Positions 1 to 39,002 of a stretch of 39,002 nt of DNA are shown in pieces. Every line of letters begins with the position of its first letter. Position 1 is the stretch's first letter. Location: the IMG/VR virus record IMGVR_UViG_3300021197_000770, positions 1 through 39,002 of that record; one strand, given 5' to 3'. The DNA comes from a virus. The notes under the pieces were generated by a model that worked only from the letters and a program-made list of their open reading frames with translations, was not told the DNA's origin and did not search any database. Position numbers and translations under genes: made by a program.

Positions 1-1126
1 GGGTTGAATCGTAGAAGTCACCACTTGACACAAGTTGTGGGTTGGTGTTGAATACCTTACGAATGAATCTTTGATCGGTATCGTCAAAGTTGAAGACAAA
101 CTTCTCATTTGCTCCGCTTGATGCCTTGGAGCCAGAGATGAATGCTGTGAAGTTGCCGGCGCTGTCACTCTCGACAACAATACCAACACCCTGTGCGGCA
201 CGATCGATAATTGGATCGCCTGCTGCGTCGGTGTAATTTGCGGTTGAAGGAAGGTTACCGGAAAGCTGAATGGAAGATGACTGGTCAAGATACCAGACAG
301 CACTTAGGGTTCCGCTACCTATGTCGGAGGTTCCGCCAGTGAAATCTGTTGTTGTCGTGTTTGAGACAGTTTTTACAACTGGTTGGTTTCCCTCGGTGCC
401 AGCTAAAGCTTGCGTAAGGGTAGCAACTGCACCAGCTACAGAAACAGTAATCTTTCCATCATGTCCGGCTGCATTTTCAATACAGGCTTTTAAATTTGCT
501 GCCAAATTCTCTATGGCAGTGCCTGAACCATCAACACTAAATTGTCCACTTGCTGGGGCTGACGTTGAAGTGACCTTTGTGTAAGCCTTTGAAGTGCCAT
601 CGCTGGAAACAATGGTAATAGTTCCGGCGTCGGCTGGGGTGCCAGTAAACTCAACAGTAGCAGTAGCCTGAACCAAAGTGGTGTTAGGGAATGCCCAAAG
701 ACCGTAAGCTCCACCATTAGTTCTTGAATCGCCAGGAGCGCCCGAGAATACTGCGCCTGCTGTTGTCTTCCAGCCAGCTTCGCCACCAGTTTCTTTGTTG
801 TCGTTTTCGACTCCGAGAAGCCTTACGTAAGTAACAGGAGCAACTGAAGCGTTAAGGAATGCCTTGGCAGCGTAGGTGCCATACATTGGCGACTGGTAGT
901 TACCGTCGCGATAAATATCGCCGCCCGCATTACCAGGGACGGTATCTCCATACATGGTCAGGAAGTCAGAAAATGACTCAATCTTGACAGGTTGCATTCC
1001 AAGTCCACGGACGGAGCGACCAATGACTACTGGTCCAATCGCGTCTGGGCGGCGGGGTCTGAACGAATTATCAATCTCGTTGATAAACACGCCAGGAGAT
1101 ACAAATTTAAAACTTTTTACGGGCAT
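1..1126 (-). CDS. Tail sheath protein (gp18-like), 3' part outside window
   Basis: The first 375 or so residues of a contractile tail sheath subunit, which polymerises around the tail tube and contracts during infection. The start is the ATG at 1126, preceded by AGAGAGGAA. The N-terminus carries the sheath hallmark VSPGVFINEIDNS, followed by GPVVIGRSVRG and a YGTYAAKAFL segment. Residues about 140-265 are Ser/Thr/Gly-rich and look like an inserted beta domain, as in the variable protruding domains of other sheaths. The frame stays open to base 1, so the C-terminal domain lies outside. It follows the gp15-like gene, and two ACTATTT-type promoter motifs lie in the 93-base gap before it. The family call is firm; the domain boundaries are approximate. 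Confidence 0.9.
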   Translation of the reverse strand, partial: MPVKSFKFVSPGVFINEIDNSFRPRRPDAIGPVVIGRSVRGLGMQPVKIESFSDFLTMYGDTVPGNAGGDIYRDGNYQSPMYGTYAAKAFLNASVAPVTYVRLLGVENDNKETGGEAGWKTTAGAVFSGAPGDSRTNGGAYGLWAFPNTTLVQATATVEFTGTPADAGTITIVSSDGTSKAYTKVTSTSAPASGQFSVDGSGTAIENLAANLKACIENAAGHDGKITVSVAGAVATLTQALAGTEGNQPVVKTVSNTTTTDFTGGTSDIGSGTLSAVWYLDQSSSIQLSGNLPSTANYTDAAGDPIIDRAAQGVGIVVESDSAGNFTAFISGSKASSGANEKFVFNFDDTDQRFIRKVFNTNPQLVSSGDFYDST

Positions 1127-1144
1127 TAGGGGTTCCTCTCTTTA

Positions 1145-1153
1145 TAAAATAGT
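1145..1153 (-). promoter_or_regulatory. Variant late-promoter motif ACTATTTTA before tail sheath
   Basis: Minus-strand ACTATTTTA ends 18 bases before the sheath start codon. It is a one-base variant of the ACTATTTA motif found upstream of other late units. The same arrangement of a canonical plus a variant copy occurs before the scaffold gene. It may be a second start site or a chance AT-rich match. Confidence 0.35.
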
Positions 1154-1178
1154 GCCATACAGCACTTTTAATCTCATT

Positions 1179-1187
1179 GTAAATAGT
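1179..1187 (-). promoter_or_regulatory. Candidate late promoter ACTATTTAC before tail sheath
   Basis: Minus-strand ACTATTTAC is identical over nine bases to copies upstream of the gp13-like gene and of the genes at 4646 and 10144. It lies 52 bases before the sheath ATG, in the gap after the gp15-like gene. The promoter role is inferred from recurrence and placement. Confidence 0.55.
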
Positions 1188-1219
1188 AGGAGTGCGCCCA
1201 AACAGACTTCAGGATATGT

Positions 1220-2107
1220 CTAGTCTATAAAAAAGTCATCATTGCCGGATGGCACTACTGTTTCTCTTGGGAATGCAACCTCTACTGCATTTTCTTCTTT
1301 CCTTATTATAGGTCGGTCATCGTTGTTTCCTTCACCTATAAGGTAACCAATAACTTTTATGCTAATCTCGCTTGTAAACTGTCGCTCGTCTTCTCCAAGG
1401 CTTGCAATATTGTTGGAGTGGGCGAAGCCTTGGTCGATAAATGCTTCGTAAAGGTGACCGTTTCTGCGCATTACAAAAGAGTTTATTTGTCCTGTTCTTG
1501 TCATAAACGGCTGAGTGAGATCATTCATCTGTTGTTGGTACTCTGTCTTGACAACTATTTTATAATCAACGTTTATATAAATTGGGATTGGTATTGTGAG
1601 AGTTTCAATGACAATCTTTTTGTTTACTCTCGGGAAGTATTTTTGCCTATCGCCGGAACTGTTTGTACGTGTGTTACCAACAACTGCAAAGTTTCTTGTT
1701 TTGTCCTGTTTGATTCTCTTGGCAATAACCATTCTTCCTGTGCGTCCATCTCTTTTATTCGAGTAAAGGTGCGCCTGAAACCCACCTTTTCTGGCAGGGT
1801 CTTTAACGATTCCAGTTCTCTCTATTGAAACAACTGGGAGAGTTATCACGCCGCCACCATCATCGATAGGGTGCCTTAAATCATGATTCTTTTTGATCTG
1901 AAATGCTCTTTCGGGAGTCTGCCATAACACAGGGACTCTCTTATTTCCTTCGTTAGTTAAGGTTGAAAGTTCAAGATCTTCTTTTAGCCAAGACATCATA
2001 GCGTAATCGATGTCTTCTATGCTGGAGCCAAGCATACCTAATTCTTTCAGGGTAAACTCGCCTCTATCTTCTGGCAGTTGTGCGAAATCAAAGTTTTTAG
2101 GTAGCAT
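1220..2107 (-). CDS. Tail terminator / sheath stabiliser (gp15-like)
   Basis: Probable homologue of T4 gp15, which caps the tail tube and sheath and joins the tail to the neck. About 295 residues against 272 in T4. Family-like features are KRVPVLWQTPERAF near residue 70 (T4 has RVPITYASKEHFM) and a central beta-rich PIPIYINVDYKIVVKTEY segment, followed by a helix like the T4 stretch that monitors several tail copies. I start at ATG 2107 (MLPKNFDF) because AAGGGA lies just upstream; a longer frame from 2152 would overlap the preceding gene by 56 bases. It overlaps the gp14-like gene by 11 bases. Gene order 13-14-15-18 supports the call; sequence similarity alone is modest. Confidence 0.65.
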   Translation of the reverse strand: MLPKNFDFAQLPEDRGEFTLKELGMLGSSIEDIDYAMMSWLKEDLELSTLTNEGNKRVPVLWQTPERAFQIKKNHDLRHPIDDGGGVITLPVVSIERTGIVKDPARKGGFQAHLYSNKRDGRTGRMVIAKRIKQDKTRNFAVVGNTRTNSSGDRQKYFPRVNKKIVIETLTIPIPIYINVDYKIVVKTEYQQQMNDLTQPFMTRTGQINSFVMRRNGHLYEAFIDQGFAHSNNIASLGEDERQFTSEISIKVIGYLIGEGNNDDRPIIRKEENAVEVAFPRETVVPSGNDDFFID

Positions 2108-2588
2108 CGAATAATCCCTTGCGTGCCCTTTTGCAAATAGCAGAGGTCTCAAATGTATTATTTACTTGACCAAACAGCTTTCGAGAAGAAGATAGTTTCA
2201 TAATTTCGTAGTATCTCTCGCCGTAAAGAACGAAGTCGCCTTCACGAACGAATAGGTTCTGATCTTCTGTGAGTCTGCGCTTGTGAAAGTGAACAGTGAT
2301 CTGCGAAGTGCTGTCTATTCCAACAGAGTCAAGGTATGAAGAACCTTCATCATCAAACATCACAAGAGCATAAACTCTTATCGGAGGAAGATAAGTTTTT
2401 TCTACTGCCTCGCCGTATAGTTCGTGGAAGTCTGTTGCGTCCATGTCAATTGGGTAGTATAGGATCTGTTGTCCAATAACTTTTTCAATAAGCTCATCAT
2501 TAACCTGTTTAACAAGATCTCTTTCTTTCTTACCAAGAAAGAGCGGAGGGGGCGGCGATGCTGGTCTGGACCATTCGTTATCTGACAT
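2097..2588 (-). CDS. Neck protein (gp14-like)
   Basis: Probable neck or head-closure protein of the T4 gp14 type. 163 residues, shorter than the 256 of T4, lacking the long C-terminal tail. After a Pro-rich N-terminus (PASPPPPLFLG) there is a VIGQQILYYPID strand, an EAVEKTYLPPIRVYALV segment and VREGDFVLYGERYYEIMKL near residue 115. The last corresponds in pattern to T4 KEGDLIYFPMDNSLFEI. It sits between the gp13-like gene (4 bases away) and the gp15-like gene (11-base overlap), so the three are probably translated together. The call rests on these motifs plus synteny. Confidence 0.65.
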   Translation of the reverse strand: MSDNEWSRPASPPPPLFLGKKERDLVKQVNDELIEKVIGQQILYYPIDMDATDFHELYGEAVEKTYLPPIRVYALVMFDDEGSSYLDSVGIDSTSQITVHFHKRRLTEDQNLFVREGDFVLYGERYYEIMKLSSSRKLFGQVNNTFETSAICKRARKGLFDAT

Positions 2589-2592
2589 TCAT

Positions 2593-3873
2593 TTATCCTA
2601 CAAAGATTGGTAGCGGAGAGCGACGAAGAGTTTCTTCTGCTGCCGTGACCTTCTCTTGATCTTTCTTAGCTAGTTCTGTGTATTCAATCTCTTTCAACAT
2701 ATCAGTTAGCTTCTGACGAAGATCGTCTTTTTCTTTTTGAGCCTCGGATAGAAGTGAAGAATAGTTTAAGGTGACGGACTCGCCTGGGATTGGGACAGTC
2801 TGGAACTTGCCACGAATTTGCCCAAGCATTTCCTTGCAGAGTGCGAGAGCATAGTTGCGAATCCACTGTTTGCCCATTGAGTTGATGTTGATGTATGGAA
2901 TGTTATCAAAAGGAAGAGTGTTTATGTTGTTGACGCCTCCAACTCCTGTGTTGGTATCCCCATCTTCACCCCAAGAGTTGTCTGCTATTCTAAATCGGAA
3001 CCAAACACGGTTCATATAACTAGCAAAGCCATCCTCTCCGCGAGGTGTTGGATACAAGCGCAGCCTGTTGTCTATAATCTCAAATGAGTAATGAGAGGTT
3101 CTTGTATAGAGGGCGTCTTCATACATGATTGCTTGTAGTTTGTTTTGCCAAGTTGGGATTATTTCAAAGGTTGAATCATCGGAGTATTGACCATAGGTGG
3201 AATAGTTTCCAACCACTCCCATACCGCCGCCGTAGTAGCCGTAAAAGCGCCACATCGCAATTGGGGAGCGGTAATAAACTTTATCTATGATGATGCGTGA
3301 ATCACCAATTTTTCCTGCATACGGAACTGCACCGCCTGAATCATCTAAACCTGTATCTGACGCTGCTGACACAATAGTTTGAAGATCATAGTCTTGTTGG
3401 TTCCTGACAGTCGTAAACGATGCAGAATAAATACGAGTTGTGCCGCCGACACCTGCCATTGTTGAAACGCCATCACCAATCTTGTTGGCATACGACAACA
3501 TGACTTTTGGATACTGAAGACTTGCGCTAGATGGTCCGCTGATAGTCTCACCTTTATGATCAAAGGTGCCAGTTAGTTTGCCTAGTGCATCTGATAGAAC
3601 ATTCTTTCCTTGATGCATGTTGATGATGTATGAGTATTCTAGGACTGCTTCTTCGTAAGCAGCATAGACATTGGCATTTGTAAGCTCAATGTCAACAACA
3701 TCTCCACCAAGCCTCTTGTACACAAAATTTACTTGCAGTGCTGCACCAGTCAAAAACTTTTCTGAACTGCTGTAAACACCGAATGGGACTGCTGTGGCTA
3801 CGTCAGAGGCAGACCCGGTTGATGATAAGATTATCGCACTGGTTTCTGAAAGTGGTTGTAAGTTTGTGGGCAT
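2593..3873 (-). CDS. Neck / head-tail adaptor protein (gp13-like)
   Basis: 426 residues, longer than T4 gp13 (309). The diagnostic part is C-terminal: KQWIRNYALALCKEMLGQIR, then KFQTVPIPGESVTLNY and a charged helix with LLSEAQKEKDDLRQKL. This matches the pattern of gp13 proteins, where W..r...AL.K...G....KF..v.lPG is followed by an amphipathic helix. Residues 120-260 are Gly/Ser/Tyr-rich and may be inserted. The gene begins 21 bases after an ACTATTTAC motif and has AGGAGG before the ATG. It heads the 13-14-15 unit, after the capsid genes. The structural role is secure; exact equivalence to gp13 is likely. Confidence 0.72.
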   Translation of the reverse strand: MPTNLQPLSETSAIILSSTGSASDVATAVPFGVYSSSEKFLTGAALQVNFVYKRLGGDVVDIELTNANVYAAYEEAVLEYSYIINMHQGKNVLSDALGKLTGTFDHKGETISGPSSASLQYPKVMLSYANKIGDGVSTMAGVGGTTRIYSASFTTVRNQQDYDLQTIVSAASDTGLDDSGGAVPYAGKIGDSRIIIDKVYYRSPIAMWRFYGYYGGGMGVVGNYSTYGQYSDDSTFEIIPTWQNKLQAIMYEDALYTRTSHYSFEIIDNRLRLYPTPRGEDGFASYMNRVWFRFRIADNSWGEDGDTNTGVGGVNNINTLPFDNIPYININSMGKQWIRNYALALCKEMLGQIRGKFQTVPIPGESVTLNYSSLLSEAQKEKDDLRQKLTDMLKEIEYTELAKKDQEKVTAAEETLRRSPLPIFVG

Positions 3874-3894
3874 TCATGGAGCCTCCTGTTCGTA

Positions 3895-3903
3895 GTAAAT
3901 AGT
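3895..3903 (-). promoter_or_regulatory. Candidate late promoter ACTATTTAC before gp13-like gene
   Basis: Minus-strand ACTATTTAC starts 16 bases after a terminator stem and 21 bases before the gp13-like ATG. The spacing suits a -10-type element with a short leader carrying AGGAGG. Its position just after a terminator is the best support for promoter function. Confidence 0.6.
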
Positions 3904-3911
3904 GAAAGCAC

Positions 3912-3947
3912 AAACAAAAGCCCCCTCACCTTGTTAGATGAGGGGGC
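3912..3947 (-). terminator. Intrinsic terminator after 3966 gene
   Basis: Minus-strand stem GCCCCCTCA / TGAGGGGGC (3939-3947 with 3920-3928), nine base pairs with a ten-base loop, is followed by TTTTGTTTG. There is no T tract on the opposite side, so it acts on minus-strand transcripts. It closes the two-gene unit 4646-3966. Confidence 0.88.
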
Positions 3948-3965
3948 AACAAACATTAGTTTGAT

Positions 3966-4196
3966 TTACTCGGACTTAGCAGCCTTTTTTCTAGTGGTTC
4001 TTGCGCGGGGTTTGGCAGGAGCCTTTTTCTTAACCACGGGCTTTTCTTCACTAACAACTTTTCCGTCCTTATCTTGAACAACAATGTCGGGTCCAGAAAC
4101 AGAGTCAATCTCTTTTCCATCTTTGTCAACAATCTTTATTGTTCTCTCGTACTCTTTTGTTACCTTTCCGGTTTTTTTATCTACAACACGAATCAT
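3966..4196 (-). CDS. Small protein with Lys/Ala-rich basic tail
   Basis: 76 residues, no recognised family. The N-terminal two thirds is built of short D-K-D/G-K turns (VDKKTGK, VDKDGKE, VQDKDGK), suggesting a small beta-hairpin array. The C-terminus is strongly basic (KKKAPAKPRARTTRKKAAKS), resembling histone-like DNA-binding tails. It lies 12 bases after the 4209 gene and is followed by a terminator. A role in binding packaged DNA or a head surface is possible but only inferred from the basic tail and the late location. Confidence 0.6.
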   Translation of the reverse strand: MIRVVDKKTGKVTKEYERTIKIVDKDGKEIDSVSGPDIVVQDKDGKVVSEEKPVVKKKAPAKPRARTTRKKAAKSE

Positions 4197-4208
4197 AATT
4201 CAATCCTC

Positions 4209-4646
4209 CTATGCAGTAACAATTGTGTAAGTGATGCCATCAGTGCGAGGCTCAGCATACCACTGAGTGCCATCGCAGTAAACATGCATCCATGCTCCAG
4301 CCTTGTTTTCAGATGATATAGAGTCTGCCGCAACGTCGTTGACAGTAACCAGGGTGTCAGCAGTAGCTGTCGCAACTGTAATTACTTGGGTAGCGTGAGA
4401 CAAAGTGTAAAAATCAACGCCATCAAAATCGCTGTCGGGGGCTGGAAGTGTAAATGTAACCGTGCCACTTGCTCCTCTGTTAGTCAGCACTCTGCCAGAA
4501 TCTGCTACACGGATGGTATGACTCGTAGTGTGTGCTTTTGTTTTTCTTTTCATTCCAACCAAAACTGATCCACCAAGCGCTAATTCTCTCTTTAGGTTTT
4601 CAACCAAGGTCTCCATTCTGCCGAGACCAATTCTTCTACTTCCCAT
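4209..4646 (-). CDS. Small structural protein with beta C-terminal module
   Basis: 145 residues, unknown family. It begins with a short helix (GRMETLVENLKRELALGG). Residues 45-145 form a beta-rich module with VTFTLPAP, VDFYTLSHATQVITVAT and a terminal WMHVYCDGTQWYAE. That layout (LPA strand, later strands, then a D-G-x-x-W/F ending) matches the C-termini of the genes at 8960, 10258, 12119 and 13130. It follows the major capsid gene after a terminator and a late-promoter motif, so a capsid or neck decoration role is plausible. The leader is 129 bases and ends with AAAGGAG. Confidence 0.65.
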   Translation of the reverse strand: MGSRRIGLGRMETLVENLKRELALGGSVLVGMKRKTKAHTTSHTIRVADSGRVLTNRGASGTVTFTLPAPDSDFDGVDFYTLSHATQVITVATATADTLVTVNDVAADSISSENKAGAWMHVYCDGTQWYAEPRTDGITYTIVTA

Positions 4647-4703
4647 AATATTTTCTCCTTTATGATTATATTATTGCAATAACTTGTCCTATCCAATGAA
4701 TTA

Positions 4704-4769
4704 TTACCAGCCACCTCGGTAATAAAACTTTCTAAGGGCAGTGGCCTCGCCCAGAGGAGAATATTTCAA
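4704..4769 (-). other. Possible 21-residue micro-ORF in the post-capsid leader
   Basis: In the 202-base gap between capsid gene and 4646 gene, a frame starting TTG 4769 reads KYSPLGEATALRKFYYRGGW and stops with TAA at 4704. The composition looks protein-like, and it begins seven bases after the ACTATTTAC motif, so the message could be nearly leaderless. There is no Shine-Dalgarno, so I treat it as a candidate only. The rest of the gap holds a terminator, the promoter motif and an AT-rich leader. Confidence 0.25.
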
Positions 4770-4775
4770 GTTGTT

Positions 4776-4784
4776 GTAAATAGT
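4776..4784 (-). promoter_or_regulatory. Candidate late promoter ACTATTTAC after capsid terminator
   Basis: Minus-strand ACTATTTAC lies 12 bases past the T tract of the capsid terminator and 129 bases before the 4646 start codon. Terminator then motif is the same arrangement as at 3895 and 10175. Confidence 0.55.
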
Positions 4785-4796
4785 ATCTCTAAAAGC

Positions 4797-4821
4797 AAAA
4801 ACCCCCTACCGAAGTAGGGGG
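4797..4821 (-). terminator. Intrinsic terminator after major capsid gene (UUCG loop)
   Basis: Minus-strand stem CCCCCTAC / GTAGGGGG encloses a TTCG loop (C-UUCG-G, an unusually stable tetraloop) and is followed by TTTTTGCTTTT. It lies 27 bases after the capsid stop codon and ends the scaffold-capsid unit. Confidence 0.93.
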
Positions 4822-4848
4822 CGTAGGTTGAGTAAGTTGTCTTACTTA

Positions 4849-6735
4849 TCAGGAAGTAGCGCCAGACTCACCAAGGAGACCACGAACGACGACTAGACCG
4901 TACATATCGGGACGAACCATCTTCTTCGCGTAGCGGGTCATAACACCCTTGCGCGGCACGAAGTCTTCAGGTCCGAAGATTGTGGGAGTAGTCTGTAGTG
5001 GCACGTAAGGTGCGTAGACATAACCAGACTCAAGGAAGCTAGAACCACGGCGACCGATAAGAATCACGTTGCGAAGGAAGTAAGGGTCAACAATGACATC
5101 AAACTTCTTGCTAAGTGAACCGGTCTTGAGAGCGCCGATAGAACCCTTCTCGTCGTCGTGAGTGACGCTTGCACGGAAGCCAGCGGTGAACTCAAGGATG
5201 TTGGCAACTTCAGGTCCACAGACGACGAAGTTGGCACCACCACGGAGAGTCTTGCGGTGAATCTGTGCTGAGACATCGTTGATGGTTTCAACGAGGGTCT
5301 CGTACCACTCAGAGACAGTACCGGTGAAGTCAGGAGCAGCAGAAAGCGCGCCTAGCTCGTTACCGTTAACGTCTACGAAGAGACCGGGTGCGCGGGACCA
5401 GTAGCGGGTAGCTGCGGTAGCACCGTTTACAAGGTCAGCAAGGATCTCACGGTCAATCTCAAGAGCAATCTGCTCGGAGAGAAGACTGGTAAGTTCAACC
5501 TCGGCATCCAAGTTGTGGTATGCGTTGAGGTCCTGACCGAGTTCTGGGGTCCACTTAGCCTTGAGCTTCTTGGTCTGAGCGGTAACTGCGATTGAGTCAA
5601 CCTTGATGTCGATCTCAGGGATGTCGGCGTTGCCTTCAAGTCCCCAAGGTGCCGCACCAATGACTGCACCAACTGCACCACCAGCATCAATCTGATCGCG
5701 AAGAGGATACTTAATTTTACCCGCATCGAGAATTGCACCCAAGACCGTTGGTGAATTACTCTCGGTAAGCTCCGCTGGCTCGTCGGTAACAATAACAAAA
5801 CGAACTGCGGCAGCGGTGCCGGTCAAACCAGACTGGAAAGGAGCACCACGAGAGTCAGAAGAGACTCTGCTTGTGAGGCGACGAACCAATTGTAGGTTAG
5901 CAATAGCAGAAAGGGCGTTAATACCGGTTGATGCATTAAGGGCAGCAAGGAGGTCGTTACCGCTCTCGGTGCCGTTAACAATGTCTTCTAGAGTTATTGC
6001 TGAAAGGTTGTTGAAGTCAATCTCGCCAGTATCAACAGCAAGGTGATCTTCTGCTATGTCGAGAATAATCACACCCTTGTTGGTGAATGCAAGAAGATCG
6101 GGGTCAAAATCAATTAGCTTCTTTCTAGTATCAGAGACACTGCCATCAAGCTTGAACAGAGCAGAAACTGCCTGATCAGTGAGGTTGGCAACAGTTACGA
6201 CACTTGAGCCAGTTGGGCTTGCGTAAGCATAACCACGAGCAGACGAGCGAGGACCAGAAAGGTCTCCACCAAAAGTATCAGTAACGCTGACACCATCAAC
6301 AACACCCTTACCAACCTTATCAGTACCGTAAATGGACTTGTCGGCAACGTTGCCGAAGCGACTTGCCTGGGCATCTGTGGCTCCACCGAGATCACCAGAG
6401 AAGGTGAAGTCGAGGAAGAAGATGAGACCAGAGGGAAGGCTCATTGGCTGAACACTGACGAGATCGTTGGCGATAAGACCAGCGAAAACGCGACGAACAA
6501 TTGGGAAAGCAACAGCAGCGAAACCTTCGACACTACCACCAGACATGGTGTTAGCCTCGCGGAGAAGCTCCTTAGCTTGGTTTTCGAGGAGACGAGACAT
6601 GGCGTTCTGCTTACGCTCAGTTTCAAGACCCTCTAGAAGTCCGGTCTTCTTCCACTTGGAAAGAAGTGCGTGGGACTCCGCACGCATATCACGATTGACA
6701 ACGCCTTCGGTCAATCTTTCTACAATACTAGACAT
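4849..6735 (-). CDS. Major capsid protein (gp23-like)
   Basis: Forms the head shell. 628 residues against 521 for T4 gp23. Conserved stretches are FPIVRRVFAGLIANDLVSVQ plus PMSLPSGLIFF (residues 77-107), TQ/TKKLKAKWTPELGQDL (387-403), FGPEDFVPRKGVMTRYAKK and MVRPDMYGLVVV near the C-terminus. A predicted prohead-protease site LRE-A follows residue 60; T4 is cut after Glu65, so residues 1-60 would be removed as the head matures. The extra length falls between about 120 and 370, where T4-type capsids carry an insertion domain. It lies 27 bases downstream of the scaffold gene, has AAGGAGG before the ATG, and is followed by a terminator. Confidence 0.95.
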   Translation of the reverse strand: MSSIVERLTEGVVNRDMRAESHALLSKWKKTGLLEGLETERKQNAMSRLLENQAKELLREANTMSGGSVEGFAAVAFPIVRRVFAGLIANDLVSVQPMSLPSGLIFFLDFTFSGDLGGATDAQASRFGNVADKSIYGTDKVGKGVVDGVSVTDTFGGDLSGPRSSARGYAYASPTGSSVVTVANLTDQAVSALFKLDGSVSDTRKKLIDFDPDLLAFTNKGVIILDIAEDHLAVDTGEIDFNNLSAITLEDIVNGTESGNDLLAALNASTGINALSAIANLQLVRRLTSRVSSDSRGAPFQSGLTGTAAAVRFVIVTDEPAELTESNSPTVLGAILDAGKIKYPLRDQIDAGGAVGAVIGAAPWGLEGNADIPEIDIKVDSIAVTAQTKKLKAKWTPELGQDLNAYHNLDAEVELTSLLSEQIALEIDREILADLVNGATAATRYWSRAPGLFVDVNGNELGALSAAPDFTGTVSEWYETLVETINDVSAQIHRKTLRGGANFVVCGPEVANILEFTAGFRASVTHDDEKGSIGALKTGSLSKKFDVIVDPYFLRNVILIGRRGSSFLESGYVYAPYVPLQTTPTIFGPEDFVPRKGVMTRYAKKMVRPDMYGLVVVRGLLGESGATS

Positions 6736-6762
6736 AATTATAAATCCTCCTTAAATTTTGAT

Positions 6763-7923
6763 TTAATTGATACCTGCTAGTTTACGCATTCTCGCGGTAA
6801 AAGGATCAGCCTTTGGCTCTTCCTTACGAGATGCACGGATAATGGAAGTTGGACGGTTGATAGCTTCGCTTAGTGATTGTGGTCCTCTCTTGGGAGTGGA
6901 CGACACTGTGCTTTGAAGTGTCTCGTGGATTGTCTTTGCTTCCTCAACCGAACCAGCTTTAGAAATCGCTTCGACAATTGTTTTCTTTTGTCGCTCATTC
7001 AGGGAGGTATTTCCTAGCGTGCGGTTGGTGTAAAGGAGTCGTGCATTACTAAGATTTACATCCTGCACATTCTCCTTAAGTGAATCAACTACCTGTTGGT
7101 AGTTGACCAAATTCTTTTTAAGTTTCTTGTTCTCGAATACTAGCTCTTCTTGAGCCTTCTTAAGTGCTTCGAGTTCTTCTGCAACTTCGGTGCTGCGGCG
7201 GTGTGCCATCTCTAGCTCCATCTGGTGTTTGGTGTCCTCGGAGGAACGACCAGCCCAACCAGAGAGCGAGGCACCCATATCTACGGTAAGTTTTTCTACG
7301 ATTGCGTCGAGGAGACCATCGGAGATTTCTTCGTAAAGGTCACCGTCATCTTCTTCGCCCTCTTCTACAACATCTTCGTCTTCTTCTGCTTCTTCAAGAG
7401 TGTCGCTTTCATCTTCAGCAGGGTCAGAGAGCATTGCTTCTACCATTTCCATAATGGAATCTTCATCAAGATCTACTTCTTCTTCCATGGTCTCGTCTTC
7501 CTCTTCAGCCTCTTCAAGAGTTTCTTCTTCTTGTTCTTCTTCGACACCTTCGCGAAGCTGCTGGAGTGCCTCTGCAAGTTCTTTAAAGTCAATCGTAACT
7601 TCAGCGTCGTCACCTTCGTTTACACCATTGAGTTCAGCGGAATCTTCGGTAAAAGCATCTGGAACACCTTCAGCAATTTCGTCTGCTTCTACTTCCTCTT
7701 CCATTGTGGCTGCGGCGTCGGGCGAAGGTGCCTCCGCGCCAAGATCAACACCCCCATCATCACCACCAAAAAGAGCTTCAAGTTCATCTTGTTCTAATAG
7801 TTGAGTGAGTGTTGACTTAACTTCCTCGGAATACTTATCAATGATTGTTGCTTCTGCGTTCCTGAGTGCAGCCTCCTTTAAGGCTTTCGCGTCAACAATC
7901 GCCTGCTCTAATAGTGAAGACAT
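6763..7923 (-). CDS. Prohead core scaffolding protein (gp22-like)
   Basis: Internal scaffold on which the prohead assembles, later degraded by the prohead protease. 386 residues. The N-terminus is helical (SSLLEQAIVDAKALKEAALR). Residues 45-205 are extremely acidic Glu/Asp repeats, and residues 230-300 form a coiled coil. LLYTNRTLGNTSLNERQKK (near 295-313) is a pattern seen in cyanophage-type gp22 proteins. The C-terminus reads RMRKLAGIN, resembling the RWKTIAGIK end of the 732-residue protein. It lies directly upstream of the capsid gene, as in T4, and carries two ACTATTT-type motifs in front. The acidic region causes long spurious frames on the other strand. Confidence 0.87.
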   Translation of the reverse strand: MSSLLEQAIVDAKALKEAALRNAEATIIDKYSEEVKSTLTQLLEQDELEALFGGDDGGVDLGAEAPSPDAAATMEEEVEADEIAEGVPDAFTEDSAELNGVNEGDDAEVTIDFKELAEALQQLREGVEEEQEEETLEEAEEEDETMEEEVDLDEDSIMEMVEAMLSDPAEDESDTLEEAEEDEDVVEEGEEDDGDLYEEISDGLLDAIVEKLTVDMGASLSGWAGRSSEDTKHQMELEMAHRRSTEVAEELEALKKAQEELVFENKKLKKNLVNYQQVVDSLKENVQDVNLSNARLLYTNRTLGNTSLNERQKKTIVEAISKAGSVEEAKTIHETLQSTVSSTPKRGPQSLSEAINRPTSIIRASRKEEPKADPFTARMRKLAGIN

Positions 7924-7938
7924 ATACTAAAACTCCCA

Positions 7939-7947
7939 TAAAATAGT
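7939..7947 (-). promoter_or_regulatory. Variant motif ACTATTTTA before scaffold gene
   Basis: Minus-strand ACTATTTTA ends 15 bases before the gp22-like ATG. It is the same variant that accompanies the canonical motif upstream of the tail sheath gene. Either copy could be the functional element. Confidence 0.35.
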
Positions 7948-7955
7948 TTTTCATT

Positions 7956-7964
7956 TTAAATAGT
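7956..7964 (-). promoter_or_regulatory. Candidate late promoter ACTATTTAA before scaffold gene
   Basis: Minus-strand ACTATTTAA lies 32 bases before the scaffold start, in the gap after the 7993 gene. It would drive the scaffold and capsid genes up to the terminator at 4797. Confidence 0.55.
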
Positions 7965-7992
7965 GTGTAATTGAAGTAAAAGCAGAAGTTTG

Positions 7993-8196
7993 TTAATGTG
8001 AGTTCAAGGCATCTAAAATTAATCTTGCTAAGGCTCTACAAGTCGTTACATCAGGTGAGTTAAAATCGTCAGGATCATAAGCAAGCAAAAGTGCATTAAC
8101 TTCATCGCTAGAGATACATAATTCTAATTTGACGCCATCAATTTCAAAGCCTTCATAAACCTTTATCATCGTTTCCACTTGATCTATATGTTTCAT
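7993..8196 (-). CDS. Small acidic hypothetical protein
   Basis: 67 residues, not recognised. It reads as a compact alpha/beta protein: a helix (HIDQVETMIKV), strands around GFEIDGVKLELCISSDEV, then a C-terminal helix (TTCRALARLILDALNS). There is no membrane segment or signal. AAGGA precedes the ATG, and the gene follows the 8214 gene by 17 bases. It ends just before the scaffold promoter, so it is the last gene of the fibre unit that starts at 10144. Confidence 0.6.
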   Translation of the reverse strand: MKHIDQVETMIKVYEGFEIDGVKLELCISSDEVNALLLAYDPDDFNSPDVTTCRALARLILDALNSH

Positions 8197-8213
8197 GTTT
8201 TTTAATCCTTGAT

Positions 8214-8960
8214 TTAAGTATCCAATCTTATAACTAAAAATTGAATTTTTTGTTTATGCTCTGCGTCTTCTAAGGCTGAATAACTATTTTGTCTTGCGCC
8301 TAAGCCAACTTGTAAATAAAGAGGAACTGAAGCAGATATTGTAGAGAGGTTAGAGCTTACTTTGTTTTCTATATTGCTAAAGGTTGCAATTCCAGCACCG
8401 CGTTTACTATTCCAGGCTTGAGTCATTTGCACAATACTAGAAGTTAATACATTTGATACAGTACCACCACCAGCCATTTTCAGTATGGCGTCATACTCGT
8501 GTTTTGTACCCGTGCTTGAGCTATCAGATTCGTTGGTTACAGAAAGATAGTGAAAACATTGTCTCGTTTGCCCAACTGAACCAGTTCCATACGGATTAAT
8601 AGAATTACCAACAGCAAATCCAAAAGGAGATGGGTTTGAAGAAGAGAGAGGTTGTGTTGTAGTAATAAAAATAAACTGATCACTAGTATTTATCTGCGTG
8701 CCTTTAGAATCAACCAAGGGCTTGAACCAGCGGGCACTATTGTAAGCATTGTTGCTTAATTGCGCAATAGTTCCAGCAGATATCGCATTCAAAGTAAGCT
8801 TGTTGGCGTTATCTTCAAAAGCAATAGACTTAACGTTGCTATTTATATCTATTAATGTCCAAGAGCCATCAGTTAAATCAATGAGATTCATTTCTAAATC
8901 GGCTAAATCTTTATCGGGTTGCAGCACCCAAGTTCCATTATCATCTATTAAGTCAGGCAT
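8214..8960 (-). CDS. Virion-associated beta-rich hypothetical protein
   Basis: 248 residues, no firm family. Composition (Ser, Asn, Thr-rich with alternating hydrophobics) suggests an all-beta fold. Visible segments include GSWTLIDINSNVKSIAFED near the start and PLYLQVGLGARQNSYSA then KQKIQFLVIRLD at the end. A jelly-roll or lectin-like receptor-binding head is one possibility, but I see no diagnostic motif. Its ATG overlaps the stop of the 8960 gene (TAATG), so the two are translationally coupled. That pairing with a fibre-like protein suggests they function together in the virion. Confidence 0.6.
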   Translation of the reverse strand: MPDLIDDNGTWVLQPDKDLADLEMNLIDLTDGSWTLIDINSNVKSIAFEDNANKLTLNAISAGTIAQLSNNAYNSARWFKPLVDSKGTQINTSDQFIFITTTQPLSSSNPSPFGFAVGNSINPYGTGSVGQTRQCFHYLSVTNESDSSSTGTKHEYDAILKMAGGGTVSNVLTSSIVQMTQAWNSKRGAGIATFSNIENKVSSNLSTISASVPLYLQVGLGARQNSYSALEDAEHKQKIQFLVIRLDT

Positions 8961-10144
8961 TAACTTGTACTCACTATGTAAAAACTCTTCACACCATCAG
9001 ATGCAAGCGTGACCGCTCCGTACCCAGCTTGTATTTTTACAATGCCTTGTCCATCAATCCTATCACCTGTGTGGTGTAAACTAGCACTAATTACAATGTG
9101 ATTTGAGCCAGAACAACTACCACTTACGTCTTTGAAAGTGAATCTTTGCCCGGAACCATAGCTACTAGCTGCTGCTAAAGAAGCTGTTATCGCTGAGCCT
9201 GTTGTAACAATCCCCATCAAATCATGGTTTGTGGCTACAGCGTAGTTGGCTGTAAAACTATTATAAACACTGGTAGCTAAACCAGTTAGGTTGGCGCCGT
9301 TCCCATAGAAAGCAGATGCCGAAATATTTGATGATCCACTCAGTCCAGTTACGGAGATAACTTTACTTGTACTGTTGAAAGTAAATGTAGAGTCACCAGC
9401 AAAATCCCCGGAGCTGTTAAACTGAACTTGCGTGTCTGAGCCTGCTGCGCCGCCAAAACTTAAACTATTTTGCATGTATGTTTGAAGTTGGGTGACTGTT
9501 GATTTCTTGAGATTGTTGGAGTCATCAACATCTGCAACTAAAAACTCGTCGCCACTCGCTAAGGCACCAATGGCGGTGCCCCTATTTGGATCTACTCTTA
9601 TTCCACTTCCGCCTACCCTCAAGCCACTAGTACCGCCAGCACCATTGATAGAGATTCCAGCACCTGCGACTGTTATACTTGAATCAGAAGCGGACACAGC
9701 GAGTGTTGTAGAATTGTTGTGTAAGCCATTTCCTATGTTTATGTTTGCAGCGGATATTTGACCAGTGATTGATGCCGCTGGCAAGTTAGTTAAGCCAACA
9801 GCCGAACCATAAAAGCCTGAGCCGGATATATTTATTGAAGATGATATATTGCCTGTAACAGCCAACGCAGTTCCATCATAAGTTAAGCCGGTGCTTGCTG
9901 TAAGTTTATTAGAGCCACTAAAAATTGCAACTCTATCTTCGCCTGCGCCGTAAAGTGTGGTAATGGGTGATGAAACAATAGGCTGCCCACTTACAGAGTC
10001 GAAAAACCCACTTGATGTTATAACAGTGGAAAATGTTTTTATTCCTGCAATAGTCTGATTACTGTAATCATCAACCATACTCTCGATTGAGCCACTATCT
10101 GAGTTGATAAATTGTACGTTGCCTTTTAGGACATTATAAGCCAT
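8960..10144 (-). CDS. Fibre-like structural protein
   Basis: 394 residues, rich in Ser, Gly, Thr and Asn. It starts MAYNVLKGNVQF, close to MAYNLLSGTVV of the 12119 protein. Two copies of a fibre repeat occur: SGSGFYGSAVGLTNLPAAS near residue 110 and SASAFYGNGANLTGLATS near 285. They match the FYGdGsnLtgl repeats common in phage tail fibres. A TYMQNSLSFGGAAGSDTQVQF segment lies between them. The C-terminal 100 residues form the module shared with neighbouring genes (ITASLAAA, GQRFTFKDVSGS, IDGQG). AGAGG precedes the ATG, and a terminator and ACTATTTAC motif lie upstream. Confidence 0.72.
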   Translation of the reverse strand: MAYNVLKGNVQFINSDSGSIESMVDDYSNQTIAGIKTFSTVITSSGFFDSVSGQPIVSSPITTLYGAGEDRVAIFSGSNKLTASTGLTYDGTALAVTGNISSSINISGSGFYGSAVGLTNLPAASITGQISAANINIGNGLHNNSTTLAVSASDSSITVAGAGISINGAGGTSGLRVGGSGIRVDPNRGTAIGALASGDEFLVADVDDSNNLKKSTVTQLQTYMQNSLSFGGAAGSDTQVQFNSSGDFAGDSTFTFNSTSKVISVTGLSGSSNISASAFYGNGANLTGLATSVYNSFTANYAVATNHDLMGIVTTGSAITASLAAASSYGSGQRFTFKDVSGSCSGSNHIVISASLHHTGDRIDGQGIVKIQAGYGAVTLASDGVKSFYIVSTS

Positions 10145-10174
10145 ATAAGAAAACCTCTTTATTTTATATTCTCA

Positions 10175-10183
10175 GTAAATAGT
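10175..10183 (-). promoter_or_regulatory. Candidate late promoter ACTATTTAC before 10144 gene
   Basis: Minus-strand ACTATTTAC begins six bases after the T tract of the 10190-10222 terminator and ends 30 bases before the ATG at 10144. An in-frame stop follows at once, so the conservation here is not coding. Confidence 0.6.
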
Positions 10184-10189
10184 CGCAAG

Positions 10190-10222
10190 AAAAAAGGATG
10201 CCCCCCACAGAGGGAGGCACCC
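10190..10222 (-). terminator. Intrinsic terminator after repeat-bearing structural gene
   Basis: Minus-strand GGGTGCCTCCC pairs with GGGGGGCATCC (11 pairs, two of them G-T) around a TCTGT loop and is followed by six Ts. A second small hairpin (TCTGATA / TATCAGA, 10231-10249) sits between it and the upstream stop codon. Confidence 0.88.
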
Positions 10223-10257
10223 AGGATAAATCTGATAATTAATATCAGAAGTTTAGC

Positions 10258-12033
10258 CTATACGAGTCTCCAGTCGTTAGAAGCAACGTAGACCATGCTG
10301 ACAGCACCGTAAGGTGATTCGATGGTAACAGAAGTTTCGCCATCGATGGTCTGTGAGCCAGCCTTGTTGATGATAATAACAGCGCTGGAAAGACCTTTAG
10401 CCTTTGCAACAACAGTATCACCAATTGCAGGTGAAGCAGGAAGAGTAACAGTAGCGTTAGAACTAAGGTCTGCGAAGTAGTTTAAACCAGTAGCAAGAGT
10501 CCCACCATCAGCCTTAGCAGCGACATCAAGTCTAGCGCTTAGGACACCAGAAGCAGCGGAAAGACCAGGACCAGCCATGAAGGTAGCGATGTCATCAATG
10601 CTTTCTTTCTTGGTGCTATCATCAGTTGCGTCTTGGAAGACGAACTTGTCGCCAGAAGCAACAGCAGCATCAGAAAGTTCTGAGGAATCAAGAGCAAGAA
10701 CGCCAGAAGCAGCAGAAAGACCAACACCAGCAAGACCAGTGGCAACGTCATCGTTCATCATAGCATCAGTGACCTTGGTAGCACCAATTGAAAGAACGCC
10801 AGCAGCCAAGGTAGCATCACCACTCATTGAGACGTATGCTAGATCAGTGCCATCAGACTGAAGGAACTGGTGAGCAGAGCCAACTGAAAGAGCCTGTGGG
10901 TCACCGGAAGCATCACCTGAGATGATGGAGCCGCGAGCGATTCCAGCCATCTTGGCGAGAGTAACACCATTATCCTTCAAGCGAAGAGCATCAGAGTTAA
11001 GCTCGATACCAGCGTCGTCCACGCCAATTGCAAGAACGCCAGAAGCAGCAGCAAGACCGTCACCAGCCATTGCGGTAGCAAGGTCGGCAAAGCTTTCTTT
11101 CTTGGTGACACTATCATCAGCATCAACAAACACGAAGTGGTCAGCACCAACAGCAACAGCGCCGGCACCCATCTCATTGAGATCTACTTCGAGAGCAGTA
11201 ACAGAGTTAATACTACCAAGGTATTTTAGACCATCGCCAGCGATTGAGCCACTAATACCAATCTTGTCACCGGAACGAATAACAGAACCAGTAACGCGGA
11301 CCTCAAGAACACCAGCATCAGCCTTAAGTCCAATACCAGCAATAGCGGTAGCGTAGTCAGCAAAGCTTTCTTTTCTGGAGCCATTTGAATCGTTAGCATC
11401 GATAAGAGCAAAGCTATCGTTAGCAACGTCAATAGCGGCAGCAGAAAGCTCGTTAAGGTCAATAGCTACAACACCAGAAGCAGCAGAAAGACCGTTGCCA
11501 GCAAGACCAGTGGCAACATCATCATTCATCATAGCATCAGTCACCTTAGTAGCGCCAATTGAAAGAACACCGGCAGCTAAGGTAGCATCGCCACTCATTG
11601 AAACATATGCTAAATCAGTACCATCAGACTGAAGGAACTGGTGAGCAGAGCCAACTGAAAGAGCCTGTGGATCGCCTGAAGCATCGCCTGAGATAATAGA
11701 GCCACGGGCGATGCCTGCCATCTTAGCAAGGGTGACACCATTGTCTTTAAGACGAAGGGCGTCAGAGTTAAGCTCGATGCCGGTGTCATCAACGCCAACA
11801 GCAAGAACACCGGATGAAGCAGCAAGACCGTCACCAGCGATTGCGGTAGCATAGTCAGCCATACTTTCGCGCTTCATAGCACCATCAGCATCTTGAAAAT
11901 AAAAGCTGTCATCAGCAACAGTAGCAGCAGTGTCAGCAACAGTGGGTTTAAAACCACCAGCCGCCTCTACTAGTTCCTCGAATTTAGTAGAACCACTAAG
12001 AATAGCGGAACCTAATTGAAATTTATAAGCCAT
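10258..12033 (-). CDS. Repeat-containing fibre-like structural protein
   Basis: 591 residues, Ala/Gly/Ser/Asp-rich. A module with the pattern D-x-F-x-x-x-D-A-x-D then KKESFADYATAIAG-x-GL occurs four times (about residues 42-70, 206-236, 299-327, 463-491), each followed by an (A/S)-S-G-V-L strand. Residues 68-188 recur almost unchanged at 325-445, 257 residues apart. The C-terminal 75 residues (ATVTLPASPAIGDTVVAKAK, SQTIDGE, SPYGAVSMVYVASNDWRL) form the module shared with four nearby proteins. The repeats suggest a long trimeric shaft with a terminal knob. AGGAGG precedes the ATG, and a terminator follows. Confidence 0.75.
   Translation of the reverse strand: MAYKFQLGSAILSGSTKFEELVEAAGGFKPTVADTAATVADDSFYFQDADGAMKRESMADYATAIAGDGLAASSGVLAVGVDDTGIELNSDALRLKDNGVTLAKMAGIARGSIISGDASGDPQALSVGSAHQFLQSDGTDLAYVSMSGDATLAAGVLSIGATKVTDAMMNDDVATGLAGNGLSAASGVVAIDLNELSAAAIDVANDSFALIDANDSNGSRKESFADYATAIAGIGLKADAGVLEVRVTGSVIRSGDKIGISGSIAGDGLKYLGSINSVTALEVDLNEMGAGAVAVGADHFVFVDADDSVTKKESFADLATAMAGDGLAAASGVLAIGVDDAGIELNSDALRLKDNGVTLAKMAGIARGSIISGDASGDPQALSVGSAHQFLQSDGTDLAYVSMSGDATLAAGVLSIGATKVTDAMMNDDVATGLAGVGLSAASGVLALDSSELSDAAVASGDKFVFQDATDDSTKKESIDDIATFMAGPGLSAASGVLSARLDVAAKADGGTLATGLNYFADLSSNATVTLPASPAIGDTVVAKAKGLSSAVIIINKAGSQTIDGETSVTIESPYGAVSMVYVASNDWRLV
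10699..11061 (-). repeat. Second copy of 121-residue internal repeat
   Basis: Encodes residues 325-445 of the 591-residue protein. It matches residues 68-188 with only a handful of substitutions, for example VGVDDT to IGVDDA. The DNA differs at many third positions. Confidence 0.85.
11470..11832 (-). repeat. First copy of 121-residue internal repeat
   Basis: Encodes residues 68-188. The offset to the second copy is 771 bases, exactly 257 codons. Shared landmarks include NSDALRLKDNGVTLAKMAG and GSAHQFLQSDGTDLAYVSMS. Confidence 0.85.
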
Positions 12034-12099
12034 TTAAAAAATCCTCCTACGGAAAAATGGATAATGCACTAGTTCAAAAGTACCAGTGTCATTACGCTC

Positions 12100-12108
12100 T
12101 TAAATAGT
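12100..12108 (-). promoter_or_regulatory. Candidate late promoter ACTATTTAA before 12033 gene
   Basis: Minus-strand ACTATTTAA lies 11 bases after the end of the 12119 gene and 66 bases before the ATG at 12033. The leader includes TAGGAGG. A nearby TTGACT is too close to form a sigma70 promoter. Confidence 0.52.
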
Positions 12109-12118
12109 ATAAATTAAG

Positions 12119-13114
12119 TCAAGTAATAAAAAACTTTGACGTGCCGTCCGTATAAACGGTCAAAGATGCATGAGGAGATTCTAAAACTAATTGATTTTGG
12201 TTGTCGATTTTTTGAGAACCAGAGGGCTTTATGAGAATGCTGTATTGATGGGCACTCCCACCTTCGTCTTTAAAAACAAATGTCTGCCCTGATTTTAAAG
12301 TTTCTGCTGCTGGAAGACTCGCTGTTATAGCTGTGCTTGGCGTGGCAGTGTCAATACCAACATAATAATCTGAGGCTAACACAGAGTAATTTGCCACAAC
12401 GGCGACCCTATTTAGAATAAGTCCAGTTTTAATTTTTGTGCTTTTGTTCTCGACATCAACCGCAAACAGATCTGTACTGGAAGAGAACACAGAGAGAGAT
12501 CCTGTGAAGTGGTGTGTATCATTGTTTGAGTTTCCGAGAGCACTAGAGCCTGATTGATTGATCTCTATAAGGCTTGTCTGGATAATGTCAAAGCCATGTG
12601 CCTCTATATTGCCAGAGACAACCATGTTACCAGTTAAAAATAGTGTATTTCCGACAAGGGTTACGTTTTCAGAACCGCTGATATCACCTGGGCTTGAGTG
12701 AAATTGAAGAGAGTTAACTGGACCCTGAGCGATTGCGTAGTCAGGTCCACCAGCGGACGATGTGAGTATAACGTTGTTGTTAGAATCTAGAGCAAGAAAC
12801 GAAGAGGTGGTTGCTTGCCCTGCTGACAACGACGTTAATTGCATAGTTGATGCAGTGACTTGTCCAACTACTAACAACCGAGAACCATTAAATCTTAAGT
12901 TCGGTTCTCCAACCAAACTATCATTGTTTGCCCCGACTGTCAAAACATAATCAGTTGTACCGTTAGCCACAACTCTGGCTACGTTCTCAAGGTATTGTCC
13001 GTTGCCGTGAAACTCACCAACGATTGCGTTAGTGTGGGGTCCGCCATTAGAAGATGGTTGGAACACAACAGATTCGTTTGCGACAACTGTACCAGAGAGA
13101 AGGTTATAAGCCAT
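12119..13114 (-). CDS. Fibre-like structural protein with shared C-terminal module
   Basis: 331 residues, rich in Ser, Thr, Asn and Val. It starts MAYNLLSGTVVANESVVF, like the 8960 protein. The middle contains short beta repeats (TLFLTGNMVVSGNIEAHGF, SALGNSNNDTHHFTGSLSV), the latter shared with the 13130 protein (TIFGNSSDDIHQITGSLFV). The C-terminal 80 residues are the common module: ITASLPAAETLKSGQTFVFK, IKPSGSQKIDNQN, SPHASLTVYTDGTSKFFI. The gene follows the 13130 gene by 15 bases, with GAGGGGG before the ATG. It is probably a tail-fibre or capsid-fibre component; the receptor is unknown. Confidence 0.7.
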   Translation of the reverse strand: MAYNLLSGTVVANESVVFQPSSNGGPHTNAIVGEFHGNGQYLENVARVVANGTTDYVLTVGANNDSLVGEPNLRFNGSRLLVVGQVTASTMQLTSLSAGQATTSSFLALDSNNNVILTSSAGGPDYAIAQGPVNSLQFHSSPGDISGSENVTLVGNTLFLTGNMVVSGNIEAHGFDIIQTSLIEINQSGSSALGNSNNDTHHFTGSLSVFSSSTDLFAVDVENKSTKIKTGLILNRVAVVANYSVLASDYYVGIDTATPSTAITASLPAAETLKSGQTFVFKDEGGSAHQYSILIKPSGSQKIDNQNQLVLESPHASLTVYTDGTSKFFIT

Positions 13115-13129
13115 TAGATAACCCCCTCG

Positions 13130-13780
13130 TTAGAATACGAACCAGTTGGCACCGTTAGAATAAAGTGAAATTGCCGGGTTTGAGCCAGTGAGGACGTATG
13201 CTCCATTGTTGTCTATAGTGTTTGGAGCAGACGCAGAAATAGTTACCGAACTTGCGCCCCTTGAAGAGTTTTCGTCTTTGAGAACTAAGATAGCACCTGA
13301 GTTGTGTACTGACGCAGAATGTAATCTAAACTCTAAATTGCCGCTTCCGCCGAAGCCGATGATATAATCACCAGTTGAAGACGTTAAGCCAGATGAGGCA
13401 ACGGTCCTGTAAGTATGTCTCATACCAAGAGTGATTGATTGACTCAGAGAAGGGACAACTTGAAATGTTGAAGGCTCGGATGCTTTACCTACGAACAAAC
13501 TTCCTGTTATTTGATGGATGTCATCGCTACTATTACCAAAAATTGTAGAACCGGAAATAGTATCGGTTTGATTTACAACAAAAGAGCTAGCACTAATCGT
13601 ACCAGAAACCAACAACGTACCTGTGATATAAAGGGTATTACTGGAGGTGTTGTAAATTAGATTCTGTGAGCCACTTAGCCCACTTGAAGTTGATAAAAAC
13701 TGAAGTGAACCGGTAGGTCCAGCAATTGTAATTGTTTCTTCTTCTGTGCAATTGACATATGCCCATCTAAATTGAGCCAT
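13130..13780 (-). CDS. Short fibre-like structural protein with shared C-terminal module
   Basis: 216 residues. It is an abbreviated relative of the 12119 protein: GPTGSLQFLSTSSGLSGSQN corresponds to GPVNSLQFHSSPGDISGSEN, followed by TLYITGTLLVSGTISASSF, GNSSDDIHQITGSLFV and the C-terminal module (GAILVLKDENSSRGASSV, NTIDNNGAYVLTG, SLYSNGANWFVF). The two are therefore paralogues arising by duplication, this one lacking much of the N-terminal half. AAAGGAG precedes the ATG. Confidence 0.7.
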   Translation of the reverse strand: MAQFRWAYVNCTEEETITIAGPTGSLQFLSTSSGLSGSQNLIYNTSSNTLYITGTLLVSGTISASSFVVNQTDTISGSTIFGNSSDDIHQITGSLFVGKASEPSTFQVVPSLSQSITLGMRHTYRTVASSGLTSSTGDYIIGFGGSGNLEFRLHSASVHNSGAILVLKDENSSRGASSVTISASAPNTIDNNGAYVLTGSNPAISLYSNGANWFVF

Positions 13781-13792
13781 TATAAAACTCCT

Positions 13793-14209
13793 TTAGAATG
13801 TGCTGCAAGCAGCATAGCATCTCACATCTGCGGTGGTCCCAACAAAAGCAACCCTATCAACACCCACAATTTCAAAAGTCATCAATTCGCGGTTTGCTGC
13901 TGTTTGAGAGCCTTCTGCGGTTCCAGAATCAGCAACCGTTATTTCTAATGCTGTGCTAGTGCCCACTGTATTAAGTGGTGCCCATTTTCCAAATGCATGA
14001 TTATATCCATAAAGAGTAACTGTTAAGGCAGTGCTGACATTCTTATCAACTAACATAACATGTAAGTATCTTTGATTTTCTGTAGAATACCCATCCGTAA
14101 CTGCATCTAGACTTGCAACCACTACGACATCAACTTCGGCGCCTTGCACACCTACTAAAGTTTTGGGTCCTCTTGTCCGACCCCAACTTGTTGCTTTTAA
14201 TACTGACAT
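13793..14209 (-). CDS. Hypothetical virion-type protein
   Basis: 138 residues, unrecognised. It is beta-rich with no signal or membrane segment. Notable segments are WGRTRGPKTLVGVQGAEVDV, NQRYLHVMLVDKN and LTVTLYGYNHAFGKWAPL, with two cysteines at the extreme C-terminus (VRCYAACSTF). The alternation suggests a small beta sandwich, as in decoration or tail-tip proteins. It is the first gene after the ACTATTTAT motif at 14239 and leads the fibre gene run, with GGAGG before the ATG. Confidence 0.6.
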   Translation of the reverse strand: MSVLKATSWGRTRGPKTLVGVQGAEVDVVVVASLDAVTDGYSTENQRYLHVMLVDKNVSTALTVTLYGYNHAFGKWAPLNTVGTSTALEITVADSGTAEGSQTAANRELMTFEIVGVDRVAFVGTTADVRCYAACSTF

Positions 14210-14238
14210 AAGAATCCTCCGTATTTACATAGTCGTAA

Positions 14239-14247
14239 ATAAATAGT
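14239..14247 (-). promoter_or_regulatory. Candidate late promoter ACTATTTAT before fibre genes
   Basis: Minus-strand ACTATTTAT abuts the stop codon of the S21 gene and ends 29 bases before the ATG at 14209. It would start the 14209-12119 unit. Confidence 0.52.
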
Positions 14248-14248
14248 C

Positions 14249-14497
14249 TCAACTACTTCTTTCACGCTTGGATTGTAATGTCTTTTGTTTTTCTAGATCT
14301 CGGCGGTGCCTACGAATAGCAGCCTGCTTCTTATGTCGTCTAACATCAGATGGCTTCTTGTAGTACCTTCTATCTCTTATCTGTTCGATGATCTTTTCTT
14401 TCTTGCATTTCTTTATGAACTTGCGGATCATCTTATCATGGTTACCTCTACATTGTCTTGCGGTAACCACAACATTCGCACCCTTACGTCTACTCAT
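14249..14497 (-). CDS. rpsU: Ribosomal protein bS21 homologue
   Basis: 82 residues, strongly basic. Residues 20-66 follow the bS21 pattern: HDKMIRKFIKKCKKEKIIEQ, IRDRRYYKKPSDVRRHKKQA and AIRRHRR. This compares with bacterial S21 (LRRFKRSCEKAGVL, REFYEKPTTERKR, AVKRHAKK). bS21 sits on the 30S platform near the anti-Shine-Dalgarno end of 16S rRNA and assists initiation. Phage copies are known from marine phages and are thought to enter host ribosomes. The short N-terminal extension (MSRRKGANVVVTARQ) differs from the usual start. It lies between a tagged head-type protein and the fibre genes, so it is probably expressed late. The family call is strong; the effect on the host is inferred. Confidence 0.88.
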   Translation of the reverse strand: MSRRKGANVVVTARQCRGNHDKMIRKFIKKCKKEKIIEQIRDRRYYKKPSDVRRHKKQAAIRRHRRDLEKQKTLQSKRERSS

Positions 14498-14505
14498 TAT
14501 TAATC

Positions 14506-14937
14506 CTATTTAATTGCTTGCCAAATTTTGCCTGCATTTCCCATGATTGAACTTATGTCTACACCTGCATCGTTGGGGTTGTCGCCTAGAACGCTTGGTG
14601 TATGTGCCTGACCGGGAGTGCTTGTGTTTCTTAGGGGCTCTGTGCCCTCGAAAAGATCCACTCCGTTGTAAGCATCAGTGCCAATTGAGTCTAGTAGTTT
14701 TCTACGATGCTCTTGTAGTTTCTTGTTCGCCTCACGGGACTTGCGCTTCATTTGCAAGTCTTCATTAAATAGCTTATCGTTTCTTTTCTTTGGTTTGTTC
14801 TCGACAATTGGCTGCTTGGCTAGACCAGCAGTTACTTGTGAGACGACCTCTGTAAGCAAGCCTTCTTCTATAAGAACTTCTTGAATACATTCTTTTACGA
14901 CTGGCTTGATTAGTTTTTTGAGTTGTGTCTTGTTCAT
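14506..14937 (-). CDS. Small tagged protein, possible head-interior protein
   Basis: 143 residues, unknown function. The N-terminus (NKTQLKKLIKPVVKECIQEV, then LIEEGLLTE) is an amphipathic helix with LxE or IxE patterns, similar to the KITK..L..IIKEEL tags elsewhere in this window. A basic helical part (QMKRKSREANKKLQEHRRKL) and a flexible Pro/Asn/Gly region follow. The end GKIWQAIK recalls the C-termini of the 732-residue protein and the scaffold. Its ATG overlaps the stop of the 732-residue gene (ATGA). A core or internal head protein (compare T4 gp67/gp68) is plausible. Confidence 0.6.
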   Translation of the reverse strand: MNKTQLKKLIKPVVKECIQEVLIEEGLLTEVVSQVTAGLAKQPIVENKPKKRNDKLFNEDLQMKRKSREANKKLQEHRRKLLDSIGTDAYNGVDLFEGTEPLRNTSTPGQAHTPSVLGDNPNDAGVDISSIMGNAGKIWQAIK

Positions 14938-17132
14938 TTAATTCCCGCTATTGTTTTCCATCTTAACATAAGAGATTCGTTTAGTATTTCGGTAAGATAA
15001 GTAAATTTGCCTTTTTGTTCTACTTTATTGTTTTTTATTTTTGCTAATTTATTAACATCTTTAAGGTAAGCATCGACCGGCGGAATTTCTCCCTCCTCAT
15101 CAAAAGCAAACTTTAAGTTAAATACATCTCCTTGATATGGTAAGGCATATTGCTCCTCATTGTCAAGAGTAATAAGATATATTTTTTGCTCTTCGTTTTC
15201 TCCTGTTGAGAGCGTAGATTTTTTTATACTATCAACTCCGTCAATATTTTCTACTTTATCCTTCCAAATATCAAACTTTCTCGAAGCCCTACCAGATATG
15301 CCCAAATTATTAAATTCGTTCTTGATTCTAAATTTTGCTCTTTTGTATTTATTCGGATCATTATCATTTGTTTGCCTCTTCGTTTCGGGTTCAGGCTCTG
15401 GTTCGGGAGCCGCCTCGGGAGCAGGCTCTCGGTTCACTTTGGGTTTCGGCGATGGCTCTTCTGCTTCGGGTTCTGCGGGGGTGTCTGCTGGGAGAGAATT
15501 GGCGACTTGTTCAAAAGCCTCGAAGAAAGAACTTAAAGCATTTTTATCTGTCATAAAAGCTAATCTTGCTCTAATTGATTTATATTTATCATTATTATTA
15601 AAGAAAGAATCAAGCTTTTTGGCTTTTAAACCAAGATTTTTAGCAAGGTCGACTCTTCTAATTTCATCAACTCTCCTTCTTTTTTTCTTATTTATTTCTC
15701 CTATAAAAGACTTTAGATCTCTCACGAAGTCATTAAACAACTCAACAGTAATTTCTCCTTGTTCTTGTGCGTCAATTCCATTAAGCAAATCAACGGCAGT
15801 TTGAGCAGGTGTTTTTTCAGCAGGCTCTTCTGTTGCTTGTGGTTCAGAGACAGCGGGCGCAGGTTCTGGCGCAGACTGTGCCCTATCTGTTTCGGTTTCT
15901 TCTTCGTCTGTTAAAAACAAATCTTTAAATTTTTGTCTTATAGTGTTTTGTGCTTCGGGTCCTGCGTCAAACCCGCTAAGGTAGTTATAATCTCTGTTTT
16001 TACGGGCTTTGTGAAAAGAATCTTTTCTGTTTCTATTACTAAATTTACTATTTGCTAGTTTAACATATAAATTACTAAATTCATCTTTTTCTGTTACGTT
16101 GCCTATTTGTTTGATTATTGAATTTCTGCCTTTTTCTGAAATTGGTAAGCCTGTTTCTGTATCAAAGTTTTTTTCAACTTCGGCTTCTTCTTCGCCTGCG
16201 ACTGGGCTGTCTGTTGAGGAAGGTTTGATTGCAGGTTCGTCAGCATCACGTTTAGGAACAAGAATAGATTTTAGAGTTTTATTTGTCAAACCAGAAACAC
16301 TGTTTTGTAATTGTGTCAGCACTTCTTTTGGTAAATCTGCAACTATATCTGATACCTCGTTAGAACGCTTTTTGATATAATTTTTAAGAAGAGCACCAAA
16401 CAAAAAAGTTTGCAAATTGATTCTTGGATTATTCGTTTTGATTTTTTTTGTTATATCTATTGTTTCATTTGTGGTGGTTTGTAATCTGAAATAATCACCT
16501 ACATCAGATTCGCTTAACTCAGAATCAAAAATCCTAAATAAAGATGGTAATTCAGCAATAAATTCTTTTTTAATTTGTTCTGCATTTTTACTAACACCCA
16601 GTTTTTTGAACATTGTCTCTATTGTTCTAAACTGAGATTCATTAATAAACTTAGAAAATTCATCTACAGTTATCTGTATAGGAAACGCCGATGCTCTTTG
16701 TTTTGGCTCCTCTGTTGGGGTTTGTCCTGTCGAAGCAGCGGGCTCATATCCACTAACATCAAAAGCACCTCTGTTTAGTGCTTTCAATAAGATACCCAGC
16801 CCTCTTTTGTTTGCTTGGGCAACGGCATCCATAAATGCTTTTAATTTTGGAGTATCATTTAAATTCAGCGGGACATCACCGCCAATCATGATCTTATCTT
16901 CTTGTTCTTGTAGGTTATAATTTTCGGACTTTAGTACAGCCTCAAACTCATCTACAATTGCGGAAGTATCTACTTTTATATTCAGCTTCTTGGCAAGATT
17001 AGAAATAAGATTTACAATCGTGGTTAATTCAGAAGCAGGATAGGTGCCAGCAGGCTCACCCTTCTTTTTGAAAAAATCTCTAAAGCCTTCTATTATTAGC
17101 TTGTCTTTCTCAAAACTACTCCACGTCGCCAT
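14934..17132 (-). CDS. Large hypothetical protein, probable head/core component
   Basis: 732 residues, not recognised. Several Lys/Asp-rich helical segments are separated by low-complexity linkers: a Glu/Ala/Pro stretch near residues 410-445 (APEPAPAVSEPQATEEP) and a Pro-Glu repeat near 575-590 (EPAPEAAPEPEPEPETKRQ). FSKFINES near residue 160 and YLTEILNES near the end carry (L/I)xE patterns. The last residues RWKTIAGIK resemble the scaffold end RMRKLAGIN. The start overlaps the protease gene by 17 bases, with GAGG upstream. Its place between protease and scaffold suggests a prohead-core or ejected protein. No enzymatic motif was seen. Confidence 0.65.
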   Translation of the reverse strand: MATWSSFEKDKLIIEGFRDFFKKKGEPAGTYPASELTTIVNLISNLAKKLNIKVDTSAIVDEFEAVLKSENYNLQEQEDKIMIGGDVPLNLNDTPKLKAFMDAVAQANKRGLGILLKALNRGAFDVSGYEPAASTGQTPTEEPKQRASAFPIQITVDEFSKFINESQFRTIETMFKKLGVSKNAEQIKKEFIAELPSLFRIFDSELSESDVGDYFRLQTTTNETIDITKKIKTNNPRINLQTFLFGALLKNYIKKRSNEVSDIVADLPKEVLTQLQNSVSGLTNKTLKSILVPKRDADEPAIKPSSTDSPVAGEEEAEVEKNFDTETGLPISEKGRNSIIKQIGNVTEKDEFSNLYVKLANSKFSNRNRKDSFHKARKNRDYNYLSGFDAGPEAQNTIRQKFKDLFLTDEEETETDRAQSAPEPAPAVSEPQATEEPAEKTPAQTAVDLLNGIDAQEQGEITVELFNDFVRDLKSFIGEINKKKRRRVDEIRRVDLAKNLGLKAKKLDSFFNNNDKYKSIRARLAFMTDKNALSSFFEAFEQVANSLPADTPAEPEAEEPSPKPKVNREPAPEAAPEPEPEPETKRQTNDNDPNKYKRAKFRIKNEFNNLGISGRASRKFDIWKDKVENIDGVDSIKKSTLSTGENEEQKIYLITLDNEEQYALPYQGDVFNLKFAFDEEGEIPPVDAYLKDVNKLAKIKNNKVEQKGKFTYLTEILNESLMLRWKTIAGIK

Positions 17133-17724
17133 CTTTTAATACCTCATTTAATAATCTGTTAATTCGATCTGCCTTGGTGAATACTTGGTTGGTGTATTCT
17201 TTTCCTTCTTTCACCATGAATGCTTCTGGGGTGGAAGGCTCTGAAACAAAGTCAAAGCAGATAAGTTGAAAGTCATCCTGAACGACGGTTTGTCCATTTC
17301 TGTTTTCTACAGAACCCATGCCGCGAGAAGAAATACCTAACTTAACTCCTGACTCTACGAGAGACTTGAGAACTTGTCCTGACGGTGTATCGAGTACCTT
17401 TACCTTACCCATGACAGTATCCCCATCCATCCAGATTGAGGTGACGAGATGGGAAGCGTTCTTAAGATTAATAACGGAATCATCTGGGTGATCTAATTCG
17501 CCAAGTGCTCTATTTTCTTTTACTAACTTTTTATAGTTTTCTACTTCTCGTACCAAAACCTCGTAAGGGTAAACGCGACCGTTGCCGTTTTGTGTATTGG
17601 CTTGTTGTAGTTTACCAGTAAGATACATTCCGCCAGCAGCAACAAAGCGCTTTTCATCTTCGGTTAGAAGATCTTGGCATACACCGCCATCACATAGTTC
17701 GTAGTATTCTCGTAGTAGTTTCAT
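17116..17724 (-). CDS. Prohead core protease (gp21-like)
   Basis: Serine protease of the herpesvirus-assemblin/T4 gp21 type that cuts scaffold, capsid and internal proteins during head maturation. 202 residues from ATG 17724; a longer frame to 17784 only overlaps the previous gene. Visible motifs are RALGELDHPDD with His79, NLKNASHLV around residues 87-93, and VKLGISSRGMGS with the probable nucleophile serine at 132-133. SEPSTPEAFM follows. The N-terminus MKLLREYYEL resembles the tag family seen on nearby proteins. The known family specificity is cleavage after (L/I)xE. It lies five bases after the tagged 17727 gene. Confidence 0.92.
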   Translation of the reverse strand: MKLLREYYELCDGGVCQDLLTEDEKRFVAAGGMYLTGKLQQANTQNGNGRVYPYEVLVREVENYKKLVKENRALGELDHPDDSVINLKNASHLVTSIWMDGDTVMGKVKVLDTPSGQVLKSLVESGVKLGISSRGMGSVENRNGQTVVQDDFQLICFDFVSEPSTPEAFMVKEGKEYTNQVFTKADRINRLLNEVLKDGDVE

Positions 17725-17726
17725 TT

Positions 17727-18215
17727 TTATATAGCCTTTTTCAATAACGCTTGGGCGTCCAAAAGTCTCTCTGCCAAACCCCAACGCAAAGCTTTGTTGG
17801 CATTAGAAAGTTTATGCATAAAGCCGCCTCTTTCTTTGTCTTTAGTATCAAAAATATCTAACATCTTATTACGTTCAGGTATAAACGATAGTGCTTTTTC
17901 AATTTGATCAGGCGATAAGTTAACAACTTGCATTTCTTGTTCATTTATAGAAGTATCATCATAGGCAAGCCGACTTTTATCGGTTTGAGTTGCACTCGAT
18001 AGGGCGTAGTTTGCTCTAGCTATCATTGCTTCATTAGAGTTTCCACCAGCTTGTTTTTCAACAAAGCGTAAGTACTCTTGAGGATCATAGGGGATACCAA
18101 GAGCTTCTTTCGCATTTGTGGCAGCGGAGAGCAATTGATCAAACAATTGCTCTGTCTCGGGGTGGTATTCACCCTCATTTATAAATTTTTTCCAATTTTC
18201 GATCAGTAGTTTCAT
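17727..18215 (-). CDS. Tagged hypothetical protein (possible internal head protein)
   Basis: 162 residues, mostly helical, no family recognised. It starts MKLLIENWKKFINE-GEYH, a close match to the tags at 26407 and 26799 and similar in layout to the T4 internal-protein targeting peptide MKTYQEFIAE. Cleavage after FINE would leave about 148 residues. The body has helices such as EQLFDQLLSAATNAKEAL and SPDQIEKALSFIPERNKML. It is immediately upstream of the prohead protease gene. The start has GGAAC before the ATG, downstream of a small GCGGG/CCCGC hairpin. Confidence 0.65.
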   Translation of the reverse strand: MKLLIENWKKFINEGEYHPETEQLFDQLLSAATNAKEALGIPYDPQEYLRFVEKQAGGNSNEAMIARANYALSSATQTDKSRLAYDDTSINEQEMQVVNLSPDQIEKALSFIPERNKMLDIFDTKDKERGGFMHKLSNANKALRWGLAERLLDAQALLKKAI

Positions 18216-18249
18216 TTGTGTTCCTTTGTGCGGGCGCTACCCGCGTGAG

Positions 18250-18315
18250 TTAAGAGCCTTTGCAACAAAGACGAACTGGCTGCAAGCCCCATTTCTTAGT
18301 AAGATAGTTGTTCAT
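18250..18315 (-). CDS. Candidate 21-residue microprotein
   Basis: A short frame, MNNYLTKKWGLQ then PVRLCCKGS, starts at ATG 18315. The ATG overlaps the preceding TGA (TGATG) and AAAAGGAGAAG lies just upstream, so translational coupling is credible. It contains adjacent cysteines. Nothing is known of its function. The 34 bases after it contain the hairpin GCGGG-TAGCG-CCCGC, which has no T tract. Confidence 0.4.
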   Translation of the reverse strand: MNNYLTKKWGLQPVRLCCKGS

Positions 18316-18665
18316 CACTCTTCTCCTTTTGACTCTTCTTCTTGTTCGTATATGTAATTATGCCTTACTTGAATTCCGTCATCTCCAAAGGTCATATTAA
18401 GAACATATGAAGTCGCAGATGAAAGACAGCCAAGCATAAAAGCATTAACCAAAGTTGGGTCAAACGTAAATAGTTCAGTCCAAGGAGAAAGTAGGACTAA
18501 AAACCAACCAACGTGGAAGCCCATGCACATAGGGCAGTGAAAAACCTTACCGTAGCCCCGGTAGGATTCCTTGTGAGGTCTTAGTTTTTTTATTATGGGC
18601 ATGTCGCTATAGACTAAAATTTGTGTTAGTCCGTAGGCTATTAGGACGAATAAAGCAAGTTCCAT
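18315..18665 (-). CDS. Small membrane protein with CPMCMGFHVG motif
   Basis: 116 residues. Membrane segments are at about 1-18 (ELALFVLIAYGLTQILV), 50-62 (HVGWFLVLLSPW) and 73-90 (VNAFMLGCLSSATSYVL). Between the first two is a basic loop and HCPMCMGFHVG. That layout, with C-P-x-C-x-G-F next to a membrane helix, resembles the DUF1360-type phage and bacterial membrane proteins of unknown function. The tail is acidic (EQEEESKGEE). It lies nine bases after the 18674 gene. The cysteines could bind a metal or be acylated; this is not known. Confidence 0.65.
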   Translation of the reverse strand: MELALFVLIAYGLTQILVYSDMPIIKKLRPHKESYRGYGKVFHCPMCMGFHVGWFLVLLSPWTELFTFDPTLVNAFMLGCLSSATSYVLNMTFGDDGIQVRHNYIYEQEEESKGEE

Positions 18666-18673
18666 GTAATCTC

Positions 18674-19246
18674 CTATATTGTGTACATGTAAGACATGGT
18701 ATAAGAATCTCTGCCGTAACCCTTACGAATAGAACCCTGTTCGTCTCTCTGTGGAACCTCACCAAGCTCTGTAGAGTCGGTCTTGTCTGGGTTGGTGTAT
18801 TCATCTTCAACGCCTGCAACCACAGCTTCAACATTGTCGTAGTATGGCTTTTCTTCTTTGATAAACTTTTCTATACTCACGAGCGCGAACTTGGCTGCGT
18901 TGAGCTTCCCGTCTGCTGCTTCTTGTAACTTTGCCTCCATCGCTCCGTAGAATGAGGCACCACGGATTGACTCAGGAATGACGATGCCTTTGCGTGCAAG
19001 ATGGTTGAACAGACGGTTCTGCGCGCCGTATGTGAAGTCGGTCATTGTTTGTTTGGGGAACGCAGTAACCTTTTTGTCTTTCCCAGAAAGCACTATATCA
19101 ATGTCTCCGTGGTCAAAGATCATAAGATCACCACTTAGAGACTTACGAATGTTTAGTTCAAGAGTTACGGTAGGAGGTGGAGTCTTTGGCTTAATTGTAA
19201 CCTTGACCGGCTCCGGTACTGGGACTATTCTAACTGTTACTGCCAT
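18674..19246 (-). CDS. Hypothetical structural/assembly protein
   Basis: 190 residues, unrecognised. The N-terminal 30 residues are Pro/Val-rich (VRIVPVPEPVKVTIKPKTPP). A beta segment follows (LSGDLMIFDHGDIDIVLSG), then a helical region (GASFYGAMEAKLQEAADGK, AAKFALVSIEKFIKEEKPYY). The C-terminus is acidic then polar (GYGRDSYTMSYMYTI). It overlaps the end of the 19230 gene by 17 bases with AAGGAAA upstream, so the portal, 19230 and this gene form one coupled set. Position between portal and prohead protease suggests head assembly. Confidence 0.6.
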   Translation of the reverse strand: MAVTVRIVPVPEPVKVTIKPKTPPPTVTLELNIRKSLSGDLMIFDHGDIDIVLSGKDKKVTAFPKQTMTDFTYGAQNRLFNHLARKGIVIPESIRGASFYGAMEAKLQEAADGKLNAAKFALVSIEKFIKEEKPYYDNVEAVVAGVEDEYTNPDKTDSTELGEVPQRDEQGSIRKGYGRDSYTMSYMYTI

Positions 19247-20060
19247 CGTCGTAGATTTCCTTTACAAGTTCTTGTGTTTTTAATATAGTGAACAGAGTTG
19301 TCTCTGTTAATATAATTTTGTTTGATAGAGCATCAAGGCGTTCCTTGACCAACTTTGTTTTATTGATCATTTCTTTATCAGCGGCAACCTCTTCTATCTC
19401 TGCTGCTTTCTCTAATGATTCTTTTAACCTGCCGAGTTCACGATTGAGGTAGATTTTTAATTCTATCTCTTCGTTTGAAAACGAAGAGATGTACTGGCTT
19501 AGTAAAGCTTTTTGTTCTCGCAGCAGGGTATCACCATACTTTTTATTAAACTTATTGGTAAAAGTTGCAAAAGTGATGCTGTCTATTGGCTCTAGTTTTG
19601 ATACTTCAGTGTTGCCAGCCATCCCCTCAACAATCTTAGCTTCAAGCATCACTGATTGCTTGGGCGAATTCGTGTTGAACATCTTTGCGATGGTCGCGAG
19701 AGACTTATAGTTTGGAACAAAGTTGTTGAATGCCTGGGGGCTCAGTTCTCTGTTGATGTCTTTGATGACTTCAGTTTGTTGTTTGAACAACCCATCGGGG
19801 TCAATAAGGCGCTTGGCAGCCAGCGCAGCCTCCACAATTTTTTTGCTAGTGGCTTGGTCTATATTCTGATTTTCATACAGGGAGCGGTAGCATTCAAGGT
19901 CTTTCTTGAGCAGCGAGTCACCTGTGAAATGCTTACGGACAATAGAAACCACTTTAGCTTTTCTTTCTACATCACCCTTAATAATAGCAACAGTTGCTTC
20001 GCGAGCGAGTGCTTCAAATACAAATGCCGTATTTCTCTTTTTATTGTGTTTATTCTTCAT
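19230..20060 (-). CDS. Helical hypothetical protein next to portal
   Basis: 276 residues, almost entirely helical with a basic start (KNKHNKKRNTAFVFEALARE). There is a conserved-looking NNFVPNYKSLATIAKMFNT segment near residue 112 and a C-terminal helical bundle (EKAAEIEEVAADKEMINKTK). No membrane segment. It overlaps the portal gene by 11 bases. T4 has the small core proteins gp67 and gp68 in this position, but this protein is larger and I see no clear homology. A prohead-core role is inferred from position only. Confidence 0.6.
   Translation of the reverse strand: MKNKHNKKRNTAFVFEALAREATVAIIKGDVERKAKVVSIVRKHFTGDSLLKKDLECYRSLYENQNIDQATSKKIVEAALAAKRLIDPDGLFKQQTEVIKDINRELSPQAFNNFVPNYKSLATIAKMFNTNSPKQSVMLEAKIVEGMAGNTEVSKLEPIDSITFATFTNKFNKKYGDTLLREQKALLSQYISSFSNEEIELKIYLNRELGRLKESLEKAAEIEEVAADKEMINKTKLVKERLDALSNKIILTETTLFTILKTQELVKEIYDDGSNS
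19465..19490. repeat. Perfect 12-base inverted repeat, 2-base spacer
   Basis: ATCTCTTCGTTT and AAACGAAGAGAT flank a two-base spacer, inside the 19230 gene (region encoding SSFSNEEIE). No T tract follows on either strand. It may be a protein-binding palindrome, or chance constrained by the coding sequence. Confidence 0.7.
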
Positions 20061-22056
20061 TATTGTTCTCCATAACTTTGGTCTCTAGTGATTCAAGCAG
20101 GAACTTAACAGAGTTATCCATCTCAAGAAGAGCAAACTCTTCTTCCTGATCTCTTAGGTAAATAGGGTCTTGTTCTTCATAAATACCTCGGGACAGGGAT
20201 CTTAACTCTGAGCCGCCAAGGTTGTTTGTTCTATAAGTGTTCATTTCGGGCGTAGAGATGCTAGCGTAGTTTCTGCTTCTAGCTCCTCCTGGTCGTTTGT
20301 CAACAGCTACCTTTTTGTATTTTGCACCTTTCCATTTTTTCTTAGTATAAGTTTTTCCTTTTCTAGCTCTTTTGTTTAAATTCCATTTTTGGTTTCTTGC
20401 TAGACGGGGCGAATCGCGTGAGCCAGGAGGTGTTGCTAGAAGGGCGCTTTCTTCGCCACCGTCTTCACCCCCGCCAAGATCTTCACCGCCTTCTTCACCG
20501 CCAAGGTCAAGCTCACTGGCGGCACCTTCACCGCCAAGGTCGAGACCACCCTCGCCTCCAAGGTCGAGACCGCCACCACCACTAGCCTCGGCAGCAGCTT
20601 CAGCAACTCCTTCAAGCTCAGTGTCGTGTTTACGATCGTAGAATTGCTCTCGTTGGTTACGAAGGAACTCTTCATGAGACATCCCAAAGATGTTGTCAGC
20701 AACCCACCGACGAGAGAAATAACCCTCAGTGGCAGAAGCAGCAATATCAAACTTGTTCTTCCAGTGCTCAAGCTCTTGGAGTTCAGCAATCTTACTTGGG
20801 TTATTGAGAGCAAGCTTAAAGTTTATAAGATCCTCTCCTCTGTAACCAAGAGTATAAAGGTGGATGATACCGACCTTTTCCAACTCGTGAAGAATAGAAC
20901 GTTGAAGTCGCTGAATAGTGCGAGCAAAGCGAATGTCTTTTGTTGCAAGGGTTGTCTTATCTTCCTGTGCGCCTTCCCCCATTGTAAGGTATGCCTGGGG
21001 AATCTTGATTCCTGAAAACATTTTATCGCGAAGATATTTGATATCGTCAATCGCGGTTGTATTCTGTCCTGCACCCAGGTTCTGAATATCGGTTACAGAG
21101 CCGGCACGGACAGGAATATAATAGTCCTCTTCGATGGAGAGTGGGTTGTAGCGGAGGTCAATACGCCCAGTATCTTTATTAACAATCGTATGACGCTTTA
21201 GCTGAGTGACAATCTTCTGCATGTATTGTTCAACTTCCTGCGGAGGAATAGCGCCAACATCAATTTTAAATACCTTTCTCTCAGACGAACGAACAATGCG
21301 ATAAGCCATCATTGCATCTTCCATTAGGGTAAGCTGTCGCCAAATGCGTCGGACTGGCTCAAGAACGGAAGTCCCGTATGGAGAATATTTATCGTTACCA
21401 AGAATACGGAAGTGGGCAATCTGCCAGTTCTCAAATGTCATGCCTGCGGAGTTCCATTGATATTGGACATAGTTTGGATTTGTCGCGTCAAGACCCTCAA
21501 GTCTTTCCACTTCTTGCAGAGGTATAGCGATTGTGGATTGGACGCCCATTTCATCATCAATATCAAGATATAGAGCAAAGTCTCCATACTTGCACATTGT
21601 GCGGCACCAACCAAAAAGATTGTGTTCTATATTCATGACATTGTGATAAAGAATATTAAGAACAGCCTTGATTTCATCATTGCGGCACTTGATATTAAGC
21701 ATGGGAGAGAGAGCAGAAAATGTGGTCATCTCGTCTGCGTAGATGTCCAGAGCAGAAGCCAACTCGGGCATATATTCCATCTGGTCAAAGTCAATATAAC
21801 GCTCGGACCTCTGTTGATTGGCAATTGCGTTTGCTGCTATGGTGTCAAGCGGATTATACTGCTCTTTCTTAAATTGCTGACCTGACGCCGATTTGAACCT
21901 TGTAGAATACTTATCAAGATGCTGTCTGCGTATTTTTCGACCCGACTCAGACCGGTAACTGATAATCGGACCAGAGAACAGCCGAGTAAGAGCACGGAAT
22001 AGTTGAGATTCTCTATTTGCTGGGTTTTTGCCTTGCTTTACGTTTCTGGGTGCCAT
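20050..22056 (-). CDS. Portal protein (gp20-like)
   Basis: Dodecameric portal at the head vertex, nucleating head assembly and serving as DNA channel. 668 residues, longer than T4 gp20 (524). Characteristic stretches are RSERYIDFDQMEYMPELASA then LDIYADE (about 82-108), FGWCRTMCKYGDFALYLDID, WQIAHFRILGNDKYSPYGTS, and KTTLATKDIRFARTIQRLQR. Residues 485-540 are a Gly/Glu/Asp/Leu low-complexity region with repeated LDLGGEGG units, followed by a very basic segment (KRARKGKTYTKKKWKGAKYK) and an acidic C-terminus. These tail segments are not in T4. It lies eight bases after the terminase gene. Confidence 0.93.
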   Translation of the reverse strand: MAPRNVKQGKNPANRESQLFRALTRLFSGPIISYRSESGRKIRRQHLDKYSTRFKSASGQQFKKEQYNPLDTIAANAIANQQRSERYIDFDQMEYMPELASALDIYADEMTTFSALSPMLNIKCRNDEIKAVLNILYHNVMNIEHNLFGWCRTMCKYGDFALYLDIDDEMGVQSTIAIPLQEVERLEGLDATNPNYVQYQWNSAGMTFENWQIAHFRILGNDKYSPYGTSVLEPVRRIWRQLTLMEDAMMAYRIVRSSERKVFKIDVGAIPPQEVEQYMQKIVTQLKRHTIVNKDTGRIDLRYNPLSIEEDYYIPVRAGSVTDIQNLGAGQNTTAIDDIKYLRDKMFSGIKIPQAYLTMGEGAQEDKTTLATKDIRFARTIQRLQRSILHELEKVGIIHLYTLGYRGEDLINFKLALNNPSKIAELQELEHWKNKFDIAASATEGYFSRRWVADNIFGMSHEEFLRNQREQFYDRKHDTELEGVAEAAAEASGGGGLDLGGEGGLDLGGEGAASELDLGGEEGGEDLGGGEDGGEESALLATPPGSRDSPRLARNQKWNLNKRARKGKTYTKKKWKGAKYKKVAVDKRPGGARSRNYASISTPEMNTYRTNNLGGSELRSLSRGIYEEQDPIYLRDQEEEFALLEMDNSVKFLLESLETKVMENNNEE

Positions 22057-22063
22057 TAAATTC

Positions 22064-23644
22064 TCACTTAATTATCCACATATATTGGGAGTATAGATTT
22101 CTTGCTTCGTTTATTTTACTAGTTTGATCTTCGCCCGTGTAGCCAATTTGTCCTTTTATCTGTGTACTAAGAGTTGTTCTGGAAGTCATTATTGAGTCAA
22201 CGAATGCTTTTTGGTAGTTTAAGTCTCGGGCGCTTGTCTGGAGGGCGGTGTCTCTAACCCAGCAGCAAATCGCAAGAGCCATCACTAAGTCATCGTTATA
22301 ACCTCTCATAGCTTGTGGCTTTCCGTTGTACCAAATAAAAGTGCGAAACTCATTTGCCAAACGCGAAGAATATGTCTTAACTAGTTTGTTTCGAACAAAC
22401 TCTTCTAACTTTGCGACAATCAAAGGTCTGGTCTTGCTTGTAGTTGAAAAACCAGCGATAGCACCTGTGCGGTGCTCGCCTAAATGCTGGTCAATGTACT
22501 CGTGTGTGGATTTGATCGAGTAATACAAATTTGGATAAGCATACTCTACAAGCTTATCGATAACAGTGTAGCCAATAGAGTTGTTTTCTACAACCAACAT
22601 ACAGTTGCCGTATTCCCTGCCAACTTGATTCAACATATTCGCATAGAGATCTGGCGTTGGTTTACCCATATATTCGCCCACAATCTCCATTGTTTCAAGT
22701 TTGAGAATATGGAATGTAGAGCTATCAGCACCATCACCTCTTGCTACATCTGCTGCAAGCAGATAATTACAACTTGGGTCGTATTCCTCCCAAATCCAAA
22801 AGTTTCTGTCGAAGCCTGTTTTGTGTTTTGGTTCTTGGATGTTGGACATAATCCACTCCATGTTGTCTGGGTCTATAACAGTCTCACCAGAAGTATTGAA
22901 GTTACATTCCAACTCCTGGGCAATTTGTCGGCGCGACATGTTTTTGGTTTCTTTCTTGAACCATTCTTCGTCCCTCTCAGGGTGAACATCCCACATAAGA
23001 GTTGTGAGATAAAAATTATTGTCGTTACTCTCAGCACCTATGCAGGTCTTATGAAACCAGTTGCCAACACCGTTTGGTGTAGAAATTGCGATGCAACGAC
23101 CACCAGTTGATAGCGTTGGGTATAGACCAGTCCAAAGATCTTCAAGACCTTCAATGTGCGCAGCCTCGTCAAGAACAAGAAGAGACAGCGCCTCGGAACG
23201 ACCAGCATCGCCAGAGGTAGAGGCTGCCTTAATTGAAGAACCATTTGACAACTCAAAAGACGTGCGGTTGTCAGTTGTAATGTTTGCTATCCTGATCCAG
23301 TCAGGAAGATTCTTCATAATGTTTTTGACTTTTCGCACCAAGTTGCCTGCTGTCTCGAACTTGGTTGCCATAACAAGAATGGCTTTGTCACGGTGGAATA
23401 ACATCATCCAAACAATGTAGCCAGCGGTAATTGTTGAGATACCTAATTGGCGACCTTTGTTGATTACATTGAAACGATAGTCGTTAAAGTCTTTTAATAA
23501 TTGATCCTGATAATCATAGGTTTTAAACAACATAAGCCCGTGCATCGGGTGAGAGATACGGGCGTAGTTTTTTAGAAAGTAAGAGGGGTCTTTACCGCAC
23601 TTAACAATTTCTTTGAGTATTTGTTTTTTTGTTAATCTTGGCAT
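22064..23644 (-). CDS. Large terminase subunit (gp17-like)
   Basis: ATP-driven DNA packaging motor and headful nuclease. 526 residues against 610 in T4. Walker A-like GRQLGIST at 64-71, Walker B LLVLDEA at 155-161, and coupling motif STPNG at 188-192. The C-terminal RNase H-type nuclease has LLAADVARGDGADSS with Asp299, a later LVVENNSIG with a Glu, and GYNDDLVMALAIC with paired Asp. It is followed by the portal gene. No gp16-like small terminase is obvious; the two genes just upstream do not look like gp16. Confidence 0.95.
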   Translation of the reverse strand: MPRLTKKQILKEIVKCGKDPSYFLKNYARISHPMHGLMLFKTYDYQDQLLKDFNDYRFNVINKGRQLGISTITAGYIVWMMLFHRDKAILVMATKFETAGNLVRKVKNIMKNLPDWIRIANITTDNRTSFELSNGSSIKAASTSGDAGRSEALSLLVLDEAAHIEGLEDLWTGLYPTLSTGGRCIAISTPNGVGNWFHKTCIGAESNDNNFYLTTLMWDVHPERDEEWFKKETKNMSRRQIAQELECNFNTSGETVIDPDNMEWIMSNIQEPKHKTGFDRNFWIWEEYDPSCNYLLAADVARGDGADSSTFHILKLETMEIVGEYMGKPTPDLYANMLNQVGREYGNCMLVVENNSIGYTVIDKLVEYAYPNLYYSIKSTHEYIDQHLGEHRTGAIAGFSTTSKTRPLIVAKLEEFVRNKLVKTYSSRLANEFRTFIWYNGKPQAMRGYNDDLVMALAICCWVRDTALQTSARDLNYQKAFVDSIMTSRTTLSTQIKGQIGYTGEDQTSKINEARNLYSQYMWIIK

Positions 23645-23654
23645 TCATCTTTCT

Positions 23655-23951
23655 TTATATGCCACTTCCTGGGGTATACATGACTTCGCCTTGAATGCGT
23701 CGAATGAGGTCCATAACCTCTTGGTCACCCCCTGCTAGTGCTTCTACTTCTTCTGGAGACATTCGATTTAGTCTTGAACGAGCGTTCATTCTTTGTAGAA
23801 GTGTTTCGGCTGGACTTCGAAGCCCGGTATCACGTATGGGCTCGGTTGTACCCAATTCGTCTTCATCTGAAAAACCTTCAATTCCAGAACCCATCATTGT
23901 TTCAAGCTCTTCTTTGATAATTTGCTTTAATCTAACCTTTGTGATTTTCAT
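23655..23951 (-). CDS. Small tagged acidic protein
   Basis: 98 residues. It starts MKITKVRLKQIIKEEL-ETMMG, nearly identical to the first 16 residues of the protein at 27563. The remainder is acidic and flexible, with two helices (SPAETLLQRMNARSRLN, SPEEVEALAGGDQEVMDLI). An IKE cleavage pattern ends the tag. The ATG overlaps the preceding stop (ATGA), and the terminase gene follows by ten bases. It could be a head-interior protein. It is too short and unlike gp16 to be called a small terminase. Confidence 0.6.
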   Translation of the reverse strand: MKITKVRLKQIIKEELETMMGSGIEGFSDEDELGTTEPIRDTGLRSPAETLLQRMNARSRLNRMSPEEVEALAGGDQEVMDLIRRIQGEVMYTPGSGI

Positions 23952-24496
23952 TTCTTTTCTCCTGAATTTTTAGGTCTCTTGTCATTCTTTGGACGAGTAC
24001 CAAGACCGCCTTGATCTAAAAACTTTTTCCAATCGGCAGCAAGCCTGTCTTCAGTTGCCTCACCAACGATGGCAACCTCTTCCATCCCGCCGACTTTATA
24101 TTCCATAACGGCTGTAACCCAGGAGCGGACTCTTGAAGAGTTTTCGACACGAATGTCAATCTCTCCCTCTTTAGTGAGTTTAACAGTGGAGCCGGTAATC
24201 TTGCGTGCTTCTTTTTTAAGGAATTTTACAATCTCAGCCATCTGTGATTCGACATCAGACTCGAAACCGTTAGCATAAACTTCTTTGAGGGTGACCTCGG
24301 ACATGTAAGAAAGGCGCATCATATTGCCATGGAACTTGACATTGAAGCCGTCCATTACTCGCTTATCGATAAGAGGGTCGCCCTCTTCTCTCTTTAAACC
24401 TGCTTTGATAGGTTCTCCATCTTCGGTCATTGCGCCGTCGTAGGCGTTTGCTGCGGCTTGTGATAAGCCCTGGACGATTTCGTAAACTGTAGCCAT
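23948..24496 (-). CDS. Conserved-looking hypothetical protein, first late gene
   Basis: 182 residues, unrecognised. Alpha/beta content with EIVQGLSQAAANAYDGAMTE at the start, YMSEVTLKEVYANGFES, then a KFLKKEARKITGSTVKLTKE segment and a Lys-rich disordered tail (RPKNDKRPKNSGEKK). It is the first gene after the most upstream ACTATTTA motif (24514), with AAAGGA before the ATG, so it heads the packaging unit. The lack of DNA-binding or coiled-coil features argues against small terminase, although its position would fit one. Confidence 0.62.
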   Translation of the reverse strand: MATVYEIVQGLSQAAANAYDGAMTEDGEPIKAGLKREEGDPLIDKRVMDGFNVKFHGNMMRLSYMSEVTLKEVYANGFESDVESQMAEIVKFLKKEARKITGSTVKLTKEGEIDIRVENSSRVRSWVTAVMEYKVGGMEEVAIVGEATEDRLAADWKKFLDQGGLGTRPKNDKRPKNSGEKK

Positions 24497-24513
24497 TATA
24501 ATCTTCCTTTAAA

Positions 24514-24522
24514 ATAAATAGT
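24514..24522 (-). promoter_or_regulatory. Candidate late promoter ACTATTTAT before packaging genes
   Basis: Minus-strand ACTATTTAT lies in the 28-base gap after the zinc-ribbon gene and ends 17 bases before the ATG at 24496. It is the most upstream copy in the window and marks the border between the mixed small-gene region and the packaging and head genes. Confidence 0.58.
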
Positions 24523-24524
24523 TG

Positions 24525-24905
24525 CTAATCTTGTTTGGGTCTCCACCCTTTTTGCCAGCGCTCCTCTCTTCCTTCTACCCATTTAATGTAGCATTTATAG
24601 CAACAGTCAAACTTTATGAGCGATACATCATCGCGTGTAGAATGAGAGAAGACACCACAAACAGGACAGCCTGTCTTGGATTCTCTATTAAGTAGTTTTC
24701 TTGAAACCTTTATTCCATTTACTTCTACTTTATCGTTGGCTTCATCGTTTTTCTTTTGTTTCTTGTAGAGATCTCGCATCTGCTCCAGATAAACTTTCTC
24801 TTTGTTCTCGTCCCATTCTGCTTTGGGATTCTGGATTGTCTCTTCTCCATACTTCTTAGCGATGGCTTGTTCTACTTTGACAATGTAGTCTGGGTCTTTG
24901 CTCAT
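24525..24905 (-). CDS. Zinc-ribbon hypothetical protein
   Basis: 126 residues. The first 60 residues are charged helices (DYIVKVEQAIAKKYGEETIQ, KVYLEQMRDLYKKQKKNDE). The C-terminal half has a likely zinc site: GCPVCG (Cys80, Cys83) and DCCYKCYIKW (Cys101 or 102, Cys105). The tail is Trp/Arg-rich (GREERWQKGWRPK). Two CxxC pairs about 18 residues apart fit a zinc ribbon, so nucleic-acid or protein binding is likely. The ATG overlaps the stop of the 24902 gene (ATGA). The target is unknown. Confidence 0.65.
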   Translation of the reverse strand: MSKDPDYIVKVEQAIAKKYGEETIQNPKAEWDENKEKVYLEQMRDLYKKQKKNDEANDKVEVNGIKVSRKLLNRESKTGCPVCGVFSHSTRDDVSLIKFDCCYKCYIKWVEGREERWQKGWRPKQD

Positions 24906-25312
24906 TTAGCCGCCTGCTGGATACCGTAGTAAGTGGCGCCGCCAAGGACAACACCGCCTGCGAACCAAAGCCACTTGCGGTGTGGTGCTTGCTTCTTAAT
25001 GATTGCTTGCTGCTTCTCGATCACAAGGTCTTTTGACGCCACAATCTCGGTGTGTTGCTGGTCAAGCGTGGTTATGCGCGCTTCAAGCAGTTCCTTATTA
25101 AGTTTGTACTGAGAGGCTGCCTTATCAAGTTGAAACTCTACTTCAAGATCACACTTCAAATTGGCTTCTTCGTGCTTTGCTAATATTTCTGCGGCAGCAG
25201 GCACACTAAGCAAAACGCCCTCGAATGGGGCGGGCTGGTCTTCTGCGAGGACTGTGAAGTCTTCGGCGCTTGCGGTCGAGAGTAAAGCAAGCAATACTAG
25301 GCTATTCAACAT
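24902..25312 (-). CDS. Secreted coiled-coil membrane protein (spanin-like?)
   Basis: 136 residues. It has a signal-like N-terminus (MLNSLVLLALLSTASA-ED), a short Pro-rich mature start (DQPAPFEGVLLSVPAAAEIL), a coiled coil at about 48-108, and a membrane helix at 113-129 (WLWFAGGVVLGGATYYG). No lipobox cysteine follows the signal. It overlaps the 25302 gene by 11 bases; that gene encodes an inner-membrane coiled-coil protein, so the two could span the periplasm as an atypical spanin-like pair. I infer lysis from topology and pairing, not from homology. Confidence 0.55.
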   Translation of the reverse strand: MLNSLVLLALLSTASAEDFTVLAEDQPAPFEGVLLSVPAAAEILAKHEEANLKCDLEVEFQLDKAASQYKLNKELLEARITTLDQQHTEIVASKDLVIEKQQAIIKKQAPHRKWLWFAGGVVLGGATYYGIQQAAK

Positions 25313-25682
25313 ATCTTAATCCGTAGGTCTCTTCAAAGCGCTGTATAATCAGAGCCTTGTCTTGTTTGAACTCTTTTATTATAACTTCTTTTTCTGCTCT
25401 CGTCAAGTCCTTTATCTCGGCTTGTCGTGCTTCGTATTCAAACTCCAACTCTTCTATCTCTATACGATAGCGTTCAAGGGCTTCGTCACGCAGGCGTAAC
25501 TCTTCGGTGTGGAGGGATTGTAAGGTGCTTATCTGATCCTTCAAAGACTGCTCGGCAATCTCGTGTGCTTTGATAATGTTGCGAACATCATACTGCGACT
25601 TGCCAAACACAATAAGAAGGAGCAGGGCAAGCCCAATCTCCTTCCAATGTCTTAAACAAAATGCTAGTATCTTTTGTTTCAC
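25302..25682 (-). CDS. Inner-membrane coiled-coil protein (i-spanin-like)
   Basis: 126 residues. One N-terminal membrane helix (EIGLALLLLIVFG, residues 15-27) follows a short basic start, and a long coiled coil runs to the C-terminus (about 35-115). This N-in, single-anchor topology is that of Rz-type inner-membrane spanins. It uses a GTG start at 25682 whose G is shared with the preceding TAG (TAGTG). It overlaps the signal-peptide protein downstream. A structural or tail-assembly chaperone role cannot be excluded. Confidence 0.55.
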   Translation of the reverse strand: MKQKILAFCLRHWKEIGLALLLLIVFGKSQYDVRNIIKAHEIAEQSLKDQISTLQSLHTEELRLRDEALERYRIEIEELEFEYEARQAEIKDLTRAEKEVIIKEFKQDKALIIQRFEETYGLRYVE

Positions 25683-26407
25683 TATGAGTACCTTGAACTA
25701 AACAGATAATCAAATAGATTTGATAAGCTGTATAAGAATGATTTTTGTCTAACACCTAGCTGTGCTAAGGTGGACAACACCTTTACATGGTTATCTTCTA
25801 GTTCCTGCAACCCTGGTGGCTTGGGCTCGATATCATAAGAATAGTTTAAATGATCCTTGCCTTTATGCAAGATACAATCATCTGAAGTGTCGTCTGGTGT
25901 TCTTTTTTGATCAGAATCAATATCATCAAAAGGTTCTTTTTCCACTTCCTGTGAGTCAGCCCTTTTGCTGTAAATTGACCACACTTTGTCTGCGCCGGGC
26001 TTCACCACTATCCTGTCTGGGGTTAATCCATTCAGATAAAAAAGGGCTGCTTCATACGCGGCGGGTCCAAGTTTACTACCCTTTTTTGATGCCGAATTGG
26101 TTACCTCAAAAGCATTATTACACTCACCTTTGTCATATCTAGGTTTAGCAAATCTAACCCCAGCGACAACATCTATTATCCCGTATCCATCTAGTACATT
26201 CATAATCATGTGTGGTTCAGAAAGTTTATCTGGATAATTGTTTTTATAAAACTCGATTTTATCAAGGATTTTCTTGGCATCGTAAACAATAACAATTCCA
26301 TTATCACCACTCATGCTAACAGTAAGCCCAAGACCTTTGCCAAGGGCTTTGTCAATTGGGCTGCCCTCTTTTAAAAACCTATTCCAATTTTCCATTATAA
26401 GTTTCAT
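25682..26407 (-). CDS. Tagged protein with acetyltransferase-like segment
   Basis: 241 residues. The N-terminal tag MKLIMENWNRFLKE-GSPID ends in LKE, a prohead-protease pattern. The body contains SKKGSKLGPAAYEAALFYLN near residue 107, then PDRIVVKPGADKVWSIYSKR. The Gly-rich turn followed by a helix resembles the CoA-binding loop of GNAT enzymes, but the rest is too divergent to be sure. DDIDSDQKRTPDDTSDDCIL is an acidic linker. Its ATG is coupled to the previous stop (TAATG). If the tag is a head-targeting signal, this is a candidate injected enzyme. Confidence 0.6.
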   Translation of the reverse strand: MKLIMENWNRFLKEGSPIDKALGKGLGLTVSMSGDNGIVIVYDAKKILDKIEFYKNNYPDKLSEPHMIMNVLDGYGIIDVVAGVRFAKPRYDKGECNNAFEVTNSASKKGSKLGPAAYEAALFYLNGLTPDRIVVKPGADKVWSIYSKRADSQEVEKEPFDDIDSDQKRTPDDTSDDCILHKGKDHLNYSYDIEPKPPGLQELEDNHVKVLSTLAQLGVRQKSFLYSLSNLFDYLFSSRYS

Positions 26408-26799
26408 TAATATTGCCCTCCAGTGTCTCTGTCTCTGTAAGATCCGCGATCTGCACTATGTTCTTTTGGATTCGCTCCGACTGTTTCTAATGCTTTTACC
26501 AAGTTTGCTTTAAAAGTCTTTATATATTCTTCATTGTAGGACTCATTTTCTAAAAACCAATAACCATCATAATTTGCTTCAAGGTCGGAAGTTACCAAAT
26601 CTGCTAGCATGTCTATGGTGGAAGCTGTGTATGTTTCTACATCCTGTTCACCATCAAGCTTGAGCATGATCTTTGTTTGGTCATGATCTGTTTTCATACC
26701 TAAAAATTCTATGGTCGTATCATGACCTGTATCGGAAGTAGTAAAAATGGTTACCTGCTCGGTAAGGAATTTACTCCAGCTTTCCATTATAAGTTTCAT
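26407..26799 (-). CDS. Tagged hypothetical protein (possible internal head protein)
   Basis: 130 residues. The tag MKLIMESWSKFLTE-QVTIF differs from that of the next gene at few positions, and the first 19 bases of the two genes are identical (ATGAAACTTATAATGGAAA). After the predicted cut, a small alpha/beta domain follows (TTIEFLGMKTDHDQTKIML, ETYTASTIDMLADLVTSD) with a polar, likely disordered tail (SADRGSYRDRDTGGQY). No family recognised. AAAGGA precedes the ATG. Confidence 0.62.
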   Translation of the reverse strand: MKLIMESWSKFLTEQVTIFTTSDTGHDTTIEFLGMKTDHDQTKIMLKLDGEQDVETYTASTIDMLADLVTSDLEANYDGYWFLENESYNEEYIKTFKANLVKALETVGANPKEHSADRGSYRDRDTGGQY

Positions 26800-26805
26800 A
26801 TTATT

Positions 26806-27000
26806 CTATCCTTTTAATTTTACAATAGCGTCGATTACAGACTGACCACCCAGATAAAGACCAGAGATGATAACCCAATCTCCAGATTCAAGACCACCCC
26901 AAGCCATAAGGCCAGTTGCTACAATCCAAACAAGAAGCTTGCGTGAAGTAAGCTTTTGTATGCCTCTGTCGAGTAGTGCTTGCTTTTGTTCTTTGCTCAT
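26806..27000 (-). CDS. Small holin-like membrane protein
   Basis: 64 residues from ATG 27000 (a GTG lies one codon earlier). A charged N-terminus ends in LTSRK, followed by two hydrophobic helices (LLVWIVATGLMAWGG, then WVIISGLYLGGQSVIDAIV) and a short basic end KLKG. This TSRK-then-two-helix layout occurs in many small phage membrane proteins annotated as holins. Spanin-like genes are nearby, but no endolysin is visible in the window, so the lysis role is tentative. The start overlaps the previous stop (TGATG). Confidence 0.6.
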   Translation of the reverse strand: MSKEQKQALLDRGIQKLTSRKLLVWIVATGLMAWGGLESGDWVIISGLYLGGQSVIDAIVKLKG

Positions 27001-27452
27001 CACTCGTCACCTCCGCGTTTACCGAACATCTCTCTAACGCTCTGAACGCCAACGGCAGCAAATGCGGTAGCAATCATTGGACCAGTGTAGGGGCTGAATA
27101 ACAGCTTCTGCAAAGCATCCATTACAATCTGCATGTTCTCAGGGTTGATACCTTCCAATCCTTCTTGCATCATGTCGTCATCATCAAACTGCGAAAGTCT
27201 CGCTTCCTCGTAGTTGTCGATTAATCCAATGCACTTTTGAAGAAGACGTTTAGCTGCTTCGCCGCCACCCGCGAGACTATAAGCCATGCCGATTATTTGG
27301 TCCGTCTGCTTCATTTCTTCTCTAGTGTCAGCACCGACAGCGCCTTCGGGCGGTAGTTCAAAACTGTATTCATCATCCAACATAAAATCATCCATCTCTG
27401 ACACAATTTCTTCTTTGATTAGAGTTAATAGCTCTGATTTCTTTATTTTCAT
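27000..27452 (-). CDS. Tagged acidic protein with hydrophobic C-terminal helix
   Basis: 150 residues. The start MKIKKSELLTLIKEEI-VSEMD belongs to the IIKEEL tag family. The next 40 residues are acidic. A helical domain follows (QIIGMAYSLAGGGEAAKRLL), and a moderately hydrophobic stretch near the end (YTGPMIATAFAAVGVQSV) could be a membrane helix or buried helix. The ATG overlaps the stop of the 27449 micro-gene (ATGA). No family recognised. Confidence 0.6.
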   Translation of the reverse strand: MKIKKSELLTLIKEEIVSEMDDFMLDDEYSFELPPEGAVGADTREEMKQTDQIIGMAYSLAGGGEAAKRLLQKCIGLIDNYEEARLSQFDDDDMMQEGLEGINPENMQIVMDALQKLLFSPYTGPMIATAFAAVGVQSVREMFGKRGGDE

Positions 27453-27547
27453 TTTTTATCCTTTGCGATCTTTGTCGCCGTTGCGTATATTACACTTTCG
27501 GCGTCATCGCCATAGCGTTTCTTGAAGCCGCCCTTAGACTTCTTCAT
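27449..27547 (-). CDS. 32-residue microprotein with RYG..AESVIYATATK motif
   Basis: It starts at ATG 27547 with AAAGG upstream and reads a Lys/Gly start, then FKKRYGDDAESVIYATATKI and AKDKK. The stop overlaps the next ATG by four bases (ATGA). The RYG...A-x-S-V-x-Y-A-T-A-T-K pattern looks like a small structured helix rather than random sequence. I recall similar segments within larger marine phage virion proteins, but cannot check that here. It may be a stand-alone domain split from the 27563 protein just upstream. Confidence 0.5.
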   Translation of the reverse strand: MKKSKGGFKKRYGDDAESVIYATATKIAKDKK

Positions 27548-27562
27548 ACCTTTAACTACTTT

Positions 27563-27739
27563 CTATTTTTGTTTTTTCTCTGGTTCTGTCAATTTTCTTT
27601 CGTCTATTTCTTCTTTTTCCATCGCTTCCACTTGGGCGCGGACTTCTTCGCCAAACATCTCTCCTACTTCTTCGTTTGTGAGAACCACTTGAAGCTCTTC
27701 TTTGATGATCTGCCTCAGTCTGGCTTTCGTAATTTTCAT
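27563..27739 (-). CDS. 58-residue tagged charged protein
   Basis: It begins MKITKARLRQIIKEEL, sharing 14 of 16 residues with the start of the 23655 protein. The rest is a Glu/Lys-rich helix (EEVGEMFGEEVRAQVEAMEK) and a charged tail. Its ATG overlaps the stop of the cysteine-rich gene (ATGA). Together with the 32-residue frame 15 bases downstream it may form a split version of one tagged protein. The tag similarity makes it a confident real gene despite its size. Confidence 0.68.
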   Translation of the reverse strand: MKITKARLRQIIKEELQVVLTNEEVGEMFGEEVRAQVEAMEKEEIDERKLTEPEKKQK

Positions 27740-28173
27740 TGTATTCTACTCAACTTAGCCTTAATGACACCGCCGTGGTCGGCTTTAAAATCTTGGATGC
27801 TTGCGCGAACAGACGCTTCATCAACCACCCCGGCGTACCAACCCTCAAATGTCTTAACGATTTCATATTTCTCAATAACTGTTTCGCTAATACCCTCGGA
27901 TAAAAGTATTTCTTTTAGTAGCTCGCCTATTGGCTCAGCCGCTGGCTGCTCTACTTCCTCTGCCACAACTGGAGTGGGTTCTTCTTTTACATGGATTTCT
28001 ATAATGGGTTCTGGGGGAGCCTCACAGCACTCTGCCTCTTCGCAGCAATCATCGCCAGGACCGCATTCGGTCTCTTCACAGCAATCTTCAGGGCAGCAGT
28101 CTTCTTCGACAAGTGCGGGTGCTTTCCCAAATAGGCTATTTAGCCAACTCCATAGTGTTTGTAGTAAATTCAT
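27736..28173 (-). CDS. Cysteine-doublet acidic protein
   Basis: 145 residues from ATG 28173, with AGAAAGGAA upstream; a frame opening at 28197 would overlap the FtsZ-like gene. The N-terminus is an amphipathic, Trp-bearing helix (NLLQTLWSWLNSLFGK). Residues 25-50 hold nine cysteines, eight of them as doublets: CCPEDCC, then C, then CC and CC, within Glu/Asp. A Pro/Glu linker and a C-terminal helical domain follow (PIGELLKEILLSEGISETV, VRASIQDFKADHGGVIK). The clusters suggest soft-metal binding or disulphide cross-linking. It is two bases from the FtsZ-like gene. Function unknown. Confidence 0.68.
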   Translation of the reverse strand: MNLLQTLWSWLNSLFGKAPALVEEDCCPEDCCEETECGPGDDCCEEAECCEAPPEPIIEIHVKEEPTPVVAEEVEQPAAEPIGELLKEILLSEGISETVIEKYEIVKTFEGWYAGVVDEASVRASIQDFKADHGGVIKAKLSRIQ

Positions 28174-28174
28174 T

Positions 28175-29305
28175 TTATTTTCCTTTCTCGATACCATTCA
28201 TACTTAGTATCGCAATCAATCCAGGGACATTTTTTCGGACATAAACCCCAGAGAAAAGTGTCTCGCAGCGACCGCCAACATAAGCAATCGCAGATTCAAG
28301 GTGTTTTGATATGCGAGGGTCAGCAACCATCTCTTCGCTTGCTACGAGAATAAGTGAACCTGCTGCGGCTTTGCCCTTGGGTGGAGGACAAGCAGAGCGG
28401 TTCATACAGTTGTGCATAATGGTTGTGCCGAGCTTGCCGGTGTTGGGGTCCTTGATCATTGTGGAGCCGATGAAGGCACGACCATCTTTACCAAAGCAAG
28501 TCTCCAAGTCCTTGGAGTCAAAAGATTGTATGGGAGAGTCTTCGGTAGACAGCTTCAGTATCTGTGCGAAGATCTTTGAGAACTGGGTATTGGCTACTGG
28601 ATACATGCCAAGCATACCGATACGACCGCGTAGGAGGCGTGTGGAGCGCTCATTATCTACAACGATGTGTGGGTATGGCGTAACATCATTGAGCAGCGAC
28701 AGGGCGTTACGGGCGATTGTGGGGTTAAGATTCTCCTGTGCTGTTGGCCAAGAAACAATGTAGACAACCTTGCCGCTTGCCTGAACAGATTGTAGGTAGC
28801 GCTCAAACACAGGCTGTAGAGCAACTACGGATGAACCTGTGCCACCGCCACCGCCTGCCATCACGAACAGCCAGTCAACCTTGCCAAACTTGATGCGCAG
28901 TGCGTCTTCTACAATAGCGCCGTTCTGCGTTAGGACTTCTTTACCATAAGTGATGTTTTTACCAACCCCGTCAGAGTCAGGAATAAGAACGACGTGCTCT
29001 TCTTCTACATTCTTGGGAATGTCTTTGCCTGTGCTATTAACAAGCAGGGTCTTGTTGAAACCCAACTCGATCATAGCGTTTGCCATTTTGTTACCGCCGC
29101 CGCCAACACCAACAAAGCCCACGTTTATAGATGATGGAGCTGTGTTCTCAGGTAGCATATCTTCGTCAGAGTATTCCATCTGTAATCCGAAGTCCTCAAC
29201 CATACCAAAGTCTTCCGCTTCTACTTCTTCGTGGAAGTGATCCTTTTCTTGGTTGAATGATGGGGGCGCTTCTGCTGGTGGCAGAAAGTCAAATTCGTTA
29301 CTCAT
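28175..29305 (-). CDS. FtsZ/tubulin-superfamily protein
   Basis: 376 residues. Residues 1-57 are an acidic extension. The GTPase fold follows: T1 loop GFVGVGGGGNKMANAM (63-78), the tubulin signature GGGGGTGSS (151-159), then KVVYIVSWPTAQENLNPTIA with a downstream ALSLLNDVTPYPHIVVDN stretch, matching the FtsZ layout VTKPF..E...R...A..g...L. The presumed T7 loop (ANTQFSKIF, 238-246) lacks the two Asp of FtsZ N-x-D-F-x-D. Phage tubulins (PhuZ, TubZ) centre or segregate phage DNA; host-FtsZ interference is another option. Its ATG overlaps the stop of the Mre11-Rad50 gene, so expression is coupled. The family is secure; polymerisation is unknown. Confidence 0.85.
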   Translation of the reverse strand: MSNEFDFLPPAEAPPSFNQEKDHFHEEVEAEDFGMVEDFGLQMEYSDEDMLPENTAPSSINVGFVGVGGGGNKMANAMIELGFNKTLLVNSTGKDIPKNVEEEHVVLIPDSDGVGKNITYGKEVLTQNGAIVEDALRIKFGKVDWLFVMAGGGGGTGSSVVALQPVFERYLQSVQASGKVVYIVSWPTAQENLNPTIARNALSLLNDVTPYPHIVVDNERSTRLLRGRIGMLGMYPVANTQFSKIFAQILKLSTEDSPIQSFDSKDLETCFGKDGRAFIGSTMIKDPNTGKLGTTIMHNCMNRSACPPPKGKAAAGSLILVASEEMVADPRISKHLESAIAYVGGRCETLFSGVYVRKNVPGLIAILSMNGIEKGK

Positions 29306-32300
29306 TGATTTACCTTTGCAAAACCTGCTTCTTTCTCAATCACAATCTGCATATCTACACAATCTTTGAGAGAATCAAGGTGAGAAATCAGTAAGACGTT
29401 CTTGAAATACACCTTAATTAGTTCCAAGATCCGAATAAATCCAGCCATATTCTCTTCGTCCAAAGCAGTTCCAGGCTCGTCCAAGATGAACAGGTCGCTC
29501 TTGGGCAGAGAAGATACAGACAGCAGAGCAAGACGAATAGCCATAGCAGCCATCGTCTTCTCGGCACCTGATGCCATCTCAATAGGGCGAGCCTCGTGTT
29601 TAGAGTGCTTGATGAAAATATCAAACTTGTTGCCGGATGTCTCAAAGAAAATCTCAAAGTCTACAACATTTGATAGGATCTTCCCAATCTCCTCGTTGAT
29701 TACTGGTAGTTTTTGTTTGATGATATCATAACCAATTCCGTTTGGATGCATACATCGTAAGAAAAGATCATACGATGAATACTCCGATTGTATTGATTGG
29801 AACTCTACTTGTCTTTGTTTGAGGTCTTCGATTCGCTGTTCTTCTGAGCCGAGAGATTTATAAAGATCAATCTTCTCCTGGCTATTTGACTCAATTTGTT
29901 TCTCAATGGATTTCGATTCTTTGGCATATAACTTTTTCTCCTTTAGTAATTTTTCTAAGTTTTCGATTGCTTCCTTGTTGTCGTTATAAGAAGCCTCTTG
30001 CTGTGCCAACTCTTCTATCAAGGTATTATGCCTATCAAGAGCCGACCGCCTGCGTTCTATCCCCAACTGCAAGTCTTTGATTAGACTCTCAGTCTCAATT
30101 TGCTTTTTTTCAAGCTTCCTATACTTGTCGAGGTGGTCTCTCACAATCTTAGGATTAAGATCAGAGAGTAGCTTTTCTATTTCTTCGATTTTGCTTTCCG
30201 TTTCTGGAATGACCGCTGTGGTCACATGAGCATCACGAATAAACTTACAAGCAGGATATGCAGTGCCGCAAGGTATGTCTTCTAGTAATTTCTTTTTTTC
30301 GGTTGCAACCTCTAGCCTTTGTGTGCAAGATTGAAGTTCGTTTTCAGATTCTTCAATATTTATAAGGGAACTCGCAAGACTTTGATAGTCAAGCGTTTGT
30401 AGAAGATTATTGATCTTGGCGAGTCGTTCCCTTTCACTATGTAGTGTGTTACCCTCATCAACGATAGAATCAGACAAAGAAATTATTTTATTTTTTGTCT
30501 TCTTGATCTCCGACTGTACCTTGTGGATATCAATCACATCTGCTGGGATGCTGTCAATCTTCTGTGATAGTTCGAGCACATTGTCATTGGCGAACTTTAG
30601 TGTTGCTTCTATCTTAAGCTTTTTTGCATCAATCTCTAAAATGTGCTGCTTAAAAATATCAATTACTTCCTGTGCTTGTTCTATTTCTTTGTTATAATCT
30701 CGACCTTGTAATTTTTTCATCAAAATCTTGGATTCTTGTGAATCGTCTTTTGCTAGTTTAAACTTCTTGTCAAAAAACTGTAGGTCTAGAAACTTGGCTA
30801 TAATCTCTTTACGTTTAGTTGAGCCCTCGTTAATAAATGATAGAGCGCCATGCTGTGAAGACATAGAGGAGATTAGAAAATCTTCAATAGTCCCAAATTG
30901 CTTACGAATATTAGCATCCGTTTGGTTGCGTGTATTGCCGTTAAGAGATTTGGTCTCCTCTGTGACCGTGTTATACATCGAGAAATCAAGATGAGTTTTA
31001 GCCTCTATGCTAGTCTCCCCTTTTGATTTTTTTTCATACTTTTCTACCTTACGATGAATAGTAAAAACTTTTTCATTTACTGAAATTGTTACTTTACCTT
31101 CGCCGCAATTACGATTTTGATTTACAACATTCGCATTTTTGCGTTCATTCTTGCTTGTTGTGTTGAAAATTGTGAACAAGATAGCATCGATAATTGATGA
31201 TTTGCCAGAAAAGTTTTTACCAAATATTCCAGTGATGCCGTTTATGTTTTTAAAATCTACAGAATTGTCTTTGCCATAGTTGAAAAGATTTGACCACTCG
31301 AATTTTTTCAACTTCCAATTGACGTTTCTACTGACATCTTCTTTTGATTCCACAGCTTGGTTATATTTTGCGTTTAGTCGATACACAGAAGAAAGGGCAT
31401 CGGAGTTGATTTGAAAATCTTTCAAATACTCTGATATAAGTTCATGCTGTATTTCTGGATCTCTAAGATTGCTTGAGCCCAAACCATCAGCTATTTCTTC
31501 AACATTGCCGCGCTGACCGGCAGCGCGATTAAGAAATGAAATTGATTCTGGGCTAAATTTATGCTTGGCAACACTGATTGCCTTACGCATCACATTGAGC
31601 GAGAGATTGTTCTCACTGACGACCCTCAATCGAGAATTTAATGGTATATTGGCGCTTCGTGGAATCTTACCAGTTGGTGTTAATTCAATTGTAATAAATG
31701 GTCGAGGGTTCTGTAGGGCATAGTGCTCTACTGTCCAATCATTTTTGGATTCAATAGTCCAGATAGAAAATCCTTTATTGTTGTTCTCACCGTGGTTCTG
31801 TTGTATAGTTGACCCAGCGTAATAGACACGTTCTTCATCGTCTAAGAACTGGCGTTTGTGGATATCTCCAAGCATCGCAAAATCAAAGTGGTCAAAGATT
31901 GAAATCTCGTCCTCTCCAAATTCCATTGTCCACCCAGCATCAGTTTGGCAATTAGAAATGGCACCGTGATACAGAGCAATATTGATATTGCTTGGCTGAG
32001 ATGGTTTTACCCAATTGTCTCGATCAAAGACAGAAAGGACATTCAGCGTCAGCCCAGGCTCAATCTCTCGCTCACCCGCGTTCTTCAGTAGGGTTAGGTC
32101 ACTATGATCAAGTGCTTGGATGATAGGCGTGATCGCATCCTGCCGGCTGCTATTCTTCAAGTTTCCGTCGTGATTGCCAAGAATAACAAACGTAGGCGCA
32201 ATCTCGGCAAGATTACTAAAAAAATTAGACGCCATCTCCACAAATTCTGGTGAGATTTGCGTCTTGGTGTGCGCGATGTCACCACAATGGACGATATAAT

Positions 32301-32409
32301 CTACTTCTTTCTCTCGCAAGATTTCGTACATCTGCTCAAAACATGCGCGGTAGTCTTCGTGATACTTCAGATTCTTGATATGAGTATCAGCGATATGTGC
32401 TATTTTCAA
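29302..32409 (-). CDS. Mre11-Rad50 (SbcD-SbcC, gp47-gp46) single-chain fusion
   Basis: About 1035 residues in one open frame. Residues 1-350 are an Mre11-type nuclease: ADTH (7-10), CGDIAH (42-47), GNHDG (78-82), YHGAI (147-151) and GDIHKRQ (181-187). Residues 365-1035 are Rad50-type: Walker A GIFGKNFSGKSS (394-405), long coiled coils, a hook with CGTAYPAC (714-721), signature MASGAEKTMAA (945-955) and Walker B LFILDEPGTALD (973-984). T4 encodes these as separate genes 47 and 46, which resect DNA ends for recombination-dependent replication. I choose TTG 32409 because AGGAGG lies six bases upstream and TTGA overlaps the preceding stop. A perfect sigma70 promoter lies one small gene upstream. 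Confidence 0.93.
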   Translation of the reverse strand: MKIAHIADTHIKNLKYHEDYRACFEQMYEILREKEVDYIVHCGDIAHTKTQISPEFVEMASNFFSNLAEIAPTFVILGNHDGNLKNSSRQDAITPIIQALDHSDLTLLKNAGEREIEPGLTLNVLSVFDRDNWVKPSQPSNINIALYHGAISNCQTDAGWTMEFGEDEISIFDHFDFAMLGDIHKRQFLDDEERVYYAGSTIQQNHGENNNKGFSIWTIESKNDWTVEHYALQNPRPFITIELTPTGKIPRSANIPLNSRLRVVSENNLSLNVMRKAISVAKHKFSPESISFLNRAAGQRGNVEEIADGLGSSNLRDPEIQHELISEYLKDFQINSDALSSVYRLNAKYNQAVESKEDVSRNVNWKLKKFEWSNLFNYGKDNSVDFKNINGITGIFGKNFSGKSSIIDAILFTIFNTTSKNERKNANVVNQNRNCGEGKVTISVNEKVFTIHRKVEKYEKKSKGETSIEAKTHLDFSMYNTVTEETKSLNGNTRNQTDANIRKQFGTIEDFLISSMSSQHGALSFINEGSTKRKEIIAKFLDLQFFDKKFKLAKDDSQESKILMKKLQGRDYNKEIEQAQEVIDIFKQHILEIDAKKLKIEATLKFANDNVLELSQKIDSIPADVIDIHKVQSEIKKTKNKIISLSDSIVDEGNTLHSERERLAKINNLLQTLDYQSLASSLINIEESENELQSCTQRLEVATEKKKLLEDIPCGTAYPACKFIRDAHVTTAVIPETESKIEEIEKLLSDLNPKIVRDHLDKYRKLEKKQIETESLIKDLQLGIERRRSALDRHNTLIEELAQQEASYNDNKEAIENLEKLLKEKKLYAKESKSIEKQIESNSQEKIDLYKSLGSEEQRIEDLKQRQVEFQSIQSEYSSYDLFLRCMHPNGIGYDIIKQKLPVINEEIGKILSNVVDFEIFFETSGNKFDIFIKHSKHEARPIEMASGAEKTMAAMAIRLALLSVSSLPKSDLFILDEPGTALDEENMAGFIRILELIKVYFKNVLLISHLDSLKDCVDMQIVIEKEAGFAKVNQ

Positions 32410-32612
32410 GGTGCCTCCTGTTTGTAAGTTTCCCAAGGTTTAGCATCGGGATGTTGTTCGATATAATAGTGAAATACCGCATCCTCCATTTCTTCTGGGG
32501 TGGGTTCCTCAAAATAACTACTAAAAAGCAACACAGTAGCAGCGATCGGCAGGTAGAAACAAACAGCCAAAAGTGCGAAATGAAGCAGGCTGTCGTTAAA
32601 CATCTCTTTCAT
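32406..32612 (-). CDS. Small single-helix membrane protein
   Basis: 68 residues. One membrane helix (LLHFALLAVCFYLPIAATVLLF, about residues 9-30) precedes an acidic soluble part (EEPTPEEMEDAVFHYYIEQH). GAGGAGGT precedes the ATG. It is the first gene after the perfect sigma70 promoter, and its stop overlaps the TTG start of the Mre11-Rad50 fusion. Function unknown; early expression is inferred. Confidence 0.65.
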   Translation of the reverse strand: MKEMFNDSLLHFALLAVCFYLPIAATVLLFSSYFEEPTPEEMEDAVFHYYIEQHPDAKPWETYKQEAP

Positions 32613-32628
32613 TATTACCTCCTCATAG

Positions 32629-32657
32629 ATTATAACACGTCAGTTGGACGTTGTCAA
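32629..32657 (-). promoter_or_regulatory. Perfect sigma70 promoter TTGACA-N17-TATAAT
   Basis: On the minus strand TTGACA (32652-32657) and TATAAT (32629-32634) are separated by exactly 17 bases. The leader to the ATG at 32612 is only about ten bases plus the Shine-Dalgarno. The -35 box lies inside the 3' end of the 32640 gene. It should be used by host RNA polymerase early in infection and drives the 32406, Mre11-Rad50 and FtsZ-like genes. Confidence 0.92.
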
Positions 32658-33593
32658 GGGCACTGGCGGCAAGCCTGCTCTGTAGAGAGTAGTATTTAGA
32701 TATTTTTCTAGCTCTTCTGGTGATTTGACATTGTTGAGTCTGAGAATTTCTTTCTTTTGGGATTCGTCGCCAGTCCTGTATTCGGTTGCCATTGAGTCAG
32801 TTATTTCTCTTATTAAATCCTGATATATATCGAGGGCTACTGTCCATTCTGGAGGCAACACTTGCGCGTTTCCAACATATCTAGTTTTTTCTTCCCCGCT
32901 GCCAGATGGCCACTTACCGCTATCTCCATAAACAAAATCCCTCAACTTTCCAATATTTTTAATATCACCTTTCAAAATGGTCTGAACTATCCACGCACGA
33001 TACTGATCTTTTGTGCCGAGTGAATTTGGTAAAACTAAATTTGGTGGAATAGCATCATAGTCAAGTGTTGCCATCCCGCCGGGAACTGTAGTCGACACTC
33101 TGGCTCTCTTGTATTGTAGCTCGCCATTTGCGACCATATCATCAATCTGTTTCCAGGCAGCTTCTATTTTTTCATTATTGTTCATATCGGACATATTGAC
33201 CAGCCCGAGCTTTGCTGTAGGGTATTGTTTTCCACGTTCCTCAACGGCAGCGTCTGGATCCATCATTGCACCAGTATCTACGCCGAAGCGTTGTAGCGTC
33301 TCATCGTCTAAGCGCTGGACTTTTTCTATGTCTTGTTTAACTTTCTTTTCTTGAGAATTGCCTACTAAGCTCATCCCACCAAACAAAATAACAACTGCGC
33401 TAAGGAGGGAGATTCCAGCAATTTTTTTAAAATTTCTAGCACGCTTTAGTTTGTCTTCAAACTCGTCAGCCTCATCTTCATTGAGACCTACAATTTTTTG
33501 AAGAAGCTCGACTGCATCTTCTTCGTCTTTTGAATTTTGTAATTCTTCAAGAATGATGCGCTTTACTTGTTCTCTGGAAAAGCCATGTTTCAT
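32640..33593 (-). CDS. Tagged membrane-anchored hypothetical protein
   Basis: 317 residues. The start FSREQVKRIILEEL-QNSKD resembles the IIKEEL tags. An acidic helical segment follows (DEEDAVELLQKIVGLNEDEA), then a membrane helix at about 57-77 (KIAGISLLSAVVILFGGMSL). The C-terminal 230 residues are soluble, with a PGGMATLDYDAIPPNLVLPN segment and PPEWTVALDIYQDLIREITD. No family recognised. If packaged, it could insert into the host membrane on injection. Its 3' end carries the -35 box of the next unit. Confidence 0.62.
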   Translation of the reverse strand: MKHGFSREQVKRIILEELQNSKDEEDAVELLQKIVGLNEDEADEFEDKLKRARNFKKIAGISLLSAVVILFGGMSLVGNSQEKKVKQDIEKVQRLDDETLQRFGVDTGAMMDPDAAVEERGKQYPTAKLGLVNMSDMNNNEKIEAAWKQIDDMVANGELQYKRARVSTTVPGGMATLDYDAIPPNLVLPNSLGTKDQYRAWIVQTILKGDIKNIGKLRDFVYGDSGKWPSGSGEEKTRYVGNAQVLPPEWTVALDIYQDLIREITDSMATEYRTGDESQKKEILRLNNVKSPEELEKYLNTTLYRAGLPPVPLTTSN

Positions 33594-33630
33594 TTGCTGT
33601 TGGTTCCTTTAAAATCTAGCAATAACTAGT

Positions 33631-34110
33631 TTAGTTATCTTTAAGATTAAGGAACTTTCTATACTTCTTGGATAGCTTATCATAATAATTTGTTTTCTTC
33701 AAACCTCTGTGGGCTTTTGACAACACCTTCTTGTTTGCTATGTTAATCATAAAGTGCGGAGCAAGTGAACGTGGATTGTAGCCGTCGATATCTACATCAT
33801 CATTTGGGTTGAAGCAAATGTTTTTATAATCTGTTAACCCTTGCTGACTCAGCAGGTGATTTACAAAGTATTGAAACTTTTTTGTTTGCTCTGCGGGTAT
33901 ATTCTCTTCGATGATAAACAAGGCACTCTGATAATCAGAATTACGAAATTCGTTTATTAAGTCTGTCAAATTACTGTTTCCAACAGTTACTATCATTAAC
34001 CTGCTAGTTTGAAGTTCTGGTGCGGCGAAAGGACATACCGCCTTGCCACCAAACTCTTGACGCTTTTTAGCCAAGACATTGTTGATGTAGTCTTTTACAT
34101 CTTGTTCCAC
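33631..34110 (-). CDS. Hypothetical protein with CPFA motif
   Basis: 159 residues. It starts with GTG 34110, with GGGGG about six bases upstream. Residues 1-30 (DVKDYINNVLAKKRQEFGGK) lead into AVCPFAAPE. Alternating strands and helices follow (RLMIVTVGNSNLTDLINEFR, SALFIIEENIPAEQTKKFQY), and a basic C-terminus (KKTNYYDKLSKKYRKFLNL). The spacing of CPF after a helix recalls small cytosolic DUF1415-like proteins, but this is weak. It lies eight bases after the primase gene, suggesting a replication-associated role. Confidence 0.58.
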   Translation of the reverse strand: MEQDVKDYINNVLAKKRQEFGGKAVCPFAAPELQTSRLMIVTVGNSNLTDLINEFRNSDYQSALFIIEENIPAEQTKKFQYFVNHLLSQQGLTDYKNICFNPNDDVDIDGYNPRSLAPHFMINIANKKVLSKAHRGLKKTNYYDKLSKKYRKFLNLKDN

Positions 34111-34118
34111 AGAACCCC

Positions 34119-35057
34119 CTATACTGCCGACAGCAAGTCTAACAGAATGTAGTTGTCTCTGTCAATCAATTTTGCAGATTCTTTTCGTTGCTGGAATGTA
34201 GCTTTCGGCATCTCGCCAACATCTTCGTATCCGCTCACATCGATCTTATAGAGTTCCACATCGTAACGCAAAAGCGTTTGAATGATCCGACGCTCTTTGT
34301 CAGCCGCGTCAGGATCGAGGGCGATGTAGCAGGGGGTGTCATTTCGAACAATCTTTCGTAGTAGGTCGGAGTCCGTTCGTAGTGTAGACCCCAAGATAGG
34401 CACAGCGTTTCCTGCGTTAATTGCATCGAATACTCCTTCAACGATCGCAAGGTCGTTGTTCCAGTTTGTAAATAGATCATTAAACACCACATTCTTGGAT
34501 GAACTAGGGTTTTTATATTTCATTCTGTGACCGACGTAAGAGCGCGCAATAAAATAGTTTGGATAGCCGCTTGTTCCAAAAGAAGGGATGATGATTCTGC
34601 CGCCATACTCACCATCGTAGCAGAAGCCGATCTTCCAGCGAACGATGTCTTCGCGCACAATACCGCGCTCTTTAAGATATCGCAACGGGCGGTTAGCAGA
34701 CAGTGGTAGATTCTTGTTTGCGAGGCTTACGAATTCTGCCGGGAGTTCAAGTTTTGTCTCGCCTTCTCCAACGACTTCATCCATAAAGAGTTCAGCAAAG
34801 CGTGAAATATCTGTCCGGTCTGTAATCTGGTCCCATTTTTGTAGTTGAGTAAATGAACCATAACGCCTAACAACGCGCCTAATATTACGACCACGATAAT
34901 CACAAATCCAGCATTTAAAAACATTCTTGTCCAAATTAACAGAGAACTTATGCTTGTGATGATTGCATGAAGGACATGAGAAAAGTAACTCCGACCCCTT
35001 GTCCCAACATCTCCCAAGCGTTTCATGAAGAATCTTCTTTGCTTCTGTTTTGTTCAT
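34119..35057 (-). CDS. DnaG-type primase (gp61-like)
   Basis: Synthesises RNA primers for lagging-strand replication together with a replicative helicase. 312 residues, close to the 342 of T4 gp61. The N-terminal zinc domain has FSCPSCNHHKHKFSVN (Cys28, Cys31, nearby His) and FKCWICDYRG (Cys49, Cys52). The catalytic TOPRIM fold shows LAIVEGVFDAINAG (Glu near 205) and CYIALDPDAADKERR (Asp pair near 247). RYLKERGIVREDIVRWKIGF is the typical DnaG segment between them. The helicase gene is not in the window. A sigma70-like promoter lies just upstream, inside the end of the RuvC-like gene. Confidence 0.9.
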   Translation of the reverse strand: MNKTEAKKILHETLGRCWDKGSELLFSCPSCNHHKHKFSVNLDKNVFKCWICDYRGRNIRRVVRRYGSFTQLQKWDQITDRTDISRFAELFMDEVVGEGETKLELPAEFVSLANKNLPLSANRPLRYLKERGIVREDIVRWKIGFCYDGEYGGRIIIPSFGTSGYPNYFIARSYVGHRMKYKNPSSSKNVVFNDLFTNWNNDLAIVEGVFDAINAGNAVPILGSTLRTDSDLLRKIVRNDTPCYIALDPDAADKERRIIQTLLRYDVELYKIDVSGYEDVGEMPKATFQQRKESAKLIDRDNYILLDLLSAV

Positions 35058-35063
35058 ACCTGT

Positions 35064-35092
35064 ATGATAACACGACGATCACGCCTGGGCAA
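35064..35092 (-). promoter_or_regulatory. Sigma70-like promoter before primase
   Basis: Minus-strand TTGCCC (35087-35092), 17-base spacer, TATCAT (35064-35069). Around the -10 it shares CGTGTTATxAT with the perfect promoter at 32629. The leader to the ATG at 35057 is very short. It overlaps the 3' end of the RuvC-like gene. Confidence 0.7.
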
Positions 35093-35618
35093 GCGTTTTG
35101 TTTTTTATATCTTGGAGCCCTGCTCTCGCCATAACGAGGGCATCGGCTCTGTCATACTCTTGCGGCTTGGGGTTGCCCTTGTGGGTATACTGAATAGTGA
35201 AGTCTGGTTCGGTGGCGAGCAGGTGTTCCATAACAACCTTCTTTGCTTTCTGTCCTCTCGGGACTTTTATGCCTACAAGCTTTCGTGCTTGCGTTGCACC
35301 CAGATACTCGGGCTGGATCTCGAAGCATTCATAGACCATCCACGACACCACGCCGTTGAACCGTTGGAGGGCAGCCATTGTCTTACCAGATGATCCTCCA
35401 GAGCTAAAGAAGGTAAATGGTTGCTCGATATAGATATGCTCTATTTTGCCGCCGTATGCCTCCAGAATGTCCAGAATTTTTGCCCTTATTGTGAGACACT
35501 TGGAAAAAAAGTTCTTGTCTTTACGCAGGTCACAGGCTTCGGAAAGTGATATCTTTCCTTCCATGTCAGTTACCGCAAAGCCTGTGATGCTTGTTGATAC
35601 GTCTATACCTAAAATCAT
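35079..35618 (-). CDS. RuvC-like Holliday junction resolvase
   Basis: 179 residues, typical RuvC length. It shows the four-acid RNase H-fold set: MILGIDVSTS (Asp6), HIYIEQPF (Glu65), and EYDRADALVMA (Asp156 and Asp159). Such enzymes cut four-way junctions, resolving recombination or packaging intermediates; T4 uses the unrelated gp49 for this. ATRKLVGIKV-type segment ATQARKLVGIKVPRGQKAKK is typical of the phage branch. The ATG overlaps the stop of the structural gene upstream (ATGA), an odd coupling of a DNA enzyme to a virion gene. Confidence 0.87.
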   Translation of the reverse strand: MILGIDVSTSITGFAVTDMEGKISLSEACDLRKDKNFFSKCLTIRAKILDILEAYGGKIEHIYIEQPFTFFSSGGSSGKTMAALQRFNGVVSWMVYECFEIQPEYLGATQARKLVGIKVPRGQKAKKVVMEHLLATEPDFTIQYTHKGNPKPQEYDRADALVMARAGLQDIKNKTLAQA

Positions 35619-36940
35619 ATATCCATCTTTAACTTAAAGGATAAATCTTGCGCCTCTTTCTTTAATACAGGATTTGAAAGCGTGGCAACTCCGATAAGTT
35701 TCTTATCTTCATCATATATCCCAACGCGAGAAATGTATACTTGTCTTTCAAAATCTGCGGTTTGTCCAGAGTAACTTGATGAAACTGTATTTTTTATTGT
35801 TTGGTTATCATTTTCAATGTAAAGTCTTGAAGATGACAAAAAAGTTTTAGTTTGTCCAAACTCTAAGAAAGTCGGGTTATTGGAATAGTTTACTTCTCCT
35901 CTGCGAGCATGAGCGTACATTGTAAGAACCTGGGTTTCTGTATGTCCTTTGAAGGACACATCAAAAGAAGCAGAAGTTGACACATTGTTGCCATCATTTG
36001 CTCCAGCAGCAAAGTATTTCCAAGAGCCTGTGGCTAAGCCTCCACCAAAGTCGTAAGCGGCACCGGAGGTTAAATCCCAACTACCTGTTAAAATAGCGAA
36101 CCCTTCTTCATACATTGCCACGCCTGCAACTGAACCAGAACCAACAGAACCAACAGGTCCAACCTGAATCAGTTCTCCATTGTACTTTTCGTCTTTAAGT
36201 TCTCCAACCAAGGTTCCTGTGATATAAAATTTTAGAGACATACTGCCGTGCTTGATGCGAGAACCATAGAATATTTTAGGAATAGAAATGAGATTTAAAT
36301 CTTGCTCATCTTTGTTCCAAGTTCCAATTTCAGTATCAGAAAAACTAACAAGATAATGGGGACTTCTGGTTCCATAAAAATTCAAAGTATTTCTTAAGCC
36401 ATAGTAGTGTCGGTAAACTGGTCTTGAAACATTTGTAATTGAGCCGGTGTTTCCTGCTGTTGTCATAAGTTCTCTTGTTATTGAGGCAGACATAGCATAA
36501 GATGAGCCAGTTAGGTACGAACCACCCTCCATTCTAGAATAATCATCAAACACCTCTTGCATAGGACCAGAAGCAGTGATTTGATAACTCCTAGAAGGTC
36601 CCTCTGTTAAGGTTCTGCTTCGCGGAGATGATTTTAGATAATTTTTGGAAGTGCCTTTTATAACATATGGCACGATTGGCGGGTTTAGTCCGCCAGTGAC
36701 GACAATGTTACGAATGCCTGTTGCGTCATCGCTGAAAGTCGTTGTTCCCGCCTTGTCAACATTATATTCAAAAAGACTAATCCCACCAGAAGCAGACAAG
36801 ATGTCATCACTAAAGCTGCCACTCTCTATCGGTCTATGATCATAATAGACTGAAGAAGAATAAATAAAGAAAGTGTTATGAGGGTAAGCTCTCATAGCAT
36901 TTCTTATTATGTCACTATGCCCAAACTTCTTGAGGGACAT
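35615..36940 (-). CDS. Virion/baseplate-like structural protein
   Basis: 441 residues, beta-rich, Ser/Thr/Gly/Tyr-heavy. The N-terminus (KKFGHSDIIRNAMRAYPHNT) is followed by YYDHRPIESGSFSDD. The C-terminal 120 residues pair with the end of the next gene upstream: HARRGEVNYSNNPTFLEFGQ against NKYNYSSNPTYLNSGQ, then SRVGIYDEDKKLIGVATLSN against TIGLYNSQNELLAVAKLSE, ending KLKMDI against RVRLDY. The two are thus paralogous at the C-terminus. AAGGAGGG precedes the ATG. Position after a LDNSGDIILDAVL-type protein suggests baseplate or tail; the exact role is not known. Confidence 0.68.
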   Translation of the reverse strand: MSLKKFGHSDIIRNAMRAYPHNTFFIYSSSVYYDHRPIESGSFSDDILSASGGISLFEYNVDKAGTTTFSDDATGIRNIVVTGGLNPPIVPYVIKGTSKNYLKSSPRSRTLTEGPSRSYQITASGPMQEVFDDYSRMEGGSYLTGSSYAMSASITRELMTTAGNTGSITNVSRPVYRHYYGLRNTLNFYGTRSPHYLVSFSDTEIGTWNKDEQDLNLISIPKIFYGSRIKHGSMSLKFYITGTLVGELKDEKYNGELIQVGPVGSVGSGSVAGVAMYEEGFAILTGSWDLTSGAAYDFGGGLATGSWKYFAAGANDGNNVSTSASFDVSFKGHTETQVLTMYAHARRGEVNYSNNPTFLEFGQTKTFLSSSRLYIENDNQTIKNTVSSSYSGQTADFERQVYISRVGIYDEDKKLIGVATLSNPVLKKEAQDLSFKLKMDI

Positions 36941-36950
36941 CCTGCCCTCC

Positions 36951-37988
36951 TTAGTAGTCCAGCCTGACGCGGAGGGTTAGTTCGTTTGTCGGATCCTTGC
37001 GAAGTGGCTCTGAAAGCTTTGCTACCGCAAGAAGTTCGTTTTGTGAGTTGTATAGACCAATCGTGGTAACGTATGAGATTGGGGGATTCTGCCTATTACC
37101 GTTCTTAACTCTGACCTGCCCGCTATTAAGGTATGTTGGGTTGCTGGAGTAGTTGTACTTGTTGTGTGGCATACGACAGAAATACACGGTTGAGTTGATC
37201 TCGGTGGTGTTGTTGAATTGTAGGTTCTGCATTCTGTGTCGGAAAGCATCTGCGGAGCCTGAAATTGAACCAGAAACTAGCTGTTGATCAAAAGTTCTTG
37301 AAGTCGCGGACTGGCTAAAAAAGTCAGTTGTTCCTGCCCAGATAGAGCTTGTAAGAACCATGACACCTGCTTGATAAAACACGACACCGCCGATGCCAGA
37401 TGAATGACTAAGCAATCCATAATCGCCGCCGACTGTATTAAGCGTGCCTTGGGTTGCCGAGGCTCCTGAATCAGTGAAGACCTTAGTGCCAGCGAAGGGA
37501 TTAGCCCAAGATGCTGTACCTAGGGTGATACTGACAGAACCCTTCTTGATCTCATCTTTGGTAAGAAGGCGAGAAAGGTTTACGAATACAACCTCCTTCA
37601 TTGCGCCTTCTCCATCGAGAGTAAGATCACTTTCAAACTTTCTTACCTCATTGGTAGAACCAGTATACCCAAGCAGAACCTGGGAGAACTGGTTGTACAT
37701 ATTTATTTTCTTGGCTCTAAGTACAGGATTTAAAGAGCTTGAAAGCGGAGAACTCTCATCGTACCCCGCCGTTAGATCAAAAATGTGGTTTGCTGAAGAA
37801 CTTAGGTAAGGATAATCATACACGGACTGAAACATACCATGAGAGTAGTTCTTGATGTTGTCATCGTTTGGGAAAGTTCCGTAAGTTCCACTGACTATAG
37901 TTCCAGTTAGTGGGATAACTTCGTGGAGAAGTGTTCTTGTGGTTGCTACATCCGTTGTCGGATCAATTGGTTCATAGTTGATGGGCAT
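36951..37988 (-). CDS. Virion/baseplate-like structural protein, paralogue of 35615 gene
   Basis: 345 residues. It starts PINYEPIDPTTDVATTRTLL. The middle is Ser/Thr/Gly-rich (KGSVSITLGTASWANPFAG, VVFYQAGVMVLTSSIWAG), with the same order of elements as the 35615 protein (HGSMSLKFYITGT, VAMYEEGFAILTGSWD). The C-terminus matches it too: YNYSSNPTYLNSGQ, TIGLYNSQNELLAVAKLSE. Gene duplication is the simplest explanation. AAAGGA precedes the ATG, 11 bases after the previous gene. Confidence 0.68.
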   Translation of the reverse strand: MPINYEPIDPTTDVATTRTLLHEVIPLTGTIVSGTYGTFPNDDNIKNYSHGMFQSVYDYPYLSSSANHIFDLTAGYDESSPLSSSLNPVLRAKKINMYNQFSQVLLGYTGSTNEVRKFESDLTLDGEGAMKEVVFVNLSRLLTKDEIKKGSVSITLGTASWANPFAGTKVFTDSGASATQGTLNTVGGDYGLLSHSSGIGGVVFYQAGVMVLTSSIWAGTTDFFSQSATSRTFDQQLVSGSISGSADAFRHRMQNLQFNNTTEINSTVYFCRMPHNKYNYSSNPTYLNSGQVRVKNGNRQNPPISYVTTIGLYNSQNELLAVAKLSEPLRKDPTNELTLRVRLDY

Positions 37989-37999
37989 TTATTTATCCT

Positions 38000-39002
38000 T
38001 TAGCTTTTCTTTCTAACTATTCGAAGAGGGATTTGTATCTGGGTGCCACTTGTTAGCCCTCTGACGTAAACAGTAGTATCGATTACATCGTAAGTATTAC
38101 TACCAGTAAACCCAAGGGTTGCGGCGGCTACGCTTGTACGACCGTAGAGAGAGTAGAAAGACGGTGTTGAAGAGCCCTCTGCATTAATCTCGGTGCTTGG
38201 AACAAAAGTGGCGGCGGTTACGGTTCCACGAGGACCCTCAAAACTTGATAGGTCAAAGCCGGTGGTGGAATTGTCGCGCTTCGCCACCAAGTTAGCGATA
38301 CCAGGGGCGATTGCTGTTGAGTAATTCTCGATGAAATCTTGTGCTCCAATAGCAGTTCTTGTGGCGAAGGTAGACATAGAGATGTCGCGAGTGCCATCTG
38401 AGAGGTTTGCGAACTTGCCGCCCTGCACAGAAGTTAGTCCAGTAACGAAGCGAGAATCAAACTTAAACTCAAAGTTGCTGTCCAAAAGTCCAGAAGCCAC
38501 AAGCATCGCATTTCTATTCTCAAGGGTTGCTTGTCTTTCGTTAGAATCTATCCCGCTTTCAATAACGACAGTTCTGGTTGGGGTTTTGGTATTTGGCTCA
38601 AGCACAAACTTTTCTCCCAAAACAGAATCAGATGAGAGGTTCTCGTAGGTTTCCCTATTTGCTGCCAGGATAAAAACGCTTCCCTTTTTGTTTAGAGCTT
38701 CCGAAATTTTCTGGTTTGCTTTCAGGGTGGGCATGAACAAGATGTCTGTCCTTGTAATACTCAAAAGTCCATACTTGATTGATGAAGCTTGCTTGGTCGC
38801 TGCTTCCATAACTGGTGATTGAAGTATCTCAAGATCGTAATAAGCAGAACCACTTGTGTGATCTGCGTTGTATAGCGAATAATCAATCTCGTCATCGCCT
38901 GGGGAATACTTTACAATACGAAAGTTTCCTTCTGCCATTCTCTTTCTGCCGATGTCTGTTAGCACGGCGTCAAGAATGATGTCGCCAGAGTTATCTAAAA
39001 AG
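38000..39002 (-). CDS. Virion structural protein, start outside window
   Basis: At least 334 residues. The frame is open to the window end and reads FLDNSGDIILDAVLTDIGRK then RMAEGNFRIVKYSPGDDEID. Marine T4-like phages have a structural protein whose start closely resembles this (FLDNSGDIILDAVLTDTGR), so the true ATG should lie a few bases beyond 39002 and the GTG at 38965 is internal. The remainder includes IKYGLLSITRTDILFMPTLK and a beta-rich C-terminus (TVYVRGLTSGTQIQIPLRIV). Role probably baseplate or tail; not assigned to a T4 gene. Confidence 0.75.
   Translation of the reverse strand, partial: FLDNSGDIILDAVLTDIGRKRMAEGNFRIVKYSPGDDEIDYSLYNADHTSGSAYYDLEILQSPVMEAATKQASSIKYGLLSITRTDILFMPTLKANQKISEALNKKGSVFILAANRETYENLSSDSVLGEKFVLEPNTKTPTRTVVIESGIDSNERQATLENRNAMLVASGLLDSNFEFKFDSRFVTGLTSVQGGKFANLSDGTRDISMSTFATRTAIGAQDFIENYSTAIAPGIANLVAKRDNSTTGFDLSSFEGPRGTVTAATFVPSTEINAEGSSTPSFYSLYGRTSVAAATLGFTGSNTYDVIDTTVYVRGLTSGTQIQIPLRIVRKKS

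Follow-up and report, generated by a model that had tools for sequence, protein, structure and literature searches.

To our knowledge, nearly all cytoskeletons described from phages belong to jumbo phages that form a nucleus, the others to a few plasmid-like prophages. In the phiKZ-type jumbo phages (Chimalliviridae), the tubulin PhuZ centers DNA (PMC4244570) and brings capsids to the compartment where replication takes place (reviewed in PMC13282480). Other members of the tubulin/FtsZ superfamily include bacterial FtsZ, archaeal CetZ, TubZ of plasmid TubZRC and of phage c-st, and gp138 of the 497-kb Bacillus phage G, which is annotated as a putative FtsZ-like protein. Tubulins of phages were already known, and the one described here is set apart by its T4-like carriers, the position of the gene in the head module, and a conserved N-terminal motif.

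The window, i.e., the whole stretch of DNA analyzed, is an IMG/VR record of 39,002 bases, and its features are listed in Table 1. Judged from sequence, the tubulin encoded in it heads a previously unnamed family in T4-like viruses, hereafter F1. Close F1 relatives were found in at least 125–129 IMG/VR contigs (≥84% in the 80 that were retained), and the count reached at least 298 contigs once F3, a subfamily of ~55% identity, was added. A second, TubZ-like family (F2), ~24% identical to the window family, was found in at least 89 IMG/VR contigs. The longest carrier contigs were 195 kb (F1), 284 kb (F3), and 190 kb (F2). One or the other of two tubulin families is carried by at least 298 and at least 89 contigs of T4-like phages, beside genes for head assembly and packaging, and the tubulin sequence is often better conserved than those of the head proteins. 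This suggests that common phages, and not just the giant ones that form a nucleus, routinely possess a cytoskeleton of their own.

Table 1. Positions of features in the window (numbering of the 39,002-base record).
Feature	Position	Strand	Remarks
Perfect sigma70-type promoter-like site	32629..32657	-	12/12 with TG, before SbcCD
Fused SbcD-SbcC (T4 gp47/gp46-like) recombination nuclease	29302..32436	-	ATGA, 4-nt overlap with tubulin start
Tubulin/FtsZ-superfamily gene, family F1	28175..29305	-	376 aa, ATG start, intact
N-terminal extension	29135..29305	-	Residues 1–57, acidic, predicted disordered
T1 nucleotide-binding loop GFVGVGGGGNKM	29084..29119	-	Residues 63–74
T4 tubulin signature FVMAGGGGGTGSSV	28826..28867	-	Residues 147–160
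T7 loop catalytic acids Asp263 and Asp266 (DSKD)	28508..28519	-	Invariant in 61/61 aligned sequences
Gene directly downstream of tubulin	27736..28173	-	Hydrophobic N-terminus MNLLQTLWSWLNSLF, Cys-rich acidic middle
Terminase large subunit (gp17-type)	22064..23644	-	4.5 kb downstream of tubulin
Portal protein (gp20-type)	20050..22056	-	
Major capsid protein (gp23-type)	4849..6735	-	

Predicted fold, GTP site, and N-terminal extension

The Tubulin/FtsZ GTPase domain (PF00091) was the only Pfam match of the window protein (35.4 bits, E 1.8e-8, cut-off 33). When the single sequence was searched against PDB sequences with phmmer, CetZ (3zid) and FtsZs were matched at ~4e-8, and a profile built from 61 viral-family sequences matched CetZ 3zid at 1e-25, TubZ/RepX at 1.5e-20, phage TubZ at 7e-18, and FtsZ at 3e-17. 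The AlphaFold2 model obtained with 61 sequences of the viral tubulin families as input had a mean pLDDT of 87.6 and a pTM of 0.83, with residues 1–44 disordered; an earlier model from 17 near-identical sequences (pLDDT 49) was discarded. The GTPase domain, H7 helix, and C-terminal domain of the tubulin topology were all present in the model. In VIA-align comparisons, which took in the PDB hits of Foldseek so that families absent from that list may still match, the model was aligned with CetZ2 (Z 32.6, 2.5 A over 294 residues, ~21% identity), TubZ (Z 32.1, 2.4 A over 312 residues), and FtsZ (Z about 28, ~20% identity). The profile search and the structure prediction, either of which was regarded in the earlier note as a possible refutation of its FtsZ/tubulin-family call, both placed the protein inside this fold, with matches to CetZ2, TubZ, and FtsZ over the whole core. 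Membership in the superfamily is therefore judged to be real, the fold evidence from the predicted model being far beyond chance. On the opposite (+) strand, long frames antisense to the tubulin gene and its neighbor (28311–28763 and 27569–28207) were present, without evidence of coding.

The T1 loop (GFVGVGGGGNK) and the T4 loop (AGGGGGTGSS), which the earlier note had recognized, were both present in the open reading frame. The columns invariant in F1, F3, F2, and phage G were G68, G71, N90, D95, G113, G154, G155, G157, P187, E191, N200, N218, N239, D263, and D266; as judged by alignment with FtsZ, CetZ, TubZ, and PhuZ, they include positions of the T1–T5 loops, the Asn of H7, and the two acids of the T7 loop. 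The T1 and T4 loops, the T5 Glu, the Asn of H7, and D263/D266 were invariant or nearly so in 61 sequences drawn from phage G and the three viral families. In tubulin/FtsZ proteins, the H7 Asn contacts guanine, and the two T7-loop acids reach into the following subunit of a filament, whose catalytic site they make complete. On the basis of the conserved GTP loops and T7 acids, the window protein is predicted to hydrolyze GTP and to assemble into filaments, with the GTPase coupled to polymerization. The reading that we favor, as slightly more probable than not, is that of a filament-forming, GTP-hydrolyzing phage tubulin positioning capsids and/or replicating DNA. During infection, the GTP-binding protein would form dynamic filaments by head-to-tail polymerization, and these would position phage material, i.e., capsids and/or replicating DNA, in a role that would parallel, in a T4-like phage, that of PhuZ in nucleus-forming jumbo phages.

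The 57-residue acidic N-terminal extension reported from the sequence was borne out, with 17 D/E and 1 K/R, and the pLDDT was <50 up to approximately residue 44. Its median identity in 81 F1 relatives was 91%, compared with 88% for the core. The F1 extension contains the motif [DE]DF[DG][FM][VIL][ED]x[FY] and LPEN. The far N-terminus of F3 proteins was variable in length and sequence and often acidic, and it closed with a motif near [DE]DF[DG]F[VIL][ED]xY followed by LPEN in nearly all of 18 F3 proteins compared. A disordered tail bearing a short conserved motif would correspond to a docking-peptide layout, like the C-terminal peptide of FtsZ at the opposite end of the protein, and the motif may serve as a docking site for a phage partner. 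If the protein makes filaments, the motif may provide a direct handle on the cargo. The F2 proteins (e.g., L231:9001-10137) start with MVDIPTLDIEDYD, which recalls the core of the FtsZ C-terminal peptide (DIPAFL), here located at the N-terminus; this may be chance.

Relationship to FtsZ, CetZ, TubZ, PhuZ, and phage G gp138

The window protein is not FtsZ, because it scored 49.3 bits against the FtsZ equivalog model (cut-off 295.2), lacks a C-terminal tail, and carries T2 and T6 motifs unlike those of FtsZ; the PhuZ-free tree also places it on the TubZ side, although a grouping with FtsZ is not formally rejected. The GVGGGGN of T1, the GGGTG of T4, and the D-x-x-D of T7 are common to both proteins, whereas T2 (N-x4-D) and T6 (DNE[RK]) of the window protein are TubZ/CetZ-like. 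Its C-terminal end lies within a few residues of the last strand of the core, with no tail beyond it, in agreement with the remark that no FtsZ C-terminal peptide was obvious. In a tree of 35 sequences, F1+F3 were apart from FtsZ, CetZ, TubZ, and PhuZ, and FtsZ was monophyletic without the window protein (100/100). When the long PhuZ branches were removed for a second tree, F1+F3 were supported at 100/100, and F1+F3, F2, TubZ, and phage G were joined against FtsZ+CetZ at 99/98; within this joint group, the window family was not nested in TubZ. Forcing F1+F3 with FtsZ was not rejected (p-AU 0.127), and forcing them with CetZ cost 8 log units and was borderline (p-AU 0.088); therefore, the deep branching of the tree is only partly resolved. 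The phylogenetic comparison proposed in the earlier note thus gave a TubZ/phage G/F2 side in the PhuZ-free tree, with the FtsZ grouping still statistically acceptable. Its impression that the protein is closer to bacterial FtsZ was not upheld, since the best fold matches were CetZ2 and TubZ, the T2 and T6 motifs are TubZ/CetZ-like, and the PhuZ-free tree joins the family to the TubZ side.

Archaeal CetZ gave the best fold match (CetZ2, tied with TubZ) and the best profile match (3zid), but its identity to the window protein is ~21% and the two were not grouped in the tree. TubZ shares the fold, the T2 and DNE[RK] motifs, and the nearest clade in the PhuZ-free tree. It differs in the T7 acid pair (D..E in the compared plasmid TubZs, D..D in the window protein), and the window protein differs from it in its conserved acidic N-terminal motif and the lack of a C-terminal tail. 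The TubZ-like C-terminal domain PF22453 was not matched by the window protein in Pfam and was matched by F2. Phage G gp138 (~25% identity) has the GTP loops, the DNEK and FDxxDL motifs, and the tree group with TubZ in common with the window family; unlike the window protein, it is without the acidic N-terminal extension and has a longer C-terminus, and it is surrounded by metabolic genes, thymidine kinase among them, instead of head genes. A 66% relative of gp138 was encoded by a 175,445-base contig from an uncultured virus (L086), so this tubulin is not unique to phage G. PhuZ shares the tubulin fold and the T7 acid pair with the window protein, but it is very remote in sequence, has other T4/T5 loops, and belongs to different phages; the PhuZ group PHROG 4733 matched the window protein with E 0.099 (12.7 bits), compared with 395 bits for phiKZ PhuZ. 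The only PHROG below E 0.01 was 17961, of unknown function, and that match was weak. Two BFVD proteins of uncultured Caudovirales annotated as "FtsZ Cell division GTPase" (A0A6J5RW92 and A0A8S5UFG9) share the fold (E 4e-22 and 4e-19) but are only 18–20% identical to the window protein and belong to a different family.

This placement bears on a TubZ-like segregation function, in which the filament would pull or separate the genomes of the phage, similar to what happens in plasmid TubZRC or in the pseudolysogeny of phages. The tree puts the window family closest to the TubZ and phage G tubulins, TubZ was matched with Z 32.1, and F2 matches the Pfam TubZ-like C-terminal domain. However, neither a tubR-like small DNA-binding gene nor tubC-like iterons were seen in 27400–33000 of the window, the carriers have a T4-like portal, terminase, and capsid, and the neighbors of the gene are head genes. 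Known T4-like phages are virulent. We consider such a segregation function unlikely.

Carrier phages, gene order, and conservation

The T4-like affiliation proposed for the window was confirmed, its portal being of gp20 type, its terminase of gp17 type, and its capsid protein of gp23 type. Going by the closest relatives of their portals, the carriers are Far-T4-like phages; the nearest isolates were Microcystis phage Mel-JY01, Flavobacterium phage immuto, and Rhodothermus phage RM378. Tubulin was absent from these three in a profile search that detects phage G and would not detect PhuZ, and of 50,697 isolate phage records, gp138 of phage G alone matched the window protein. In Mel-JY01, the gene that follows SbcCD was considered as a hidden homologue and rejected, being a DNA methylase. 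In the part of the literature covered, no Far-T4 or marine T4-like phage was described as having an FtsZ or tubulin. A link between Far-T4-like viruses and marine Bacteroidetes has been reported (PMC7198788). One F1 copy was on a phage contig with terminase and portal genes binned in a Flavobacteriaceae MAG, which is a weak hint to the host of F1 phages. A bacterial origin of the gene was dismissed, as the one match in 84,980 genomes, scanned non-exhaustively with two peptide patterns, was itself a phage contig in a Flavobacteriaceae MAG. From the data-set numbers, most carrier contigs are apparently of marine origin. Chimallin was found in none of 14 long, possibly incomplete carrier contigs by a model that finds it in phiKZ; therefore, a nucleus-free setting of the carrier phages is likely.

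The gene order in the window was primase, SbcCD, tubulin, small genes, terminase, portal, and, farther on, capsid. The coupling to a recombination nuclease gene described in the earlier note was confirmed by the overlap with the upstream SbcCD. The F2 tubulin preceded terminase-portal in 77 of 80 loci, at a distance of 1.3–2.2 kb in the terminase-selected set. For F3, tubulin was beside head/packaging markers in 47 of the 48 loci that contained another marker (the other 32 had no recognizable one): 30 were between the capsid and head-tail adaptor genes or beside whichever of these was on the contig, 12 were after terminase-portal, and 5 were between SbcCD and terminase. PHROGs, together with homology to window genes, confirmed which of the F3 genes encode capsid and adaptor. 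From these F2 and F3 counts, the tubulin gene shifts within the head/packaging block and rarely leaves it. No partner gene was conserved next to tubulin. SbcD and SbcC (T4 gp47 and gp46) are encoded as a single fusion protein of 1044 aa, and the fusion was also present in Mel-JY01 and F2 phages.

The earlier note had placed the gene under an early promoter. A perfect sigma70-type site was indeed found, but it lies 3.3 kb upstream of tubulin before SbcCD, and it may plausibly be early. Sites with 10–11 of 12 positions were at the same place in five of nine compared relatives (G005, G007, G009, G010, and L368), and none stood out in G003, G004, G006, and G008 or in F2. T4-type late promoters (TATAAATA) did not occur above chance. 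A phage-made superfamily member behind a consensus host-type promoter would suit a takeover of the host, in which the protein co-assembles with or caps host FtsZ polymers, division is blocked, and the cell stays large. Against this, the identity to FtsZ is only ~20%, the gene is fixed among head genes in many relatives, and the GTPase and T7 machinery is conserved in full, although a simple poison could do without it. Of the three functions named in the earlier note (organizing replicating DNA, forming a filament, and poisoning host division), a division poison would be the least compatible with a conserved catalytic cycle, and we regard host takeover as very improbable.

The F1 loci behind the identity and pN figures were picked by tubulin similarity, which inflates relative conservation; with this bias, identity to eight long contigs was 84–99% for tubulin, 78–93% for terminase, 65–95% for portal, 59–72% for capsid, and 51–85% for SbcCD, and tubulin was highest or near-highest of the 43 window genes. 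In five distant genomes, synonymous differences were saturated in tubulin as in its neighbors (pS 0.77–0.87), and pN, subject to the same bias, was 0.09–0.11 in tubulin, 0.14–0.15 in terminase, 0.20–0.22 in portal, 0.23–0.26 in capsid, 0.24 in primase, and 0.30–0.33 in SbcCD. Protein-level constraint on the viral tubulin thus exceeded that on capsid or portal. Saturated pS together with low pN indicates that tubulin is under strong purifying selection, and a recent horizontal sweep was rejected as the cause of the high identity. In the three nearest genomes, pS was lower in tubulin than in terminase, and some local exchange is therefore possible.

Because the first contigs were found through tubulin, the comparison was repeated on terminase-selected loci, which reduce but do not remove the selection bias. 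Tubulin was present in 36 of 36 such F2 loci with ≥3 kb upstream (median identity 91.8%, compared with 78.3% for terminase) and in 12 of 14 F1 loci with ≥9 kb upstream, where it was usually more conserved than terminase. Diverged tubulins less conserved than their terminase were found in L394 (69%) and L406 (62%). Tubulin was missing at this site in L368, L393, and the shorter L412, contigs too short to exclude a copy elsewhere; the gene is therefore not essential in all relatives, and relocation is possible. The absence was clean in L368 (terminase 91%), where SbcCD was followed directly by small genes (L368:6055-6235).

Conservation as strong as that of a structural core protein, together with a position between capsid and head-tail adaptor genes or beside terminase-portal in three settings, would also suit a head-morphogenesis factor, i.e., a GTPase or short polymer acting directly on prohead assembly or terminase-portal packaging and possibly virion-associated. 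We consider this quite unlikely, given that the T4-like isolates closest by portal assemble heads without the gene, that F1 is coupled to SbcCD, and that three close relatives have no copy at this site.

Cargo of the putative filaments and neighboring small genes

For the favored positioning filament, capsids or packaging complexes are preferred as cargo because of the head-gene linkage, a coupling to capsids that we infer from gene order only. Replicating DNA stays a possible cargo in view of the SbcCD coupling in F1, which in the window suits a role on DNA at least as well as one on capsids. In a bolder form, which we regard as less likely than not, the protein may be a cytoskeletal GTPase near-core in the head/packaging module of widespread uncultured T4-like phages, whose filaments, docked by the N-terminal motif to capsids or the packaging motor, would unite proheads and replicating DNA. 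If filaments form, intracellular transport by viral tubulin would be a routine strategy in common aquatic phages. If the near-core form is true, tubulin transport of capsids or genomes would extend beyond the jumbo phages and would not depend on a phage nucleus, and it may be commoner than PhuZ.

The gene directly downstream of tubulin was considered as a membrane adaptor on account of its hydrophobic N-terminus and was dropped, since it is not a conserved neighbor. The slot after tubulin is occupied by small proteins that turn over rapidly between relatives. The small proteins encoded at 27563–27739, 27000–27452, 26407–26799, and 25682–26407 have two types of N-terminal peptide, MKITKxxLKQIIKEE and MKLIMExWxxFLxE, which resemble T4-type capsid-targeting sequences and were also found at homologous places in relatives, suggesting that the small genes after tubulin are a cassette of head-delivered proteins. 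In addition, a small membrane protein (26806–27003) and a coiled-coil membrane protein (25302–25682) were conserved near tubulin in F1 phages. These two look like a holin and a spanin, with no function assigned by PHROGs, and similar small genes were present in F2.
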